This document shows, one piece after another, positions 1 to 64,000 of a DNA stretch of 64,000 bases (position 1 is the first letter of the stretch; every line of letters starts with the position of its first letter). The DNA is from Agrococcus sp. (lineage in GTDB: Bacteria > Actinomycetota > Actinomycetes > Actinomycetales > Microbacteriaceae): positions 1 through 64,000 of the forward strand of contig JAPSIA010000002.1 in NCBI GenBank assembly GCA_031179215.1, written 5' to 3'. Made by a program: the position numbers and the translations under genes. Below the pieces are notes generated by a model. It worked only from the letters and a program-made list of their open reading frames with translations. It did no database searches and was not told the DNA's origin.

Positions 1-430
1 GGCCGATGACGAGGTCGTGGTCGCGCGCGAGGGCCGCGTACTCCGTCTCCGAGACGTCGTGGTCGTGGATGTGCAGCTCGACCCCCTCGCCGAGGCCGGC
101 GATGAGCCCGGGCAGCAGCACGACCGCGGCGCTCGGGAGCGTGACGACATCGACGCGGCCGGCGACGCCCTGATGGAACGCCGCGAGCCGCGACTCCACT
201 CGGGCCACGACCTCGGCGACCTCGACCGCACCCGTCGCGAGCAGCCGGCCGGGCTCGGTGAGACGCACGCCACGACCGGCGGGCTCGATGAGGCGCAGCC
301 CGAGCGAGCGCTCGATGACGCGGATGCGCTGCGAGACCGCAGAGGGGGTCACGCGCAGCGCGCGAGCTGCCGCCGCCATGCTGCCCCGCTCGCCGAGCTC
401 TCGGAGCAGCGCGAGATCGCGGAGTTCCAT
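1..430 (-). CDS. LysR family transcriptional regulator (3' end beyond window)
   Basis: Only the first 143 residues are inside the window, so the ORF track misses it. I translated it from the complement: it opens MELRDLALLRELGERGSM and runs straight into a LysR winged HTH (residues about 3-60, with AAAARALRVTPSAVSQRI as the recognition part). The start of the effector-binding domain follows (VDVVTLPSAAVVLLPGLI). LysR proteins bind as tetramers upstream of target promoters and respond to a small co-inducer. It is transcribed away from the EamA transporter at 495, with 64 bp between the two starts, the classic arrangement for a LysR regulator controlling its neighbour. Ligand unknown. Confidence 0.9.
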   Translation of the reverse strand, partial: MELRDLALLRELGERGSMAAAARALRVTPSAVSQRIRVIERSLGLRLIEPAGRGVRLTEPGRLLATGAVEVAEVVARVESRLAAFHQGVAGRVDVVTLPSAAVVLLPGLIAGLGEGVELHIHDHDVSETEYAALARDHDLVIG

Positions 431-494
431 GCAGGAACGCTACACGGTCGGTTCTCGAACCTTCGCTGGTGCTGCACGATGGCGCCGTGCTCGA

Positions 495-1487
495 ATGTGT
501 CGTGTGACGATCCGCGAACGCCTCCTCGGTGCGCTGGTGGCCATCCTCTGGGGCCTCAACTTCCTGGCGATCCACCTCTCCCTCGAGCAGTTCCCGCCCT
601 TCTTCCTCGTGGCGCTGCGGTTCGCGCTGCTCGCGCTCCCGACGCTCCTGCTCGTGCCGAGGCCCGACGTGCCGCTGCGATGGCTCATCGGCTACGGCCT
701 CGGCTTCGGCACGCTGCAGTTCCTCTTCCTGTACTGGGCGATGGCCACGGGCATGCCGACCGGGCTCGCCTCGCTCGTGCTGCAGGCATCCGCTCCCATG
801 ACCGTGCTGCTCGGCGCGACCGTGCTCCGCGAGCGGCTCGACCGGGGCCAGGTCGTGGGCATCCTGCTCGCGGTCGCCGGCCTGACGGTGATCGGCACGC
901 AGCAGCTGGGCACCGCAGCGCTCGGGCCCTTCCTGCTCACGCTGCTCGGCGCGCTCGGCTGGGCGCTCGGCAACCTCTCGAGCCGCTTGGCTCGGCCGTC
1001 GAAGCCGCTCCACCTCACCCTGTGGATGTCGGTGGTGCCCGTCGCGCCGATGGCGGCGGTCGCGCTCGTGATCGAGGGACCGGTCAGGATCGCCGACTCC
1101 TTCGTCGGGCTCACGGAGCCGACGGGGCTGTGGGCGCTCGCCGGCCTCGCCTACACCGTGCTGCTCGCGACCGTCGTCGGCAGCGGGCTCTGGACGTGGC
1201 TGCTGAGCCGCCATCCCTCCTCTCGAGTCGCGCCCTTCTCGATGCTCGTGCCCGTCGTGGGCCTGCTCACCGCGTGGATCGTGCTGGGCGAGACGCTGAC
1301 GCCGGTCGAGATCGCGGGCGCGTCCGTCGTGGTGCTCGGCGTGCTGCTCGGCTCCGGCTCGCTGTCGACGCTGCGCGCGGGTGCTCCGCGCCCCGCCGCG
1401 GCGAGCCGCTCGCATCCTGACGGCGAACCCCCCGAGCAGCAGGACGACGGGGACCGTCGCGCGGTCCCGGCCTCCGAGCGGACGTAG
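495..1487 (+). CDS. EamA/DMT family transporter
   Basis: Ten-helix drug/metabolite transporter of about 330 residues, with two EamA repeats. The first opens with LVAILWGLNFLAIHLSLEQF, the typical WGxNF signature. The second begins near ALGWALGNLSSRLA. The ORF track starts at 258, but that would bury the LysR gene; I start at ATG 495, with GTG 504 (VTIRERLL) as an alternative. Members export amino acids, metabolites or drugs across the inner membrane; the substrate cannot be read from the sequence. Divergent from and probably regulated by the LysR gene. The C-terminal tail after about residue 295 is polar and Pro/Arg-rich, presumably cytoplasmic. Confidence 0.88.
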   Translation: MCRVTIRERLLGALVAILWGLNFLAIHLSLEQFPPFFLVALRFALLALPTLLLVPRPDVPLRWLIGYGLGFGTLQFLFLYWAMATGMPTGLASLVLQASAPMTVLLGATVLRERLDRGQVVGILLAVAGLTVIGTQQLGTAALGPFLLTLLGALGWALGNLSSRLARPSKPLHLTLWMSVVPVAPMAAVALVIEGPVRIADSFVGLTEPTGLWALAGLAYTVLLATVVGSGLWTWLLSRHPSSRVAPFSMLVPVVGLLTAWIVLGETLTPVEIAGASVVVLGVLLGSGSLSTLRAGAPRPAAASRSHPDGEPPEQQDDGDRRAVPASERT

Positions 1488-1523
1488 CATCGAGGAGATC
1501 GCGCTCGTACACCTGGAGGCACC

Positions 1524-2531
1524 GTGACCGACGTCGTCATCGCCGGAGCCTCGGGCTTCATGGGCAGGCACCTCGCCGCCGCGTTCCGGCGCGACGGCCG
1601 CGCGGTGCGCACGATCGGCAGGCGCACCGTCGGCGCCGGCGCAGCGGATGCGTCGTGGGGGGACGCGGATGCGCTCGCGCGAGCGGTCGACGGCGCCGCG
1701 CTCGTCATCAACCTCGCCGGCAAGCCCGTGCACGCGCGCTACGACGACGCGAGCCGCGACGAGATCCTGCGCTCTCGCGTCGCGACGACGAGGGAGCTGG
1801 GCGCAGCGATCGCGCGCGCCGCGGCGCCCCCTCCCGTGTGGCTCAACCAGTCGACGGCGACCGCCTACTCCCACACGACCGCTCGCGCCCACACCGAGGA
1901 CGACCCGATCGGGCAGCACGGCTTCTCGGAGGACGTCGCCCGCGCGTGGGAGCGCGAGCTCGAAGCTGCCCAGGTGCCCGGCACCCGCACGGTCGCGATG
2001 CGCACCGCGATCGTGCTCGGCCACGACAGCGAGGCGACGCAGCTGCTGCTGCGGCTCGCGCGGCTCGGCCTCGGCGGACCGCAGCTCGACGGCTGGTGGT
2101 TCCCCCACGAGCGCTACCGCTCCTTCGGCGCCGGCCGCGGCACCGAGGAGGCGCGGGCGCCGAGCCGCGGCCGCCCCACGCGCGGCCGCCAGCGCTTCTC
2201 GTGGATCCACATCGACGACGTCGTCGGCGCGGTCCGCCACCTCGAGGCGACGCCCGCGCTCGACGGCCCCGTGAACCTCGCGGCACCGGAGGCATCCACG
2301 AATCGCGAGCTCATGCGCCTGCTGCGCCGCACCGTGGGCATGCCGATCGGCATCCCCGCGCCGCGGTTCGTGCTCGAGGCCGCGACCTGGGCGCTGCGCA
2401 CCGAGAGCGAGCTGCTGCTCAAGAGCCGCTGGGTCGCGCCGTCGCGGCTGCTGGCCTCGGGATACCGGTTCCGGCAGCCGCGGCTCGATGCGGCGCTGCG
2501 GGCGATCTGGGCGGAGCGCCGCGCGCGCTGA
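1524..2531 (+). CDS. TIGR01777 family NAD-dependent epimerase/SDR39U1-like
   Basis: Extended SDR-like protein of 335 aa with the Rossmann glycine motif at the N-terminus (VVIAGASGFMGRHLAAAF). The family signature WLNQSTATAYS follows mid-protein, and the C-terminus (ASGYRFRQPRLDAALRAI) matches the DUF1731 domain. Biochemical function of TIGR01777 proteins is not established; they resemble nucleotide-sugar epimerases. Between about residues 200 and 230 there is a basic insert (RGRPTRGRQRFSW) before the conserved WIHIDD segment, making it slightly longer than the usual 300 aa. GTG start. It ends just before a convergent terminator shared with actP. Confidence 0.88.
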   Translation: MTDVVIAGASGFMGRHLAAAFRRDGRAVRTIGRRTVGAGAADASWGDADALARAVDGAALVINLAGKPVHARYDDASRDEILRSRVATTRELGAAIARAAAPPPVWLNQSTATAYSHTTARAHTEDDPIGQHGFSEDVARAWERELEAAQVPGTRTVAMRTAIVLGHDSEATQLLLRLARLGLGGPQLDGWWFPHERYRSFGAGRGTEEARAPSRGRPTRGRQRFSWIHIDDVVGAVRHLEATPALDGPVNLAAPEASTNRELMRLLRRTVGMPIGIPAPRFVLEAATWALRTESELLLKSRWVAPSRLLASGYRFRQPRLDAALRAIWAERRAR

Positions 2532-2576
2532 GCGCGTCGGAACGCGCGCCCGCGTGCCGTGCGCGCCAGAGCGAGC

Positions 2577-2616
2577 ATCCCGGGATCGCGGCTCGGCTCG
2601 AGCGCGATCCCGGGAT
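2577..2616. terminator. Bidirectional terminator hairpin
   Basis: Perfect 14-bp stem (ATCCCGGGATCGCG and its complement) around a 12-nt loop, placed between the convergent ends of the TIGR01777 gene and actP. It lacks a long T tract, as is usual for high-GC actinobacterial terminators. Confidence 0.65.
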
Positions 2617-2624
2617 CGGCGGCG

Positions 2625-4205
2625 TCAGTGCTCGGTCGCCTTCTCCGCGCCCGCGCCCGTGAAGGAGCGCACCTCCATCTCGGCCTGCTTGCCGTCGTGG
2701 TCGGGCTCCGGCTTCGAGACGAACGTGCCGATGATGCCGAGCACGAACGCGAGCGGGATCGAGACGATGCCCGGGTTCGACAGCGGGAAGACGCTGAAGT
2801 CGGCGTCGGGGAACATCGACTTCGGGGTGCCGGAGACCGCTGGCGAGAAGACGATCAGCAGCACGCACGAGACGAGCCCCCCGTACATCGACCACAGCGC
2901 CCCACCCGTGTTGAAGCGGCGCCAGAAGAGCGAGTAGAGGATCGTCGGCAGGTTCGCGCTCGCGGCGACCGCGAACGCGAGGGCGACGAGGAACGCGACG
3001 TTCTGGTTCTGCGCGATGATCCCGCCGACGATCGCGACGACGCCGATCACGACGACGGTGATCCTCGCGACCTTGACCTCAGCGCCCGGCGCGACGTCGC
3101 CGCGCTTGATGATGGATGCGTAGATGTCGTGCGCGAAGGAGGTCGCGGCAGTGATCGCGAGCCCCGCGACGACCGCGAGGATCGTCGCGAACGCGACCGC
3201 GGAGATGAGCGCCATGAGGAACGGTCCCCCGAGCGCGAGCGCGAGCAGCGGCGCTGCCGCGTTCTCGCCGCCCGGGGCGTCGGTGAGCACCTCCGGGCCG
3301 ACGAGCGCCGCGGCGCCGAACCCGAGCACGAGCGTGAAGAGGTAGAAGATGCCGATGAGCCAGATGGCCCAGACGACGCTGCGCCGCGCCTCCTTCGCCG
3401 AGGGCACGGTGTAGAAGCGCATGAGCACGTGCGGCAGGCCCGCCGTGCCGAGCACGAGCGCGAGCCCGAGCGAGAGGAAGTCGACCGGGTTCGTGTACCG
3501 CAGCCCCGGGGCGAGGATCGCCTCCCCCTCCGGTGATGCCTCGACGGCGAGGCGCAGGAGCGCGTCGAAGTCGAAGCGCACGACGAAGAGCACCATGAGG
3601 GTCATGACGCACGCGCCCGTGATGAGCAGCGCGGCCTTGATGATCTGCACCCACGTGGTGCCCTTCATCCCGCCGAAGATGACGTAGACGATCATGAGCA
3701 GCCCCACCGCGGCGATCGTGACGTCCTTCGCGATCGGATCGGTGAACCCCATGAGCAGCGCGACGAGCGTGCCGGCGCCGGCCATCTGGGCGACGAGGTA
3801 GAAGAAGCACACGGCGAGGGTCGCGAGCGCCGCGGCCATCCGCACGGGCCGCTGCTTGAGCCGGAAGCTCAGCACGTCGGCCATCGTGAAGCGGCCGGTG
3901 TTGCGCAGCAGCTCGGCGACGAGCAGGAGCGCGACGAGCCACGCGACGAGGAAGCCGATCGAGTAGAGGAAGCCGTCGTAGCCGGCGATCGCGATCGCGC
4001 CGCAGATGCCGAGGAAGCTCGCCGCGGAGAGGTAGTCGCCGGCGATCGCGATGCCGTTCTGCCTGCCCGAGAACGACCGGCCCGCGGCGTAGAACTCGTT
4101 CTCGCTCGCCTTGCGGCGCGAGACGCGGAAGACGATGAAGAGCGTGACCGCGACGAACGCCGCGAACACGACCATGTTGATGACGGGGTTGATCTCCTGA
4201 TCCAT
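2625..4205 (-). CDS. actP: Cation acetate symporter (SSS family)
   Basis: Sodium:solute symporter of about 526 aa with 13 or more predicted helices, close to the family length for ActP. Supporting segments are the N-terminal FVAVTLFIVFRVSRRKASEN, the conserved FYAAGRSFSGRQNGIAIAGD and ADVLSFRLKQRPVR. Such carriers bring in acetate and other short monocarboxylates with Na+. The ATG at 4205 overlaps the stop of the DUF485 gene (TGATG), so the two are translationally coupled; GTG 4208 is an alternative start. The DUF485-actP pair (yjcH-actP) is the standard arrangement. A sugar or different monocarboxylate substrate cannot be excluded. Confidence 0.9.
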   Translation of the reverse strand: MDQEINPVINMVVFAAFVAVTLFIVFRVSRRKASENEFYAAGRSFSGRQNGIAIAGDYLSAASFLGICGAIAIAGYDGFLYSIGFLVAWLVALLLVAELLRNTGRFTMADVLSFRLKQRPVRMAAALATLAVCFFYLVAQMAGAGTLVALLMGFTDPIAKDVTIAAVGLLMIVYVIFGGMKGTTWVQIIKAALLITGACVMTLMVLFVVRFDFDALLRLAVEASPEGEAILAPGLRYTNPVDFLSLGLALVLGTAGLPHVLMRFYTVPSAKEARRSVVWAIWLIGIFYLFTLVLGFGAAALVGPEVLTDAPGGENAAAPLLALALGGPFLMALISAVAFATILAVVAGLAITAATSFAHDIYASIIKRGDVAPGAEVKVARITVVVIGVVAIVGGIIAQNQNVAFLVALAFAVAASANLPTILYSLFWRRFNTGGALWSMYGGLVSCVLLIVFSPAVSGTPKSMFPDADFSVFPLSNPGIVSIPLAFVLGIIGTFVSKPEPDHDGKQAEMEVRSFTGAGAEKATEH

Positions 4206-4564
4206 CACGCCGCTCCCCGCTGCTCGCCCTGCTCCATCCGCGCCGCGAGCGGATCCGCCTGGGGGTCGTAGACGCGGTTCGCCCAGCGGCTGTAGAGCAT
4301 GGTGATCGCGAAGGTGGAGACGAACTGGCCGAGGCCGAACAGCAGGCCCACGGTGATGTGGCTCTCCCCCAGTCGCGCGGCGAAGAAGTCGGGCGCGAAT
4401 CCCGCGAGGAGCACGTAGGCGAGGTACCAGGCGAGGAAGAGGGCCGTCATCGGCAGGATGAAGGCCATGAAGGTGCGGCGGAGCCGCTGGAACTCCGGTG
4501 AGCGCTGCATCTCGACGCTGCGCTCGGCGATCGACGTGGATTCGGGCATGTGCGGCACTCCCAT
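4205..4564 (-). CDS. DUF485 domain membrane protein (YjcH-like)
   Basis: Small membrane protein of 119 aa with two hydrophobic helices, matching DUF485 by the pattern FQRLRRTFMAFILPMTALFL and the second helix ending FAITMLYSRWANR. The family is almost always cotranscribed with an acetate symporter, as here. It is probably an accessory subunit or assembly factor, although no defined activity is known. A polar N-terminal extension (about 20 aa) precedes the domain. The C-terminus is coupled to actP. A possible -10 element (TAGGAT) lies about 50 bp upstream at 4611-4616. Confidence 0.88.
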   Translation of the reverse strand: MGVPHMPESTSIAERSVEMQRSPEFQRLRRTFMAFILPMTALFLAWYLAYVLLAGFAPDFFAARLGESHITVGLLFGLGQFVSTFAITMLYSRWANRVYDPQADPLAARMEQGEQRGAA

Positions 4565-4660
4565 TCCCAGGCGCGACGCTGCGCCTGCTTCACCGATGAA
4601 GTGCCGCGATCCTATCCGCTGCTCAAGATGGCCTCAGGATCTCCGAGCGCGTCGTGCGCG

Positions 4661-4789
4661 TCACAGGTCGCGCGCCTGCTCCGCGGGCTCGGTCCCCTTG
4701 AAGCGGACGATGTTGACGATCGCCGCCGCGAGGCCGCCCCACAGGACGAGCATGCTGACGACCATCATGGCGATGGCTCCGGCAGTCAT
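4661..4789 (-). CDS. metS: Methionine/alanine importer small subunit
   Basis: A 42-aa protein with one transmembrane helix (GAIAMMVVSMLVLWGGLAAA) followed by a short polar tail ending TEPAEQARDL. It is below the ORF-track cut-off as a separate gene and appears there only as the tail of a long spurious ORF. Its ATG overlaps the stop of the upstream NSS transporter (ATGA), and this gene order is exactly that of metP-metS. In Corynebacterium glutamicum MetS is required together with MetP for secondary methionine and alanine uptake. Size, topology and coupling all fit. Confidence 0.88.
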   Translation of the reverse strand: MTAGAIAMMVVSMLVLWGGLAAAIVNIVRFKGTEPAEQARDL

Positions 4790-6318
4790 CGGATCACCTC
4801 CTCGTCGTGCTGCGGTGCGTCGAGCGGCGTCGTCGCCTTCCACTTCGGGATCGAGAGCAGGATGCCGGCGATGAGCGCCGCGCCGGCCGTGCCCCAGCCG
4901 AAGACAGCGAGCATCCACGTCGGGTAGCCGCCGTAGGGCGTCGTGACGGCCGTCACGAGCTCGAGCACGAGCATGATCGCGATGAGCGCCGGCGTGATCC
5001 CGGTGACGAGCACGACCCACCATCGCCCGAGCCTGATCGAGCCGTAGCGACTCATGTGCTCGGCGAGCGAGGGCACGCGGCGCACGCCCCACGCGATCGC
5101 GAGCATCGCGACGAGCGCGACGAGCAGGATGCCGAAGCGGTTGATGAAGTAGTCGGCGATGTCGAGCACGAGCACGCCGCTCGTGGTCGAGAACAGCAGG
5201 ATGCTGACGGCCGCCATGGGGACCGTCACGACGAGCGTCGCCTGCACGCGACCGAGCTCGAGCTTGTCGCGCACCGCAGAGATGACGACCTCGAGGATGC
5301 TCACGAGCGACGTGAAGCCCGCGAGCACGAGCGAGGTGAAGAACAGCACGCCCAGGAGCGCGCCGAGCGGTGCCTGCGAGATGATCGCCGGGAAGGCGAC
5401 GAACGCGAGGCCGATGCCGGCCGCGACGACGTCGGCGACCGCCGCCCCCGACGCCTGCGCGAGGAAGCCGAGCGCCGAGAACACGCCGATGCCCGCGAGC
5501 AGCTCGAAGCCGGAGTTCGCGAACCCGACCACGAAGGCCGAGCCCGTCATGTCGACCTTGCGCCCCACGTAGGACGCGTAGGTGATCATGATGCCGAAGC
5601 CCACCGAGAGCGAGAAGAAGATCTGGCCGAAGGCGCTCGCCCACACCGCGGGGTCGAGCAGCGCGGCCCAGTTCGGGGCGAAGAGCGTCTCGAGGCCCTC
5701 GATCGCGCCGGGCAGCGAGAGCGCCTGCACGACGAGCGCGCCGAACGCCAGCAGCAGCACGGGGATGAAGACGACCGAGGTGGCGCCGATGCCCTTCTGC
5801 ACGCCCAGCGCCATCACGGCGATCGTGACGATCCAGATGATCGCCATGGGGATGAGCACGGCGGGCACGAACTGCAGCGTGACCTCGTTGTCGGCGGCCT
5901 GCAGGAACTCGCCGAAGAGGAAGCCCTCGGGATCCTCCCCCCACGCCTGCGTGAACGAGAAGCCGATGTACTGCGTCGACCAGGCGAGGATCGCGGCGTA
6001 GTAGACGGCGATCACGACGCAGATGGCGACCTGCCACCAGCCGATCCACTCGAGCTTGCGCGAGATGCGGGCGAAGGCCAGCGGCGCCGAGCCGCGCTGC
6101 GAGTGGCCGATGGCGTAGTCGAGCAGCAGCAGCGGGATGCCGGCGACGAGCAGCGCCACGAGGTACGGCAGGATGAACGCGCCGCCGCCGCCCTCGTACG
6201 CGACGTAGGGGAAGCGCCAGATGTTGCCGAGGCCGACGGCGGAGCCGATGGCGGCCATGATGAAGACGGTCTTGTTCGAGAACCGCCCGCGATCGATCGG
6301 GGCCCTGGTGACGGTCAT
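4786..6318 (-). CDS. metP: Sodium-dependent methionine/alanine transporter (NSS family)
   Basis: Neurotransmitter:sodium symporter family member of 510 aa. The first helix carries the family hallmark AAIGSAVGLGNIWRFPYVAY, which forms the Na+ and substrate site around the unwound part of TM1; about 12 helices are predicted. Pairing with the overlapping metS-like small gene identifies it as the MetP type rather than a general NSS carrier. ATG start with AGGAGAG upstream. It is divergent from the alpha-glucosidase gene across 167 bp. I saw no clear SAM riboswitch or T-box in that interval. Confidence 0.9.
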   Translation of the reverse strand: MTVTRAPIDRGRFSNKTVFIMAAIGSAVGLGNIWRFPYVAYEGGGGAFILPYLVALLVAGIPLLLLDYAIGHSQRGSAPLAFARISRKLEWIGWWQVAICVVIAVYYAAILAWSTQYIGFSFTQAWGEDPEGFLFGEFLQAADNEVTLQFVPAVLIPMAIIWIVTIAVMALGVQKGIGATSVVFIPVLLLAFGALVVQALSLPGAIEGLETLFAPNWAALLDPAVWASAFGQIFFSLSVGFGIMITYASYVGRKVDMTGSAFVVGFANSGFELLAGIGVFSALGFLAQASGAAVADVVAAGIGLAFVAFPAIISQAPLGALLGVLFFTSLVLAGFTSLVSILEVVISAVRDKLELGRVQATLVVTVPMAAVSILLFSTTSGVLVLDIADYFINRFGILLVALVAMLAIAWGVRRVPSLAEHMSRYGSIRLGRWWVVLVTGITPALIAIMLVLELVTAVTTPYGGYPTWMLAVFGWGTAGAALIAGILLSIPKWKATTPLDAPQHDEEVIR

Positions 6319-6485
6319 CGCGAGCTCTCCTCCGGCAGCGCCGACGCTGATGGGACGGGCACCACCATGCCACAGTTCTCGAGCCGTCGGGCGTCGTCTC
6401 CTTCACCGCTCCCGCGGTGAGGCCGCCGACGATGCACTCGGCGGATGGGCAGACGCGCTCAGGTGCATCCGCATAGCCTGGTGCC

Positions 6486-8138
6486 ATGACCGACGCATCG
6501 CTGCAGTCCGCCGCACAGGCCGCCTCCACCGCCGGTGCCGAGTGGTGGCGCTCCGCCGTCATCTACCAGATCTATCCCCGGTCCTTCGCCGACGCCTCGG
6601 GCGACGGCGTCGGCGACCTGCCGGGCATCGCCGCACGGCTGCCGCACGTCGCCGAGCTCGGCGTCGACGCCATCTGGCTGAGCCCCTTCTACCGCTCCCC
6701 GCAGCGGGACGCGGGCTACGACGTGAGCGACTACTGCGACGTCGACCCGCTGTTCGGCACGCTCGACGACTTCGACCGCATGCTCGAGACGGCGCACGGC
6801 CTCGGCCTGCGGGTGATCGTCGACCTCGTGCCCAACCACTCCTCGAGCGAGCACCCGTGGTTCCAGGAGGCGCTCGCCGCCGGCCCCGGGAGCGCGGCGC
6901 GAGCCCGCTACATCTTCCGCAAGGGCAAGGGCGAGCACGGCGAGCTGCCGCCCAACAACTGGCAGAGCGTCTTCGGCGGACCGGCGTGGACGCGCGTCGA
7001 GGACGGCGAGTGGTACCTGCACCTGTTCGACGCCTCGCAGCCCGACTTCGACTGGGAGCACCCGGAGGTCGGCGACATGTTCGTCGACGTGCTGCGGTTC
7101 TGGCTCGACCGGGGCGTCGACGGCTTCCGCGTCGACGTCGCCCACGGCAACGCGAAGGCGCCGGGGCTGCCCGACGTCGACGAGGCGCTGCTCGCGGCCG
7201 GCTCGATGGAGTCGCCCTACTTCGGCCAGGAGCACGTGCACGAGATCTACCGCCGCTGGCACGACGTGCTCGCCGAGTACGAGGGCGACCGCGTGCTGTG
7301 CGCCGAGGCGTGGGTGCAGCCGCTCGAGAAGATGGCGCGCTTCGTCCGCCCCGACGAGATGCACCAGGCGTTCAACTTCGTCTACCTCGAGACGCCGTGG
7401 GACGCTCGGCGCCTGCGCGCCGTCATCGACGAGTCGATCGAGGCCTTCGGCGCGGTCGGCGCGCCGCCCACCTGGGTGCTGTCGAACCACGACACCATCC
7501 GCCACCGCACGCGCCTCGCGCTCGTGCCGCCGCCACCGCACGGCGCGGGCATCGGCCCGACCTCCGTGTCGAAGGCCGACCCGACCGTCTCGCTGCGTCG
7601 CGGTCGCGCGGCGACGGCGCTGATGCTGGCACTGCCCGGCAGCGCCTACGTGTACCAGGGCGAGGAGCTCGGGCTGCCGGAGGTGACGGCGATCGAGCCG
7701 CACCAGCGGCAGGACCCGACCTTCCACCGCACGCAGGGCGAGCTGTGGGGCCGCGACGGCTGCCGCGTGCCGATCCCGTGGGAGGCGGACGCTCCCGCGT
7801 ACGGCTTCAGCTCCACGGGCGAGAGCTGGCTGCCGCAGCCGCCGGAGTGGGCGACCCTCGCTCGCGACGTGCAGGCCGGCGACCGGGGTTCGACGCTCGC
7901 GATGTACCGGCGCGCCCTCGAGCTGCGGCGGGAGCTGGGGCTCGGCACCGGCGAGCTCGAGTGGCTCGACGTCGGTCCGACCGCGCTCGCGTTCCGCAAC
8001 GGCTCGCTCACGGTGGTCGCGAACTTCGGCCACGACGCGGTCGACGTGCCCCGCGGCGAGATCGTGCTGAGCTCGTCGCCGCTCGACGCGGCCTCGCTCT
8101 CGGCCGACGAGGTCGTCTGGGTCAGGACCCGCGCGTAG
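6486..8138 (+). CDS. GH13 alpha-glucosidase / oligo-1,6-glucosidase-type enzyme
   Basis: Cytoplasmic GH13 (alpha/beta)8-barrel hydrolase of 550 aa without a signal peptide. The four conserved regions are in order: DLVPNHSS (about residue 115), GFRVDVAH with the nucleophile Asp near 217, LCAEAW with the acid/base Glu near 273, and VLSNHD with the transition-state Asp near 336. QIYPRSF near the N-terminus is typical of GH13_30/GH13_31-type alpha-glucosidases that cleave maltose, isomaltose or sucrose-type substrates taken up by the cell. The exact specificity (GH13_17, 23, 29, 30 or 31) needs a phylogeny. It stands alone, with its own divergent promoter region. Confidence 0.9.
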   Translation: MTDASLQSAAQAASTAGAEWWRSAVIYQIYPRSFADASGDGVGDLPGIAARLPHVAELGVDAIWLSPFYRSPQRDAGYDVSDYCDVDPLFGTLDDFDRMLETAHGLGLRVIVDLVPNHSSSEHPWFQEALAAGPGSAARARYIFRKGKGEHGELPPNNWQSVFGGPAWTRVEDGEWYLHLFDASQPDFDWEHPEVGDMFVDVLRFWLDRGVDGFRVDVAHGNAKAPGLPDVDEALLAAGSMESPYFGQEHVHEIYRRWHDVLAEYEGDRVLCAEAWVQPLEKMARFVRPDEMHQAFNFVYLETPWDARRLRAVIDESIEAFGAVGAPPTWVLSNHDTIRHRTRLALVPPPPHGAGIGPTSVSKADPTVSLRRGRAATALMLALPGSAYVYQGEELGLPEVTAIEPHQRQDPTFHRTQGELWGRDGCRVPIPWEADAPAYGFSSTGESWLPQPPEWATLARDVQAGDRGSTLAMYRRALELRRELGLGTGELEWLDVGPTALAFRNGSLTVVANFGHDAVDVPRGEIVLSSSPLDAASLSADEVVWVRTRA

Positions 8139-8145
8139 GCCGCGG

Positions 8146-8172
8146 AGCGCGCCGGGCACGGCTCGGCGCGCT
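8146..8172 (+). terminator. Hairpin after the alpha-glucosidase
   Basis: Perfect 9-bp stem AGCGCGCCG / CGGCGCGCT with a 9-nt loop, 8 bp after the GH13 stop codon. No T tract. The remaining 135 bp to the M23 gene are GC-rich and show no other feature. Confidence 0.5.
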
Positions 8173-8306
8173 GTGCGCGCGTGGCGTGCCGTGCCGGCCG
8201 CGGCGTGACGCGCTCCGCGCGCGCCACAAGCCGTGCGGGGCGCTATCGGCTGCACGCGGCATCCCGAGCCCGGACGTGGCCCGCCGCGCTCGCCGCGGCG
8301 CCGGCG

Positions 8307-9485
8307 TCAGCGGTGCTCGAGGTTCATCTCGCGCGTCTGCAGCCAGAGCAGCGGATCGAACGAGACGTACTCGGAGTTCTTGAGCTCGAGGTGCAGGTGC
8401 GGCCCCGTCGAGCGGCCCGAGCTGCCGACCTGCCCGATGACGTCGGTGATGTCGACGACCTGGCCGACCTCGACGTTGATGGAGCCCGGCGTCATGTGCG
8501 CGTACCAGGACTGCACGAACTGGCCGTCGATGTTGTGGTCGATGAAGACGGCGTAGCCGCCACCGCCCGGGTTGTTGCCCTGCCAGACCGCCGAGACGAC
8601 GCCGTTGGCGATGGGGCGGATGTCGGTGCCGAGCCCGGGCGTGAAGTCGCTGCCGCCGTGGAAGCCGCCGGGGCGGTAGCCGAAGCCGCTCGACATGGGC
8701 ACCTGGTCCATGCTCGGGAACGGCGTCTGCACGAAGCCCGTCTCGAGCATCTCCCACACCTGCGGGAACGCGGGGTCGCCCGTGTAGGACGGGCCGGGCC
8801 GCTCGCCGTCGGCGACGGCCTGGTAGGCCGCGCGCTCGCCCTCGGACATGCGCGCCGCCGCGACCTGATCGTTGACCGTGATGCCGTCGCGGGCGAAGTA
8901 CGTCGTCGTCTCCGTGGAGACGCTCTCGAGCATCTGCACGTCGTGGATCTGCGCGACCTCGGGGTCGAGCCCGTCGGGCTGCTGCACGGCCTGAGCGGGC
9001 AGGGAGGTGACGACGACGAGCGAGCCGATGAACAGCAGCGCGCCTCCGGCCGTGATCTTCTGCGCGATCTGGCGGCCCTTGCCGCTCGGCCGCGCGGGCG
9101 GCGCGATGGGAGCCTGGCGCACGACGCGCGGCGCGAAGGGGCGCGCGGGGCGCACACCGGGCACGGCGTCGCCGCCGGTGCCGAGCGAGGGGGCGTCGAC
9201 CGTGATGACCGGCGCCGTGAAGGTCGGCTCGGCCGTGGTGACGGCGAGCTCCTGCGCGACGCGCGTCGCAGCCTCGCGCATCGCGCGGCGGCTCGTGTAG
9301 AGCGGCGCGGAGCCCTCGACGACGGTGACGCGCGCGGCGGCGCGCGCCTCGGCGGCGGTGTGCGCGATGGCCTCGGCGGCGCGCTCGCGCTCCCGCAGCT
9401 CGCGGCGCGTGAGCTGGCGCTCCGTGTCGGGGCGCGCGGCGTCCACAGCAGACGAGCGCAGTGCTCGTCGAGTGGGGTGCGTCAC
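8307..9485 (-). CDS. M23 family metallopeptidase, membrane-anchored
   Basis: 392-aa protein: a long basic and Ala-rich cytoplasmic N-terminus (to about 135), one transmembrane helix (ITAGGALLFIGSLVVVTSL), a linker, and a C-terminal M23/LytM domain. Zinc ligands are visible as GFHGGSDF (about residue 277) and GPHLHLE (about 362), with the additional catalytic WYAHM between them. M23 enzymes cleave peptidoglycan cross-links, or activate amidases when degenerate; here all ligands are present, so it is probably active. Fold and anchor suggest action on the outer face of the membrane during cell-wall growth. GTG start. The upstream leader is unusually long and structured (see separate entries). 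Confidence 0.9.
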   Translation of the reverse strand: MTHPTRRALRSSAVDAARPDTERQLTRRELRERERAAEAIAHTAAEARAAARVTVVEGSAPLYTSRRAMREAATRVAQELAVTTAEPTFTAPVITVDAPSLGTGGDAVPGVRPARPFAPRVVRQAPIAPPARPSGKGRQIAQKITAGGALLFIGSLVVVTSLPAQAVQQPDGLDPEVAQIHDVQMLESVSTETTTYFARDGITVNDQVAAARMSEGERAAYQAVADGERPGPSYTGDPAFPQVWEMLETGFVQTPFPSMDQVPMSSGFGYRPGGFHGGSDFTPGLGTDIRPIANGVVSAVWQGNNPGGGGYAVFIDHNIDGQFVQSWYAHMTPGSINVEVGQVVDITDVIGQVGSSGRSTGPHLHLELKNSEYVSFDPLLWLQTREMNLEHR

Positions 9486-9638
9486 GCTTCGGCCGTCCTA
9501 CAGTCCTGGGTTGGGTTCCGGTCGCTCAGCGCCAGAGATGGCGGCTGGCGGCCTCGCCGGCATCGATCGTTGCATGAACCGGCTCGCACGCGCAAAGGGC
9601 ACGCTGCGCGGCGCCCGATGCGGTGGCTGACACTCAAA
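9486..9638 (-). promoter_or_regulatory. Structured leader of the M23 gene, candidate c-di-AMP (ydaO-type) riboswitch
   Basis: No ORF occupies this stretch. Read on the minus strand it contains GAGCCGGTTCATGCAACGA and, just before the start codon, GGAACCCAAC followed by TGTAGGACGGCCGAAGCG. The last segment resembles, by memory only, the 3' conserved part of ydaO/yuaA leaders. In actinobacteria that riboswitch class is known to precede cell-wall hydrolase genes such as Rpf and M23 peptidases. Length (about 150 nt) and position fit. The identification rests on context and partial motif similarity, not on a covariance-model match. Confidence 0.4.
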
Positions 9639-9655
9639 GGTAACAAAACGGTAAC
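9639..9655 (-). promoter_or_regulatory. GGTAAC direct repeat, possible MtrA-like site
   Basis: Two identical GGTAAC hexamers with an 11-bp period (one helical turn) at the presumed promoter end of the M23 leader. In relatives the MtrAB system controls cell-wall hydrolase genes through spaced direct repeats of broadly this kind. The assignment to MtrA is inference. Confidence 0.35.
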
Positions 9656-9668
9656 GGTGTCGCAAGGG

Positions 9669-10472
9669 TCACACCTCGTCGGGTCGCAGCGGCGCGAGCA
9701 GCGCGGTGAGCTCGTCGGCGAGCGCCGGCGCAGCGGCGAGCAGGAACTCACGACTCGCTGGAGCGCCGTCCCAGCCGCGCACGGCACCGCCAGCCTCCTC
9801 CACGAGCAGGGCGCCAGCAGCCATGTCCCACGGCTGCAGCCCGCGCTCGAAGTAGGCGTTCAGCTGCCCGCTCGCGACTGCGGCGAGGTCGAGCGCAGCC
9901 GAGCCGATGCGGCGGATGTCGCGCACGGAGCCGATGAGCCCCTGCACGACCGCGGCCTGCCGCTGCCGGCGCTGCGCGTCGTACCCGAAGCCCGTGCCGA
10001 CGAGCGCGATCTCGGCCGGCACGGCATCCGCCACCCGGATCGGGCGACCGTCGCGCGTCGCGCCCGCGCCGCGACGCGCCGCGAACCGCGTGCCGGTCGC
10101 GGCGTTGACGACCGCGCCGGAGACCGCGCGCCACGTCGTCGGGTCGGGATCGCCCTCGACGAGCGCGAGCGAGACCGCGTAGGCGGGGATGTCGTAGAGG
10201 TAGTTGACCGTGCCGTCGATGGGGTCGATGACCCAGGTGAGGCCGGAGGTGCCCGCGACGCTCGTGCCCTCCTCGCCGAGGATGCCGTCGTCGGGGCGCG
10301 CGGCGCGGATGCGGTCGACGACGAGGCGCTCGACCTCGCGGTCGGCCTCGGTGACGATGTCGACGAGGCTCGACTTGCTCGCCGCGATCGAGACGCCCGC
10401 CTCGCGGCGGGTCCTCGCGAGCGTCGCGGCGTCGACGGCCACGCCGACGAGCAGGTCGTGGAGCTCGCGCAT
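9669..10472 (-). CDS. Inositol monophosphatase family protein
   Basis: 267-aa Mg2+-dependent, Li+-sensitive phosphatase fold. The metal-binding motif WVIDPIDGTVNY lies near residue 81 and is preceded by the GEEGT acidic loop (about 70). The second family motif, PWDMAAGALLVEEAGG, lies near residue 210. Members dephosphorylate myo-inositol-1-phosphate, histidinol phosphate or similar. In actinobacteria several paralogues coexist, so the substrate is open. It is close to the usual 260-270 aa. It is transcribed toward the M23 leader and away from tRNA-Tyr. Confidence 0.88.
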   Translation of the reverse strand: MRELHDLLVGVAVDAATLARTRREAGVSIAASKSSLVDIVTEADREVERLVVDRIRAARPDDGILGEEGTSVAGTSGLTWVIDPIDGTVNYLYDIPAYAVSLALVEGDPDPTTWRAVSGAVVNAATGTRFAARRGAGATRDGRPIRVADAVPAEIALVGTGFGYDAQRRQRQAAVVQGLIGSVRDIRRIGSAALDLAAVASGQLNAYFERGLQPWDMAAGALLVEEAGGAVRGWDGAPASREFLLAAAPALADELTALLAPLRPDEV

Positions 10473-10535
10473 GCTTCGAACCTACCGCGCGCGGGAGGCC
10501 GCCCGCCGTCGTCGCCGGGCCCCCTGTTGGCCATG

Positions 10536-10541
10536 TATGCT
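10536..10541 (+). promoter_or_regulatory. Candidate -10 element of tRNA-Tyr
   Basis: TATGCT, a good actinobacterial -10 hexamer, lies 22 bp before the mature tRNA 5' end in an otherwise GC-rich interval. I could not pick a convincing -35. Confidence 0.35.
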
Positions 10542-10563
10542 GGACGGCGGCCTGCGCGGCCTC

Positions 10564-10648
10564 GGCGAGTTACCCAAGCGGCCAAAGGGATCTGACTGTA
10601 AATCAGCTGGCATTGCCTTCGGGGGTTCGAATCCCTCACTCGCCACCA
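10564..10648 (+). tRNA. tRNA-Tyr (anticodon GTA)
   Basis: Acceptor arms GGCGAGT and ACTCGCC pair over 7 bp, followed by discriminator A and an encoded CCA. The anticodon GTA is at 10598-10600 within CTGTAAA. A T-arm GGGGGTTCGAATCCC (TTCGAAT loop) is present, and the extra arm is long (type II), as expected for bacterial tRNA-Tyr. Length 85 nt including CCA. Confidence 0.97.
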
Positions 10649-10710
10649 CCGGAGCCCCGTCCTCGCGACGGGGCTCCGTCGCATCCCCGCCCTCCCGCCG
10701 CCCACCGGCC

Positions 10711-11110
10711 AGTGGCGCCTCCCGCGCTCGAGTGGCGCCTTCCACCACCCACTGGCGCCTCCCGCGCTCGAGTGGCGCCTCCCGCGCTTGAGTGGCGCCT
10801 CCCGCCACCCACTGGCGCCTCCCGCGATCCACTGGCGCCTCCCGGGATCGACTGGCGCCTCCCGCCACGTGCCGCCACATCCCGCTCGTCGCTGTTGGAC
10901 CCTCCACTCCGCCGGTCGATGCCGCAGGCGCCACTGAGCGCTGGGGCCCGCCACTCGCTGCTGGGAGCCGCCACTCGATGCTGGGAGCCGCCACTCAGCG
11001 CCAGGGAGCGCCACTCGGCGCTGGGACCCGCCACTCGGCGCTGCGAGCCGCCACTCGGCGCTGGGGGGCGCCACTCAGCGCTGGGAGGCGCCAGTGGATG
11101 CTGGGAGGCG
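10711..11110. repeat. Two-armed inverted array of 20-bp phased repeats
   Basis: This gene-free stretch between tRNA-Tyr and yajQ is filled by repeats in exact 20-bp register. The left arm (10711-10870) has eight tandem units with consensus AGTGGCGCCTCCCGCGCTCG. The right arm (10931-11110) has nine units whose reverse complement gives the same consensus (for example CCACTCAGCGCTGGGAGGCG). A spacer of 60 bp separates them. Each unit keeps the palindromic GGCGCC or near variants (GCCGCC, GGCCCG), while the rest drifts. The ORFs the track reports across it only reflect lack of stops. Not CRISPR: there are no spacers between units. Confidence 0.92.
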
Positions 11111-11151
11111 CCACTCGATCGGCATCAGTCGCCGGTGCGTAGGATCAGGGC

Positions 11152-11640
11152 ATGGCAGATTCCTCGTTCGATGTGGTCAGCAAGGTCGACAAGATGGAGG
11201 CCGAGAACGCCGTCAACCAGGCGCGCAAGGAGGTCGAGCAGCGCTACGACTTCAAGGGCGTCGGCGCCGACGTGTCGTGGAGCGGCGACAAGCTGCTGCT
11301 GAAGGCGTCGTCCGAGGAGCGCGTCAAGGCCGTGCTCGACGTCGTGCAGTCGAAGTTCATCAAGCGCGGCATCGACCTGAAGATGCTCGACCAGGGCGAC
11401 CCCTACCCTTCCGGCAAGGAGTTCCGCATCGAGGTGAGCCTCAAGGACGGCATCTCGAGCGAGAACGCCAAGAAGGTCACGAAGCTCATCCGCGAGCAGG
11501 GGCCGAAGTCCGTCAAGAGCCAGATCCAGGGCGACGAGGTCCGCGTGACCTCGAAGAGCCGCGACGACCTCCAGGCGACGATCGCGCTGCTCAAGGGCGC
11601 CGACCTCGACATCGACCTGCAGTTCATCAACTTCCGCTGA
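11152..11640 (+). CDS. yajQ: YajQ family nucleotide-binding protein
   Basis: 162 aa, full length for the YajQ/UPF0234 family. The N-terminus [20 protein letters not shown] and the segments RYDFKG and GKEFRIEV are diagnostic. The fold is two ferredoxin-like domains; a Xanthomonas homologue binds cyclic di-GMP and acts with a transcription factor, while other members bind tRNA or nucleotides. The role here is unknown. ATG start. It is followed 19 bp later by the cardiolipin synthase gene in the same direction. Confidence 0.93.
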
Positions 11641-11659
11641 TCGCCGCGCTCGAGCCGCA

Positions 11660-13111
11660 GTGGAGCTGAACCTGGCGCAGGCGCTCACCGCGCTCTTCTT
11701 CACGGTCGACATCGCGCTGCGGCTCGCGGCGCTCGTCCTCGTGCCCTACAACCGCCGACCCGCGTCGGCGATCGCGTGGCTGCTCGTCATCATGATCCAG
11801 CCGATCCTCGGATGGATCGTCTTCGGGATGCTCGGCAACACGCGGCTCTCGAAGGGCCGTCGCACGAAGATGGCCGCCATCCAGGAGCTCATCGGCGAGA
11901 GCATGCTCGACGTCCCCGACGCCGAGCCGCGCCGCGATCGGCCCGACTGGCTGCCCGGCGTCATCGAGCTCAACCGCACCCTCTCGTCGATGCCGCACGT
12001 GGGTCCCACGAGCGGCGTCGTCTGGGGCGAGTTCGACGCGCAGCTCGAGGCGATGGCGCGCCGCATCGACGAGGCCGAGCGCTTCGTGCACGTCGAGTTC
12101 TACCTCATCGTCGCCTCCGAGCGCACCGAGGTCTTCTTCGCGGCGCTCGAGCGGGCGACCGCCCGCGGCGTGAGCGTGCGCGTGCTCGTCGACCACCTCA
12201 CGAGCGTGCGCTACCCGCGCCGCAAGGAGACCGTCGCCCGCCTCGAGGCGATGGGCGCAGAGCTGCGCGACATGCTGCCGCTGCGCCCCTGGCGCGGCCA
12301 GTGGCAGCGGCCCGACCTGCGCAACCACCGCAAGCTCGTCGTCATCGACGGCAAGGTGGGCTTCACCGGATCGCTCAACCTCATCGACCCCTCCTACCTG
12401 TGGCGCCGCAACCTCCGGCGCGGCCTGCAGTGGCGCGACACGTGGGTCGAGATCACGGGCCAGCCGGTGCGGGCGCTCGCGATCCTGTTCTGGTCCGACT
12501 GGTGGGCGGAGACGAACGAGCTCGTGGAGCTCGCGACCGAGGCGCCCGCGACCGGCGGCGACCTCAACGCCTCGGTCGTGCCGTCGGGTCCGGGCTTCGA
12601 GGGCGAGATCAACCTGCGCGTCTTCCTCGAGCTCGTGCACGCGGCCGAGCGGCGCATCACGATCGTGAGCCCCTACTTCGTGCCCGACGAGGCGATGCGC
12701 TACGCGATCACCTCCGCGGCGATGCGCGGCATCCACGTCGAGCTGTTCGCGAGCGAGATCGGCGACCAGTTCTGGACGCACCACGCGCAGCGCTCCTACT
12801 ACGAGGAGCTGCTGCGGGCGGGCGTGCGGATCACGCTCTTCGCGAAGCCGACGGTGCTGCACTCGAAGTTCATGACCTTCGACGAGCACGTCTCGATCAT
12901 CGGCTCGTCGAACATCGACATGCGGTCGTTCGGCCTGAACTTCGAGGCGTCGATGCTCATCGAGGGCGCGTCGATGGTCGCGCAGCTGCAGGGCATCGCG
13001 GATGGCTACCGGCTGCAGTCGACGGAGCTCACGCTCGAGGCGTGGATGGCCAGGCCCCGCGTCGCGCAGGCGTTCGACAGCGTCGCCCGCCTCACCTCCG
13101 CGCTGCAGTAG
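11660..13111 (+). CDS. cls: Cardiolipin synthase (phospholipase D type)
   Basis: 483 aa with two N-terminal transmembrane helices (LTALFFTVDIALRLAALVLV and AIAWLLVIMIQPILGWIVFG), the PLDc_N segment. Two catalytic HKD motifs follow: NHRKLVVIDGKVGFTGS near residue 222 and LHSKFMTFDEHVSIIGSSN near 400. Both active-site His/Lys/Asp sets are intact. The enzyme condenses phosphatidylglycerol with a second phospholipid to make cardiolipin at the membrane. GTG start. Length matches ClsA-like enzymes. Probably cotranscribed with yajQ. Confidence 0.92.
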   Translation: MELNLAQALTALFFTVDIALRLAALVLVPYNRRPASAIAWLLVIMIQPILGWIVFGMLGNTRLSKGRRTKMAAIQELIGESMLDVPDAEPRRDRPDWLPGVIELNRTLSSMPHVGPTSGVVWGEFDAQLEAMARRIDEAERFVHVEFYLIVASERTEVFFAALERATARGVSVRVLVDHLTSVRYPRRKETVARLEAMGAELRDMLPLRPWRGQWQRPDLRNHRKLVVIDGKVGFTGSLNLIDPSYLWRRNLRRGLQWRDTWVEITGQPVRALAILFWSDWWAETNELVELATEAPATGGDLNASVVPSGPGFEGEINLRVFLELVHAAERRITIVSPYFVPDEAMRYAITSAAMRGIHVELFASEIGDQFWTHHAQRSYYEELLRAGVRITLFAKPTVLHSKFMTFDEHVSIIGSSNIDMRSFGLNFEASMLIEGASMVAQLQGIADGYRLQSTELTLEAWMARPRVAQAFDSVARLTSALQ

Positions 13112-13118
13112 CCGCGGC

Positions 13119-13889
13119 TCAGCCCAGCAGCATGGAGATCGCCACGGAGAGCGCGAAGCCGATCACCACGAGGCGCAGCAGCCAGCCCGGCACGCGGCGC
13201 GAGAGCCAGCCGCCCGCGAGCCCGCCGACGAGCGAGCACGCGAGCATGACGAGCACCACGCCCCAGTGCACGAGCGGCGAGAAGGCGAGGATCGCCGCGC
13301 CCGTGCCGTTGATGACCGCGGCCATGACGTTCTTCAGCGCGTTGTGGTGCTGGAGCGAGTCGTGGATGAGGAGGCCGAGCATCGCGAGCATCATGACGCC
13401 GATGCCGGCGCCGAAGTAGGAGCCGTAGACGCCGATGAGCACGAAGGCGGCCTTCGCCGGCCAGCCGCCGGTCGACTCGGTGTCGAACGCGTCGCCCGCC
13501 GAGCGGCCGAGGCCCTTGGCGACGAGCGGCTGCGCGGCGAACAGCGCTGCGGCGGCGAGCACGAGCCACGGCACGACCGCGGTGAACGCGTCGGCGGGCG
13601 TGAGCAGCAGCAGCACCGCGCCGAGCGCGCCCCCGGCAGCGGCGAACGGCGCGTTGACGAGGAAGCGGCGACGCTGGCGGCGCAGCTCCTCGCGGTAGCT
13701 CCACGCGCCGCCGAGCGTGCCGAACAGCAGCCCGATCGAGGAGGTCATGTTGGCAGCGAGCGGGCTCATGCCGGCGGCGAGCATCGCCGGGAACGTGATG
13801 AGGGTGCCGCCGCCTGCCGCGGCGTTGATCGCGCCGGCGCCGATCGACGCGAGGCCGATCAGCAGGAAGCCGGTGAGGTCGAGCTCCAA
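13119..13889 (-). CDS. Sulfite exporter TauE/SafE family protein
   Basis: 256-aa membrane protein with about eight helices. The conserved TauE/SafE start (LIGLASIGAGAINAAAGGGT) and the second-half repeat (GVYGSYFGAGIGVMMLAMLG) are clear. The family exports or imports sulfonates, sulfite and other small organic anions. The start is TTG 13889, immediately after the stop of the upstream reductase gene on the same strand, so the two are likely one transcript. No neighbouring gene reveals its substrate. Confidence 0.88.
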   Translation of the reverse strand: MELDLTGFLLIGLASIGAGAINAAAGGGTLITFPAMLAAGMSPLAANMTSSIGLLFGTLGGAWSYREELRRQRRRFLVNAPFAAAGGALGAVLLLLTPADAFTAVVPWLVLAAAALFAAQPLVAKGLGRSAGDAFDTESTGGWPAKAAFVLIGVYGSYFGAGIGVMMLAMLGLLIHDSLQHHNALKNVMAAVINGTGAAILAFSPLVHWGVVLVMLACSLVGGLAGGWLSRRVPGWLLRLVVIGFALSVAISMLLG

Positions 13890-13890
13890 G

Positions 13891-15243
13891 TCAGCGCTCG
13901 TCGCGGGAGATGGCGATCATCTCCTCGCGCGGCACGACCTTGACGCGCTCTCGGCCGTGCGGCTCGCCGAGCGACTTCTCGTGGTCGTCGAGGCGGATCC
14001 ACCCGGCGATGTCCGTCCACGCGACGCCGCGCTGCGCGAGCAGCCCGGGCACGGCGCCCTCGGCGTAGGGCTCCGGCCTCCACCAGGAGTGCTCGTCGCC
14101 GAGCAGCTGCTCGATCGTCTCCTTGGCGTCGGACTTCGTGTGGCCGATGAGGCCCACGGGGCCGCGCTTGATCCAGCCGGTCGCGTACATGCCGGGCATC
14201 GGCCGCATGCCGTCCACGACACGACCCGCCTCGTTCGGGATGACGCCGCGGCGCTCGTCGAAGGGCACCTCCGGCAGCGGCGACGAGAAGTAGCCGACCG
14301 CGCGGTAGACGGCCTGCACCGGGAACTCCCGGTACTCCCCCGTGCCGACGAGGCCCTCGGGCGTCGGCGCCGTGCGCTCGACGCGGAGCGCCTCGACCTT
14401 GCCGTCCCCGAGCACCGCATCCGGCCTCGACCACCAGTGCAGGTGCAGTCGGCGCGACGCCGTGCCCGTCTCGCGCTGCCGCCACTGCTCGAGCACGCGC
14501 GAGATGACGAGGATCTGCTTGTTCTGCTTGAGGGTCTCCTCGTCGGGGTCGACGCCGAAGTCCTCGTCGTGCAGGATCATGTCGACGTCGCGCAGCTCGC
14601 CGAGCTCGCGCAGCTCGAGCGGCGTGAACTTGACGCCGAGCGGGCCGCGGCGGCCGAACACGTGCACGTCGGTCACCGGCGACGCCTGCAGGCCCGCGAC
14701 GACGTTCGCCGGCACCTCGGTCGGCAGCAGGTCCTCGGGGTGCTTGACGAGCATCCGGGCGACGTCGAGCGCGACGTTGCCGTTGCCGATCACCGCGATC
14801 TCGCGCGCCTCGAGCGGCCAGTCGCGCGGCACGTCGGGGTGGCCGTCGTACCAGGAGACGAAGTCGGCGGCACCGTAGGAGCCGGGGAGCTCGATGCCGG
14901 GGATCTCGAGCGGGGCGTCCTTCGTCGCGCCGGTCGCGAAGATGACGCCGTGGTAGAGCCGCTGGAGGTCCTCGAGCAGGATGTCCTCGCCGAAGCGCAC
15001 GTTGCCGAACAGCCGCACGACGCCCGACTCGAGCACCTCGCGGAGCGCCGCGATGATGCCCTTGATGCGCGGGTGGTCGGGGGCGACGCCGTAGCGCACG
15101 AGCCCGTACGGTGCCGGCAGCTGCTCGAACAGGTCGATGAAGACGTCGCGGCCGTGCTCGGCGGCCGACTTCTTGAGGATGTCGGCGGCGTAGATGCCGG
15201 CGGGGCCGGCGCCGACCACGGCGATGCGGAGCGGTGCGCTCAC
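13891..15243 (-). CDS. Ferredoxin-NADP reductase (FprA-type FAD oxidoreductase)
   Basis: 450-aa flavoprotein related to adrenodoxin reductase and mycobacterial FprA. FAD-binding motif VVGAGPAGIYAADIL is at the N-terminus and the NADP site VIGNGNVALDVARML near residue 160. The family-specific PYGLVRYGVAPDHP and the C-terminal ATGWIKRGPVGLIGHTKSDA are present. It transfers electrons from NADPH to a ferredoxin, for example for P450s or other oxygenases. The ORF track runs on to 15570; GTG 15243 (MSAPLRIAVVG) is the natural start, leaving 49 bp after the prenyl synthase stop. No ferredoxin gene is adjacent. Confidence 0.9.
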   Translation of the reverse strand: MSAPLRIAVVGAGPAGIYAADILKKSAAEHGRDVFIDLFEQLPAPYGLVRYGVAPDHPRIKGIIAALREVLESGVVRLFGNVRFGEDILLEDLQRLYHGVIFATGATKDAPLEIPGIELPGSYGAADFVSWYDGHPDVPRDWPLEAREIAVIGNGNVALDVARMLVKHPEDLLPTEVPANVVAGLQASPVTDVHVFGRRGPLGVKFTPLELRELGELRDVDMILHDEDFGVDPDEETLKQNKQILVISRVLEQWRQRETGTASRRLHLHWWSRPDAVLGDGKVEALRVERTAPTPEGLVGTGEYREFPVQAVYRAVGYFSSPLPEVPFDERRGVIPNEAGRVVDGMRPMPGMYATGWIKRGPVGLIGHTKSDAKETIEQLLGDEHSWWRPEPYAEGAVPGLLAQRGVAWTDIAGWIRLDDHEKSLGEPHGRERVKVVPREEMIAISRDER

Positions 15244-15292
15244 GGTTCTCCTTGCGTGCGTGGGGCGGCGCGGCCGCCCGGTGGTTCTCTCG

Positions 15293-16300
15293 TCAGCGGG
15301 TGCGGGCGACGACGTGCTCGGCGAACGCCTCGAGGCCGCGGCGGACGGTGCCGGCCGGCAGCGGATCGAGCGCCTCGAGCGCGCGCCGCTGCCAGCGCTC
15401 GGCCTCGGCGACCGCCTCGTCGACGACGGGATGCGCGGCGAGCTCGGCGATCGCGGCGCGCAGCTCGGCCTCGTCGCCGGAGGCGAGCCGCGCGCGCAGC
15501 GACGCCGAGGCCTCGTCGTCGCGCTTGGCCAGCAGCAGCACGGGCAGCGTCGTGACGCCCGCCCGCACATCCGTGCCCTGATCCTTGCCGGTCTCCGGGT
15601 CGTCGGAGAGGTCGATCACGTCGTCGACGAGCTGGAACGCGACGCCGATGCGCTCGCCGAACTCGCGCAGCGGAGCGCGGTAGGCGTCGTCGGCCTCGCT
15701 CACGACGATGCCGAGCTCGGCGGCGGCCGCGATGAGGGAGCCCGTCTTGTCGCTCAGCACCTGCAGGTAGTGCTCGACCGGGTCGGCGTCGCCGGGGCCG
15801 AGCGTCTCGTGCAGCTGGCCGAGGCACAGCCGCTCGAACGTGCGCGCCTGCAGCGACGCCACCTGCGCGCCGAGCGGTGCGGAGACGGCGCCGGCGCGCG
15901 CGAACAGCAGGTCGCCGGCGAGGATCGCGACGGAGTTGCTCCACGCGACGTGCGCGGCGGGCACCCCGCGACGCGTCTCCGCCTCGTCCATGACGTCGTC
16001 GTGGTACAGGCTCGCGAGGTGCGTGATCTCGACCACCTCGGCGGCCGCGAGCACCTCGTCGTCGATGCCGCGGCCCAGGTGCGCGGCGAGCATGAGCAGG
16101 AGCGGCCGCGCCCGCTTGCCCCCGGCCTCCTTGAGGTAGCGGGCCACCGCATCCGCTACCGGGTCGGCGATGCGCAGGTGCTCGTCGAGCAGCACCTCGA
16201 GCCGGTCGAGGCCGGTCTCGACGGCGTCGATGACGCGGCGGTCGGCGGGCGTCGCGAACCGCGGCCCGCGGAGCCCGAAGGTCTCGGCGATCGAAGGCAT
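15293..16300 (-). CDS. Polyprenyl diphosphate synthase (menaquinone side chain)
   Basis: Trans-isoprenyl diphosphate synthase of 335 aa. First Asp-rich motif DDVMDEAETRRG near residue 102, second DDVIDLSDDPETGKD near 229, with the FQLVDD context intact and GGKRARPLLLML at the N-terminal substrate site. Its ATG 16300 overlaps the menG stop (TGATG). Coupling to menG shows that it supplies the side-chain diphosphate that MenA attaches to DHNA. Product chain length (hepta-, octa- or longer) depends on residues upstream of the first motif and was not resolved. Confidence 0.92.
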   Translation of the reverse strand: MPSIAETFGLRGPRFATPADRRVIDAVETGLDRLEVLLDEHLRIADPVADAVARYLKEAGGKRARPLLLMLAAHLGRGIDDEVLAAAEVVEITHLASLYHDDVMDEAETRRGVPAAHVAWSNSVAILAGDLLFARAGAVSAPLGAQVASLQARTFERLCLGQLHETLGPGDADPVEHYLQVLSDKTGSLIAAAAELGIVVSEADDAYRAPLREFGERIGVAFQLVDDVIDLSDDPETGKDQGTDVRAGVTTLPVLLLAKRDDEASASLRARLASGDEAELRAAIAELAAHPVVDEAVAEAERWQRRALEALDPLPAGTVRRGLEAFAEHVVARTR

Positions 16301-17052
16301 CAGGCGCCCTGCTCCTCCTGCTGCGCGTGGCGCGCCAGGCGCATGGCGTTCGTGCTCTCGCTGGGCTTGCGGCCGCGGTGCAGCGCGACGACGCCCATCG
16401 TGAGGTTGCGGTGCGCGACGCGGGTGAAGCCAGCGGTGCGGATCCACTGCGAGAGCGTCTGCTGGTCGGGCCACGAGCGGATGGACTCGACGAGGTAGCG
16501 GTAGGCCTCGGGGTTCGAGCTCGCGACGCGCGCCATCCCCGGCAGCACCGTGCGCAGGTAGAGCTCGTAGCCCTTGCGCACGACGTCGACCGGCGGCTGC
16601 GAGAACTCGCAGATGAGGAGGCGGCCGTTGGGCTTGAGCACGCGGTGGAACTCCGAGAGCGCGGTGCGCGGCTGCTGCACGTTGCGCAGGCCGAACGAGA
16701 TGGTGACGGCGTCGAAGGTGTCGTCGGCGAACGGCAGCTCCTCGGCCGAGCCGTGCACGAACTCGATGTCGGGATGGCGCTTGCGGCCCTCCTCGAGCAT
16801 GCCGGGGCTGATGTCGAGCGCGGTGACGAGCGCGCCCGCCTTCGCCATCGGCGCGGCCGAGGCGCCCGTGCCCGCGGCGACGTCGAGGATGCGCTCGCCG
16901 GGCTGCGGCCGCACGGCGCGCTGCATGTGGATGCGCCACAGCTTGTCGTTGCCGCCCGAGAGCAGCGAGTTCAGCAGGTCGTAGCGCTTGGCCGTCGCGT
17001 CGAACATGCCCGCGACCTCATCCGGGTCCTTCTGCATGTCCGCTCGGCTCAC
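16300..17052 (-). CDS. menG: Demethylmenaquinone methyltransferase
   Basis: 250-aa class I SAM methyltransferase of the UbiE/MenG family. The N-terminal signature MFDATAKRYDLLNSLLSGG, the SAM-binding ILDVAAGTGASAAPMAKAG (about residue 58), and VTISFGLRNV are all in place. It performs the last step of menaquinone synthesis, C-methylation of demethylmenaquinone. GTG start at 17052. It leads the menG-prenyl synthase operon and is divergent from menF across 126 bp. Confidence 0.94.
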   Translation of the reverse strand: MSRADMQKDPDEVAGMFDATAKRYDLLNSLLSGGNDKLWRIHMQRAVRPQPGERILDVAAGTGASAAPMAKAGALVTALDISPGMLEEGRKRHPDIEFVHGSAEELPFADDTFDAVTISFGLRNVQQPRTALSEFHRVLKPNGRLLICEFSQPPVDVVRKGYELYLRTVLPGMARVASSNPEAYRYLVESIRSWPDQQTLSQWIRTAGFTRVAHRNLTMGVVALHRGRKPSESTNAMRLARHAQQEEQGA

Positions 17053-17178
17053 CCCTCCATCCTAGGCGAGCCGCCCATGGCGGCAGCCCGGGGGCGCGTA
17101 CGACGGACGGGAGCGCCGACGCTCCGGCGGCTCGGCCGCCGACCGGCGCGCGTGCGCCGCGCGCGTAGGCTTGCGGGT

Positions 17179-18420
17179 ATGCCAGGCCTGCGGGTGCGCA
17201 CCGAGCGCGCGGAGCTCGGGCGCCTGCTGGAGCACGCCGACCCGCGCTTCCCGCTCGCCGTCCGTCGCGGCGCCGACGGCGTCGTGGGCCGCGGCGAGGC
17301 CCTGCGCCTCGAGTTCCGCGGCGCCTCGCGCTTCACCGACGCGGCGGATGCGTGGCGTCGCGTCGCGCGCCAGGCGCACGTCGACGACGCGGTCGCCGTG
17401 CCCGGCACGGGGCTCATCGCCTTCGGCGCCTTCGCGTTCGACGACGCCTCGAGCGCGACGAGCGTGCTCATCGTGCCGCGCGTCGTCGTCGGCCGCCGCG
17501 GCGACGACGAGTGGGTGACGTGGATCGGCGAGGAGGGCCGCCTGCACCCGACCGCGATCGACGAGGTGCGGGTGGAGCTCGCCGACGGCGCGATCGACGC
17601 CGCGCGGTACCGCGCCGTCGTCGCGGAGGCCACCGAGCGCATCCGCGCCGGTGCGGCGGAGAAGGTGGTCGTCGCGCGGGATCGCGTGGGACGGCTGCCC
17701 GAGGGCGCCGACGTGCGCTCGGTGGCCGTCGGGCTCGTGCAGCGCTACCCCGACGCGGTGACGTACGCCGTCGACGGCCTCATCGGCGCGAGCCCAGAGA
17801 CGCTCGTCGCCGCGCACCGCGGGCACTTCTTCTCGCGCGTGCTCGCCGGCACCGCGGCGCGCGGGGCGACGCCCGCCGTGGACGCCGAGATCGCCGAGGC
17901 GCTCGCCTCCGGCGACAAGGACCTCCGCGAGCATCGCTTCGCGGCCGACTCGGCCATCGAGGTGCTGCGCGAGCTCGCGCCCGACGCGCGAGCCTCCGAG
18001 CCGTTCCCGCTGCAGCTGCCGAACCTGTGGCACCTCGCGACCGACATCACCGGCACGCTCGGCGACCGCTCGACGCTCGACGTGCTCGCCCGGCTGCACC
18101 CCACCGCGGCGGTCGCGGGCACGCCGCGCGCCGCGTCGCTCGCGATCATCCGCGAGCTCGAGGGCGTCGACCGCGGCCGCTACGCGGGCCCCGTGGGATG
18201 GATCGACGGCGACGGCGGCGGGGAGTGGGTCATCGCGCTGCGCGGGGCCGACATCGCCGCCGACGGCTCGATCCGCGCCTTCGCGGGCGCCGGCATCGTC
18301 GCGGGCAGCGACCCCGACGCCGAGCTCGCCGAGACCTCGGTGAAGCTGCGGCCGATCACCGACGCGCTCGCCGACCCGCTGCCCTCGGCGCGGCCCGAGA
18401 CGCCGCCGACGCGGCCCTAG
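17179..18420 (+). CDS. menF: Isochorismate synthase
   Basis: 413 aa with the chorismate-binding fold in the C-terminal two thirds: AEKVVVARDRVGRLPEG, GASPETLVAAHRGHF, RVLAGTAARG, the HLATDITGTL segment and the Mg-binding end GAGIVAGSDPDAELAET. It converts chorismate to isochorismate, the entry step of menaquinone synthesis. The men cluster context favours MenF over a siderophore or salicylate enzyme. ATG 17179 lies in the interval after menG; the ORF-track start at 16327 runs antisense to menG and is rejected. Confidence 0.92.
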   Translation: MPGLRVRTERAELGRLLEHADPRFPLAVRRGADGVVGRGEALRLEFRGASRFTDAADAWRRVARQAHVDDAVAVPGTGLIAFGAFAFDDASSATSVLIVPRVVVGRRGDDEWVTWIGEEGRLHPTAIDEVRVELADGAIDAARYRAVVAEATERIRAGAAEKVVVARDRVGRLPEGADVRSVAVGLVQRYPDAVTYAVDGLIGASPETLVAAHRGHFFSRVLAGTAARGATPAVDAEIAEALASGDKDLREHRFAADSAIEVLRELAPDARASEPFPLQLPNLWHLATDITGTLGDRSTLDVLARLHPTAAVAGTPRAASLAIIRELEGVDRGRYAGPVGWIDGDGGGEWVIALRGADIAADGSIRAFAGAGIVAGSDPDAELAETSVKLRPITDALADPLPSARPETPPTRP

Positions 18421-18591
18421 CGAGCCCAGCGACGCGGCGGCATCGCCGGGGGTCGCGGAGCGTGCACAGGGAGAGGTCGTCGTGCGCTCGCGTCACGAGG
18501 GGAGGTCGGACTGCGCCTCGCGCGCCGGAAGCACCTCGTCCTGTGCAGCCGGCCGCACCGCGCCCCGCGCAGCCCGGCCCGCACCGTTCCG

Positions 18592-19446
18592 CTAGGCGCG
18601 CTCCGCGGGCACCCCGGTCGCGAGCAGCCGGGCACGCTCGGCGGCGACGTCGAAGTCGGCCACGGGCCACTGCGGGTCGATGCGCTCGAGCGCCTCGACG
18701 AGCAGCTCGTGCACGGCGAGCCGCGCGTACCACTTCCGGTCGGCGGGCACGACGTGCCAGGGCGCCGAGGCGCTGGCCGTGCGGCGGATCGCGATCTCGT
18801 ACGCCTCCATGTAGTCGTCCCAGTGCCGGCGCTCGTCGATGTCGCCGGGGTTGAACTTCCAGTGCTTGTCGGGCCGGTCGAGCCGCTCGAGCAGCCGTTC
18901 GCCCTGCTCGGCGGAGGAGACGTGCAGCATGACCTTGACGAGCACGGTGCCGCGCTCGGCGATCCGTCGCTCGAAGTCGACGATGCGCTCGTAGCGCCCC
19001 TCGATCTCGTCGGCGGGCGTGAGCCCGTGCACCCGGTGGATGAGCACGTCCTCGTAGTGCGAGCGGTCGAAGACGCCGATCATGCCCGGCGCCGGCAGCT
19101 CGCGCTCGATGCGCCAGAGGAAGTCGTGCGCGCGCTCCTCCTCGGAGGGCGCCTTGAACGCCGTGATGCGCACGCCCTGCGGGTCGACCTGGCCGACGAC
19201 GTGGCGCATGATGCCGCCCTTGCCGGAGGTGTCCATGCCCTGCACCATGAGCAGCACCGAGCCCGCACCGCCCGCGGTGCTCGCGGCGAAGAGGCGCTCC
19301 TGGAGCTCGGCCGCGCGGGCGGCTCCCGCCGCGAGCGCCGCCTCCCCGTCGGCCTTCGCGCCGTCGAAGCCCGGAGTGGATGCGGCGTCGATGTCGGCGA
19401 GGCGCACGGGGCCGGTGACGCGCAGCGCGTCGGTGATCGCGGTCAT
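18592..19446 (-). CDS. Polyphosphate kinase 2 family protein
   Basis: 284-aa P-loop kinase of the PPK2 family. Walker A VQGMDTSGKGG (about residue 70), lid/Walker B region GVFDRSHYEDVLIHRV (about 125) and KHWKFNPGDIDERRHWDDY are diagnostic. PPK2 enzymes phosphorylate NDPs or NMPs using polyphosphate; the single-domain class suggests PPK2 class I or III, which cannot be settled by eye. An N-terminal segment of about 40 residues precedes the kinase core. It lies between menF and menD with no functional link to menaquinone. The 172 bp before it (18421-18591) hold nothing recognisable. Confidence 0.9.
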   Translation of the reverse strand: MTAITDALRVTGPVRLADIDAASTPGFDGAKADGEAALAAGAARAAELQERLFAASTAGGAGSVLLMVQGMDTSGKGGIMRHVVGQVDPQGVRITAFKAPSEEERAHDFLWRIERELPAPGMIGVFDRSHYEDVLIHRVHGLTPADEIEGRYERIVDFERRIAERGTVLVKVMLHVSSAEQGERLLERLDRPDKHWKFNPGDIDERRHWDDYMEAYEIAIRRTASASAPWHVVPADRKWYARLAVHELLVEALERIDPQWPVADFDVAAERARLLATGVPAERA

Positions 19447-19496
19447 GCCGCAGACCCTACCGAGGCCCCGCGTGCGGGGCCTGACGGTCCGAGGGC

Positions 19497-20708
19497 CTAG
19501 GGCTGCGGCGGCCTGCCCGGCAGCCGCGCGGCGCCGCCCGCGTCGGAGCTCAGGCGCCCGCCCGCCACGCCCTGCCCGATCGCCTTGCCGAGCTTGCCGG
19601 GGCTCGGCCGGTCGAGCTTGTTCGCGATGAGCTTGCCGACCCACGCGAGCTTCGGATCCGGGTCGATGAGCAGCGTCTTCACCGCGAGCGTCGCCGGCAG
19701 CGCGAGCAGCGCGCCGACGGGGCCGAGCGCGTACGCCCACACGAGCAGCGACAGGAACGACGTCGCGGGCGTGACGCCCACCGCGTCTCCCGCCACCTTC
19801 GGCTGGATGAGCGACTGCATGACGAAGTTGATGACGCTGAACAGGATCGCCGTCAGCAGCGCGTTGATGGGGCCGTTGGCGAGCAGCGCCATGAGCGTCG
19901 GCGGGATCGCGCCGAGCACGAAGCCGACGTTGGGGATGTAGTTGGTGACGAAGGCGAACACCGCCCACACGAGCGCGAGCGGCACCCCGAGCGCCGCGAG
20001 CGCGACGAGGTCGAGCGCCGAGACGATGAGGCCGAAGACGGTCGCGACGACCCAGTAGCGCTGCACGCCCGCGGCGAAGCGGTCGACGCCGCGCACGATG
20101 CCGGGGTTCGAGACGGCGATGCGCTTGACGCGCTCGGGCAGCCCCATGGAGTCCCACGCGAGGAAGAAGATGACGACGAACAGCGTCGCGAGGAACCCGA
20201 GCGCGCTGCCGGCGTCGGAGGCCACGGCGCCCACGGCGCTCGCGATGGCGCTCGGGCTGAAGGCGCTCTCGAGCTGCTGGAGGGCTTCGTCCTGCGAGAC
20301 GCCGAGCGACTCGAGCCATCCGAGCATGTCGCGGTACATCTGGTCGAACTCGGCCGAGTAGCCGGGCAGCTCGCTCACGAGCGACTGCACCGACCAGTAG
20401 ATGGACCACAGGAGCGCGATGAGGAAGCCGTAGATCGTCAGCAGCGACGCGAGCGCCGCCACGACCTTTGGGGTGCCGATGCGCAGGAGCCACTGCTGCA
20501 GCGGCATGACGGCGATGACGAGGTTGATGCCGAGGAAGACGGGCGCGACGAAGGTGGCCACCTGGCTGAGCAGGATGAGCACCGCGATCGCCGCGATGAT
20601 CGACAGCAGCACGATGAGCGTGCGCGGCAGCATCCATCGCTGCTCGACGACGGGCGGTGGCGCGGGCGGGGCGGGCGGCACCTCGCGCCGCTGCCACGGC
20701 CAGCGCAT
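19497..20708 (-). CDS. AI-2E family transporter / PerM-like membrane protein
   Basis: About 403 aa with eight predicted helices and the family-typical run FVTNYIPNVGFVLGAIPPTL near residue 280. The N-terminus has a Pro-rich cytoplasmic segment (EVPPAPPAPPPVVEQ). Members of this family (TqsA, YdiK, PerM) export autoinducer-2 or act as sodium/lithium-proton antiporters; no specific substrate is implied. I prefer ATG 20708 (MRWPWQRREV) over the ORF-track ATG 20738. The C-terminal 40 residues are polar and poorly conserved. Confidence 0.88.
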   Translation of the reverse strand: MRWPWQRREVPPAPPAPPPVVEQRWMLPRTLIVLLSIIAAIAVLILLSQVATFVAPVFLGINLVIAVMPLQQWLLRIGTPKVVAALASLLTIYGFLIALLWSIYWSVQSLVSELPGYSAEFDQMYRDMLGWLESLGVSQDEALQQLESAFSPSAIASAVGAVASDAGSALGFLATLFVVIFFLAWDSMGLPERVKRIAVSNPGIVRGVDRFAAGVQRYWVVATVFGLIVSALDLVALAALGVPLALVWAVFAFVTNYIPNVGFVLGAIPPTLMALLANGPINALLTAILFSVINFVMQSLIQPKVAGDAVGVTPATSFLSLLVWAYALGPVGALLALPATLAVKTLLIDPDPKLAWVGKLIANKLDRPSPGKLGKAIGQGVAGGRLSSDAGGAARLPGRPPQP

Positions 20709-20774
20709 CAGCGGCTCCCGGCGGCGCGCGCGCCGCATCCCGACTCGAGCGCCTGCAGACGCTTCACCCCACGG

Positions 20775-22701
20775 TCACAGCTGCTGCGCATCCGTCTCTC
20801 CTCCCAGCACAGCCTCGATGATGCCCGGTCGCGACTGCGAGAGCGCCCGGCGGAGCCCGGCCCGATCGGCGACGCGCTCGAAGGGCCAGCCGAACGCCGC
20901 GGCGAGCTGCTCGAGGTCGACGTCGTGCGGCGTGCGCTGCACGCGCGCGAAGTCGTCGGCGTGCGCGCTGCCGGCGACCTCGAGCAGCTCGAAGAGGCTG
21001 CCGCCGCGGTCGTTGCCGACGATGATCTGCAGGCGGGGCCGCTCCTCCCCCGGCGGCACGTGCAGGCCGCCGGCGTCGTGCAGCAGCGCGAGGTCGCCGA
21101 TGAGCAGGCGCGTGAGGCCCGCCCCGCTCGAGCGCTCGTGCGCGAGGGCGATGCCGCTCGCGGTGCTGACGGTGCCGTCGATGCCCGCGAGGCCGCGGTT
21201 GGCGCGCGCCGTGACGGCCTTGGGGCCCGCCCACGCGTCGAGCTCGCGGATGAGCCGGCTCGCGGCGACGACGAGCCGGTCGTGCGGCCACGTGCGATCC
21301 CACACCTGCGTGACGAGCTCGCGCCGGGTGATGGGCGTGCGGCCCTCGGCGAGCTCGGCGCGCGCGTACTCGGCGCGCGAGAGCGCGGAGTCGGGCGCAG
21401 CCTCGGCGTCGCGCTCGGCTGCGAGGGCCCGCCCGGCGGCGATCCAGCGCTCGATCCACGCGCTGCCGACGTCCTCGGCCTCATCCTCGGCCGGCTCGAC
21501 CTCGATGCGGCCGGTGAGCACGGTCGTCGTGCCGGTGCCGCGCACGTTGTCCTGCCCCGCGCGGCCGATCGCGACGACCTCGACGTCGGGGCGGCGGATG
21601 AGGCTCGTGACGGCCCGCGAGAGCGTCGGGTGACCGAGCACGACGACGCGCCGCACCGATGCGCCCAAGCGCGCGAGCACGTCGCGCGCGTGGGGCACGA
21701 GCGCGCGGCCGAAGCGGGCGCCGGAGGTGGGCTCGGCGATGAGCGGCGCGCCGATCGCCTCGGCGAGCGCCACCGCGCCCGCGCCGGCGTCGGCGCCGGC
21801 GATCACGATCGTCGCGGGAGCGGGCCGCAGCGCCGCGACGGGCATCGGCGGCCGCTCGACGCGCTCGACGGGCGCCGCCGTCGCGGGCTCGCCGCCCGAG
21901 AGCGGCTCGCGGAAGGCGACGTTCAGCTGCACGGGGCCGGGCTCCGTGTGGCCCGCGTCGGTGCGCGCGGGCTCGTCGGCGCCGAGCGCGCGGGGCGGCT
22001 CGCTGCGGCGCGCCCCGGCGGAGCCGCCGCGCGGGGCGTCGATCGCGGTGCCGCGCCAGCCGAGCGCGGCGCGCACGGCGCGCACGGCGTCGCCCTCGGG
22101 ATCGCGCAGCGCATCCGCGCTCACGTCGAGCACGACGCGCGCGGCCTCGCCGAAGATGCCGGGCTGGCGGGTCGTCTGGTTGGCTCGGATGCCCTGCAGC
22201 TCGGCGGGCCGGTCTGCGGTGATGGCGATGAGGGGCACGTCGCTGTGGTGCGCCTCGAGCATCGCGGGGTGCAGGTTGGCCAGCGCGGTGCCGCTCGTGA
22301 CGACGATGCCGACGGGGCTGCCGGTCTCGCGCGCGAGGCCGAGCGCGAGGAACGCGGCGCTGCGCTCGTCGACGCGCACGTGCAGGTGGAGGTCGCCGGC
22401 GCGCGCGGCGCGCGCGGCTGCGAGCGCGATCGCCTGCGAGCGCGAGCCCGGGCAGACGACGAGGTCGACGACGCCCGCGGCGGCGAGCGAGGCGACGAGC
22501 CGATCGGCGTAGGCGGCGGCCGCGAGCGGCGCGGCGTCGGAGGCGGGAGCGGGCGCGGCGTCGGTCGTCGACGCGGTCGCCCAGCCCGCCGGCAGCGGCG
22601 CGGCGCGGGTCGGCTGCGGCGCAGCCTCGATCGGGTGCGGCCCGGCGTCGCCGGGGCGCTGCTGCTCGGCAGCGGCGGTCGCGGGCCCTGCCTGCGCGCC
22701 G

Positions 22702-22727
<26 letters not shown>
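20775..22727 (-). CDS. menD: 2-succinyl-5-enolpyruvyl-6-hydroxy-3-cyclohexene-1-carboxylate synthase
   Basis: ThDP enzyme of about 650 aa, longer than the usual 550-580. Conserved MenD pieces are VVCPGSRSQAIALA, RVDERSAAFLALGLARETG, VVTSGTALANLHPA and the ThDP/Mg segment IGDLALLHDAGGLH. It joins 2-oxoglutarate to isochorismate. Extra length comes from an Ala/Pro-rich N-terminus (about 70 residues) and an Ala/Arg-rich insert near residues 185-225 after GWRGTAID. I start at ATG 22727, which overlaps the upstream gene by 26 bp; ATG 22784 is also open, and a downstream start would remove the low-complexity head. Confidence 0.92.
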
Positions 22728-23202
<475 letters not shown>

Positions 23203-23250
23203 GGCTCCAGCGTACGACCCTTCGCTATGGGTCGCTCATAGACTTGGTGC

Positions 23251-23550
23251 ATGGCCCCCTCGATGCGCTACCTCGTCGTGCGCGCTCTCCTGTTCGCGCT
23301 GCCCTTCGCCGTGCTCATGGTGGCGCAGGTGCCGGTGTGGCTCTCCCTCCTGGTCTCGATCGTCTTCGCGTTCGCGGCATCCGTCGTCTTCTTCCCCAAG
23401 CTCCGCGATGAGGCGGCTGCCGACCTGCAGCGGATGCGCGCCCGCAAGCGCGAGCGGGCGGGCGCGACGGACGACGCGGCCGAGGACGCCGCGCTCGGCG
23501 ACGCCGACGGCGACGAGCCCGACGACCGGGGCGCATCCGCCCGCCCGTGA
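23251..23550 (+). CDS. DUF4229 domain-containing membrane protein
   Basis: 99 aa with two hydrophobic helices (VVRALLFALPFAVLMVAQV and LSLLVSIVFAFAASVVFF), then LRDEAAADLQRMRARKRE and an acidic tail. This matches the DUF4229 family, which in actinobacteria lies next to menaquinone genes. Function unknown. It is divergent from the PLDc_N gene with only 48 bp between the starts, so the promoters must be very close together. Confidence 0.82.
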   Translation: MAPSMRYLVVRALLFALPFAVLMVAQVPVWLSLLVSIVFAFAASVVFFPKLRDEAAADLQRMRARKRERAGATDDAAEDAALGDADGDEPDDRGASARP

Positions 23551-23560
23551 CGAGCGGCGC

Positions 23561-24517
23561 TCAGGACGCGACGAAGCCTGCCGGGCCGCCCCAGATGGCG
23601 ATCGCGAGCCCGACGCCGTAGAGCAGCGCCGTGAGGCCGGTGAGGCCGAGCGCCGTGATGAGGTCGCGAGGCGTGCGCGCGAGCGCCACGATCACCATCG
23701 CCGGGCCCGCGAGCAGCAGCACGGCGAAGACCGCGACGGCGTAGACGAGCGCGTGGGCGAAGATCCACAGGATCACGAACGGCACGAGCATCAGCAGCAC
23801 GTAGAGCGCCTTCGAGGCGCGGCGGCCGATGAGGGTGGCGAGGCTGCGCTTGCCCGCGGCGCGATCGGTGTCGATGTCGCGGAGGTTGTTGCAGAGCATG
23901 AGCGCGGCCGAGATCGCGCCGATCGCGACGCCGAGCGCGATCGAGTCCTCGGTGATGCGGCCGATGATCGCGTACGTCGTGCCGGCGACGGCGACGGGCC
24001 CGAAGAACAGGAAGGCCATGAGCTCGCCGAGCGCCATGTAGCCGTAGGGGCGCTTGCCGCCCGTGTACGTCCAGGCCGCGACGATGCAGACGACGCCGAC
24101 GAGCAGCAGCCACCAGCGGCCCGAGAGCAGCACGACGACGAGCCCTGCGACGGCCGCTGCGGCGAGGAAGGCGAGCGCCACGTTCCGCACGGTGCGCGGC
24201 TGGGCCTTCCCGGCCCCGACGAGGCGCCCCGGGCCGACGCGCACGGCGTCCGTGCCCTTGACGCCGTCGGAGTAGTCGTTGGCGAAGTTCACGCCGATCT
24301 GCAGGCACAGCGCGAGCACGAGGCACGCGAGCGCGATCCCGAGGTGGTACCCCTCGGCGTTGAACGCCGCGGCGGTGCCGAGCGCCACGGGGGCGATCGC
24401 CATGCCGAGCGTGCGCGGCCGCGCGGCGGCGATCCAGTCGCGGGGTGTCGCGGGGCGCGGCGCGGTGCCGGCCGACTGCGCGCGCTTGGCGGGGTTGCCG
24501 GATCGAGGGGAGGCCAT
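23561..24517 (-). CDS. menA: 1,4-dihydroxy-2-naphthoate polyprenyltransferase
   Basis: 318-aa UbiA-family membrane enzyme with about nine helices. First Asp-rich motif NFANDYSDGVKGTD (about residue 75) and second NNLRDIDTDRAAGKRS (about 200) bind the prenyl diphosphate Mg ions. It attaches the side chain made by the 15293 synthase to DHNA. The ORF track gives an enormous ORF from 26899; the start is ATG 24517, next to a long hairpin that separates it from menE. It overlaps nothing and ends 10 bp from the convergent DUF4229 gene. Confidence 0.94.
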   Translation of the reverse strand: MASPRSGNPAKRAQSAGTAPRPATPRDWIAAARPRTLGMAIAPVALGTAAAFNAEGYHLGIALACLVLALCLQIGVNFANDYSDGVKGTDAVRVGPGRLVGAGKAQPRTVRNVALAFLAAAAVAGLVVVLLSGRWWLLLVGVVCIVAAWTYTGGKRPYGYMALGELMAFLFFGPVAVAGTTYAIIGRITEDSIALGVAIGAISAALMLCNNLRDIDTDRAAGKRSLATLIGRRASKALYVLLMLVPFVILWIFAHALVYAVAVFAVLLLAGPAMVIVALARTPRDLITALGLTGLTALLYGVGLAIAIWGGPAGFVAS

Positions 24518-24526
24518 CGAAGCGAT

Positions 24527-24614
24527 GCTAGCCGCCCCTCCACGCAACGGCCATGTCGCGCCCATGTGCACCCACGGTGCACATCGGGCGCGAATGGCCG
24601 TTGAGGGCGCTAGC
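24527..24614 (-). terminator. Very long hairpin between menE and menA
   Basis: The core arms CAACGGCCATGTCGCGCCC and ATGTGCACC pair almost completely with their mirror across a 3-nt CAC loop (24545-24603, one single-base bulge on each side). Outer arms GCTAGC...CTC extend pairing into the menE stop codon (TAG at 24610-24612). About 40 bp of stem in total. It could terminate menE transcription or attenuate read-through into menA. Confidence 0.7.
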
Positions 24615-25608
24615 CGAAGAAGCCGCGCCGGCGCTCCTGCGTGCGGCTCGCCACGAGGCGCGCGAGGCGCTTGCGGTCGGGCTTGCCGGATGCGGTGGTC
24701 GGGATCACCGAGACCGTCACGAGGTGGTTGGGGCGGGCGGGCTTGCCGAGCGCGTTCGCGACCGCGGCGCGGATCTCGGCGAGCGAGGGCTTGAGGGTCG
24801 TCACGACCGCGGGCACCTCGCCCCACTCGGGGTGCGGTGCGGCGACGACGACCGCGTCGGGCGCGAAGGTCTGCACGACGTGCTCGACGGCGGCGAGCGA
24901 GATCTTGATGCCGCCGGAGTTGATGACGTCGTCGATGCGGCCCGAGACCTGCAGCGTGCCGCCGATGAGCGAGCCCGCGTCGCCCGTCTTGTACCAGCGC
25001 GTGCCCGTGCCGTCGGTGTGGAAGCGCTGCGCCGTGAGCTCGGGGTCCTCGTAGCCGTCGGCGAGCTGCGGGCCCGAGATCTCGATCTGGTCGGTGAGGC
25101 GCACCTTGACGTCGCGCAGCGGGATGCCGTCCCAGACGCATCCGCCGACCGTCTCGGTCGCGCCGTACGTGCGGGTGATGCGCCAGCCGAGCCGAGCCGC
25201 GCGCTCGATGAGCCCGAAGGGCGCGCGCTGCCCGCCGAGCAGGATGCGGTCGAGCCGCGCGATCGGCCCGATGAACGAGCGGTCGAGGGCGGCGGCGTCG
25301 ACGAGTCGCGCGAGCTGGGTGGGCACGAGCGAGGTGTACTTGCGCTCGTGCTCGAGGCTCAGCACGGCCTCGACGAAGGCCTCTGCCGTGAAGGCGCCCT
25401 CGGTGCGCACGAGCGGCGCGCCGCTCACCTCGTTGCGCCAGATGACGTTGAGGCCGGCGATGTAGTGGTCGGGCAGCGCGAGGACCCACTGCCCGGGCGC
25501 GCCGAGCCGCTCGATCGCCGCCTCGGTCGAGGCGCGGATGGCCTCGTCGGAGATGATCACGCGCTTGGGCACGCCGCTGGAGCCGCTCGTCTCGACGACG
25601 ATCCCCAC
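24610..25608 (-). CDS. menE: o-Succinylbenzoate-CoA ligase, N-terminally short
   Basis: 332-aa AMP-forming acyl-CoA synthetase. Core motifs: P-loop VETSGSSGVPKRV at residues 5-17, TYGATETVGGCVWDG, WYKTGDAG and the C-terminal GKPDRKRLARL lysine. It activates o-succinylbenzoate to its CoA thioester. The start is secure: GTG 25608 has a strong AAGGAGGTG ribosome site 5 bp away. The protein begins only about five residues before the P-loop, lacking roughly 30 residues present in mycobacterial MenE; the in-frame stop of menB lies 19 codons upstream, so no longer form is possible. Confidence 0.9.
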   Translation of the reverse strand: MGIVVETSGSSGVPKRVIISDEAIRASTEAAIERLGAPGQWVLALPDHYIAGLNVIWRNEVSGAPLVRTEGAFTAEAFVEAVLSLEHERKYTSLVPTQLARLVDAAALDRSFIGPIARLDRILLGGQRAPFGLIERAARLGWRITRTYGATETVGGCVWDGIPLRDVKVRLTDQIEISGPQLADGYEDPELTAQRFHTDGTGTRWYKTGDAGSLIGGTLQVSGRIDDVINSGGIKISLAAVEHVVQTFAPDAVVVAAPHPEWGEVPAVVTTLKPSLAEIRAAVANALGKPARPNHLVTVSVIPTTASGKPDRKRLARLVASRTQERRRGFFG

Positions 25609-25662
25609 GGTGCACCTCCTTGTCGTGATTCTCCGGTTCGGGCTCTCGCTCAGTGTGGCTGA

Positions 25663-26562
<900 letters not shown>

Positions 26563-26615
26563 CCCGCCAGCCTACCGAGCACCCGCCGCGGCAGCGTGAG
26601 CGGTCGCTGAACCGC

Positions 26616-27662
26616 TCACGGCAGCAACGGGCACGGATCGGCGGGATCGCCGTGGTCGCCCGGCGGCGCGCACAGCCAGCGCGCGGGCGCGCCCTCGGCG
26701 TCGGTCTCGAGCCGGAGGCGCACCTCGAACCACTGCTGCTGGACGTCGGCGGAGGCCAGCTGCACGCCGAGGTCGAGCCAGCCGTCGGCACCGCCGTAGA
26801 CGGCGGCGTGCGCGACCTCGAGCTCGACCTCCGGCGGGATCTCGCACGACGGCGCCGCCTGGCACTCGCGCGCCACGGCGAGGCCGAGGGCGCTCGCATC
26901 GTCGTGGACCTCGGGCGTCAGCTGCGCGTCGACGAACACCTCCGTCGGCGTGGCCGTGTCGCCGTCGACCGCGAACGGCTCGCTGCGCACGCGCATGATG
27001 GGGCTCTCGGTCTCGTCGACCTCGTAGAGCCCGGGGTAGAGGTGCAGCGGGCGGCCCACGACGAGCGGCGTGCCGGCGAGGCTCACCTGCGTGTCGAAGG
27101 AGAAGTACATGGCCTCGACCGGCTCGGCGAGCGACGTCGTGAGCCACCAGTCGCCCGCGACCCGCTCCGCGTCGAGCGTGCGCGCGGTCTCGACCGCGCC
27201 GACCTCGTACCGCACCTCGACCGAGCCGATGTCGCCGTCGACGCGTACGAGCCGCACCTCGGCCGCGTCGATGCGGCGTGCCGACTGCAGCGCCGCATCC
27301 GTCGCCTCCTCCGCGCGAGCCGGCAGCGGCACCATCGCGCTCGCGTCGCTCGCCCGGCCGTCGGCGATCGCGGCGAGGTACGCGGTGGCGACCTGCCGCA
27401 GGCCCGCCTCGTCGGCGTTCGCGGCAGCGCGCTCCCCGAGCTCGATGCCCCCGGGGATCGCGGCGCCGACGATGGCTCCGACGACGCCCGCGGCGAGCAG
27501 CTGCCGCCAGCCGGTGCCACGTAACGGCTCGAGGTGGGATGCGTCGGGCTCGGCGGTGTGCGCGGGCCTCGCCGTCGCGCGCTCGCCCGGGTCGGGCCGC
27601 ACGGGCGCCACGGCGCGCGGCGGCGGCGCCGCGGGCATCTCGAACTCGGGCATCGACGACAC
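26616..27662 (-). CDS. Hypothetical membrane-anchored protein (tandem paralogue A)
   Basis: Not recognised. 348 aa: a Pro-rich cytoplasmic N-terminus, one transmembrane helix (WRQLLAAGVVGAIVGAAIPG, about residues 52-72) and a large extracytoplasmic domain. The domain contains a helix with ATAYLAAIADGRASDASAM followed by beta-rich segments (VRLVRVDGDIGSVEVRYEVG, PLHLYPGLYEVDE). The early part has the look of an NTF2-like or DUF4878-type domain. It is clearly related to the next gene upstream (27738-28823) in layout and motifs such as MPxFEMP, GWRQL, YLAAIA and QWFEVRLR. Two Cys pairs in the C-terminal half suggest disulfides. Confidence 0.72.
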   Translation of the reverse strand: MSSMPEFEMPAAPPPRAVAPVRPDPGERATARPAHTAEPDASHLEPLRGTGWRQLLAAGVVGAIVGAAIPGGIELGERAAANADEAGLRQVATAYLAAIADGRASDASAMVPLPARAEEATDAALQSARRIDAAEVRLVRVDGDIGSVEVRYEVGAVETARTLDAERVAGDWWLTTSLAEPVEAMYFSFDTQVSLAGTPLVVGRPLHLYPGLYEVDETESPIMRVRSEPFAVDGDTATPTEVFVDAQLTPEVHDDASALGLAVARECQAAPSCEIPPEVELEVAHAAVYGGADGWLDLGVQLASADVQQQWFEVRLRLETDAEGAPARWLCAPPGDHGDPADPCPLLP

Positions 27663-27737
27663 ACCCTCATCATCGCCCGCACGCAGCGCTCGTCGCGCGC
27701 GAGCGGGCGATCGTTGCGGAAGCGTTGCCGTCGGTCG

Positions 27738-28823
27738 TCAGAGGCCGCACGCGCGGAGCGCCCCGCCCTCCTCGCCCGGCTCGCCGCAGCGCCACTCGAC
27801 CGGCGCGCCGTCGGCATCGACGATCGCCCGCAGCCGCACCTCGAACCACTCGGTGTCCTCGCCGTCGCGCGCCATGATCGGCACCGAGAGGTCGATCGCT
27901 CCGGCCTCGGCGTCGACGTCGATCGGGTAGGGCTCGCCGACGGGCAGCAGCCGCGAGCCGTGCCCGACCGGGCATCCCGCGCGCATCTGGCAGTCGGCGA
28001 CCGCGTCGAGCGCGAGCTCGGTCGCGTAGTCGCGGATGCGCGGCACGACGCCCGCCGTCACGTACGGCGCCGTCGGCGTGCTCGGGTCGCCGTCGACGAC
28101 GAACTCGTCGCCGCCGGAGAGGAAGAAGGGGCCGGAGAAGGCGTCGACGCGGTACGCGCCGGGGTAGAGCAGCAGCGGCTCGGCGTCGTCGAGCGGCACG
28201 CCGGCGACCTGCACGCGCGCGATCGGGTCGGTGAAGGTCACGTCGGCGACCTCCGCGAGCGTCGTCTCGAGGCGCCACTCCCCCTCGACCTCGCGCGCCT
28301 CGAGCGTGCGGAAGACCTCGGTGCCGCCCACCCGGTAGCGCACATCCGCCGAGCCCGCGTCGCCGTCGACCTGCACGAGCTGCACCGCCGCGTCAGTGAT
28401 GGGATCGGCCGACTGCAGCACGGCATCCGGCGCCACGCGCCCGCTGTCGCGCACCGGCGCGAGCTCGGTCGCGACGCCGGCTCGGCCGCTCGCGATCGCA
28501 GCGAGGTACTCCGCCGCCACGGCGCGGAGGCGCTCGACCTGCTCGCCGGCGGCAGCGTCGTCGATGCGGTGCAGCGCGGCGGGCACCGCGCCGCCGGCGA
28601 GGGCCCCGACGAGGCCCGCGACGACCAGCTGGCGCCAGCCGAACCGCAGGCTCGAGCGCCTCGGGTCGGCCGGGTCGGCGGGATCGGCCGGATCGGCGGG
28701 CTCGGCCGGATGGGACGGCTCCCCCGGCGGTGCGTCGACGGCCTCGTGGTGCGCGGTGCCGTCGGGCCGAGCCGGATCCTCCGCTCGTGGCGGCATCTCG
28801 AACTGCGGCATCGCCGTCGACAC
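27738..28823 (-). CDS. Hypothetical membrane-anchored protein (tandem paralogue B)
   Basis: Not recognised. 361 aa with the same plan as the 26616 gene: start MPQFEMPP, Pro/Asp-rich cytoplasmic part, FGWRQLVVAGLVGALAGGAV membrane helix, then AAEYLAAIASGRAG, LVQVDGDAGSADVRYRVG, LLLYPGAYRVDAF and TEWFEVRLRAIVDADGAP. The N-terminus carries an (ADP)n repeat encoded by a 9-bp array (28663-28710). The two genes lie 75 bp apart in the same direction and look like an old tandem duplication. The exported domain may bind a ligand or partner; nothing catalytic is visible. Confidence 0.72.
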   Translation of the reverse strand: MSTAMPQFEMPPRAEDPARPDGTAHHEAVDAPPGEPSHPAEPADPADPADPADPRRSSLRFGWRQLVVAGLVGALAGGAVPAALHRIDDAAAGEQVERLRAVAAEYLAAIASGRAGVATELAPVRDSGRVAPDAVLQSADPITDAAVQLVQVDGDAGSADVRYRVGGTEVFRTLEAREVEGEWRLETTLAEVADVTFTDPIARVQVAGVPLDDAEPLLLYPGAYRVDAFSGPFFLSGGDEFVVDGDPSTPTAPYVTAGVVPRIRDYATELALDAVADCQMRAGCPVGHGSRLLPVGEPYPIDVDAEAGAIDLSVPIMARDGEDTEWFEVRLRAIVDADGAPVEWRCGEPGEEGGALRACGL

Positions 28824-28883
28824 GTGCCCATTGTCGCGCCGCCGCGCGAGCGGTGGAAGAGGGCAGTCGGCGGCCGCCGGGCG

Positions 28884-29267
28884 TCAGAGGGGCGCGGAGA
28901 GCGCCTCGAGGAAGCCCCAGCCGAACGACGTCGCCGCCGCGAACAGCACGAGGAACGCGATGCCGAGCGCCGCGCCGAACACGCCCGAGCGGCGCCCTCG
29001 CGCCGTCGTCGCGCCGAGCAGGCCGCTCACGACGCCCGCGCAGCCGGTGAGCGAGGCGAGCACGACGACCGCGATGACGAGCGGCAGCTCGCCCGGCCGG
29101 GGCGCGAAGAGGTAGCTGAGCTGCTGCGCGAGCGAGACGACCTGGAGCACGACAGCGGCGAGCAGGAGCCAGAGCGAGAGCGGACCGAGGCGCGCGCGGC
29201 GCCGATCGCGCGAAGAGCGCGGCGCGGGGCGGCCAGCGGGGGCGGCGCGCTGCAGGTCGTCGATCAC
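28884..29267 (-). CDS. Small hypothetical membrane protein
   Basis: 127 aa with a basic N-terminus (RSSRDRRRARLG) and three hydrophobic helices: LSLWLLLAAVVLQVVSLAQQ, ELPLVIAVVVLASLTGCAG and FGAALGIAFLVLFAAATSFG. No family recognised; the layout resembles DUF4190-like or other small actinobacterial membrane proteins. Same strand as its neighbours, with about 55 bp gaps. Confidence 0.6.
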   Translation of the reverse strand: MIDDLQRAAPAGRPAPRSSRDRRRARLGPLSLWLLLAAVVLQVVSLAQQLSYLFAPRPGELPLVIAVVVLASLTGCAGVVSGLLGATTARGRRSGVFGAALGIAFLVLFAAATSFGWGFLEALSAPL

Positions 29268-29322
29268 TCGGCGAGCCTACGAGCGGCACCCGGCGCGCCC
29301 GGGGAGGCGCGCCCCGCATCCG

Positions 29323-29652
29323 CTACTGCACGAGACCGAGCGCGAAGCCGATGATGAGGAAGACGACGGGGTTGGAGATGACGAGCAGCCCGCCCGTGAT
29401 CGCGGCCATCGTGATGTTGGCGGTGCCGCGCTTGGAGAACGCGGTGATCGCGAAGGCGAGCGCGAGCAGCGTGATGATGCCCCACACGGGCAGGAGCCAG
29501 ACGACGAGCCCGTCGAGGTCGATCCACGAGACGCCCATCGCGACGAGGAAGCACGCGCCGCACAGCGTCGCGGCGACGAGGGCGACGATGCCCCACACGG
29601 GGTTCCGTCGGGTGGCGGTGCGCGTCTCGATCACCCAGGGCAGCTCGGTCAC
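29323..29652 (-). CDS. Small hypothetical membrane protein
   Basis: 109 aa from GTG 29652 (MTELPWVIETRTATRR), with three to four helices (GIVALVAATLCGACFLVAMG, VWLLPVWGIITLLALAFAIT, TMAAITGGLLVISNPVVFLI). The longer ORF-track start (29721) would overlap the divergent menC promoter, so I prefer 29652, leaving 34 bp between the two GTG starts. It resembles DUF4190-type small membrane proteins. Function unknown. Confidence 0.6.
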   Translation of the reverse strand: MTELPWVIETRTATRRNPVWGIVALVAATLCGACFLVAMGVSWIDLDGLVVWLLPVWGIITLLALAFAITAFSKRGTANITMAAITGGLLVISNPVVFLIIGFALGLVQ

Positions 29653-29686
29653 GCGTCGATCATGGCAGGCATGCGAGCATGGGCGC

Positions 29687-30658
29687 GTGGATCTCGCCTT
29701 CGAGCGGCTCGCCGACCGCATGCACGTCGTGTCGCTGCCCCTCGCGACGCGCTTCCGCGGCGTCGACGAGCGCGAGGTCGCGCTCGTCTCCGGCGAGGCC
29801 GGATGGGGCGAGTGGAGCCCGTTCCTCGAGTACGGGCCCGAGGAGGCGGCGCGCTGGCTGCGCGCCGCGCTCGAGGACGCCGACGTCGAGCGCCCGGCGC
29901 TCCTGCGCGACCGCGTGCCCGTGAACGCGACGCTGCCCGCGGTCGCGCCGGCAGCGGTCGCCGGCGTGCTCGCGCGCTACGACGGGTGCCGCACCGTCAA
30001 GGTCAAGGTCGCCGAGCGCGGGCAGTCGCTCGAGGACGACATCGCGCGCGTGGCCGAGGTGCGGGCGCTCCTGCCGGATGCGCGCATCCGCGTGGACGCG
30101 AACGGCGCGTGGAGCGTCGACGAGGCCGAGACGGCGGTGCGGGCGCTCGAGCGCTTCGACCTCGAGTACGTCGAGCAGCCGTGCGCGAGCGTGCCGGAGC
30201 TCGCGGAGCTGCGCGCGCGGCTGCATCGGCTCGCCATCCCGATCGCCGCCGACGAGTCGGTGCGCAAGGCGACCGATCCGCTGCTCGTCGCTCGCGCGGG
30301 CGCGGCCGACGTCGTCGTGGTCAAGGCGCAGCCGCTCGGCGGCATCCGCGCGGCCCTCGCGATCGTCGCCGAGGCGGGGCTGCCGGCCGTCGTCTCGAGC
30401 GCCCTCGACTCGTCGATCGGTCTCTCGCTCGGCGCCGCGCTCGCCGGCGCGCTGCCCGAGCTCCCCTACGACTGCGGCCTCGGCACCGGCGCGCTGCTCG
30501 CCAGCGACGTGACGCCCTCGCCGCTCGTGCCGGTCGACGGCGCCATCGCGGCGGCGCGCGTGCACCCCGATCCCGCGCTCCTCGCTCGCCACGCGGCCGC
30601 GCCCGAGCGCGTCGAGCACTGGCGCGCCCGCCTCGCCGCCTGCCTCCCCCACCTCTGA
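29687..30658 (+). CDS. menC: o-Succinylbenzoate synthase
   Basis: 323-aa enolase-superfamily enzyme of the actinobacterial MenC type. Acid/base lysines are in TVKVKVAERG (KxK) and VVVKAQPLGG. Metal ligands are in RVDANGAWS, YVEQPC and AADESVRK. It dehydrates SHCHC to o-succinylbenzoate. GTG 29687 fits the family start MDLAFERLADRMHVVSLPL; the longer ORF-track start is antisense to the neighbouring gene. It completes menF-D-C-E-B-A-G in this window; MenH is not seen. Confidence 0.93.
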   Translation: MDLAFERLADRMHVVSLPLATRFRGVDEREVALVSGEAGWGEWSPFLEYGPEEAARWLRAALEDADVERPALLRDRVPVNATLPAVAPAAVAGVLARYDGCRTVKVKVAERGQSLEDDIARVAEVRALLPDARIRVDANGAWSVDEAETAVRALERFDLEYVEQPCASVPELAELRARLHRLAIPIAADESVRKATDPLLVARAGAADVVVVKAQPLGGIRAALAIVAEAGLPAVVSSALDSSIGLSLGAALAGALPELPYDCGLGTGALLASDVTPSPLVPVDGAIAAARVHPDPALLARHAAAPERVEHWRARLAACLPHL

Positions 30659-30894
30659 CCCTCCACTCGCTCTGGGCCGGCGTGCGCCGCAGTGGCCGCT
30701 GCGCGGCCGCCGGCTCGCTCCTCGGCTCCGCAAGCGGATGGAGCGGCTGTGGCGCCACGCGCCGAGCCGGCGTGCACGCCGCCCACAGCGACGCAGTGCG
30801 GCGTCGGCGCGCCGATCGCGAGCGCCACCCGCCGCTCTCCACAGCCGCCCCGCGGCGCCCGACGCCCGCGCGCCGCTCGCTCCACGATGCGGAT

Positions 30895-31764
30895 GTGGAC
30901 TTCCTCGGCTGGCTGCGGGTCGTCGGCGGCGTGTGCACCGTCGTCGCCGCCCGCGAGCACGCCTCGAGCGACGAGCTGCGTCGCCTCCGCGCGCGCGGTG
31001 CGCTGTGGGTGCCGTTGCGAGGGTGGGTGGCGCTGGCCGAGGGGCACGGCGACGTCACGCGAGCGCTGCAGCTGGGCGGGGTGGCGACCTGTGTGAGCGC
31101 GCTCCGCCGCCACGGGCTGTGGACGCCGCACGGCGACAGCGATCTGCACGTGCGCGTGCCTCGAGCGACGCGCACCGCCCGCGTCGCGGGCGCCGACGCG
31201 CTCGAGGACGTCCGGGTGCACCGCCTGCACGAGCGCCTGCCGGAGGAGCGGCCGTGGGACGGCGTCGACGGCATCCGGACGGCCCTCGCGGTGGCGTCGG
31301 GTTGTGTCGGGGCCGACGACCTCCTCGCAGCCGCCGAGAGCGCGCTGCAGCAGGGCAGGCTGCAGCGCGAGGCGCTGCTCGAGCTCGCCGCGAAGATCCC
31401 GCGACGGTGCCGTGTCGTCCTGGAGCGGGCGAGCGCGCTCTCGGGCTCCGGCTCGGAGTCGACGTTCGCCGCGATGCTGCGCCGGGCTCACATCAGGTTC
31501 GTGCAGCAGGCGGAGCTGCTGCCCGGCGAGTTCTTCGACTTCCTCATCGGCACGTCGCTCGTCGTCGAAGTCGATTCGCTCGAGTGGCACGGCTCACGAG
31601 CGCAGATGGCTCGCGACCGCGCGCGCGACGCTCGGTTGACGGCGCTGGGCTACCGCGTCGTGCGCTTCACCTACGAGCAGGTCATGTTCGAGCGCGAGTC
31701 CGTGCTGCAGACCGTGCTGGACCTCGTGCGGCGCGACATGCACGAGCGCAAGGTTCGTCGGTAG
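30895..31764 (+). CDS. DUF559 domain-containing protein (Vsr-like endonuclease fold)
   Basis: About 289 aa. The N-terminal half resembles the AbiEi-type winged-helix/antitoxin region common in this family (RARGALWVPLRGWVALAEG). The C-terminal DUF559 segment reads FFDFLIGTSLVVEVDSLEWHG, then ARDARLTALGYRVVRFTYEQVM. The Glu/Asp-rich strand pattern is that of a restriction-endonuclease-like fold similar to Vsr. Function is unknown, though it is widespread in actinobacteria and often linked to mobile or defence contexts. The start is uncertain: GTG 30895 (VDFLGWLRVVGG) is my choice; further in-frame GTGs lie upstream. The 236 bp before it show nothing else. Confidence 0.75.
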   Translation: MDFLGWLRVVGGVCTVVAAREHASSDELRRLRARGALWVPLRGWVALAEGHGDVTRALQLGGVATCVSALRRHGLWTPHGDSDLHVRVPRATRTARVAGADALEDVRVHRLHERLPEERPWDGVDGIRTALAVASGCVGADDLLAAAESALQQGRLQREALLELAAKIPRRCRVVLERASALSGSGSESTFAAMLRRAHIRFVQQAELLPGEFFDFLIGTSLVVEVDSLEWHGSRAQMARDRARDARLTALGYRVVRFTYEQVMFERESVLQTVLDLVRRDMHERKVRR

Positions 31765-31929
31765 CGCGACGACGGGCACCGCGACGACGGGTAGCGCGAC
31801 GACGAACTCGGCCCCTGGTAGCGCGAGCGGATCAGCAGGCCCCGCAGCCACCCGCCGAGCCGACGAGCGGCACCCGGCCGCCGGGCGGCACGTCGGGCCG
31901 ACGAGCGGCTTCCGGCCTCCGGGCGGCGC
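31761..31929. repeat. 15-bp tandem repeat and 32-bp direct repeat
   Basis: Three perfect-register 15-bp units (GTAGCGCGACGACGG and variants) run from the DUF559 stop codon to 31805. After a short gap, two 32-bp copies beginning CCGACGAGCGGC and containing CCGGCCKCCGGGCGGC lie at 31860-31891 and 31898-31929. The latter can fold into hairpins and may terminate the convergent DUF559 and ccsB transcripts. Confidence 0.6.
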
Positions 31930-31948
31930 ACCGGGCCGCCGGCGCGAG

Positions 31949-32875
31949 TCAGAGGCCGCTGTAGGCGTGCAGGCCCGCGAAGAACTGGTTGACGATCGTG
32001 AAGTTGAAGATGATCGCGGCGAAGCCGATGATCTGCAGCCACGCCGAGCGCGAGCCGCGCCAGCCGCGCGTCGCGCGCGCGTGGATGTAGCCGGCGTAGA
32101 CGACCCAGATCACGAAGGTCCAGACCTCCTTGGTGTCCCAGCCCCAGTAGCGGCCCCACGCGTGCTCCGCCCAGATGGCGCCCGCGATGAGCGTGAAGGT
32201 CCAGAAGATGAATCCGATGACACCGACGCGGTACGCGAGGTCCTCGAGCTGCACGGCCGAGGGCAGCGAGCGCAGGAAGCCGTTGTCGCGCCGCTCCTTG
32301 ATGAGCTGCAGCACGCTGAGCGCGGTGCCGAGGCCGAGGAAGCCCGTCGCGAGCGTCGCGACGAAGACGTGGATGACGAGCCAGTACGACTGCAGCGCCG
32401 GCGGCAGCGGCGTCGGCGTGACGTAGTAGTTGACGGTCGCGACGCCGAGGAAGACGGTCGCGAGGCCCGTGAAGAAGACGCCGAGGAAGTTGAGGTCGCG
32501 CCACAGCCGCGAGAGCACGAAGACGCCGACGATCACGGCGATGCCGGTGAGCGCGAACTCGTACATGTTCGACCACGGCACGCGCCCGGCCGCGAGGCCG
32601 CGCAGCACGGTGCCCGCGACGTGCAGCGCCCACGCGAGCACGGTGAGCGTGAACCCGATGCGCGCGCCGCGGCCCGCGGCCGCGACGGGGGCGGATGCGG
32701 CCGGCTCGGCGATCGGCGCGCCGGCACCGACGAGCTCGCGCACCTCTGCGGGCACGGGCTTGGCCGCCGAGCGCCGCGCGACGTCCACCGCGTAGGCGAT
32801 GAACGCGAGCGTGTACACCGCCATCGCCGAGTAGACGAGCAGCAGCGAGTAGGAGTCGAGTTCAGCCACGGGCAT
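31949..32875 (-). CDS. ccsB: Cytochrome c biogenesis protein CcsB
   Basis: 308-aa integral membrane protein with about eight helices and the WWD haem-handling domain (EHAWGRYWGWDTKEVWTFV, about residue 240). Conserved histidines flank it. With ResB it forms the System II complex that exports haem and attaches it to apocytochrome c outside the membrane. The first helix (LLLVYSAMAVYTLAFIAYAV) and the variable cytoplasmic loop (residues 40-65) are as expected. Last gene of the ccs operon here, 21 bp after resB. Confidence 0.93.
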   Translation of the reverse strand: MPVAELDSYSLLLVYSAMAVYTLAFIAYAVDVARRSAAKPVPAEVRELVGAGAPIAEPAASAPVAAAGRGARIGFTLTVLAWALHVAGTVLRGLAAGRVPWSNMYEFALTGIAVIVGVFVLSRLWRDLNFLGVFFTGLATVFLGVATVNYYVTPTPLPPALQSYWLVIHVFVATLATGFLGLGTALSVLQLIKERRDNGFLRSLPSAVQLEDLAYRVGVIGFIFWTFTLIAGAIWAEHAWGRYWGWDTKEVWTFVIWVVYAGYIHARATRGWRGSRSAWLQIIGFAAIIFNFTIVNQFFAGLHAYSGL

Positions 32876-32896
32876 CCTGCAATCGTACTCTCGGGG

Positions 32897-34678
32897 TCAC
32901 GAGCGGGCCGGGTCGGATCCGTCGTCCGAGAGGCCGCCGGGGCCGCCCGCCGCGGCATCGCGCGCGCCTCGCTCGGCGGTCGCGGAGCCGCCGCCCGAGC
33001 CGCCCGAGCCGCCCGAGCCGCCCGCCGCGGCGTCGCCCGCGCCTCGCTCGGCGGCCGCGGAGCCGCCGCCCGAGCCGCCCGAGCCGCCCGAGCCGCCCGA
33101 GCCGCCCGCCGCATCCTCCGCGAGCCGCTTCGCGAGGTCGTCGACCGCGCGCTCGAGCGTGGGGTCCTCGCCGCGCGCGAGGCCCGCGACCTCGAGCCGC
33201 CCATCCGCCGCCTTGACCCACATGCGGCGGCGCGGGATGAGCAGCGATCCGAGCAGCGAGGCGAGGATGAGCATCGCGATCCAGAACACCGGCGCCTGCG
33301 TGTGGTCGACGTGCACCTCGATCACGCCGTAGCGGCGCACGTCCTCGAACGTGATCGTGCCGAGCCCGCCCGGGATCTCCACCGTCTCGCCCGGCACCAT
33401 CGTGAGCGCCTCGACGTCCGCCTCGCCGCCGGCGATCGGCGTCATCGCGTCGGTCTCGAGCGCGTAGACCGATCGCGGGATGCCCGCGTCGAGCCCGAGG
33501 TCGCCCGTGAACGCCTGCAGCGACAGCACGGGGTTGACGAGGTCGGGGTAGCCGGAGGCGAGCGCGCCGGTCTCCTGCTGGAAGGCGGTCGGGTAGAAGA
33601 AGCCGCGCAGGCCGAGCTGCTCGTCGAGGCCGTCGGCGACCTTGATGACGCCGAGGCTCGTCATGAGGTCGTCCTGCGCGAGGAAGGGCGTGTACTCGTC
33701 GTAGACGAGGTCGCCCTCGGCGTCGCGCACCGAGATCCGCGGGGCGTAGCCGTTGGAGATGAGGTAGAGGTCGGCGCCGGCGACCGACAGCGGCTCGTTC
33801 ACCTTGATCTGCGCCTGGCGCTCCTCGCCGCCCTCGGTGACCGCGACGTGCGCGGTGAAGTCGAGCGGTGCGCCGATCGCGTTGGGGTTCTCGGTCTCGT
33901 AGACGACGTCGAGCTCGTCGAGCTGCAGGGCGAAGGGCGCGAGCGCGGCGTCATCGAACCACTGCCCCGACGAGAAGGTGTCGTAGCTCGAGAGCGCGTT
34001 CGCGAAGCCGCGGCCCTCGACGAGCAGCCGCTGCCCGTTGTAGCCGAAGCCCGAGCCGAGGCCGACGACGACGATGATCGCGAGCATCGCGATGTGGAAC
34101 AGGAGGTTCCCGGTCTCGCGCAGGTAGCCCCGCTCGGCCGAGACCGACTCGCCGTAGCGCGCGGTGCGGTAGCCGAGGCGGCGCAGCACCCGCTCGGCGC
34201 GGTCGAGGTCGGATGCGTCGCCCGGCACGGTCTGGAACCCCACGAGGCGCGAGAGCCTGGCGGGGGTGCGCGGCGGCTGCGCCCGCATGGCGCGCCAGTG
34301 GTGCACGAGGCGCGGGATGACGCAGCCGACGAGCGACGTGAACAGCAGGATGTAGATGGCCGAGAACCACGGGCTCGAGTAGACGTCGTGGAGCGAGAGC
34401 GCGTCGTAGAGCCAGACGAGGTCGGGGTTGTCGGCACGCACCTGGATGACGCCGTTGGGGTCGCTCGAGCGCTGCGGCACGAGGCTGCCGGGGATCGCGC
34501 CGACCGCGAGCAGCAGCAGGAGCACGATCGCCGTGCGCATCGACGTGAGCTGCCGCCAGAGGAACCGGAGCCAGCCGGCGACGCCCAGGCGCGGCCCGCC
34601 GGGTGCCGCGGGCGCGGCCTCCGGCGCGTCGATGTGGTCGCCCGGGCGCAGCGGGTCGGAGCTAGATGATCGTGACAA
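32897..34678 (-). CDS. resB: Cytochrome c biogenesis protein ResB
   Basis: 593 aa: N-terminal helices (MRTAIVLLLLLAVGAIPGSL and IYILLFTSLVGCVIPRLVHH), a third after residue 170 (LLFHIAMLAIIVVVGLGSGF), a large extracytoplasmic domain, and a final helix (FWIAMLILASLLGSLLIPRR). This is the standard ResB topology. It holds or guides apocytochrome and haem with CcsB. The C-terminal cytoplasmic tail (about residue 530 on) is unusual: two near-identical copies of a GGSGGSGGSGGGSA plus ERGAxDAAAGG module. GTG 34678 overlaps the ccdA end by 17 bp. Confidence 0.93.
   Translation of the reverse strand: MSRSSSSDPLRPGDHIDAPEAAPAAPGGPRLGVAGWLRFLWRQLTSMRTAIVLLLLLAVGAIPGSLVPQRSSDPNGVIQVRADNPDLVWLYDALSLHDVYSSPWFSAIYILLFTSLVGCVIPRLVHHWRAMRAQPPRTPARLSRLVGFQTVPGDASDLDRAERVLRRLGYRTARYGESVSAERGYLRETGNLLFHIAMLAIIVVVGLGSGFGYNGQRLLVEGRGFANALSSYDTFSSGQWFDDAALAPFALQLDELDVVYETENPNAIGAPLDFTAHVAVTEGGEERQAQIKVNEPLSVAGADLYLISNGYAPRISVRDAEGDLVYDEYTPFLAQDDLMTSLGVIKVADGLDEQLGLRGFFYPTAFQQETGALASGYPDLVNPVLSLQAFTGDLGLDAGIPRSVYALETDAMTPIAGGEADVEALTMVPGETVEIPGGLGTITFEDVRRYGVIEVHVDHTQAPVFWIAMLILASLLGSLLIPRRRMWVKAADGRLEVAGLARGEDPTLERAVDDLAKRLAEDAAGGSGGSGGSGGSGGGSAAAERGAGDAAAGGSGGSGGSGGGSATAERGARDAAAGGPGGLSDDGSDPARS
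32937..33115 (-). repeat. Duplicated Gly-Ser module in the 3' end of resB
   Basis: Within resB, a segment of about 75 bp (GAGCCGCCC repeats plus a GCCTCGCTCGGCGG stretch) is present twice in tandem, coding for two Gly-Ser-rich linkers joined by AERGAxDAAAGG. Copies differ in the number of GAGCCGCCC units (three versus four), showing slippage. Confidence 0.75.
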
Positions 34679-35465
34679 CGGAGGCGATCCATCCCTGGAG
34701 CGATTGCATGATGGCGTTCCACGCGCCCGTCACCATCAGCACGCCGATGGCGATGAGCATCGCGCCGCCGAGGATGTTGACGAGGCGGATGTGTCGGCGC
34801 AGCCACGCGACGGCGCCGCCGGCCCAGCCGAGCCCGAGCGCGATGAGCAGGAACGGGATGCCGAGCCCGAGCGCGTACGCGAGGCCGAGGATCGCGCCCT
34901 GCCAGGCGCTGCCGGTCGTGACGGTGAGCGCGCTGATCGCGGCGAGCGTCGGGCCGGAGCACGGCGTCCACCCGAGGGCGAAGACGATGCCGACGAGCGG
35001 CGCGGCCCACATGCCGCCCGCCTTGACCTGCTGCGGCTTCCAGACGCGCTGGAGGAAGGAGAACTGCCCGACGAAGACGAGGCCGAGGAGCACGAGCACG
35101 ACGCCGAGGATGCGCACGAGCAGGTCGGCGTGCTGCAGCAGGAAGCCGCTCGCGGCGCCCACGACGGCGTTGCCGAGCACGAACACGAGCGTGAAGCCGG
35201 CGATGAACAGGGCGACGCCCGCGGCGAGCCGGCCGCGACCGGTCTCCCTGTCGCCCACGAGCGAGCCGACGAGCCCGAGGTAGCCGGGCACGAGCGGCAG
35301 GATGCACGGGCTCGCGAACGAGACGAGCCCCGCGAGCAGGGCGATGGGCACCGAGACGAGCAGCTGGCCGCTCAGCACCGCGCCCGCGGGGTCGAAGCCG
35401 GCGAGCGGGGCCGCACCGAGGATCGGCAGCGGAGCGAGCGCGGCGAGAGCGGGAACGGGCGTCAC
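34662..35465 (-). CDS. ccdA: Cytochrome c biogenesis thiol-disulfide transporter CcdA
   Basis: 267-aa DsbD-beta-like protein with six helices and two redox cysteines, one in FASPCILPLVPGYL (about residue 50) and one in ALGWTPCSGPTLAA. It carries reducing equivalents across the membrane to keep apocytochrome CXXCH thiols reduced. GTG 35465 overlaps the stop of tlpA (GTGA). The ORF-track start at 35786 is antisense to tlpA reading and rejected. Followed by resB. Confidence 0.93.
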   Translation of the reverse strand: MTPVPALAALAPLPILGAAPLAGFDPAGAVLSGQLLVSVPIALLAGLVSFASPCILPLVPGYLGLVGSLVGDRETGRGRLAAGVALFIAGFTLVFVLGNAVVGAASGFLLQHADLLVRILGVVLVLLGLVFVGQFSFLQRVWKPQQVKAGGMWAAPLVGIVFALGWTPCSGPTLAAISALTVTTGSAWQGAILGLAYALGLGIPFLLIALGLGWAGGAVAWLRRHIRLVNILGGAMLIAIGVLMVTGAWNAIMQSLQGWIASVVTII

Positions 35466-36061
35466 CGCTCGAGCTCCTCCCGCAGCAGGGTCGAGAGGAT
35501 GCTCGTGTCGGTCACGGCGCCGGAGACGCGAGCCGCGACGCGGCCCTCGGCGTCGAGGATGATCGTCGACGGCACCGCGTTCGGGGCGATGATGCCCGTG
35601 AAGGCGAGCTGCGCCTGCGCCGACTCGTCGTCGAGGATCGACGGGTACTCGACGCCGAACTGCTCCTCGAATGCGGCCGCCTGCGCGGCGCCGTCGCGCG
35701 TGTTGACGCCGAGGAAGTCGACCCGATCGCCGAACTCGGCGTGGAGCTCGGCGAGCACGGGGGCCTCGACGCGGCACGGCGGGCACGCGGCGTACCAGAA
35801 GTTGACGAGCGCGACGCCGTCGAGCGACGAGGAGTCGAACTCGCCCCCGTCGACGAGCGGGCCGGAGAAGGCGCTCGGCGCCGCGCGCTGCTCGGGCGCG
35901 ACCTCGGTGACGACGCCGTCACCGGCGATGTAGCCGGCGTCGCCGACCTGGCCGGCCACGCCGTCGGCCGACGCGCAGCCCGCGAGGGCGACCGCGGCGA
36001 CGACGGTTCCGAACGCGGCCGCGACCCGCATCCGACGGCCCCGCACGATGCCCCGGCTCAC
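35462..36061 (-). CDS. TlpA/ResA family thiol-disulfide lipoprotein
   Basis: 199 aa from GTG 36061, or 189 aa from ATG 36031 (MRVAAAFG). N-terminal lipoprotein signal AAAFGTVVAAVALAGC gives membrane anchoring on the outer face. A thioredoxin-fold AhpC/TSA domain carries the active site WYAACPPCRVEAP and the cis-Pro NAVPSTIILD. It takes electrons from CcdA to reduce apocytochrome c. I favour 36061 because its GTG overlaps the upstream phosphatase stop (GTGA), as at other junctions in this operon. Confidence 0.9.
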   Translation of the reverse strand: MSRGIVRGRRMRVAAAFGTVVAAVALAGCASADGVAGQVGDAGYIAGDGVVTEVAPEQRAAPSAFSGPLVDGGEFDSSSLDGVALVNFWYAACPPCRVEAPVLAELHAEFGDRVDFLGVNTRDGAAQAAAFEEQFGVEYPSILDDESAQAQLAFTGIIAPNAVPSTIILDAEGRVAARVSGAVTDTSILSTLLREELER

Positions 36062-36720
36062 ACCGCTCCGTTGTCGACGGCGTCGACCGCTGCGGCCGGC
36101 TCGACGTAGCCGATCTCGGTGAAGCGGCCCTCGATGCGGGTGAAGGAGGTGATGGAGGAGAGCCCGCAGCGCCGCGTGCGCGGGTCGTGCCACAAGCGCT
36201 TGCCGGCGATGTCGAGGTGCGCGATCCAGATGGGCGACTGGTGGCTGACCATGACGATGTCGCCGTCGTCGCCCGACTCCTCGAGCTCGTCCCACGCGTC
36301 CTCCATCGCCGCGCGCATGCGCTGCGCGATGGCGCGGTAGGGCTCGCCCCACGAGGGCTTGAAGGGATTGCGCAGCAGCGGCCACGACGCCGGGTGCGAG
36401 AGCGCTCCGGAGGCCTCGAAGGTCTTGCCCTCGAACGCGTTCACGGGCTCGATGATGCGGTGCTCGGTGCGGATCTCGAGGCCGAACGCGTCGGCCCAGT
36501 GCTGCGCCGACTGCTGCGCGCGCTCGAGCGGGCTCGCCGCGAGCCGCACGACGGGCCTGGCCGCCGCGCCGCTCGAGAGGTGGCCGGAGGCGAGCTGCGC
36601 CATGCGGTGCCCGCGCTCGGAGAGCACGAAGCCCGGCATGCGCCCGTAGAGCACGCCGTCGGGGTTGTGCACCTCGCCATGGCGCACGAGATGGAGGCGA
36701 CGGGCGGGCATGGCCGCCAT
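36058..36720 (-). CDS. Histidine phosphatase family protein (phosphoglycerate-mutase-like)
   Basis: About 220 aa. Catalytic RHGE motif in LHLVRHGEVHNPDG (near residue 12), and the second His in MVSHQSPIWIAH. The family phosphatase activity is broad; the actinobacterial copies preceding ccs genes have no assigned substrate. ATG 36720 (MAAMPARRL) or ATG 36711 are both possible. First gene of the phosphatase-tlpA-ccdA-resB-ccsB operon, with every junction overlapping or nearly so. Confidence 0.88.
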   Translation of the reverse strand: MAAMPARRLHLVRHGEVHNPDGVLYGRMPGFVLSERGHRMAQLASGHLSSGAAARPVVRLAASPLERAQQSAQHWADAFGLEIRTEHRIIEPVNAFEGKTFEASGALSHPASWPLLRNPFKPSWGEPYRAIAQRMRAAMEDAWDELEESGDDGDIVMVSHQSPIWIAHLDIAGKRLWHDPRTRRCGLSSITSFTRIEGRFTEIGYVEPAAAVDAVDNGAV

Positions 36721-36757
36721 CGTACCGGGCGAGCCTATGGACTCCGGGACCGGCAGA

Positions 36758-37042
36758 ATGGCCCGCATGCCCCTGCTCGTGCCGCTGCTGATCGCCCTCG
36801 TCGTGGTGCTCGCGGCGACGATGCTGTGGGTGTGGTCGGGCTCGATCGCGCGCGTGCGCCACGGGCTCCCGGTCGCGCTCGGCGTCGCCGCGCTCGCCGC
36901 GGGCGGCGTGTGGCTGCTCGTCGCCTCCGAGACGACGGATGGGGTGGCGGCCTGGGCGGGCTGGGCGATGCTCGCGGCGTCGGCGCTCGCCCTCGTCGCC
37001 GGATGGGTCGCGCTCGCGCGCTGGGGCTCGCCCCGGTCGTAG
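36758..37042 (+). CDS. Small hypothetical membrane protein
   Basis: 94 aa from ATG 36758 (MARMPLLVPLL), ATG 36767 being an alternative. Three hydrophobic helices: LLVPLLIALVVVLAATMLWV, LPVALGVAALAAGGVWLLV and WAMLAASALALVAGWVALA. No family recognised. It is 29 bp upstream of aspS in the same direction and divergent from the phosphatase. Confidence 0.6.
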   Translation: MARMPLLVPLLIALVVVLAATMLWVWSGSIARVRHGLPVALGVAALAAGGVWLLVASETTDGVAAWAGWAMLAASALALVAGWVALARWGSPRS

Positions 37043-37071
37043 GTGCCGCGCGCATCGGTAGGATCGAGCGC

Positions 37072-38379
37072 GTGACTCAGCGGACGCTCATCAAGGACCT
37101 CGCATCGCTCCCCGACGGACCCGTGAAGGTGGCGGGCTGGGTCGAGAAGGTGCGCGACCAGAAGCGGGTGCAGTTCGTCATCCTGCGCGACGAGTCTGGC
37201 TCCGCGCAGCTCGTCAACCCGGTGAACGAGGAGACGACCGAGACCGCGGCGACGATCTCGTCGCTCATGCACGGCTCCTTCATCTCCGTCGAGGGCGACC
37301 TCAAGGCCGATGAGCGCGTCAAGCTCGGCGGGCTCGAGGTGAAGGTGCGCTCGCTCACGGTCGAGTCGGTCGCCAAGGACTCGCCGATCGCCGAGGACTC
37401 CTCGATCGACAAGCGGCTCGACTGGCGCTTCCTCGACCTGCGCCGCCCGGAGGCGCAGCTCATCTTCCGCGTGCAGACGACGATCGAGCACGCGCTGCGC
37501 CAGCACTGGATCGACGAGGGCTTCATCGAGCTGCACACGCCCAAGCTCATGGCGACCGCCTCCGAGTCGCGCGCAGAGCTCTTCGAGGTGCCCTACTTCG
37601 AGACGACGGCCTACCTCGCGCAGTCGCCGCAGCTGTTCAAGCAGATGGCGCAGTCGGCGGGCTTCGGCAAGATCTTCGAGATCGCGCCGGCCTTCCGCGC
37701 CGACCCCTCGTTCACGAGCCGCCACGCCACCGAGTTCACGTCGGTCGACAGCGAGATCTCGTGGATCGAGAGCCACGAGGACGTCATGCAGCTCCACGAG
37801 ACGCTGCTGACGAAGGCGATCGCCGCGGTCGTCGAGCGGCACGGCGCCGACATCCAGCAGCACTTCGGCATCGAGCTCCAGGTGCCCACCACGCCCTTCC
37901 CGCGCATCCCGCACGCCGAGGTCAAGCGGATCGTCGAGGCGCGCGGCCACCGCATCGAGCGCGCCGACGGCGACCTCGACCCCGAGGCGGAGCGCCAGAT
38001 CTCGCAGCACGTCCAGGAGCAGCTCGGCCACGACTTCGTCTTCGTGACCGAGTACCCCGCGAGCGTGCGGCCGTTCTACCACCTGCGCCCCGAGGGACGC
38101 CCGGAGGTCACGAACTCCTACGACCTCATCTACAACGGCGTCGAGATCTCGACGGGCGCGCAGCGCGAGCACCGCGTCGACGTGCTCGAGGCGCAGATCG
38201 CCGAGAAGGGCATGGATGCGGCCGAGCTCGAGGAGTACCTCGACTTCTTCCGCTACGGCGTGCCGCCGCACGGCGGCTTCGGCATGGGGCTCGCCCGCGT
38301 CGTCATGCTCATGCTGGGGCTCAGCTCGATCCGCGAGTCGACCTACCTCTTCCGCGGTCCGACGCGCCTCACGCCCTAG
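37072..38379 (+). CDS. aspS: Aspartate-tRNA(Asp/Asn) ligase, archaeal-type short form
   Basis: 435-aa class IIb synthetase: N-terminal OB anticodon domain (VKVAGWVEKVRDQKRVQFVI), then class II motif 2 (FEIAPAFRADPSFTSRHATEF) and motif 3 (PHGGFGMGLARVVMLMLGL). It lacks the GAD insertion domain of the usual 590-aa bacterial AspRS and so belongs to the archaeal/eukaryal-like AspS2 group, many of which are non-discriminating and charge tRNA-Asn with Asp for repair by GatCAB. GTG start. A self-complementary GC hairpin follows the stop. Confidence 0.93.
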   Translation: MTQRTLIKDLASLPDGPVKVAGWVEKVRDQKRVQFVILRDESGSAQLVNPVNEETTETAATISSLMHGSFISVEGDLKADERVKLGGLEVKVRSLTVESVAKDSPIAEDSSIDKRLDWRFLDLRRPEAQLIFRVQTTIEHALRQHWIDEGFIELHTPKLMATASESRAELFEVPYFETTAYLAQSPQLFKQMAQSAGFGKIFEIAPAFRADPSFTSRHATEFTSVDSEISWIESHEDVMQLHETLLTKAIAAVVERHGADIQQHFGIELQVPTTPFPRIPHAEVKRIVEARGHRIERADGDLDPEAERQISQHVQEQLGHDFVFVTEYPASVRPFYHLRPEGRPEVTNSYDLIYNGVEISTGAQREHRVDVLEAQIAEKGMDAAELEEYLDFFRYGVPPHGGFGMGLARVVMLMLGLSSIRESTYLFRGPTRLTP

Positions 38380-38392
38380 CGGCGCGCTCGCG

Positions 38393-38418
38393 CCTCGAGG
38401 CCCGCTCGGGCCTCGAGG
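38393..38418 (+). terminator. Hairpin after aspS
   Basis: CCTCGAGGCCCG is followed at once by its complement CGGGCCTCGAGG (12-bp stem, minimal loop), 14 bp after the aspS stop. A further partial unit CCCGCTCGAGCCTCG follows, so the region is also a short tandem repeat (18-bp period). Confidence 0.55.
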
Positions 38419-38469
38419 CCCGCTCGAGCCTCGCGGTCGTCGCGAGCGCCGCCCTGCGCGGGCGCGCGC

Positions 38470-38727
38470 TCACCCGACGGTCGCGATGCGCTGCCGGATG
38501 CGGTCGGTGAGCTTCGCGGGGTCGACGCGCCACGAGGAGTGGGGGCGCCCGTCGATGAGCACGACCGGGATGTCGTCGGACCAGCGGGCCTCGAGGGCGG
38601 GATCGTCGAGGATCGAGACCTCGGTGAGCGTCACGTCGTCGAAGCCGGCGACGACGCGCTCGACGACGGGCCTCGCCTCGTCGCACAAGTGGCAGCCCGG
38701 CTTGGCGATGAGCGTGATCTCGACCAT
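38470..38727 (-). CDS. Glutaredoxin-like protein (DUF836 family)
   Basis: 85-aa thioredoxin-fold protein with the redox pair in KPGCHLCDEARP at residues 9-20 and the cis-Pro in DDIPVVLIDG. It matches the small DUF836/glutaredoxin-like family, a cytoplasmic thiol-redox protein; the physiological partner is unknown and mycothiol-linked (mycoredoxin-like) chemistry is possible. Convergent with aspS. Full length for the family. Confidence 0.88.
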   Translation of the reverse strand: MVEITLIAKPGCHLCDEARPVVERVVAGFDDVTLTEVSILDDPALEARWSDDIPVVLIDGRPHSSWRVDPAKLTDRIRQRIATVG

Positions 38728-38748
38728 GCAGCCAGCCTAGACATGCGA

Positions 38749-38781
38749 GAGCCGGGAGCCTGCGGCTGCAGGTCCCGGCTC
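38749..38781 (-). terminator. Terminator of the bS22 gene
   Basis: Stem GAGCCGGGA / TCCCGGCTC (9 bp) extended inside by CCTGC / GCAGG, located just past the bS22 stop on the minus strand. A strong hairpin, no T run. Confidence 0.65.
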
Positions 38782-38792
38782 ACGACTCCGCG

Positions 38793-38891
38793 CTACTTGC
38801 GGTTGCGACGCTGGTGGCGCGTCTTGCGAAGCAGCTTGCGGTGCTTCTTCTTCGCCATGCGCTTGCGGCGCTTCTTGACCACAGAACCCAT
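38793..38891 (-). CDS. 30S ribosomal protein bS22
   Basis: A 32-aa, extremely basic protein (MGSVVKKRRKRMAKKKHRKL, then LRKTRHQRRNRK) too short for the ORF track. It matches the actinobacterial small ribosomal protein bS22 (AURKAIP1/COX24-like), seen in mycobacterial ribosome structures near helix 44. ATG start with GAGG about 8 bp upstream. A possible -10 (TACGCT) lies roughly 90 bp upstream within the 182-bp interval to the next gene, which otherwise shows nothing. Confidence 0.9.
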   Translation of the reverse strand: MGSVVKKRRKRMAKKKHRKLLRKTRHQRRNRK

Positions 38892-39073
38892 TGAGGTTCC
38901 TCACTTCCGGTTGAGATTGCTCGTCGACGCTGCGCGATCGGCCCCGCCAGCAGGCGAGCCGACATCAGCGCAGGGAAAACGCTCGGGACAGCGTACCGGA
39001 ATCCGGCATCCTCCCGCATGTCGAGGCTCGTCGGAGCACCGCGACCAGGCGGCAGCGGCCGTGCGTCGCCGGC

Positions 39074-39787
39074 TCAGTCGAGTCTGGCGTCGTCGCCGTC
39101 TCGAGCGGAGCGCCCGTCGGCCTCGAGCTCATCCGCTGCCCACGCGGCGGGCTCGTCGCCCGGCACGTCGTCGCGGTCGCGCTTCTTGCCGCGCGCCTCG
39201 TCGATGCGCTGCGACGCGCGCGACTGCATCTCGTGCAGGCGATCCTGCACCTCGGTGATGCGGTCCCTCGCCTCCTGCATGCGCTCGCGCAGGTCGTGCG
39301 CGCTCTCGGCGGCCCTGCGCCCGAGCGAGGCACCGACGGGCGCGGGGTGCTCGACGCGCTCCGAGACGCGAGCGAGAGCCTGCTCCGCGGCGATGCGGGC
39401 CTGCTCGGCCGCCTGCCGGGCCTGGTCGGCGGCCGCGCGCAGCGGTGCCTGCACGTTCACCCCGGCCCACGCGGCGAAGGCGGCGGCGCCCAGGCTCGTC
39501 TGATCCTGGTCGCCCTCCGCGAAGATGAACGGCATGAGCCAGTCGTCGATCTCGTCGAAGGGCGAGAGCACGATCGCGTAGAAGCGGTGCTGGCCGTCCT
39601 CCCGCACGGTCACGAGCCCCGCGTCGCGGAGCGTGCGCAGGTGCTTCGAGACGGTCGGCTGCGGCACGCCGAGGGCGTCGACGATCTGGCTCACGCTCGC
39701 CTCGCCCGTCGTTCCGCGTCGTTCGAGGAGCACGCTCAGGATGTCGCGTCGCGTGCTGTCCGCGATGACGCTGAAGATGTCGGCCAT
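39074..39787 (-). CDS. ArsR-family winged-helix regulator with coiled-coil tail
   Basis: 237 aa. Residues 1-80 are an ArsR/HTH_20 winged helix: STRRDILSVLLERRG, GVPQPTVSKHLRTLRDAGLV and the wing REDGQHRFYAI. Residues about 115-200 form a long Ala/Arg/Glu-rich coiled coil (AADQARQAAEQARIAAEQA, RERMQEARDRITEVQ), followed by an acidic tail. No metal-binding Cys motif is visible, so it is not a classic metal sensor. The extended tail is about twice the usual ArsR length. It is divergent from trkH across 129 bp. Confidence 0.87.
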   Translation of the reverse strand: MADIFSVIADSTRRDILSVLLERRGTTGEASVSQIVDALGVPQPTVSKHLRTLRDAGLVTVREDGQHRFYAIVLSPFDEIDDWLMPFIFAEGDQDQTSLGAAAFAAWAGVNVQAPLRAAADQARQAAEQARIAAEQALARVSERVEHPAPVGASLGRRAAESAHDLRERMQEARDRITEVQDRLHEMQSRASQRIDEARGKKRDRDDVPGDEPAAWAADELEADGRSARDGDDARLD

Positions 39788-39916
39788 GCGGAAAGCATGC
39801 CAGCGGGGCGGGAGCGCGACAAACCCGGCGGCACCGAGCCCATCCGGCTGGAAGGACTACGCTAAGCCCGTTTGGCGCCGCCGGCGCCCACGGTTCCCGC
39901 GGGAGGGGCGCACCAC

Positions 39917-41347
39917 GTGGCTCAGCAGCGGACCTCCTCCGAGGGGTCGTTCCTCGAGCGCTCGCGCGACCTGCTCGACGAGTTCGCCAACTCCTACCCG
40001 GCGCGCTTCGCGATCCTCGTCTTCGCGAGTCTGAACCTCCTGTTCACGGTCCTGCTCGCGACGCCCTGGGCCTCCGCCGACGGCACGCCGACGCCGATCG
40101 TCGACGCCTTCTTCCAAGCGGTGAGCGTCGTGTGCGTCACGGGCCTCACCGTCGTCGACATGGCTACCCACTGGAGTCCCTTCGGCAACGCGATGGTGAT
40201 GATCGGCGTCGAGGTCGGCGGCATCGGCGTGCTGACCCTCGCCTCGCTGCTCGGCATGACCGTCGCCCGCCGGCTCGGCCTCCGGCAGCGCCTCATGGCG
40301 GCGAGCGACACGAACCCGTCGCGCGTGCGCAAGGGCGTCGTGAAGGAGGGCCAGGCCATCCGGCTCGGCGAGGTCGGCGGGTTGCTGCGCATCGTCGCCC
40401 TGTCGGTGCTCGTGTTCGAGGCCGCCCTCGTCGTGCTGCTGTACCCGCGCGTGCTCATGGAGGGCAAGGATCCGCTCGCCGCGCTCTACGAGGCGACCTA
40501 CTGGGCGATCATGGGGTTCACGAACTCGGGCTTCGTCCCGACGGTCGAGGGGCTCGAGCCGTATGCGACCGACCCCTGGTTCCTCATCGTGCTCATGCTC
40601 GGCGTCTTCACGGGCTCGCTGGGGTTCCCCGTCTACTTCGTGCTGCTCAAGCACCTCGGCCACCCGCGCCAGTGGTCGCTGCACGTGAAGCTGACGATCT
40701 CGGTCTCGATCATGCTCTTCCTCGCGGGCGGCCTCGTCTACCTCGTGCTCGAGTGGGGCAACCCCGACTCGTGGGGCACGCGCGACTTCGGCCAGCAGCT
40801 GCTGCACGCCTTCTTCCTCTCGTCGATGGCACGCTCCGGCGGCTTCGCGATCGACGACCTCGGCCTGCTGCACAACTCGAGCCTGCTCGTGACCGACATG
40901 CTCATGTTCGTCGGCGGCGGCTCCGCCTCGACCGCGGGCGGCATCAAGGTGACGACGCTCGCGATCCTGTTCCTCGCTGCGGTCGCCGAGGCGCGGGGGC
41001 GCCGGTCGATGGAGGCGTTCGATCGCCGCATCCCCTCCGACGTGCTGCGCCTGGCCGTCTCGGTCACGCTGTGGAGCGCGACGATCATCGCGACCGTCAC
41101 GGTCGTGCTGCTCGAGATCACGGGCGCGCCGATGTCGTTCGTGCTCTTCGACGTCATCAGCGCCTTCGGCACCGTGGGGCTCTCGACGGGCTTCACCCAC
41201 TCGGGGCTCGAGGACAGCGCGAAGGTGATCCTCGCGCTGACGATGTTCGCCGGGCGCATTGGTAGTGTGACGCTCGCCGCGGCGCTGGCCGCCAGCCAGC
41301 GCACGCAGCTGTTCACGCGCCCCGAGGAGAGGCCGATCGTTGGTTGA
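39917..41347 (+). CDS. trkH: TrkH family potassium uptake protein
   Basis: About 476 aa, with four M1-P-M2 repeats whose pore loops read VCVTGLTVVD, MGFTNSGF, ARSGGF and AFGTVGLSTG; the conserved glycines provide the K+ filter. It forms the membrane channel of a Trk/Ktr system. GTG 39917 (MAQQRTSSEG) has a GGGAGGGG site upstream and is preferred to the ORF-track start 39872. Its end overlaps the trkA-like gene, so the channel and its gating subunit are coupled. Confidence 0.92.
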   Translation: MAQQRTSSEGSFLERSRDLLDEFANSYPARFAILVFASLNLLFTVLLATPWASADGTPTPIVDAFFQAVSVVCVTGLTVVDMATHWSPFGNAMVMIGVEVGGIGVLTLASLLGMTVARRLGLRQRLMAASDTNPSRVRKGVVKEGQAIRLGEVGGLLRIVALSVLVFEAALVVLLYPRVLMEGKDPLAALYEATYWAIMGFTNSGFVPTVEGLEPYATDPWFLIVLMLGVFTGSLGFPVYFVLLKHLGHPRQWSLHVKLTISVSIMLFLAGGLVYLVLEWGNPDSWGTRDFGQQLLHAFFLSSMARSGGFAIDDLGLLHNSSLLVTDMLMFVGGGSASTAGGIKVTTLAILFLAAVAEARGRRSMEAFDRRIPSDVLRLAVSVTLWSATIIATVTVVLLEITGAPMSFVLFDVISAFGTVGLSTGFTHSGLEDSAKVILALTMFAGRIGSVTLAAALAASQRTQLFTRPEERPIVG

Positions 41348-42011
41348 CAGGATTCCGCACGACGCGCCCGTGCTCGTGATCGGGCTCGGGCGGTTCGGCG
41401 CCGCGACGGCCGGGCAGCTCGCTCGCCTCGATCGAGAGGTGCTCGCCATCGACGGCGACATCAACCTCGTGCAGAAGTGGTCGGAGCGGCTCACGCACAC
41501 GGTGCAGGCCGACGCTCGCTCGCTCGACGCGCTGCGGCAGCTCGGCGCGCAGGACTTCTCGATCGCGGTCTGCGCGGTCGGCTCCTCGATCGAGGCCTCC
41601 GTGCTCATCGTCGCCAACCTCGTCGACCTCGGCATCCCGCAGATCTGGGCGAAGGCGATCAGCCAGTCGCACGGCAAGATCCTCAGCCGCATCGGCGCCA
41701 ACCACGTCATCTACCCCGAGGCGGAGGCCGGCGAGCGCGTCGCGCACCTCGTCTCGGGCCGCATGCTCGACTACATCCAGTTCGACGACCAGTTCGCGAT
41801 CGTGAAGATGTACCCGCCCAAGCGCATCCGGGGCATCTCGCTCGCCGAGTCGCAGGTGCGCTCGAAGTACCACCTCACGGTCGTGGGCGTGAAGAGCCCC
41901 GGCGGCGCCTTCACCTACGCGACGCCCGAGACGGTCGTCTCGAACCACGACCTCATCATCGTCTCGGGCAACCAGGCGGACATCGAGCGCTTCGCCGGCC
42001 TCGGCTCGTGA
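41340..42011 (+). CDS. trkA: TrkA/KtrA family potassium channel regulator
   Basis: 223 aa with one RCK_N Rossmann domain (VLVIGLGRFGAATAGQLARL) followed by an RCK_C/TrkA_C domain (RSKYHLTVVGVKSPGG). This is the KtrA type, a cytoplasmic ring that gates TrkH in response to ATP/ADP or NAD(H). TTG start at 41340 overlapping the last codons of trkH. Length fits KtrA (about 220). Confidence 0.92.
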   Translation: MVDRIPHDAPVLVIGLGRFGAATAGQLARLDREVLAIDGDINLVQKWSERLTHTVQADARSLDALRQLGAQDFSIAVCAVGSSIEASVLIVANLVDLGIPQIWAKAISQSHGKILSRIGANHVIYPEAEAGERVAHLVSGRMLDYIQFDDQFAIVKMYPPKRIRGISLAESQVRSKYHLTVVGVKSPGGAFTYATPETVVSNHDLIIVSGNQADIERFAGLGS

Positions 42012-42077
42012 CGCGCACCGTGGCCCGGCTCGTCGTGCGCGCCGCGGCAGGCTCGTGAGCCGGGCAGGGGCCGCCTC

Positions 42078-42473
42078 GTGACCGCGGCGCTCGGCGACGC
42101 CGCGCGCTGCCCGTGCGGCACGGGCCTGCCGTTCGGCGAGTGCTGCGCGCCCATCCACCGCGGCGAGCGCGCGGCGGCGACGGCCGAGTCGCTCATGCGC
42201 TCGCGGTACTCGGCCTTCGCCGTCGGGAACGCCGACTGGCTGCTCGCCTCGTGGCACGCGTCCACCCGCCCCCGCTCGCTCGAGCTCGATGCGGGCATCC
42301 GCTGGCTGCGCCTCGACGTGCTCGGCGCCACGGGCGGCGGGCCGTTCGACCGGGAGGGCACGGTGGCGTTCGAGGCGCACTGGATCGCCGACGGCACGCG
42401 CGGCTCGCTGCGGGAGTCGAGCCGGTTCCGCCGCGACGCCGGCTGGCAGTACGTCGACGGCACGAGCCTTTGA
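42078..42473 (+). CDS. YchJ family SEC-C metal-binding protein
   Basis: 131-aa UPF0225 protein. An N-terminal SEC-C zinc motif CPCGTGLPFGECCAP is followed by the family sequence TAESLMRSRYSAFAVGNADW and the NTF2-like remainder (FRRDAGWQYVDG). Function unknown. GTG start. The 66 bp between trkA and this gene contain no separate feature. Confidence 0.9.
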   Translation: MTAALGDAARCPCGTGLPFGECCAPIHRGERAAATAESLMRSRYSAFAVGNADWLLASWHASTRPRSLELDAGIRWLRLDVLGATGGGPFDREGTVAFEAHWIADGTRGSLRESSRFRRDAGWQYVDGTSL

Positions 42474-42544
42474 CGCGCCTCCGAGTGGCGCGCTGGGGCT
42501 GCCGTGCCCCTGGGCGCGCGTTCCCTTCGGGCTGCTGACGCGGC

Positions 42545-43369
42545 TCAGCCGGCCGCGAGCTCGCGAGCCCGCTCGAGCGCCGCGGCGGTCGCGCGGTCGA
42601 AGACCTCCCCCAGGCGCGCCTCCTGCAGCACGCCGATCGCTCGCTCGGTCGTGCCCTTGGGGCTCGTCACGCGCCGACGCAGCTCCGCGGGCTCCGCGCC
42701 GTCGGCGGCGAGCAGCTCCGCCGCGCCGCGGAAGGTGCCCTGCACCATCGTGGCCGCCTGCTCGGGCGCGAAGCCCATCCGCTCCGCCGTGCCCGTGAGC
42801 TCCTCGATGAGCAGGAACACGTAGGCCGGTCCCGAGCCCGAGATCGTCGAGAGCGCGTCGATCTGCGCCTCGTCGAGCACGATGACCTCGCCGACCGCCT
42901 CGAACATCCGCGCGACGAGCGCGACGTCCTCGGCGCTCGAGCGGCTGCCGCCCGCGACGCCCGTGACGCCGAGCCCGACCGTCGACGGCGTGTTCGGCAT
43001 CGCGCGCACCACCGAGACGGACGCGGGCAGGACGGCCTCGATGGACGCGGTCGTGGTGCCCGCGGCGATCGAGACCACCACGGCATCCGCGGCCAGGTGC
43101 GGCCCGATCTCGCGCGCGAGGTCGACGATGCCCGCGGGCTTGACGCCGAGCACGACGAGCTTCGCCCCCGCGACCGCGCGCGCGTTGCCGCCCGGCTCGT
43201 CGGCGAGCGCGATCGACTCGACGCCGTCGAGGCGGAGCCGCGCGGCCTTCTCGGGGCTGCGGTTGGTGACGACGATCGACTCGGCGCCGTGCCGCACGAG
43301 GCCCTGCAGGATCGCGCCGCCCATGGAGCCGACGCCGAGCATGGCGATGGGAGGGAGGAGGTCGCTCAT
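42545..43369 (-). CDS. proC: Pyrroline-5-carboxylate reductase
   Basis: 274 aa. NAD(P) motif AMLGVGSMGGAILQGLV at the N-terminus, VLGVKPAGIVDLAREI, VRAMPNTPSTVGLGVTG, and the C-terminal dimer signature SGSGPAYVFLLIEEL with RRRVTSPKGTTERAI are all typical. It performs the final step of proline synthesis. It lies between oppositely oriented genes, so it is probably monocistronic. Confidence 0.94.
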   Translation of the reverse strand: MSDLLPPIAMLGVGSMGGAILQGLVRHGAESIVVTNRSPEKAARLRLDGVESIALADEPGGNARAVAGAKLVVLGVKPAGIVDLAREIGPHLAADAVVVSIAAGTTTASIEAVLPASVSVVRAMPNTPSTVGLGVTGVAGGSRSSAEDVALVARMFEAVGEVIVLDEAQIDALSTISGSGPAYVFLLIEELTGTAERMGFAPEQAATMVQGTFRGAAELLAADGAEPAELRRRVTSPKGTTERAIGVLQEARLGEVFDRATAAALERARELAAG

Positions 43370-43427
43370 GCGGCCAGGCTAGCGGCGGCGCCCTGACGCT
43401 CAGGGCCGTGCGGCGTAGAATCGCGCC

Positions 43428-44390
43428 GTGAGCGCATCCCACGGTACGAAGGCGGTCGTCGCGGCGTTCCTCGCGAACACCGGCATCGCCATCACGAAGT
43501 TCGTCGCCTGGTTCTTCTCGGGCTCCGCGTCGATGCTCGCCGAGGCGATCCACTCGGTCGCCGACGCCGGCAACCAGCTGCTGCTGCTGCTCGGCGGGCG
43601 GCTCGCGAAGCGCAAGGCTGACGTCGAGCACCCGTTCGGCTACGGGCGCGAGCGCTACATCTGGGCGTTCATCGTCGCGCTCGTGCTCTTCTCGGTCGGC
43701 GGCCTCTTCTCGATCTACGAGGGCATCGACAAGCTGCAGCACCCGCACGAGCTCGAGCTGTGGTGGCTGCCGCTGCTCGTGCTCGGCATCGCGATCGTGC
43801 TCGAGAGCTTCTCGCTGCGCACCGCGGTCAGGGAGGCGAACCTCGTGCGCGGCAAGGCGCGCTGGGTCGACTTCATCCGCAAGGCGAAGAGTCCCGAGCT
43901 GCCCGTCGTGCTGCTCGAGGACATCGCGGCGCTGCTCGGCCTCGTGTTCGCGTTCGTCGCCGTCGGCCTCACGGCGCTCACCGGCAACCCCGTCTTCGAC
44001 GCGATCGGCACGCTGTGCATCGGCGTGCTGCTCATCCTCGTGGCGATCGTGCTCGCGATCGAGATGAAGTCGCTGCTCATCGGCGAGGGCGCGACGCCCG
44101 AGGACCACGCGCGCATCCAGCGCATCCTCAACGCGAACGCGGGCGTCGAGTCGCTCATCCACATGAAGACGCTCTACCTCGGCCCCGATGAGCTCATGGT
44201 CGCGGCGAAGGTGGCCTTCCCGCCGCAGTCGGACATCGAGCACATCGCGACGACGATCAACGACCTCGAGTCGACGCTGCGCACCGAGGTGCCGCACGCT
44301 CGCGTCATCTACATCGAGCCCGACCTCTACATCGAGCAGCCCGAGATCGCGCCCTCGACCGACCACATCGTCATCCAGTCGGGCAACTGA
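43428..44390 (+). CDS. Cation diffusion facilitator family transporter
   Basis: 320 aa with six helices. TM2 carries HSVADAGNQLLLLLG, the HxxxD metal site, while the TM5 site reads LLEDIAALLG (ExxD-like variant of the usual HxxxD). The C-terminal ferredoxin-like cytoplasmic domain is present (DELMVAAKVAFPP). CDF proteins export Zn2+, Co2+, Mn2+ or Fe2+ by proton exchange. The altered TM5 site suggests a metal other than zinc. GTG start. It is divergent from proC with 58 bp between starts. Confidence 0.9.
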   Translation: MSASHGTKAVVAAFLANTGIAITKFVAWFFSGSASMLAEAIHSVADAGNQLLLLLGGRLAKRKADVEHPFGYGRERYIWAFIVALVLFSVGGLFSIYEGIDKLQHPHELELWWLPLLVLGIAIVLESFSLRTAVREANLVRGKARWVDFIRKAKSPELPVVLLEDIAALLGLVFAFVAVGLTALTGNPVFDAIGTLCIGVLLILVAIVLAIEMKSLLIGEGATPEDHARIQRILNANAGVESLIHMKTLYLGPDELMVAAKVAFPPQSDIEHIATTINDLESTLRTEVPHARVIYIEPDLYIEQPEIAPSTDHIVIQSGN

Positions 44391-44422
44391 CTCGCGCCAG
44401 CGGCCGTGTGTAGGCTGGCTAC

Positions 44423-44842
44423 ATGGACTTCCTGCACGCCCTCCTCCTCGCCGCGCACCTGATCGGCCTCTCGCTGCTCGTCGGCACGTTCTTCGTGCAG
44501 ATGCGCGCGAAGTCCGGCTTCAGCTTCGCGATCCTGCTCACGGGCGCCTCGATCCAGCTCGTCTCGGGCGTCGCGCTCTACGGGCTGGCGATGGCGGGCG
44601 ACGAGGAGCCGAACCACATGAAGCTCGGCATCAAGGGCATCATCGCGCTCGTCGTGTTCGTCGCCGCGCTCGTCGGATTCCTGCGCCAGCGGGCGATCCG
44701 CGCCGAGAAGGCGAGCCTCAAGGCCGGCGGCGCGGTCTCGGTCGCGGACGTCGAGCTGCCCGAGCGCCGCTTGAAGACCCTCTTCCACATCGCGGGCGGC
44801 CTCGCGGTGCTCAACCTGCTCATCGCCGTCTTCTGGGGCTGA
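44423..44842 (+). CDS. Hypothetical four-helix membrane protein
   Basis: 139 aa with four hydrophobic helices ([60 protein letters not shown] and [16 protein letters not shown]). The His in the first helix and the general layout resemble small cytochrome-like or SirB-type membrane proteins, but I assign no function. Preceded by GTAGGCTGGCTAC. Probably cotranscribed with the CDF gene (32 bp gap). Confidence 0.7.
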
Positions 44843-44849
44843 CGCCGGC

Positions 44850-45311
44850 TCAGCGGCGGGCGGCGAAGAACGCGCGCAGCTGCGCCTCGGCCTCGTCGGC
44901 GAGCACGCCCGCGACGACCTCGACGCGGTGCGGCAGCCGCCGCTCGCGCAGCACGTCGACGACGCTGCCCGCGGCCCCCGCCTTCTCGTCCCACGCCCCG
45001 AAGACGACGCGCTCGACGCGGCTCGCGAGGATCGCGCCGGCGCACATGACACACGGCTCGAGCGTGACGACGAGCGTGCATCCGTCGAGCCGCCACGAGC
45101 CGCCGCGCGCCGCCGCCTCGCGCAGCGCCACGACCTCGGCGTGGGCCGTCGGGTCGTGCCGAGCCTCGCGCTCGTTGCGGCCGGTGCCGATGACGGTGCC
45201 GGATGCGTCGACGACGACCGCGCCGACGGGCACGTCGGCGGTCGTCTCGGCCGCCGCGGCCTGCTCGAGCGCCAGGCGCATGAGCGCCTCGTCGCGCGCC
45301 GCTGGCCGCAT
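44850..45311 (-). CDS. tadA: tRNA-specific adenosine deaminase / nucleoside deaminase
   Basis: 153-aa cytidine-deaminase-fold zinc enzyme. Zinc and catalytic motifs are [13 protein letters not shown] and [14 protein letters not shown], with the TadA-like PVGAVVV start. It converts A34 to inosine in tRNA-Arg(ACG). ATG 45311 was picked where homology begins; the ORF-track start at 46370 is antisense to upp. It is divergent from upp across 87 bp. Confidence 0.92.
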
Positions 45312-45398
45312 CCGCTCTCCTCGTCTCGAGCCGCGGGCCTCCGCGCCCGCGCCCGCTCCTGCGCGACGCGCCCGCACGGGGCCACTACCCTGAACCCT

Positions 45399-46037
45399 AT
45401 GCGAGTCCACGTCGCCCACCACCCGCTCATCACGCACAAGCTGACCGTGCTGCGCGATGCGGCGACCCCCTCCCCCACGTTCCGCGCGCTCGTGGGCGAG
45501 CTCATGACGCTGCTGGCCTACGAGGCCACCCGCAACGTGCGCGTCGCGCCCAAGGAGATCCGGACGCCCGTGACGACCACGACGGGCGTCGCGATCGCTG
45601 AGCCGCGGCCGCTCGTCGTGCCGATCCTGCGCGCCGGCCTCGGCATGCTCGAGGGGATGACGGCGCTCGTGCCGACCGCCGAGGTCGGCTTCCTCGGCAT
45701 GGCGCGCAACGAGGAGACGCTCGAGCCCGCGACGTACGCCGAGCGGCTGCCCGACGACCTCTCGGACCGCCAGTGCTTCGTGCTCGACCCCATGCTCGCC
45801 ACGGGCGGCTCGCTCTCCGGCGCGATGCAGTTCCTGTTCGACCGCGGCGCGGTCGACGTCACCGCCATCTGCCTGCTCGGCACGCCCGAGGGGCTCGCGC
45901 GCGTCGAGCGCGAGATGGAGGGGCGCGACGTGACCGTCGTGCTCGGTGCGCTCGACGAGGGCCTCGACGAGCGCGGCTTCATCGTGCCGGGCCTCGGCGA
46001 CGCGGGCGACCGGCTCTACGGCACGGTCGGCGACTGA
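45399..46037 (+). CDS. upp: Uracil phosphoribosyltransferase
   Basis: 212 aa. Starts [20 protein letters not shown]; the PRPP loop [17 protein letters not shown] and the uracil-binding C-terminus [17 protein letters not shown] are intact. It salvages uracil to UMP. ATG 45399. The adjacent divergent tadA-upp arrangement is a common actinobacterial neighbourhood. Confidence 0.95.
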
Positions 46038-46088
46038 CGCCGAGGCGAGCGGGGCGAGCGCTCGTGCTGGGGCGCACTGCCGCGGCGT

Positions 46089-46118
46089 TTGACATCGCGC
46101 GACCGAAGCGGCGATACT
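46089..46118 (+). promoter_or_regulatory. Consensus sigma-70 promoter for a leaderless ORF
   Basis: TTGACA (46089-46094), 18-bp spacer, GATACT (46113-46118). The expected transcription start, 7-8 bp after the -10, coincides with the ATG at 46126, so the transcript should be leaderless. It is one of the few clear consensus promoters in the window. Confidence 0.7.
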
Positions 46119-46125
46119 GGCAGGC

Positions 46126-46221
46126 ATGACGACCACCTTCCGCCCCCAGTCCGTCCTCGCGACGAACGGGACGAACGGCATGATGATGCCGATGGTCGAC
46201 ATGCGTCGAATGTGTGCTTGA
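46126..46221 (+). CDS. Leaderless Met-rich 31-aa micropeptide
   Basis: Too short for the ORF track. It codes MTTTFRPQSVLATNGTNG followed by MMMPMVDMRRMCA: seven methionines in 31 residues and one Cys next to the end. No ribosome site precedes it, but the ATG sits exactly where the strong promoter should start transcription. The winged-helix gene begins 226 bp downstream on the same strand. Leaderless short ORFs in actinobacteria often act as translation-sensing leader peptides; an upstream attenuator for the regulator gene is possible. No homology is claimed. The downstream 46222-46447 shows no ORF and only weak hairpins. Confidence 0.5.
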   Translation: MTTTFRPQSVLATNGTNGMMMPMVDMRRMCA

Positions 46222-46447
46222 GCGCAGCTCGCACCGCCCGACCGCTCCTTGAGGAGTCGCTGACGCGCTCGCGTCGCACGCCTCCGGCCTGAGCAGCCAC
46301 CGGGTCCCCACCCCGGAGCGGTCGCAGAACCAGCAGGTTCGCCCCGACACCTCGACCTCGCGGTCGACACCCCTCGTCGACGGCCTCATCGCCCTTGCCC
46401 GCGCACGCGCGGCTCGGTCGCCGCCGACTCACGCCGGAAGGCCCATC

Positions 46448-47185
46448 ATGACCATCACCGACATCGCCGCTCCCCTCGCCACCCGCACCCGCCGCCCCTC
46501 GCGCGAGCACGCCGCCTTCGGCTCGAGCGCGACCAAGGGCTCGACCGCCCTCGCACCCGAGCGCATCCGCCCCGCCGCCCCTGCCTCCAGCCCCGTGCGG
46601 GCCGTGCCCGAGGGCACCGAGGCGCGCGGCTTCGTGCTCTACGTCGGCCTGGGCGAGGACGCCGCGGCCGCCGACCGCGTCGAGCTCGCGCGCCTCGTCG
46701 GCGAGCTGCGCGCGCTGACCGCGAAGCTCGCGCCGAGCGCGCAGACGCACGCCGCGGTCGCGCTCGCGCCGGCGGGCGCCGGTGGCCGCGACGTCGACGT
46801 CGTGCGTCGCGCGCTCGGCGACCCTGCCGTGCAGCAGCCGGCCACCGAGGCCGACGCCGGCATCGTCATCGACCTCACCCGCAAGCGCGTCGCGCTCGGC
46901 GACGAGATCGCGCCGCTCACCTACCGCGAGTTCGAGCTCCTGCAGCACATCGTGCTGCGCGAGGGCACGACGGTCGGGCGCTGCGAGATCATCGACGCGC
47001 TGTGGGACGCCGACGCCGCGGACCGACCCAACGAGCGCACGATCGACGTGCACGTGCGCCGCCTCCGCGCGAAGCTCGGCGACTATGCAGAGATCATCCG
47101 CACGGTGCGCGGCGCCGGGTACCGCTTCGACCGGCACGCCGACGTCACCGTGCTCGCGAGCGGACCGAGCCCCGACCGCTTCTGA
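46448..47185 (+). CDS. Winged-helix regulator (OmpR/PhoB-type DNA-binding domain) without receiver
   Basis: 245 aa. The C-terminal half is a Trans_reg_C winged helix: LTYREFELLQHIVLREGTTV, RTIDVHVRRLRAKLG and the wing IRTVRGAGYRFD. The N-terminal 135 residues are not a receiver domain: no phosphorylatable Asp triad is visible; there is a basic disordered head and an alpha/beta segment (GFVLYVGLGEDAAAADRVEL). The signal input is therefore unknown. ATG with GGAAGG upstream. No histidine kinase gene is adjacent. This architecture recurs in Microbacteriaceae as far as I recall. Confidence 0.85.
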   Translation: MTITDIAAPLATRTRRPSREHAAFGSSATKGSTALAPERIRPAAPASSPVRAVPEGTEARGFVLYVGLGEDAAAADRVELARLVGELRALTAKLAPSAQTHAAVALAPAGAGGRDVDVVRRALGDPAVQQPATEADAGIVIDLTRKRVALGDEIAPLTYREFELLQHIVLREGTTVGRCEIIDALWDADAADRPNERTIDVHVRRLRAKLGDYAEIIRTVRGAGYRFDRHADVTVLASGPSPDRF

Positions 47186-47260
47186 GGGCGCGGGCCACAC
47201 ACCACAGGAAGATCACAGGGCGTTCTAGGCGCGCTCGTTATCGATCCGTTATATCGTCGA

Positions 47261-47358
47261 AGCACGTTGATCGTAGTGCTGTGGCGGTCAGCGGAAGCGA
47301 TGGTCATGCCTCGCTTGGTGCAAGGGACTGGGGCCGGCTGAGGGGACTCGGCCGGCCC
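47261..47358. other. Intergenic stretch with three consecutive stem-loops
   Basis: Between the winged-helix gene and the convergent hydrolase: AGCAC/GTGCT (47261-47280), AAGCGA/TCGCTT (47295-47316) and GGGCCGG/CCGGCCC (47331-47358). An AT-richer segment (TTATCGATCCGTTATATCG) lies just upstream and could hold a -10. It could be a small RNA with its terminator, or simply the terminator region. No ORF fits. Confidence 0.35.
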
Positions 47359-47427
47359 TCTGCACGTCGCGGCGACGGCGCGTTGGCATGCCGCTCCCGC
47401 TCCTGCCGGAGTGCCCCTCGCCGCTCC

Positions 47428-48189
47428 TCAGCCGCCGAGCTGCTGCGCGAGGAAGGCGGATGCGGTGCGCCGGAAGGCGCCCGAGGTCGGCGCGTTCATG
47501 TGGTTGCGTCCCGGGATGGGCTCGAACGCTCCCCGCGGCAGGAGTGGCAGCAGCGCTCGCGTGTCGTCCGCCCTGTCGTCCTCGTCGCCGGTCATGAGCA
47601 GGGTCGGCACCTCCGGCGGCGCCTTCTCCGGGTCGAACAGCGTCCCCGAGACCTCGCCCGCGAGCGTCACGAGCGTCGCCGGGTCGTGCTCGGGGAAGAT
47701 GCCCGCGAGCTCAACGACGAACGTCTCCATCGGGCCCGGCTCCGCCTCACCCGCGAGCGCCCTGCGCGCCAGCTCGAGGTCGAAGCGCTGGAACGGGTCG
47801 TCCGCGGGCAGCCCGCCGAGCACGAGCGCCCGGAACGCGAACGGCCTGGTGCCCGCATGGCGCCACAGGAGCCTCGCTCCCATCGAGTACCCGATCGCCC
47901 CCGGCGGCTCGTCGAGCGCGAGCTGCTCGAGCACCGCGTCGACGTCGTCGATGAAGCGCGCGACCTCGTAGCCGGTGGAGGGGCGGGCGCTCTCGCCATG
48001 CCCGCGCAGATCCATGCCGATCCCGCGCAGACCGGCCGAGGCCAGCGCGTCGCTCCACCCGGTGTCGATCCAGTTGCGGCGCGTGTTCGAGGAGAAGCCG
48101 TGGATCATGAGCACCGGCTGGCCGCTCGGATCCCCGAGCTCGTGCAGGGCGATCCTCACGCCGTCGGGGGCCATGGCGAAGACGGTCAT
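47428..48189 (-). CDS. Alpha/beta hydrolase
   Basis: 253 aa with the alpha/beta-hydrolase core: VLMIHGFSSNTRRNW (oxyanion hole HG), nucleophile elbow AIGYSMGARLLW (Ser near residue 101), acid in LLMTGDEDDRADD and the catalytic His in IPGRNHMNAP near 230. No signal peptide, so cytoplasmic. Substrate unknown; the family covers esterases, haloperoxidase-like and epoxide hydrolases. Stands alone. Confidence 0.88.
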   Translation of the reverse strand: MTVFAMAPDGVRIALHELGDPSGQPVLMIHGFSSNTRRNWIDTGWSDALASAGLRGIGMDLRGHGESARPSTGYEVARFIDDVDAVLEQLALDEPPGAIGYSMGARLLWRHAGTRPFAFRALVLGGLPADDPFQRFDLELARRALAGEAEPGPMETFVVELAGIFPEHDPATLVTLAGEVSGTLFDPEKAPPEVPTLLMTGDEDDRADDTRALLPLLPRGAFEPIPGRNHMNAPTSGAFRRTASAFLAQQLGG

Positions 48190-48270
48190 GGCTTCAGGCT
48201 AACCGGCGCGCAGCGGCGCGGACGCTGCTCGGGAGGGGTGGTGGGCCATCACGGCGCGCCGCGGCACCCG

Positions 48271-49188
48271 TCAGAACGCGACCCGCAGGATGCCGACCGG
48301 CACGTCGGCGCTCAGCTGCACGAGCCCGAGCGGCGCCGCGAGCCGGTCGAGCGTGCCCGCCGGGATCGCGCCGGCTCGCTCGAGCAGCGCGAGCGCGACG
48401 GGCGCGCCGGCCCGGCGCGCGCCGTCGGCGGTCTTCACGACCGCCGTCGTGCCGTCGGGCGCGACGATCGCCTGCGTGCCCTCGGCGCCGAACTTCGTCG
48501 CGCATCCGGTCTCGGCGATCACGACGGCGTCAGGCTTGCCCGCGCCGTCGATGAGGGTCGGATGCGCGCGCATGGCGTCGCCGACGAATCGGTGGGCACC
48601 CGTGCCGTCCGGGGCGAGGCGGCGGAAGGCGCGCGCGAAGCCCACGGGGGTGGTCGGGAAGACGACGGCGCCGCAGCCGTCGTGCGCGAGCCGCTGGATC
48701 GGCTCGTCGGCGGCCGCCGCGAGGCCGTCGCGCAGCACGCCGACGAGCGGATGGTCGTCGCTCCAGTAGTCGGCCGATGCGCCCATCGCCCGAGCCGCGG
48801 CGGCGAGGGCGATGTGCTTGCCAGCGCACAGGTGGGCGAAGCGGCGCAGCGCGCCGTCGGGCGCGCGCATCGGCGGGCAGCGCAGCTCGGCCTCGTCGAC
48901 GCCGAGCGCCGCAGCCATCGCCTCGGCCGTGTCGAGGTGCTCCTGCTGCGCGTGGTGGCTCGCGCTCGCGAGCGCCGCGTGGGCGGGCTCGAGCTCGATG
49001 AGCCCGGCATCGAGCAGCGCCGCCGCGTAGAGGGGCTTGAGGCTGCTGCGAGCGAGGAACGGCTGCGCAACGTCGCCGAACGACTCGAGCATGCGGCCGT
49101 CGGGGCCGACGAGCACGGCGACCCCGCGGTGCTCGGATTCGATGAAGCCGTCGCGCTCGACGACGGCGAGGAGCTCGGTGGTGGGCAC
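48271..49188 (-). CDS. Asparaginase (thermolabile/Rhizobium-type family)
   Basis: 305 aa of the asparaginase II family unrelated to the E. coli enzyme. Recognisable segments: RSSLKPLYAAALLDAG (Ser-Lys pair), ALASASHHAQQEHLD, CAGKHIALAAAARAMG and HDGCGAVVFPTTPVGFARAF. Recent work on this family shows a serine-hydrolase-like Ser/Lys active site with cysteines nearby; both elements are present. It releases ammonia from asparagine. No transporter is adjacent. Confidence 0.88.
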   Translation of the reverse strand: MPTTELLAVVERDGFIESEHRGVAVLVGPDGRMLESFGDVAQPFLARSSLKPLYAAALLDAGLIELEPAHAALASASHHAQQEHLDTAEAMAAALGVDEAELRCPPMRAPDGALRRFAHLCAGKHIALAAAARAMGASADYWSDDHPLVGVLRDGLAAAADEPIQRLAHDGCGAVVFPTTPVGFARAFRRLAPDGTGAHRFVGDAMRAHPTLIDGAGKPDAVVIAETGCATKFGAEGTQAIVAPDGTTAVVKTADGARRAGAPVALALLERAGAIPAGTLDRLAAPLGLVQLSADVPVGILRVAF

Positions 49189-49233
49189 GCCTCCACGGTA
49201 TCGGCGCCGGCCTCCGATGCAGCGCGGCTCGGC

Positions 49234-49869
49234 CTACTCAGGCATCGCTTCTGCCTCCCGCTCGCCGCGCGCGGCGCCCGACTCGAGCCCCAGCAGCCGC
49301 CGCTTTGCTTCGACGCCGCCCACGTACTGCCCGAGCTGCCCGTCGCTGCGCACGACGCGGTGGCACGGGATGGCGATCGGCAACGGGTTGCGGCGGCACG
49401 CCGTGCCGACGGCGCGCACGGCGCGCGGCGAGCCGATCGACGCCGCCACCTGCGCATAGCTGCGCGTCTCGCCGTACGGGATCCGCTGCAGCTGCTCGAT
49501 GACCTGCCGGCCGAAGCCGCGCGCGAGCGAGAGGTCGAGCCGCCCCTCGAAGCGGCGCGCGCGACCGTCGATGAGGCGCGCCAGCCCTCGCGCGGCGTCG
49601 TCGAGCCGCGCGGGCGCCTCGAGCACGCGCGGGCTCACCGCGACCGCGAGCCGCTCGAGGGTCGCGTCGGGGTGGTCGCCGTCGAAGGTGACCGAGACGA
49701 GGCCCTCGGGCGTCGAGGCGAGCAGCAGCGAACCCAGCTCGGTCTCGAGCGAGCGGTAGGCGACGTCGAGCAGGCCGCTCGCGGCGGCCCGCTCGGCGAG
49801 CGTCGCGCGCAGCGCGTCGAGCCTCGGCGCCGGCAGCGCTGCCGCGATGTCGTCGATCGGCTCAGCCAT
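49234..49869 (-). CDS. Methylated-DNA-protein-cysteine methyltransferase, second copy
   Basis: 211 aa with the active-site Cys in IPCHRVVRSDGQLGQYVGG (near residue 168) and the helix-turn-helix QVAASIGSPRAVRAVG. It removes O6-alkyl groups from guanine irreversibly. The N-terminal extension of about 35 residues (DDIAAALPAPRLDALRATLA) is absent from the paralogue at 50323 and may interact with the sigma factor encoded immediately upstream, whose stop overlaps this start. Last gene of the ogt-sigma-ogt operon. Confidence 0.9.
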   Translation of the reverse strand: MAEPIDDIAAALPAPRLDALRATLAERAAASGLLDVAYRSLETELGSLLLASTPEGLVSVTFDGDHPDATLERLAVAVSPRVLEAPARLDDAARGLARLIDGRARRFEGRLDLSLARGFGRQVIEQLQRIPYGETRSYAQVAASIGSPRAVRAVGTACRRNPLPIAIPCHRVVRSDGQLGQYVGGVEAKRRLLGLESGAARGEREAEAMPE

Positions 49870-50326
49870 CGGATCCTCCCATCAGGTGGCGCAGCCGACG
49901 CATGCCGTCGGATGAGGCGCGCCGCGCCGCATCCGCCGAGCTGCCGAGGGCGAGCGCGACGTCGACGAAGGGCAGCCCGCCGAGGTGGTGCAGCACGACC
50001 GCCTCGCGCTGGCGCTCGGGCAGCTGCGCGAGCGCGCGGGCGAGGTCGAGGTCGCGCCCGCGCTGGGGGGCGATCCGCTCGGGAACCTCGCCGACGACGA
50101 GCCGTGCGCGACGACGCAGCACGTCGATCGCCTTCCGGTGCGCGATCGTCACGAGCCAGCCTTCGATGCTCCGCTCGTGCGCGAGTCGCGGGTAGGCCTC
50201 GAGCGCGGCGAGGAAGGTGTCGCTCCATGCGTCCTCGGCATCGGGCTCGTCGAGCAGCGCCCGACACACGCGCCACACCCGTGCGCCGTGCAGGGCGACG
50301 ATCGCGTCGAAGGGCGCACGGCTCAC
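49862..50326 (-). CDS. ECF-type RNA polymerase sigma factor
   Basis: 154 aa with region 2 (ALLDEPDAEDAWSDTFLAALEA, SIEGWLVTIAHRKAIDVLRR) and region 4 (LPERQREAVVLHHLGGLPFVDVALALG). GTG 50326 overlaps the stop of the upstream MGMT gene (GTGA), and its end overlaps the downstream MGMT gene by 8 bp. No anti-sigma gene is adjacent; the flanking DNA-repair proteins may provide control. It likely directs a small alkylation or damage regulon, by analogy with Ada. Confidence 0.9.
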   Translation of the reverse strand: MSRAPFDAIVALHGARVWRVCRALLDEPDAEDAWSDTFLAALEAYPRLAHERSIEGWLVTIAHRKAIDVLRRRARLVVGEVPERIAPQRGRDLDLARALAQLPERQREAVVLHHLGGLPFVDVALALGSSADAARRASSDGMRRLRHLMGGSDG

Positions 50327-50823
50327 GCGACCGAATCTAGCCCGGGCGCGAGGGCCGCGCCCGACTCGTGGTCGAGCAGGAAGCGCTTGCGCTCGACGCC
50401 GCCCGCGTAGCCGGTCAGCGCTCCCCTCGCGCCGACGACGCGGTGGCACGGCACGATGATCGAGAGCGGGTTGCGGCTGTTCGCGAGCCCGACCGCGCGC
50501 ACGGCGGTCGGCTGCCCGACCGCGGCGGCGATCGAGCCGTAGGTGCGGGTCTCGCCGTAGGGGATGGAGCGCAGCGCCTCCCACACCCGCAGCTGGAACG
50601 GCGTCCCCGCCGGGGCGAGCGGCAGGTCGAACGCCCTGCGCTCCCCCGCCCAGTACTCGCCGAGCTGCCGCGCGGCGTCGGCGAGCGCGGCGTCGTCGCG
50701 CTCGCCGAAGCGCGCCTCGTCGGGCGTGGGCCGGTGCTCGAGCATGAACACGCCGGTGAGGCCCGCCTCGTCGCGGACGAGCGTGATGGCCCCGATGGGG
50801 CTGTCGATGATGCTGTGGGTCAT
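50323..50823 (-). CDS. Methylated-DNA-protein-cysteine methyltransferase, first copy
   Basis: 166 aa, standard length for Ogt. Active-site IVPCHRVVGARGALTGYAGG, RSIPYGETRTYGSIA and the Asn/Arg hinge VGLANSRNP are intact. It directly reverses O6-methylguanine. Homology begins at ATG 50823 (MTHSIIDSPIGAITLVRDE). It leads the three-gene operon. The divergent histidine phosphatase starts 111 bp away. Confidence 0.93.
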   Translation of the reverse strand: MTHSIIDSPIGAITLVRDEAGLTGVFMLEHRPTPDEARFGERDDAALADAARQLGEYWAGERRAFDLPLAPAGTPFQLRVWEALRSIPYGETRTYGSIAAAVGQPTAVRAVGLANSRNPLSIIVPCHRVVGARGALTGYAGGVERKRFLLDHESGAALAPGLDSVA

Positions 50824-50934
50824 GGCTGCATTCCTCCCATACTCTGCCAACGGCGCAGCGCGGCGGAATGTGAGCCTGTGGATGGGAGCCGGTGCTCCGC
50901 CGAGCGGCCTGGCCGGCGGCACTAGGCTCGGGCC

Positions 50935-51476
50935 ATGGAGATCGCGCTCGTCAGACACGGTCAGACCGACTGGAACTTCAACCGTCGCCTCCAGGGCACG
51001 AGCGACATCCCACTCAACGAGACCGGCATCGGGCAGGCGCACGAGGCCGCGCGGCTGCTCGCCGACGAGCACTGGGACGCCGTGGTCTCCTCGCCGCTGC
51101 AGCGCGCCGCCGTCACGGCCGACATCATCGCGGCCGCGCTCGACCTCGAGGTCGCCGGCCGGTACGAGAGCCTCATCGAGCGCGCCTACGGCGAGGCGGA
51201 GGGGCTGACGAAGGAGGAGGCGCAGGCGCGCTTCGGCACCGATTGGCCGGGCGAAGAGGACTTCGACGACCTGCAGCGGCGCGCGGTCGACGCGGTCGAC
51301 GACGTCGCGGCGCGCAACCCGGTCGACGCCCTCGTCATCGTGGGGCACGGCACCTTCATCCGTGCCTTCGCCGACCACGTCACGGGTCTCGAGACCGAGA
51401 CTCCCGACAACGCGCACTCGGTGCGCTTCACGGGCACGCCGGGCGCGTGGACCCTCACCGAAGGGCTCGTGCTGCG

Positions 51477-51480
<4 letters not shown>
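50935..51480 (+). CDS. Histidine phosphatase family protein
   Basis: 181 aa with the RHG motif in ALVRHGQTDWNFNRRLQGTSD at the N-terminus and the second catalytic His in VIVGHGTFIRAF. The N-terminus is close to GpgP/alpha-ribazole phosphatase-like enzymes; substrate not determinable. Its stop overlaps the start of the FAD-linked oxidase (ATGA), so the two are coupled. Confidence 0.88.
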
Positions 51481-52838
<1,358 letters not shown>

Positions 52839-52931
52839 CCGAGTCGAGGTTCGGCGCACGAGTCGCCGCTCGCAGGACGCAGAACCCCAGCTGATCCGGG
52901 CCGCTGCGCGCGCCCCGGCGTCGAGCCGCTA

Positions 52932-52954
52932 CCGACGCCCGGGACGGGCGTCGG
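52932..52954. terminator. Hairpin 1 between FAD oxidase and FKBP
   Basis: Perfect 10-bp stem CCGACGCCCG / CGGGCGTCGG with a 3-nt loop, in the convergent interval. Works in either direction. Confidence 0.6.
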
Positions 52955-52966
52955 CGCTGGCGTCGC

Positions 52967-52990
52967 GGGGAGGCCCGAAAGGGCCTCCCC
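52967..52990. terminator. Hairpin 2 with GAAA tetraloop
   Basis: Perfect 10-bp stem GGGGAGGCCC / GGGCCTCCCC closed by a GAAA tetraloop, 16 bp past the FKBP stop on the minus strand. With hairpin 1 it forms a back-to-back bidirectional terminator. Confidence 0.75.
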
Positions 52991-53005
52991 ATGAGCTCCA
53001 GCGCG

Positions 53006-53377
53006 CTACTTGACGGCGACGAGGTCGCAGACGAAGATCAGCGTCTCGTTCGGGCCGATGACGCCGCCGGCGCCGCGCTCGCCGTAGGCGAGGTGCGGCG
53101 GGATCACGAGCTTGCGGCGGCCGCCGACGCGCATGCCCTCGATGCCCTGCTCCCAGCCCTTGATCACCATGCCGACCCCGAGCGGGAACTCGAGGGGCGC
53201 GCCGCGGTTGTAGGAGGCGTCGAACTCCTCGCCGGTCGAGTGCGTCACGCCGACGTAGTGCACGCTGACCTGCTTGCCGGTCACCGCCTCGTCGCCGTCG
53301 CCGACGGTGATGTCGGTGATCTCCAGGTCGGTGGGCGCGGGGCCCTCGGGGGCGTCGATCTCGGGCTTCTCAGTCAT
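53006..53377 (-). CDS. FKBP-type peptidyl-prolyl cis-trans isomerase
   Basis: 123 aa, single FKBP domain: VSVHYVGVTHSTGEEFDASY, FPLGVGMVIKGWEQGIEGM, PPHLAYGERGAGGVIGPNE and the final strand LIFVCDLVAVK. No signal peptide, so cytoplasmic. It accelerates proline isomerisation during folding. ATG 53377; the longer ORF-track start covers the divergent osmC promoter. Confidence 0.94.
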   Translation of the reverse strand: MTEKPEIDAPEGPAPTDLEITDITVGDGDEAVTGKQVSVHYVGVTHSTGEEFDASYNRGAPLEFPLGVGMVIKGWEQGIEGMRVGGRRKLVIPPHLAYGERGAGGVIGPNETLIFVCDLVAVK

Positions 53378-53505
53378 GCGGCCATCCTCCCACGCGTGGC
53401 GTGCGAGGGCTCCTTGCCCTTCTGACCTGGCCTGCCCAGGCGGGCGTGCGTAGCCTGGGGACGCCGATGCATCCACGTCGTCGGCTGCAGACTCAAGGAG
53501 GAATC

Positions 53506-53928
53506 ATGGCCATCACCTCGAACGCCAGCGCCGTCTGGAACGGCGACCTCGGCAGCGGCAGCGGCACCGCGACGCTCGCGTCCGGATCGAGCTTCGACAT
53601 GACCTGGAAGGCGCGCGCCGAGGGCGCAGGCGGTTCGACGCCCGAGGAGCTCATCGCCGGCGCGCACGCGGCGTGCTTCTCCATGGCGCTCTCGCACGCG
53701 CTCTCGGAGGCCGGGCACACGGCGGAGTCGCTCGCGACCTCGGCGAAGGTCTCGTTCGTCGCCGGCAAGGGCATCACGACGAGCGTGCTCGCCGTGACCG
53801 GGCGGGTGCCCGGCATCGACCAGGAGCAGTTCCAGGAGCTCGCCGAGCAGGCCAAGGCCGGCTGCCCCGTCTCGCAGGCACTCGCGGGCGTCGAGATCGA
53901 GCTCGAGTCGGTGACCCTGCAGAGCTGA
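53506..53928 (+). CDS. OsmC family peroxiredoxin
   Basis: 140 aa. The family sequence STPEELIAGAHAACFSMALSHAL carries the first redox Cys and AEQAKAGCPVSQALAG the second, giving the two-cysteine hydroperoxide site of OsmC/Ohr-type proteins. It reduces organic peroxides. ATG 53506 with AAGGAGG at ideal spacing. Confidence 0.93.
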   Translation: MAITSNASAVWNGDLGSGSGTATLASGSSFDMTWKARAEGAGGSTPEELIAGAHAACFSMALSHALSEAGHTAESLATSAKVSFVAGKGITTSVLAVTGRVPGIDQEQFQELAEQAKAGCPVSQALAGVEIELESVTLQS

Positions 53929-53976
53929 CTTTCCGGGGTCGCAAGATTCGCCCTAGCCGAACCGGCGTCCACCGTG

Positions 53977-53982
53977 TATGAA
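53977..53982 (+). promoter_or_regulatory. Candidate -10 of the 34-aa peptide gene
   Basis: TATGAA, 37 bp before the peptide start codon; a weak -35-like TAGCCG lies about 17 bp upstream. It suggests the peptide gene has its own promoter after osmC. Confidence 0.35.
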
Positions 53983-54019
53983 CAGAGGTGACGGGGTTTC
54001 CGGCCGACGAAGGAGCGAC

Positions 54020-54124
54020 ATGAAGAACACCCGACAGCTGCCCACACACCTGCTCATCGCGCTCGGTGGCGACGACGACATCATCATGTCGAGCATCGCC
54101 GGCGACGACGACATCATCATGTGA
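54020..54124 (+). CDS. 34-aa peptide with duplicated GDDDIIM motif, possible peptide precursor
   Basis: Absent from the ORF track because of its size. Translation: MKNTRQLPTHLLIALGG, then DDDIIMSSIAGDDDIIM. The second half is a near-perfect tandem duplication: an identical 18-nt block encodes DDDIIM twice, separated by SSIAG. AAGGAG lies 6 bp before the ATG. A -10 candidate is upstream and a 12-bp-stem terminator starts 18 bp after the stop, so it looks like an autonomous gene. A basic/hydrophobic leader ending in Gly-Gly before a repeated acidic core recalls ribosomally made peptide precursors, but no modifying enzyme or exporter is next to it. Function unknown. Confidence 0.55.
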   Translation: MKNTRQLPTHLLIALGGDDDIIMSSIAGDDDIIM

Positions 54125-54141
54125 CGATCCATCGCATGAGC

Positions 54142-54185
54142 CCGCGGCCGCGGCGCTGACTCACACAGTCGGCCCGCGGCCGCGG
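54142..54185 (+). terminator. Terminator of the peptide gene
   Basis: CCGCGGCCGCGG occurs twice (54142-54153, 54174-54185) and, being self-complementary, gives a perfect 12-bp stem around a 20-nt loop. Confidence 0.65.
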
Positions 54186-54334
54186 TGCGTCCGGCGCCGG
54201 CTGCGCGTCGTCTCCCGGCCCTGACCTCGCGGTCGCGCACGATGTGCGACCCGCGCCTTCCGCCTCCACGAGCGCGTCATCCTCGCGATCGGCAGTCGCA
54301 TCCTGCACCGACCGGCGGCCTTGGCGGAGCCCAC

Positions 54335-54434
54335 GCCGCCACATCGTGCAGGCGCCCTCGGCCCACCTGCACGGATCGGCTGCCTCCCCGGAGCAGGAGC
54401 CGCCACATCGTGCAGGCGCCCTCGGCCCATCTGC
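54335..54434. repeat. 36-bp direct repeat
   Basis: Two copies (54335-54370 and 54399-54434) starting GCCGCCACATCGTGCAGGCG, identical at 35 of 36 positions, 64 bp apart. A short inverted piece GCACGATGTG lies upstream at 54238-54247. Both copies contain GGCGCC, as in the 10.7-kb array. No gene fits this part of the 54125-54643 interval. Confidence 0.8.
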
Positions 54435-54460
54435 GCGCACCGGCGCCCCACGGCGACCCT

Positions 54461-54586
54461 GCTGCCGACGCCAGCGCCGTCGCGAACCTGCTCGCGCGGC
54501 TGACGAGCGAGGAGGACCTCTCGGTGACCGGCCAGGTGATCTTCACCGACGGCGGTGCCGAGGCGATGCCGCCCGAGCTCGCCTGA
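54461..54586 (+). pseudogene. C-terminal remnant of an SDR dehydrogenase
   Basis: The last 41 codons of a longer open frame read AANLLARLTSEEDLSVTGQV-like sequence (precisely VANLLARLTSEEDLSVTGQV, then IFTDGGAEAMPPELA). This is the typical end of short-chain dehydrogenases, where SDE...VTGQVIFVDGG closes the Rossmann fold. Everything before it, where catalytic Tyr-Lys and the glycine motif should be, is missing and replaced by the 36-bp repeats. Most likely a deletion remnant; no start codon of its own is convincing. Confidence 0.6.
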
Positions 54587-54643
54587 GCGCAGTGTGGGCG
54601 GCGGCGCCCGCGCGGCTCCGACCAAGAGCCCGCGCGGCTCCGA

Positions 54644-55111
54644 CTAGTCGGACACCTCCAGCTCGATGGTCGCGTGGGCAACGATGACGGTCGCAGCACC
54701 TCGCGCGGCGTCGGTCGGGACGGCGAAGCGGACCGACATCGGCGATCCGTCGTTGGTGTGGACGCTCGCGACGGTGCTCTCCGCGCCGCCTTGTGACCAG
54801 ACGACGTCGACCAGAACGGCTTCGTGCGTGGGTGCGGGCTCTCCTGCGACGCGCGCGTCATGGCACTCGTGCATGAGTGCCTCGGCGGTGAGCACGACGG
54901 TGTCCCCGGGGCGCACGACGGGAGCCTGCCCCTCGGCCAGCAGCAGGCTCGGCGCCGGGCATGCGCTGCCTGCAGCCCCGTCGACCGGATCCTCCACAGG
55001 ATCGACGGCGCACCCCGCGACGACTCCGAGCACCACCGCGACGAGCGCCACCCTCGCTGCTATGCCTGCCGCCGCGGCACGCGGGCGCAGCAGCGGAGTC
55101 GAGGACGTCAT
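54644..55111 (-). CDS. Hypothetical lipoprotein
   Basis: 155 aa from ATG 55111 (MTSSTPLLRPRAAAAG). Lipoprotein signal: hydrophobic VALVAVVLGVVAGC with the lipobox VAGC at about residue 34. The mature part has two more Cys and a beta-rich C-terminus (MSVRFAVPTDAARGAATVIV, ATIELEVSD), perhaps a small immunoglobulin-like fold. Not recognised. The ORF-track start at 55210 adds a sequence unlike a signal peptide. Stands alone on the minus strand. Confidence 0.65.
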   Translation of the reverse strand: MTSSTPLLRPRAAAAGIAARVALVAVVLGVVAGCAVDPVEDPVDGAAGSACPAPSLLLAEGQAPVVRPGDTVVLTAEALMHECHDARVAGEPAPTHEAVLVDVVWSQGGAESTVASVHTNDGSPMSVRFAVPTDAARGAATVIVAHATIELEVSD

Positions 55112-55303
55112 GTCGGCATGATGCCCCGTCGGCGCGCTCGGGTTCTCGATGGATGCGAGATCGTGACGCATGCGGGCCGCGGACCGCCAGCTCGAACGCC
55201 TCGCTCGCACGTCCGTGGCCGGATCGGTGCACCGGCGAAGCCTGGGTGATCGAGCGGCCGGGCCGGCCCGCCGTCGGGCGCGACGACGGACCGGCCGTCG
55301 GCG

Positions 55304-56308
55304 TCAGTAGGTCGACTCACCGCCGTCGGAGGCGAGGATCGCGCCCTGCACGTTGACCCCGTCATCGCTCAGCAGGAAGGTGATGGACGCCGCGAGGTGC
55401 TCAGGCAGCGCGATCGGCACGGGAGCGCTGAAGCTGCGGACGCGCGAGGCGCCGAAGCCCTCGACCGCGGGCGGTCGCATCCCGGTGAGCGTGCCGCCTG
55501 GCGCGACCGTGTTGACGCGGATCCCCGACGGCTCGTACATGAAGGCCATGCTTCGCGTGACGCCGAGGACCGCATGCTTCGAGGCGGTGTAGGCGACGCC
55601 CGCGGACGAGCCACGGAGGGCGGCCTCGGAGGCGACGTTCACGATGCTGCCCCGACCCGCTTCGAGCATCACCGGCACGATCGCGCGCGTCAGGCGGATG
55701 AGTCCGAAGACGTTCACCTCGAACACCCGCGCGAGCATCGCGTCGCTCACCTCGTGGATGGCACTGAAGTCGTCGGGCAGCCCGGCGATGTTCGCGAGGC
55801 CGTCGATCCTCCCGCCAGCGGCCTCGACGACGCGGGCGATCGCGGTCTCATCGGTGATGTCGGCGGCGACCGGGCGGATCGCGCCCTCGGGCCGGGCGTC
55901 CGCGAGTTCGCCCAAGCGCTGCTCTGAGAGGTCGACGGCGACGACGACGCCGCCCTCGTTCGCGATGCGCGCGGCGACCGCACGGCCGATGCCGGAAGCC
56001 GCTCCGGTCACGACGACGGTCTGGCCGTCGAAGCGACCCGGCACGATCCGCTCGCGCCAGCCGGCCTCGTCCGAGGACTGCGAGCCGGCGTCGCCGAGCT
56101 GCGCGACGAGCGCCCGCGCGACGCCTTCGGCGTCAGGCGCGCCCGTCGCGCCGAGCATGCGCGACAGCGGCAGGTTCCGCATCATCGCGAGCGTCGCGGC
56201 ATCCATGCCCGCCTGCGCCGCGAACCCGTCGAGGATGCGCGAACCGACGGGATGCTGCGACCAGGCCCCGATCGTGCTGTCTGCGGAGAGCGTTCGTGTG
56301 GTGGTCAT
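55304..56308 (-). CDS. SDR family oxidoreductase with extra N-terminal domain
   Basis: 334 aa. Residues about 100-334 are a classical SDR: VVVTGAASGIGRAVAARIA, NIAGLPDDF, the Ser in IVNVASEAALRG, catalytic YTASK and the end ITFLLSDDGVNVQGAILASD. Residues 1-95 are an added helical domain (STIGAWSQHPVGSRILDGFA, MMRNLPLSRMLGAT) resembling the small PVGxxxID-type domain found fused to hydrolases and transporters. Substrate unknown. ATG 56308 follows the 56322 gene by 13 bp, so they share a transcript. Confidence 0.85.
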   Translation of the reverse strand: MTTTRTLSADSTIGAWSQHPVGSRILDGFAAQAGMDAATLAMMRNLPLSRMLGATGAPDAEGVARALVAQLGDAGSQSSDEAGWRERIVPGRFDGQTVVVTGAASGIGRAVAARIANEGGVVVAVDLSEQRLGELADARPEGAIRPVAADITDETAIARVVEAAGGRIDGLANIAGLPDDFSAIHEVSDAMLARVFEVNVFGLIRLTRAIVPVMLEAGRGSIVNVASEAALRGSSAGVAYTASKHAVLGVTRSMAFMYEPSGIRVNTVAPGGTLTGMRPPAVEGFGASRVRSFSAPVPIALPEHLAASITFLLSDDGVNVQGAILASDGGESTY

Positions 56309-56321
56309 GGTGGTGCCTTTC

Positions 56322-56690
56322 TCAAGCGGCGAACGGGATGGGGTGGAGGTCGTCGGCACGCTGGAGGAGGGCGCCGACGTCGGCGTCGGGCAGCGCGATG
56401 ACGCCGCGCGGCCCGAGCCCCTCGATGATCGAGCGAGCGGACGTCGCCGCCGCCCGCTCGAGCACGACGAAGGCGAAGGAGTCGGAAGCCCGCAGCCGCG
56501 CGTCGAGGCCCATGCCGCTGGCGTCGTCCGCGGTGACCGACCGGCTGCCGCTGCGGAACCGCGCTCCGTCCACCACGGCCGCGCGGAGGATCGCTCTGAC
56601 ATGCCGAGCCGTCACGGCCGCCACGGCCCGCGCCGCGGCCCGGCGCGACGGGAACGCCGCGACGAGGATCTGAGGGATCGAGGACTGCAT
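56322..56690 (-). CDS. Hypothetical protein
   Basis: 122 aa from ATG 56690, which has AGGAGG at good spacing; the ORF-track start at 56798 lacks one. The sequence begins MQSSIPQILVAAFPSRRAAA and looks like a small alpha/beta protein with a second repeat-like part (DSFAFVVLERAAATSARSII). It bears a faint resemblance to DUF1269-type proteins, not enough to name it. Cotranscribed with the SDR. The 183 bp upstream hold only the promoter region. Confidence 0.6.
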   Translation of the reverse strand: MQSSIPQILVAAFPSRRAAARAVAAVTARHVRAILRAAVVDGARFRSGSRSVTADDASGMGLDARLRASDSFAFVVLERAAATSARSIIEGLGPRGVIALPDADVGALLQRADDLHPIPFAA

Positions 56691-56873
56691 GGTGCTCCTC
56701 CTTCTGGTGCCCTTGCGGGCGGTGACTGCTGATGCTCCTATGCTCCGGCGCTCCGTTGCCCGAGCCGTCGTCGTGCCGAACCGTCCCTCGTCATCCATCC
56801 GCAGTAGGCACGTCCGCGGTCGACAGCGCGAGCGGTGACGGAAGGCCGTCGTCGTCCGCGTACGGCGGAGGAG

Positions 56874-57425
56874 TCAGTGACCCAGCACGAGCACGAGGAC
56901 GGCGATCGCGCCGGCCCCCGCGAGCACCGCGACCGATGCGAGCTGCTGGCGCCAGCTCAGCCGCGTTCGCCGCGCCGCGACGAGCACGACGACGGCCAGG
57001 GCGAGGAAGTAGAGGCCGATCGCGATGAGGAGCGCCGTACCCACGGGCAGCAGGCCCACGACAGCGGCTGAGAGCGCGACGAACGGGAGCAGCGCCGAGG
57101 AGATCGCGCCGCAGGCGACCCGGAGCATCCGGGCGAGCGACTTCGGCGCGGGGTAGGACCCCTCCCCCACCTGGTGCGCGATCACCTCCGCGACGAGCCC
57201 CGCGCCCACGATGCCGAGCACGCCTGCCGCGAGCGCGAGCATCGCTTCTCGAGCGTCGTGGTGATCGCCGAGCGCCGCGGCGGTCACGATGGCCAGCCCG
57301 GTGAGCGTGGCGTAGATGCGCTCCTTGAGCGCAGCCGCTCGGTCAGCGGACGAGCGTGCGCCGAACGCGATCCGGAAGCGCGAGCGAAGCGTCGTGTCGC
57401 TCGGGTCGGTGTCGGTCTCGATCAC
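56874..57425 (-). CDS. Hypothetical VIT1-like small membrane protein
   Basis: 183 aa from GTG 57425. A polar N-terminus is followed by four to five helices: IYATLTGLAIVTAAALGD, LALAAGVLGIVGAGLVAEVI, ISSALLPFVALSAAVVGLLP, ALLIAIGLYFLALAVVVLV and LASVAVLAGAGAIAVLVLVL. ERIYATLTGLAIVTAA resembles the start of DUF1211/DUF307-type or VIT family proteins, but I do not assign a function. Its GTG overlaps the stop of a 35-aa ORF upstream (GTGA). Confidence 0.65.
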   Translation of the reverse strand: MIETDTDPSDTTLRSRFRIAFGARSSADRAAALKERIYATLTGLAIVTAAALGDHHDAREAMLALAAGVLGIVGAGLVAEVIAHQVGEGSYPAPKSLARMLRVACGAISSALLPFVALSAAVVGLLPVGTALLIAIGLYFLALAVVVLVAARRTRLSWRQQLASVAVLAGAGAIAVLVLVLGH

Positions 57426-57529
57426 GCGCGAGCGAGCGCGGGGAGGTCTACCAGCACCGCTCCTGCGTCGAGCCACGAGCAGCCAGCGCTCGGCGATCGG
57501 TCATCCGTGGGGACATCGGCGCGGTACAT
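57422..57529 (-). CDS. 35-aa ORF coupled to the membrane protein
   Basis: Not in the ORF track. ATG 57529 has AGGAGG 7 bp upstream and the ORF (MYRADVPTDDRSPSAGCSWL, then DAGAVLVDLPALARA) ends with TGA inside the GTGA start of the next gene. The strong ribosome site belongs to this ORF, while the membrane gene has none of its own; translation of the latter probably depends on this one. Role may be only coupling. Confidence 0.5.
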   Translation of the reverse strand: MYRADVPTDDRSPSAGCSWLDAGAVLVDLPALARA

Positions 57530-57640
57530 GGTCGTCCTCCTGGTCTCGCGTTCGTTCGACCCGTCCAGGCTCTCCCGATCCGCTGCGCGCCGCGTCGTGC
57601 GTACGGACGCACGGCTCTACTGCGCTGGCAGTACGTGCGC

Positions 57641-58297
57641 TCAGCCCAGGCCCGCTCGGTGCGCGAAGGCGATGAGCTGGGCGCGATCGCGGGCGCCGAC
57701 CTTGGCCATCGCTCGGTTGACGTGCGTCTTCACCGTGAACGGCGACACGAAGAGCGCCCCGGCGATCTCGTCGTTCGAGTCACCGCTGAGAGCCGCGACG
57801 ACCACTTCGTGCTCACGCGGGGTGAGAGCGCCGAAGCGGGCGCGCATCTCGTCGTCGATCTCTGGTGCCTTGCCCGTCGCGACGTGATCGATCAGGGCGG
57901 CGGCGACCGAGGCCGAGAGGGCGCCACCCCCGCGCACCACAGCGCGGACGGCCTGCGCCAGTTCCTCCGGCCCGGCAGCCTTGTTGAGGAAGCCACCGGC
58001 TCCGGCCCGAAGCGCCGCCAGGATGTTCCGATCGTCGTCGAAGGTCGTGAGGACCACCACGTGCGGGTGACCGGCGCCTCGCTCTTGACGGATGCGGCGC
58101 GTGGTCTCGACGCCATCGATCCCCGGCATGCGGATGTCCATGAGGATGACGTCGGGAACGAGCTCCTCGAGCGCTCGGAGGGCCGCGAATCCGTCGGGCA
58201 CGGCGGCGATGACTTCGAGGTCGTCGAACGAGCCGAGCACCGCAGACAGTCCGATGCGGATCATCTCCTGGTCATCGACGATCATGATGCGGATCAC
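57641..58297 (-). CDS. NarL/LuxR-family response regulator
   Basis: 218 aa. Receiver domain with acidic pocket IMIVDDQEMIR, phospho-acceptor Asp in VILMDIRMPGIDG (near 54), Thr in VLTTFDDD and Lys in GFLNKAAGPEEL. The C-terminal LuxR HTH reads LTPREHEVVVAALSG, NDEIAGALFVSPFTVKTHVN. GTG 58297 overlaps the stop of the kinase gene upstream. Likely targets are the divergent 59606/59854 genes or the downstream 57529-55304 set. Confidence 0.92.
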   Translation of the reverse strand: MIRIMIVDDQEMIRIGLSAVLGSFDDLEVIAAVPDGFAALRALEELVPDVILMDIRMPGIDGVETTRRIRQERGAGHPHVVVLTTFDDDRNILAALRAGAGGFLNKAAGPEELAQAVRAVVRGGGALSASVAAALIDHVATGKAPEIDDEMRARFGALTPREHEVVVAALSGDSNDEIAGALFVSPFTVKTHVNRAMAKVGARDRAQLIAFAHRAGLG

Positions 58298-59472
58298 GAG
58301 ACCGCCCTTCCGTCCAGCCTGATCGTCGCCTCGATGCTGAAGCGCTCCCCATCCTGCTCCACCGTGAGGATGCCGCCGACCGACTCGATCCGCTCGCGCA
58401 GCCCGACCAACCCATAGCCGCGCCCCTCGTCCGCATCGCGTTCAGCGTGCCCGATCAGGTTGTCGACTCGCAGCAGCAGCTCCTGACCGCGGACGGCGAG
58501 CGCGACGCGAGCTCGTCCGGCTCCATGGCGGTGCGCGTTCGTGAGCGCCTCTTGGAGCACCCGATAGACGGTGGCGCCCACCCCGTCGTCGGTCGACGCT
58601 GGGACGTCGTCGATCGACGACTCGACCTCCAGCCCGATGGAGCGGTAGGTCGCGATGAGGTCTCCGATCCGGCCGATGCTCGGCACCGGCGCGTTCGCAG
58701 GATCCGCCTCGTCCCCTCCGCGTCGGAGGACATCGAGGATGCGCTGGCTCTCGTGCAGGATCGATCGGACGCCGGTGCGCGCCTCTGCCAGGAACCGGCG
58801 ACTCTCGGCGGCGCCCTCGGGCAGCGCGACCTCCGCCATGCTGATGTGCATGTTGACGACCGCGACTTGGTGCCCGACGAGGTCGTGCAGATCGCGCGCG
58901 ATGCGGAGACGCTCGGCAGTGAGCCGGGCGGTGCCCTCCAGCTCGCGAGTCCGCACTGCGTCTCGAGCTCGGGCGCGAAGCGCATCGAGGAAGCGGAAGT
59001 GCTCGCGGATCGAGCTGCCGGTGGCGGCCGCCGCAACCGTGACACCGAGCGCGGCGAAGGCGGAGGGGGACACGTACGCCTCCGCCGAGACGAGCGCTTC
59101 CGACGCGTATGCGACCGCACCAGCCAGCGGCCCCAACCACCTGGCCTGACCGCCCCGGAGCGTGATGAGGAGCATGCCCATGGCGAGGATGCTCCAGGTC
59201 ACGACGACGCCGGCGTCGAGCATCGCCGCGACGAGGGGGCTCGCGAGCAGCACGGCGGCGCCGATGGGGCGCCATCGCCAGGCGAGCATGACGCCGAGCG
59301 CTGCGAGCAGCGGTGGGAGCACCCCGATGCCGGGCCCGCTGCCGAGCTGCACACCGGCGCCGGTCAGCGCGGCGAGGGCCACGAGCGCGAGCAGCCCTCG
59401 TTCCAGACGCGCGGTGTCTCGGAGGCCGAACCGGTAGCGCAGGGGCAGCTTCGACGGAGGAGTTTCCAGCAC
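58294..59472 (-). CDS. Sensor histidine kinase (HPK7 / NarX-like)
   Basis: 392 aa: about six N-terminal helices (LLALVALAALTGAGVQLGSG through LGVTVAAAATG) with no large extracytoplasmic loop. Then a HisKA_3 dimerisation domain with the phospho-accepting His in RLRIARDLHDLVGHQVAVV (about residue 200) and a HATPase with YRVLQEALTNAHRHG and GYGLVGLRERIESVGG. The signal is probably sensed in the membrane. GTG 59472 is the natural start; the ORF track extends far upstream through antisense sequence. Confidence 0.9.
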   Translation of the reverse strand: MLETPPSKLPLRYRFGLRDTARLERGLLALVALAALTGAGVQLGSGPGIGVLPPLLAALGVMLAWRWRPIGAAVLLASPLVAAMLDAGVVVTWSILAMGMLLITLRGGQARWLGPLAGAVAYASEALVSAEAYVSPSAFAALGVTVAAAATGSSIREHFRFLDALRARARDAVRTRELEGTARLTAERLRIARDLHDLVGHQVAVVNMHISMAEVALPEGAAESRRFLAEARTGVRSILHESQRILDVLRRGGDEADPANAPVPSIGRIGDLIATYRSIGLEVESSIDDVPASTDDGVGATVYRVLQEALTNAHRHGAGRARVALAVRGQELLLRVDNLIGHAERDADEGRGYGLVGLRERIESVGGILTVEQDGERFSIEATIRLDGRAVS

Positions 59473-59605
59473 ACTCGATTGTCGACGCGCGCCAGTCCGT
59501 CCGCGTACAGCGTCTGCAGTAGGCGCAACGCTCCTCCTCGACGAGGACCCGAGGGAGCGGCTCGAGGAGGCTGATGGAGCAGGACGGACTACGCAGGGAG
59601 CCTCG

Positions 59606-59857
59606 ATGACTACCACGACCCACATCGGCCAAGCGCGCGCGGTCGCCACTGCGGTGGACGAGTGGCCGCTGACCGACCCCCGCGCAGAGCAGCGGCGAGG
59701 ACAGCACGGCCCGGCGGGCTCCCTCCTCGTCGGCGCACAGGTCGCTGCCGACCTCCTCTGGGTGCTCGCGGCGATCGCCGAGGGCTCCCTCAGGTGGACG
59801 CTGCGCAGGGCCGGGCGAGCGGTCCGACGCTCCACGAGCCCGCGCGCAGAGCGGTGA
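59606..59857 (+). CDS. Small hypothetical protein with one hydrophobic helix
   Basis: 83 aa. A hydrophobic stretch (GSLLVGAQVAADLLWVLAAI) near residues 38-57 and a basic C-terminus (RRAGRAVRRSTSPRAER). Its TGA overlaps the GTG start of the next gene (GTGA). The interval of 133 bp to the divergent histidine kinase gene is the obvious site for regulation by that two-component system. Not recognised. Confidence 0.5.
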   Translation: MTTTTHIGQARAVATAVDEWPLTDPRAEQRRGQHGPAGSLLVGAQVAADLLWVLAAIAEGSLRWTLRRAGRAVRRSTSPRAER

Positions 59858-61287
59858 GCCGCCTCGCGACGCTGGGCAGCTTCGACGATGCCCGCGCACG
59901 CCAGCGGCGCACGGCACTCGTGCGCCTCGGCGCGTCGACCGCCGGCAGCGCGGCGATGGTCGCGTGGAAGGCGATCGCGCTGATGGTCGCGCCTTCGACG
60001 CTCCTGCTCGCCTCCATCGTCGCCGCCCTCGGGTTGACCGCGATCAAGGGCTGCACGGTCGCCACGATGCGCCGTGCGACGCGACACCCCGATGGCCGAG
60101 GGCGACCCGTTCGGCAAGCGCGTCGTGCGGGTGCGGTGATCATCGTCGCCTCGCTCGCGTTCCTGCTCGCGGCCCTCGACGGCTCCGGTCTCGGAGTGCG
60201 CTCGCATCTGCCCGAGGCGATCCTGCTCTCGCTCGCCGTCGTCATCGAGCTCGTCAGCGCCTGCATCGGTCTGGCGCGCGACCGCGGGACGCATGCGCCG
60301 TTGCGGCACGTCCGGCTCGCGTCGCTCGCGGTCGGGATCATGCTGCTCGCGCTCGTGCAGAGCGCGCTCGTGTCCGCGACGGGCGGCGATGGCTCGGCGA
60401 TCGTGCCCAGCCTCGGCGCGACGACAGCCGTCGCCGGACTCGCGATAGGCGTGTCGCTGCTTCGCCGCCGAACGTCGGTGCCGGACGCGGTGCCCTCGTC
60501 GATCCGCAGCACCCCGACCCGTCCGTCCGACGAGCGCTGTCAGCAGCGGCAGCGGCAGGGTCGCTCGGCCTCAGTCGTCCGCGCGGAGGACGACGTCGAG
60601 CGCGGCGGCGTAGCGCGAGACGATCGCGGCTCGGTCGTCGCGGAGCAGCGCCTGGTCGTCGATGAGCCACAGCACGGTCATGAGGCCATGCACCTGAGCG
60701 GCGAAGAGCCTGGCGCGCAGCTCTGCCTCGGCACCCTCGAGCCGAGCCGCGATCGGTCGGACGAACTGCTCCTCCATGCTCTGCGCGAGCCGCGATCGGA
60801 TCGATGGGCTGTCCGAGGCTCGGACGAGCGCGGCGAAGACCTGGCGCCCTCGCCCCGCCGCATCGGCGTCGAGCAGCGCCGTGACGACGGCGACAGCGAG
60901 CTCCTCGAGCGGCGTCTCCACCAGATCCCGCCACTCGTTGTGCTGCTGAACGACCTCGAGGAACAGCGCTTCCTTGGAGCCGAAGTGATACTTCACGAGC
61001 GCGGGATCAGCTCCCGCTGCGGCGGCGATGTCGCGCACCGTCGCGTGCGTGAAGCCGCGCTCGGCGAACAGTCGCGCCGCGGCACCGAGGATCGCGGCCC
61101 GCGCGGAGCCTCGGCGCAGGGGCCGGCGGTCGGACGGGGCGTCAGCGAGCTGCATCTGGATCTCCCATGGATCGCATCGGAACGGGGCGACAGCCTCGAC
61201 TCTACGGCCGCAATCTTCTACGGTGTTGAACTCAACGGCGTTGAAGTAGGCGCCACGAATCGGAGGACTGCGGATGACACACGATGA
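59854..61287 (+). CDS. Hypothetical multi-helix membrane protein with no stop before the antisense tetR
   Basis: From GTG 59854 (coupled to the 83-aa ORF). Residues 1 to about 215 are a convincing membrane protein with six helices (STAGSAAMVAWKAIALMVA, LLLASIVAALGLTAIKG, AVIIVASLAFLLAALDG, AILLSLAVVIELVSACIGLA, ASLAVGIMLLALVQSALV and ATTAVAGLAIGVSLLRRR). The frame then stays open to 61287, entirely antisense to tetR, giving a Gln/Arg-rich tail that looks non-coding. Either the natural stop was lost or the real end is near 60540 and I cannot see it. The boundary is uncertain. Confidence 0.5.
   Translation: MSRLATLGSFDDARARQRRTALVRLGASTAGSAAMVAWKAIALMVAPSTLLLASIVAALGLTAIKGCTVATMRRATRHPDGRGRPVRQARRAGAVIIVASLAFLLAALDGSGLGVRSHLPEAILLSLAVVIELVSACIGLARDRGTHAPLRHVRLASLAVGIMLLALVQSALVSATGGDGSAIVPSLGATTAVAGLAIGVSLLRRRTSVPDAVPSSIRSTPTRPSDERCQQRQRQGRSASVVRAEDDVERGGVARDDRGSVVAEQRLVVDEPQHGHEAMHLSGEEPGAQLCLGTLEPSRDRSDELLLHALREPRSDRWAVRGSDERGEDLAPSPRRIGVEQRRDDGDSELLERRLHQIPPLVVLLNDLEEQRFLGAEVILHERGISSRCGGDVAHRRVREAALGEQSRRGTEDRGPRGASAQGPAVGRGVSELHLDLPWIASERGDSLDSTAAIFYGVELNGVEVGATNRRTADDTR
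60571..61155 (-). CDS. TetR family transcriptional regulator
   Basis: 194 aa. The N-terminal TetR HTH reads ARAAILGAAARLFAERGFTH, ATVRDIAAAAGADPALVKYHFGSKEALF. The C-terminal domain (HNEWRDLVETPLEEL onward) resembles the TetR_C_17-type ligand domain. ATG 61155 with GGGAGA upstream; the longer ORF-track start covers the operator region. It is divergent from the Baeyer-Villiger monooxygenase gene and presumably represses it until a ketone or related inducer binds. Confidence 0.91.
   Translation of the reverse strand: MQLADAPSDRRPLRRGSARAAILGAAARLFAERGFTHATVRDIAAAAGADPALVKYHFGSKEALFLEVVQQHNEWRDLVETPLEELAVAVVTALLDADAAGRGRQVFAALVRASDSPSIRSRLAQSMEEQFVRPIAARLEGAEAELRARLFAAQVHGLMTVLWLIDDQALLRDDRAAIVSRYAAALDVVLRADD
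61219..61249. promoter_or_regulatory. Candidate TetR operator
   Basis: Between the divergent tetR and monooxygenase starts. GTTGAACTCAAC is a palindrome with 5-bp arms (GTTGA/TCAAC), followed 7 bp later by a second GTTGAA, all bracketed by CTAC and GTAG. Its position over both promoters and low GC relative to the surroundings support an operator. Confidence 0.5.
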
Positions 61288-63082
61288 CCACGCCACCATC
61301 GACCTCGAGGCGCTGCGAGCGAAGTACGCACAGGAGCGGGCTCGACGACTGCGACCCGACGGCCTGCGGCAGTACCGCGGCGCGCGCGGCGAGTTCGGCT
61401 ACTACGCGAAGGACCCGTACACCGAGCAGAGGGCTCGCCCGACCCAGCATGACCACGTCGAGGTGCTCGTGGTCGGCGCCGGCTTCGGAGGCTTGCTGCT
61501 GGCAGCCCGCCTGCGCGAATCAGGTGTCGAGTCCGTCAGGCTCATCGACGAGGCCGGTGACGTCGGCGGCACCTGGTACTGGAACCGCTACCCCGGCATC
61601 CACTGCGACATCGAGTCCTACGTGTACATGCCGCTCCTCGAGGAGCTCGAGGTGATGCCCTCGAAGCGCTACGCGCCGGGCGAGGAGATCCGGCAGCACG
61701 CGGTCCGCATCGCTGAGCGCTACGACCTGTACCGCGACGCGCTCTTCCACACGCGCGCCACGTCCCTCGATTGGGACGACGATCGATGGGTCGTGCAGAC
61801 CGACCGCGGTGACCGCTTCACCGCGCAGCACGTCGCCGTCTCGTCCGGCACCCTCACGCAGCCGAAGCTGCCGGCGATCGACGGCATCGCCGACTTCCGC
61901 GGGCACACCTTCCACACGAGCCGATGGGACTACGCGTACACGGGAGGCACCGCCGACGGCGGCCTCGTCGGGCTCGCCGACAAGCGCGTCGGCGTGGTGG
62001 GCACCGGAGCCACCGGGTTGCAGATCATCCCGCACCTCGCGCGCGACGCGCAGCACCTCACCGTGTTCCAGCGCACGCCCTCGACCGTCGACGTCCGGGA
62101 CAACCGAGATACCGATCCCGAGTGGTTCGCGTCGCTCCCCCCGGGGTGGCAACGCGAGCGCATGGACAACTTCCTGTCGGTGCTCGCCGGCGAACCGGTC
62201 GATCGCGACCTCGTGGACGACTCCTGGACGAAGACCGCGCGCCTGCAGCGGCAGATCGTCTCGGGAGCCGTCGACGACTCGATCGACCCTGCCGAGCGCG
62301 AGCTGCGCGACGAGCTGGCCGACGCCCGGGTCATGGAGCGCCTGCGCCGTCGAGTCCAGGACGTGGTGCCGGATCCCGCGACCGCAGCGGCGCTGCAGCC
62401 CTGGTACCGCTACATGTGCAAGCGTCCCGGCTTCAGCGACGAGTACCTGCAGGCCTTCGCTCGCGACGACGTGCGGCTCGTCGACACCGCCGACACCGGC
62501 GGCATCACGGGCATGACCGAGCGCGGTGTGCTGGTCGGGGACCGGGAGTACGAGGTCGACTGCCTCATCTTCGCCACCGGCTTCGAGGTCGGCATCTCGG
62601 GCGTGATGTCGGGCTCGCTCCCGGTCACGGGTCGCAGCGGCGCGACCCTGCTCGAGCACTGGGCGCGCGGCCCGCGCACGCTCCATGGGTTCTGGAGCCA
62701 CGGCTTCCCGAACCTGCATCACCTCGCTGCCATGCAGAACGCCAACTCGGTCAACTTCGTGCACGTGCTCCAGGAGCAGGCCGAGCACATCGCCGAGGTC
62801 ATCGCGCACGCGAGGAGGCGCGGCGCGGTCGTCGAGCCGACGAGCGAGGCGGAGGATGCGTGGGGGCGGACGGTGCGCGAGACCGCGATCGACAACCGCT
62901 CGTTCCAGCGCGCCTGCACGCCGGGCTACTACAACGGCGAGGGGACCAGGGAGATCGCCGGCATCACCTACAGCCCGGGTCCCGTGGCGTTCCACCGCCT
63001 CCTCGCCGAGTGGCGCGAGCGGCAGATGGACGAGGTGCTCGTCGGCGGCGCCATCCCGAGCCTCTCGGGCGCGGGGCGCTGA
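61274..63082 (+). CDS. Baeyer-Villiger flavin monooxygenase
   Basis: 602 aa type I BVMO. First Rossmann motif VVGAGFGGLLLAARL (FAD), the BVMO fingerprint FRGHTFHTSRWD (FxGxxxHxxxW[P/D], about residue 207) and the second Rossmann motif VVGTGATGLQIIPHLA (NADPH). The N-terminal extension and GGTWYWNRYPGIHCDIESY place it with the phenylacetone/cyclohexanone/steroid monooxygenase type. It inserts oxygen into ketones to form esters or lactones, using NADPH. Catalytic Arg in the usual position was not checked against a structure. Controlled by the divergent TetR. Confidence 0.93.
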   Translation: MTHDDHATIDLEALRAKYAQERARRLRPDGLRQYRGARGEFGYYAKDPYTEQRARPTQHDHVEVLVVGAGFGGLLLAARLRESGVESVRLIDEAGDVGGTWYWNRYPGIHCDIESYVYMPLLEELEVMPSKRYAPGEEIRQHAVRIAERYDLYRDALFHTRATSLDWDDDRWVVQTDRGDRFTAQHVAVSSGTLTQPKLPAIDGIADFRGHTFHTSRWDYAYTGGTADGGLVGLADKRVGVVGTGATGLQIIPHLARDAQHLTVFQRTPSTVDVRDNRDTDPEWFASLPPGWQRERMDNFLSVLAGEPVDRDLVDDSWTKTARLQRQIVSGAVDDSIDPAERELRDELADARVMERLRRRVQDVVPDPATAAALQPWYRYMCKRPGFSDEYLQAFARDDVRLVDTADTGGITGMTERGVLVGDREYEVDCLIFATGFEVGISGVMSGSLPVTGRSGATLLEHWARGPRTLHGFWSHGFPNLHHLAAMQNANSVNFVHVLQEQAEHIAEVIAHARRRGAVVEPTSEAEDAWGRTVRETAIDNRSFQRACTPGYYNGEGTREIAGITYSPGPVAFHRLLAEWRERQMDEVLVGGAIPSLSGAGR

Positions 63083-63097
63083 TCCTGACGCGGATGC

Positions 63098-63137
63098 GCG
63101 TTGCGCGAGTGCGGCTCGAGTCGAACGAGCGCAACGC
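63098..63137. terminator. Terminator between monooxygenase and gluconokinase
   Basis: 9-bp perfect stem GCGTTGCGC / GCGCAACGC with a 22-nt loop, 15 bp after the monooxygenase stop, in the interval shared with the convergent gluconokinase gene. Confidence 0.55.
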
Positions 63138-63169
63138 GGGCGACGGTGCGCGCGCTCGTCGGCGTGCTG

Positions 63170-63742
63170 TCATGCTCCGTGCTGGAGCTCCGATCGCCGG
63201 CAGCGAGCGACCACGTGTGCGGCGACGTCGCCGGCGGGCTCGGTGAGCACGACCCGGAAGCCGGGCTCGTCAGCACCGAGCGGCTCGAGCGCCTGCAGCT
63301 GAGAATCGAGGAGCGACGGTGGCATGAAGTGCCCCTTCCGATCGCGCATCCGCTGCTCGAGCGTTCGGCGGTCGCCGTCCAGGTGCACGAACAGGAGGGG
63401 GACGCCTGCCGCGCCCGCGATGCGCTCGCGGTACGCCCGCTTCAAGGCGGAGCAGGCGACGACGCTGCCGACGCCGCCGCGGCTCTCGGCGGCCAGCAAT
63501 CCCCCGAGGCTCTCGAGCCACCGCCAGCGGTCGTCGTCCGTCAGCGGCACGCCCGCCTTCATCTTCGCCACGTTCCGGGGCGGGTGCAGGTCGTCCGCGT
63601 CGTGGAACGGGACACCCAGCAGCGCGGCGACGAGGATCCCGACCGTCGTCTTGCCGCTTCCGGAGACCCCCATGAGGACGATGCTCGGACGAGGCGGGAC
63701 GCCGTCGGCAGCGTCGATCCCCGAGCGGTGGGGGCCGATCAC
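63170..63742 (-). CDS. Gluconokinase
   Basis: 190-aa P-loop kinase of the GntK/IdnK family. Walker A LMGVSGSGKTTVG, gluconate-site FHDADDLHPPRNVAKMKAG with PLTDDDRWRWLE, CSALKRAYRERI and the lid RKGHFMPPSLLDSQLQALEP are all present. It makes 6-phosphogluconate. GTG 63742 overlaps the stop of the upstream SDR (GTGA), better than the ORF-track start 63754. Coupling suggests that the SDR acts on a gluconate-related sugar acid. Confidence 0.92.
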   Translation of the reverse strand: MIGPHRSGIDAADGVPPRPSIVLMGVSGSGKTTVGILVAALLGVPFHDADDLHPPRNVAKMKAGVPLTDDDRWRWLESLGGLLAAESRGGVGSVVACSALKRAYRERIAGAAGVPLLFVHLDGDRRTLEQRMRDRKGHFMPPSLLDSQLQALEPLGADEPGFRVVLTEPAGDVAAHVVARCRRSELQHGA

Positions 63743-64000
63743 TGCACGGACCACCCGCCGTCGCTCGCGAGCACGGCACCGTTGATGTTGACCGCGTCGT
63801 CCGAGAGGAGGAACGTGATCGACGCCGCCAGCGCCTCGGCCGTCGCGACCGTCGGGATCTGCGCTTGGAACGGCCCGAGCCGCTGCTTGCCCGCCGCCGA
63901 GACGTTCGGCGGGAACGGGATGCCCGTGGCGACGCCTCCTGGCGCCACCGCGTTGACGCGGATGCCGGCCGGGCCGTACATGAAGGCAGCGGACTTCGTG
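63739..64000 (-). CDS. SDR family oxidoreductase (5' part beyond window)
   Basis: Only the C-terminal 86 residues are inside. They read KSAAFMYGPAGIRVNAVAPG, then ALAASITFLLSDDAVNING and VLASDGGWSVQ, a classical SDR end. Its closest relative in the window is the SDR at 55304 (same APVP/ASITFLLSDD pattern). Upstream of and coupled to gluconokinase; a gluconate or idonate dehydrogenase-like role is possible but unproven. The N-terminus, and whether it has the extra domain, cannot be seen. Confidence 0.88.
   Translation of the reverse strand, partial: TKSAAFMYGPAGIRVNAVAPGGVATGIPFPPNVSAAGKQRLGPFQAQIPTVATAEALAASITFLLSDDAVNINGAVLASDGGWSVQ

Follow-up and report, generated by a model that had tools for sequence, protein, structure and literature searches.

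The 64-kb window, by which we mean the whole stretch of Agrococcus sp. DNA that was analysed, carries a short methionine-rich ORF between upp and a gene for a winged-helix transcriptional regulator. The locus is composed of the following features:

44850-45311, - strand: tadA, tRNA adenosine(34) deaminase, divergent (NF008113 above cut-off; 75/79 loci)
45399-46037, + strand: upp, uracil phosphoribosyltransferase (TIGR01091; near the regulator gene in 76/79 loci)
46089-46118, + strand: sigma-70-type promoter TTGACA-N18-GATACT (motif search and conserved TTGAC spacing)
46126-46221, + strand: leaderless 31-codon leader peptide ORF MTTTFRPQSVLATNGTNGMMMPMVDMRRMCA
46180-46191, + strand: Met run ATG ATG ATG CCG (M19-M21, P22), from the Agrococcus alignment
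46207-46215, + strand: invariant core CGA-ATG-TGT (R28-M29-C30), from codon counts over 104 leaders
46436-46441, + strand: Shine-Dalgarno sequence GGAAGG of the regulator gene
46448-47185, + strand: winged-helix (OmpR/PhoB-type) regulator of 245 aa, a candidate sulfur-metabolism regulator (PF00486 Trans_reg_C, E 7e-20)

The promoter consists of a -35 element at 46089-46094, a spacer of 18 nt and a -10 element (GATACT) at 46113-46118. It is the only sigma-70-like site in the 3.5 kb between 44500 and 48000, where shuffling gives an expectation of 0.0. Because the ATG at 46126 sits 7 nt past the end of the -10 element, transcription is predicted to start at 46125/46126, that is, at the A of the ATG or the adjacent position. 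The ORF encodes seven Met and ends with RRMCA; at the local Met frequency of 2 %, the probability of at least six further Met in 30 residues is about 2e-5. All three elements that the original prediction had placed here, namely this promoter before the ATG, a 31-aa ORF with seven Met and a receiver-less winged-helix gene 3' of it, were thus found as described.

Trans_reg_C is the sole match of the regulator in Pfam, with no match to a receiver domain, and an orthologue is present in 156 of 160 Microbacteriaceae genomes. GlnR is the nearest to its DNA-binding domain among solved structures. The solved relatives match the C-terminal domain, and the N-terminal region of about 130 residues gave no matches and is modelled with low confidence by AlphaFold.

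The order tadA(-), upp(+), leader, regulator(+) is kept in 75/79 loci. The tadA and upp genes are thus divergent beside the leader, and TadA makes the inosine required for reading CGA, a codon that is fixed in the leader. On the other side of the regulator gene, 21 of 24 Agrococcus genomes contain a conserved element of about 110 nt (47228-47370 of the window, + strand), which begins with CACGTTGATCG at 47263 after a promoter-like stretch and which in three congeners (L022-L024) ends with a perfect intrinsic terminator. The element has no match in Rfam, and a pattern search of 60 family genomes found it in Agrococcus only. We consider it a candidate small RNA.

Conservation of the leader peptide and its codons

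The ORF, the promoter spacing and the position before the winged-helix gene are shared by all 24 Agrococcus genomes examined, with an ORF length of 31-32 codons in each. We found the leader in 78 of 79 further loci, nearly all from named Microbacteriaceae and including Cryobacterium, Leifsonia, Clavibacter, Agromyces, Leucobacter, Curtobacterium and Herbiconiux. Overall, a short 5' ORF biased in Met/Cys codons, the hallmark we took for an attenuator, is present in 104 of 105 loci (the Agrococcus set, the 79 further loci and two more). Such conservation puts the Met-rich ORF far beyond chance and suggests that it is translated. In 89/104 leaders the distance from the first base of TTGAC to the start codon is 36-37 nt, compared with a shuffle mean of 9 that counts any TTGAC in the same stretch, indicating that the leaderless geometry is conserved beyond the ORF alone; this geometry places the start codon at the predicted +1. 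No leader was seen in seven of 20 reduced or low-GC genomes, and the 13 leaders from such genomes show CSRMC, CRRMC, NRMC and TSRMC variants while retaining CGAATG.

The family consensus is approximately MTDNARTLTSFEALGNAGMMMPGRAVMCCRMC[AR], ending in ...GMMMP..AVMCCRMC[AR]. The peptides mostly have 26-37 residues and no signal sequence, their N-terminal half is strongly divergent, and residues such as TSFEA and GMMMP are conserved across the family. Within Agrococcus, M19, M21 and P22 are found in 24/24 genomes and M20 in 23/24. The leader in the window is a Met-rich, Cys-poor variant of the consensus with a single Cys, and its clade lacks the paired Cys (RRMC). The leader always precedes this winged-helix gene and never directly precedes cysteine or sulfur enzyme genes. 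Searches with the leader peptides in NCBIfam and of Rfam matched no family. Additional matches to the leader core in the same genomes resembled chance matches in coding frames, which suggests one leader per genome.

The comparison of related genomes shows that Met codons are kept across loci, the outcome that the original prediction required. The GMMMP run is common, yet nine of the 104 leaders (L091, L095, L104, L115, L116, L123, L125, L129 and L135) lack it, all of them retaining CCRMCA, and we therefore reject the Met run as the sole sensor. A GGCAUGAUGAUGCC hairpin as an explanation for the Met run is weakened by leaders with GMMMA, which keep the Met without full pairing.

The most constant part of the leader is the Arg-Met core, where CGA and AUG are each found in 104/104 leaders and are followed by Cys in 97/104. 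For comparison, CGA accounts for only 85 of 2646 Arg codons (3.2 %) in the regulator genes. Likewise all 16 Cys in the regulator genes are UGC, while the leaders favour UGU, both at the last Cys (64/97) and before the CGA (68/85). The fixed CGA and the preference for UGU indicate selection on the codons or the RNA beyond the peptide alone. Since the family-wide constant part is the C-terminal (C)C-CGA-AUG-UGY and not the Met run, the Cys codons and the fixed CGA carry no less weight than Met. The first idea of a Met-rich leader is largely right but incomplete.

Why a rare CGA persists without exception in more than 100 otherwise diverging leaders is a question that can be tested. Our tentative working explanation is slow decoding of the core, where the rare CGA and the Cys codons, mostly UGU, have probably been selected to be slow. 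It is conceivable, if improbable, that CGA-AUG-UG represents a novel type of programmed pause, one that would sense the state of tRNA-Arg(ICG), for example its TadA-made inosine-34, in addition to Met/Cys supply. A single leader would then combine signals from sulfur amino acids and from tRNA modification in the control of a sulfur regulator. Pairing of the core with the UTR as the cause of the CGA invariance was unsupported in Microbacteriaceae.

Other Micrococcales families also carry Met/Cys-rich short ORFs before the related gene, though of different sequence, such as VNKNSTAPAAA...RCCRMHA in family f6, VTNNDVMFF..QRMPMLCVRDLTC in f7, ...MMCSMMMMCMMMRMMRRQPSL in f12 and ...MPMCRCACCCQN in f9. 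Their Met/Cys-rich parts read ...DMRCCRMHA, ...QRMPMLCVR.., ...MMCSMMMMCMMMRMM.. and ...MPMCRCACCC... The orthology of the f12 and f9 genes is less certain because they are more distant (E about 1e-30 to 1e-45). In f6, core-UTR pairing reached p<=0.05 in 7/10 leaders. Nearly all f6 leaders read (L212-L252) have a core UCGAAUGC with a complementary GCAUUCGA about 85 nt downstream, possibly forming an alternative helix. Four f12 loci (L028, L241, L244 and L245) have Met-rich short ORFs ending in RRQPSL/HRQPSL before the distant winged-helix gene, as in the example given above, and in L241 and L244 a GUCAGCCG / CGGCUGAC helix lies 3' of this ORF. These may represent a separate class of methionine leader.

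RNA between the ORF and the regulator gene

To describe the RNA downstream of the ORF we compared 16 Agrococcus leaders for four proposed helices, H1-H4, which in the window are found together with a C-rich region:

46214-46234, + strand: hairpin H1 over the last codons and the stop codon, GUGC..GAGC / GCUCGCAC (8/8 pairs kept in 16 leaders)
46240-46323, + strand: long helix H2, GACCGCTC (46240-46247) / GAGCGGTC (46316-46323) (100 % paired, 2 two-sided pairs)
46327-46340, + strand: hairpin H3, GAACC / GGTTC (98 % paired, 2 two-sided pairs)
46338-46415, + strand: C-over-G bubble, a possible Rho loading region (99.7th percentile)
46376-46428, + strand: hairpin H4, GTCGACGGC / GCCGCCGAC (94 % paired, 2 two-sided pairs)

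Jointly, 97.8 % of the cells in H1-H4 are paired and six pairs show two-sided changes. None of 500 shuffles reached as high a covariation, and sliding the partners left 0-1 two-sided pairs. H1 is invariant and therefore uninformative for covariation. H4, in which the window has one mismatched position, ends just before the Shine-Dalgarno sequence, which is GGAAGG in nearly all Agrococcus and GAAAGG in L013.

The leader UTRs are C-rich and G-poor, with a C/G ratio of 1.5-1.7 compared to about 1.0 in the leader ORF. The bubble in the window ranks in the top 0.4 % of 78-nt windows on the + strand of the 64 kb. A C-rich, G-poor leader is compatible with a putative Rho-dependent termination in the GC-rich members. 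Rho-dependent termination has earlier been proposed for cys leaders in Mycobacterium (PMC1262725). Our search for intrinsic terminators in the window and the other GC-rich members found none. The AT-richer congeners L022-L024 have a stop-codon hairpin analogous to H1, with a compensatory change (GUAGU/ACUAC versus GCAGU/ACUGC), followed by an intrinsic terminator AACCGGCGG...CCGCCGGUUUU. Masking the last codons leaves the fold of this terminator unchanged, and in the leaders examined no alternative pairing could be assigned to a mutually exclusive antiterminator or antisequestor.

A direct-repeat box and a putative sulfur regulon

A direct repeat with a 10-bp period of the OmpR type, GTCACR-N4-GTCACA, is found upstream of the leader in 19 of the 24 Agrococcus genomes. 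Related repeats are found in 24 of 80 other loci, some of them overlapping the -35 element or the spacer, for a total of 43/104 leaders with a box or near-box at the leader promoter; the shuffle control gave a mean of about 0.0-0.2. The window's own leader promoter has no recognisable box, suggesting that autoregulation may differ in this strain; the same genome has boxes at metN and at a metE-like gene.

We searched whole genomes for the box and found further copies in most matching Agrococcus genomes and almost none with the reversed control. Among 20 non-leader sites read, 18 adjoin sulfur genes: eight metE-like genes, two of a second metE-like type, metN (two), metQ (one), O-acetylhomoserine sulfhydrylase, three msuE / NtaA-DmoA monooxygenase pairs and a cystine-type binding protein. 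The metE-like label comes from similarity to MetE-like sequences, L256 itself having no family match, and when independent gene groups are counted the 18 sites amount to about seven. The remaining two sites lie within or next to unrelated genes. Applied to other genera, this search gave few sites, in 16 of 80 genomes, with two control matches. About 9 of 15 of these sites are at sulfur-linked genes, with targets comprising metF, CBS/cysK, metQ with an SfnB-like gene, a second SfnB-like gene, metE-like genes, an OsmC-like gene and a cystine-type binding protein. In family f6, the box search found the leader itself only.

The original prediction saw in the leader a new regulatory link to the winged-helix gene. 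The link appears to go deeper than that, as the box shared by the leader and the sulfur genes suggests that the regulator itself controls methionine, cysteine and sulfur genes. Its placement at the regulator's own leader and the type of repeat are what point to the winged-helix protein as its putative ligand. On this sequence evidence the protein may well be a sulfur/methionine regulator under its own control, and the gene controlled by the leader is probably a sulfur regulator.

Proposed mechanism, alternatives and related systems

We consider it likely that the interval acts as a leaderless attenuator with a Met/Cys leader peptide, and that the gene under its control encodes an OmpR-type candidate sulfur regulator. 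The Met- or Cys-sensing leader first proposed for the winged-helix gene is the best-supported reading, with the correction that the Met run is not its constant part. Transcription would start at or beside the AUG of the 31-codon ORF. Under a shortage of charged Met- or Cys-tRNA, the ribosome would slow at the Met run or at the Cys-Arg(CGA)-Met-Cys core, altering the folding of the stop-codon hairpin and the downstream leader. This altered folding would give RNA polymerase and ribosomes access to the winged-helix gene, 226 nt further on, so that a shortage of Met/Cys-tRNA would raise regulator expression. The protein would then most likely bind the GTCACR-N4-GTCACA repeats before methionine, cysteine and sulfonate genes. 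The sensing of Met/Cys supply, the direction of the response and the Rho- or translation-based control in GC-rich members are steps that we infer.

One alternative is a uORF attenuator of the whiB7 type that reports translation stress or antibiotics, where the Met/Cys bias would be incidental to an arrest sequence; the leader could respond to generally slow ribosomes or encode a specific arrest peptide with the CGA-AUG core. The leader resembles such a system in that its most constant element is the C-terminal R(CGA)-M motif and not a run of one residue, and in that other residues (TSFEA, GMMMP) are conserved; whiB7 is itself a transcription-factor gene under a uORF attenuator (PMC13236596). 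We nevertheless judge this explanation unlikely, since the Met and Cys enrichment outlasts the replacement of the remaining peptide in other families and the putative targets belong to sulfur metabolism, not to ribosome protection or efflux. The CCRMC of a Met/Cys-rich C-terminus, a cation-efflux gene nearby in 57/79 loci and the precedent of CutF (PMC9973294) might also suggest a metal sensor, the nascent peptide binding Cu(I)/Zn(II) and modulating translation like CutF/CruR-type peptides. The leader peptides, short and without a signal sequence, are unlike the exported CutF, the clade of the window has lost the paired Cys, and the putative regulon is sulfur metabolism, which makes this explanation highly improbable.

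We give even less weight to the ORF encoding a small protein with a function in trans, placed before the regulator gene by simple operon structure. Its strongly conserved length in Agrococcus and the GMMMP and RMC residues would be expected of a protein, but fixation of the CGA codon and the UGU preference are needless for protein function, the N-terminal half diverges strongly, and the ORF is always before the same one gene with a structured UTR next. A further alternative concerns the regulon half of the claim only: the GTCAC repeats may belong to another regulator, for example a GlnR-like one, that controls both the sulfur genes and the winged-helix gene, the latter having another role. GlnR boxes have similar half-sites (GTnAC-n6-GTnAC; PMC10704036), and the box missing from the window's own leader promoter is in line with this. 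The repeat period is however 10 bp (n5) compared to 11 for GlnR, the candidate protein itself carries a GlnR-type DNA-binding domain, and boxes or near-boxes recur at its own leader promoter, leaving this alternative doubtful.

Taken together, the Microbacteriaceae leader is probably a gauge of sulfur amino acids that is read by the ribosome, and methionine and sulfur genes are probably what the regulator switches. If true, a large actinobacterial group would gain a candidate master regulator of its methionine/cysteine metabolism; the open-licence literature searched describes no sulfur regulator of such kind for this group. It would also constitute a two-layer design, in which the leader, read by the ribosome, determines how much of a transcription factor is made and this factor in turn sets the sulfur genes. 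Our open-licence search found no paper describing this leader or regulator.

The closest precedents are the polycysteine leaderless short ORFs of mycobacteria, which are cysteine-responsive attenuators (Seliverstov 2005, PMC1262725; Shell 2015, PMC4633059; also Canestrari 2020, as cited in PMC9031893). Both systems have a leaderless uORF, Cys codons at its 3' end, a link to sulfur genes and GC-rich members without an obvious terminator, for which Rho or translational control has been suggested. The leader of the window is not a member of that class, as it has no Cys run and is not followed immediately by a sulfur enzyme gene. Its codons mix Met with Cys, its core is Cys-Arg(CGA)-Met-Cys, it precedes a transcription-factor gene and not an operon of enzymes, and an intrinsic terminator is present in three congeners. 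Control of a transcription-factor gene by a uORF attenuator is what likens the leader to whiB7/wblC, whose regulon includes amino-acid supply genes (PMC13236596). Here the transcription factor is of another family, the whiB7 leader sequence is absent and the putative signal is sulfur amino acids. Finally, GlnR is the orphan OmpR-family nitrogen regulator of actinobacteria (PMC10704036; PDB 8hml, 8hig). Our candidate is likewise an orphan OmpR-type regulator, with GlnR as its closest solved DNA-binding domain and GTnAC direct-repeat half-sites, while differing in that no receiver-like domain was detected, the box period is 10 instead of 11 bp and the putative targets are sulfur rather than nitrogen genes.
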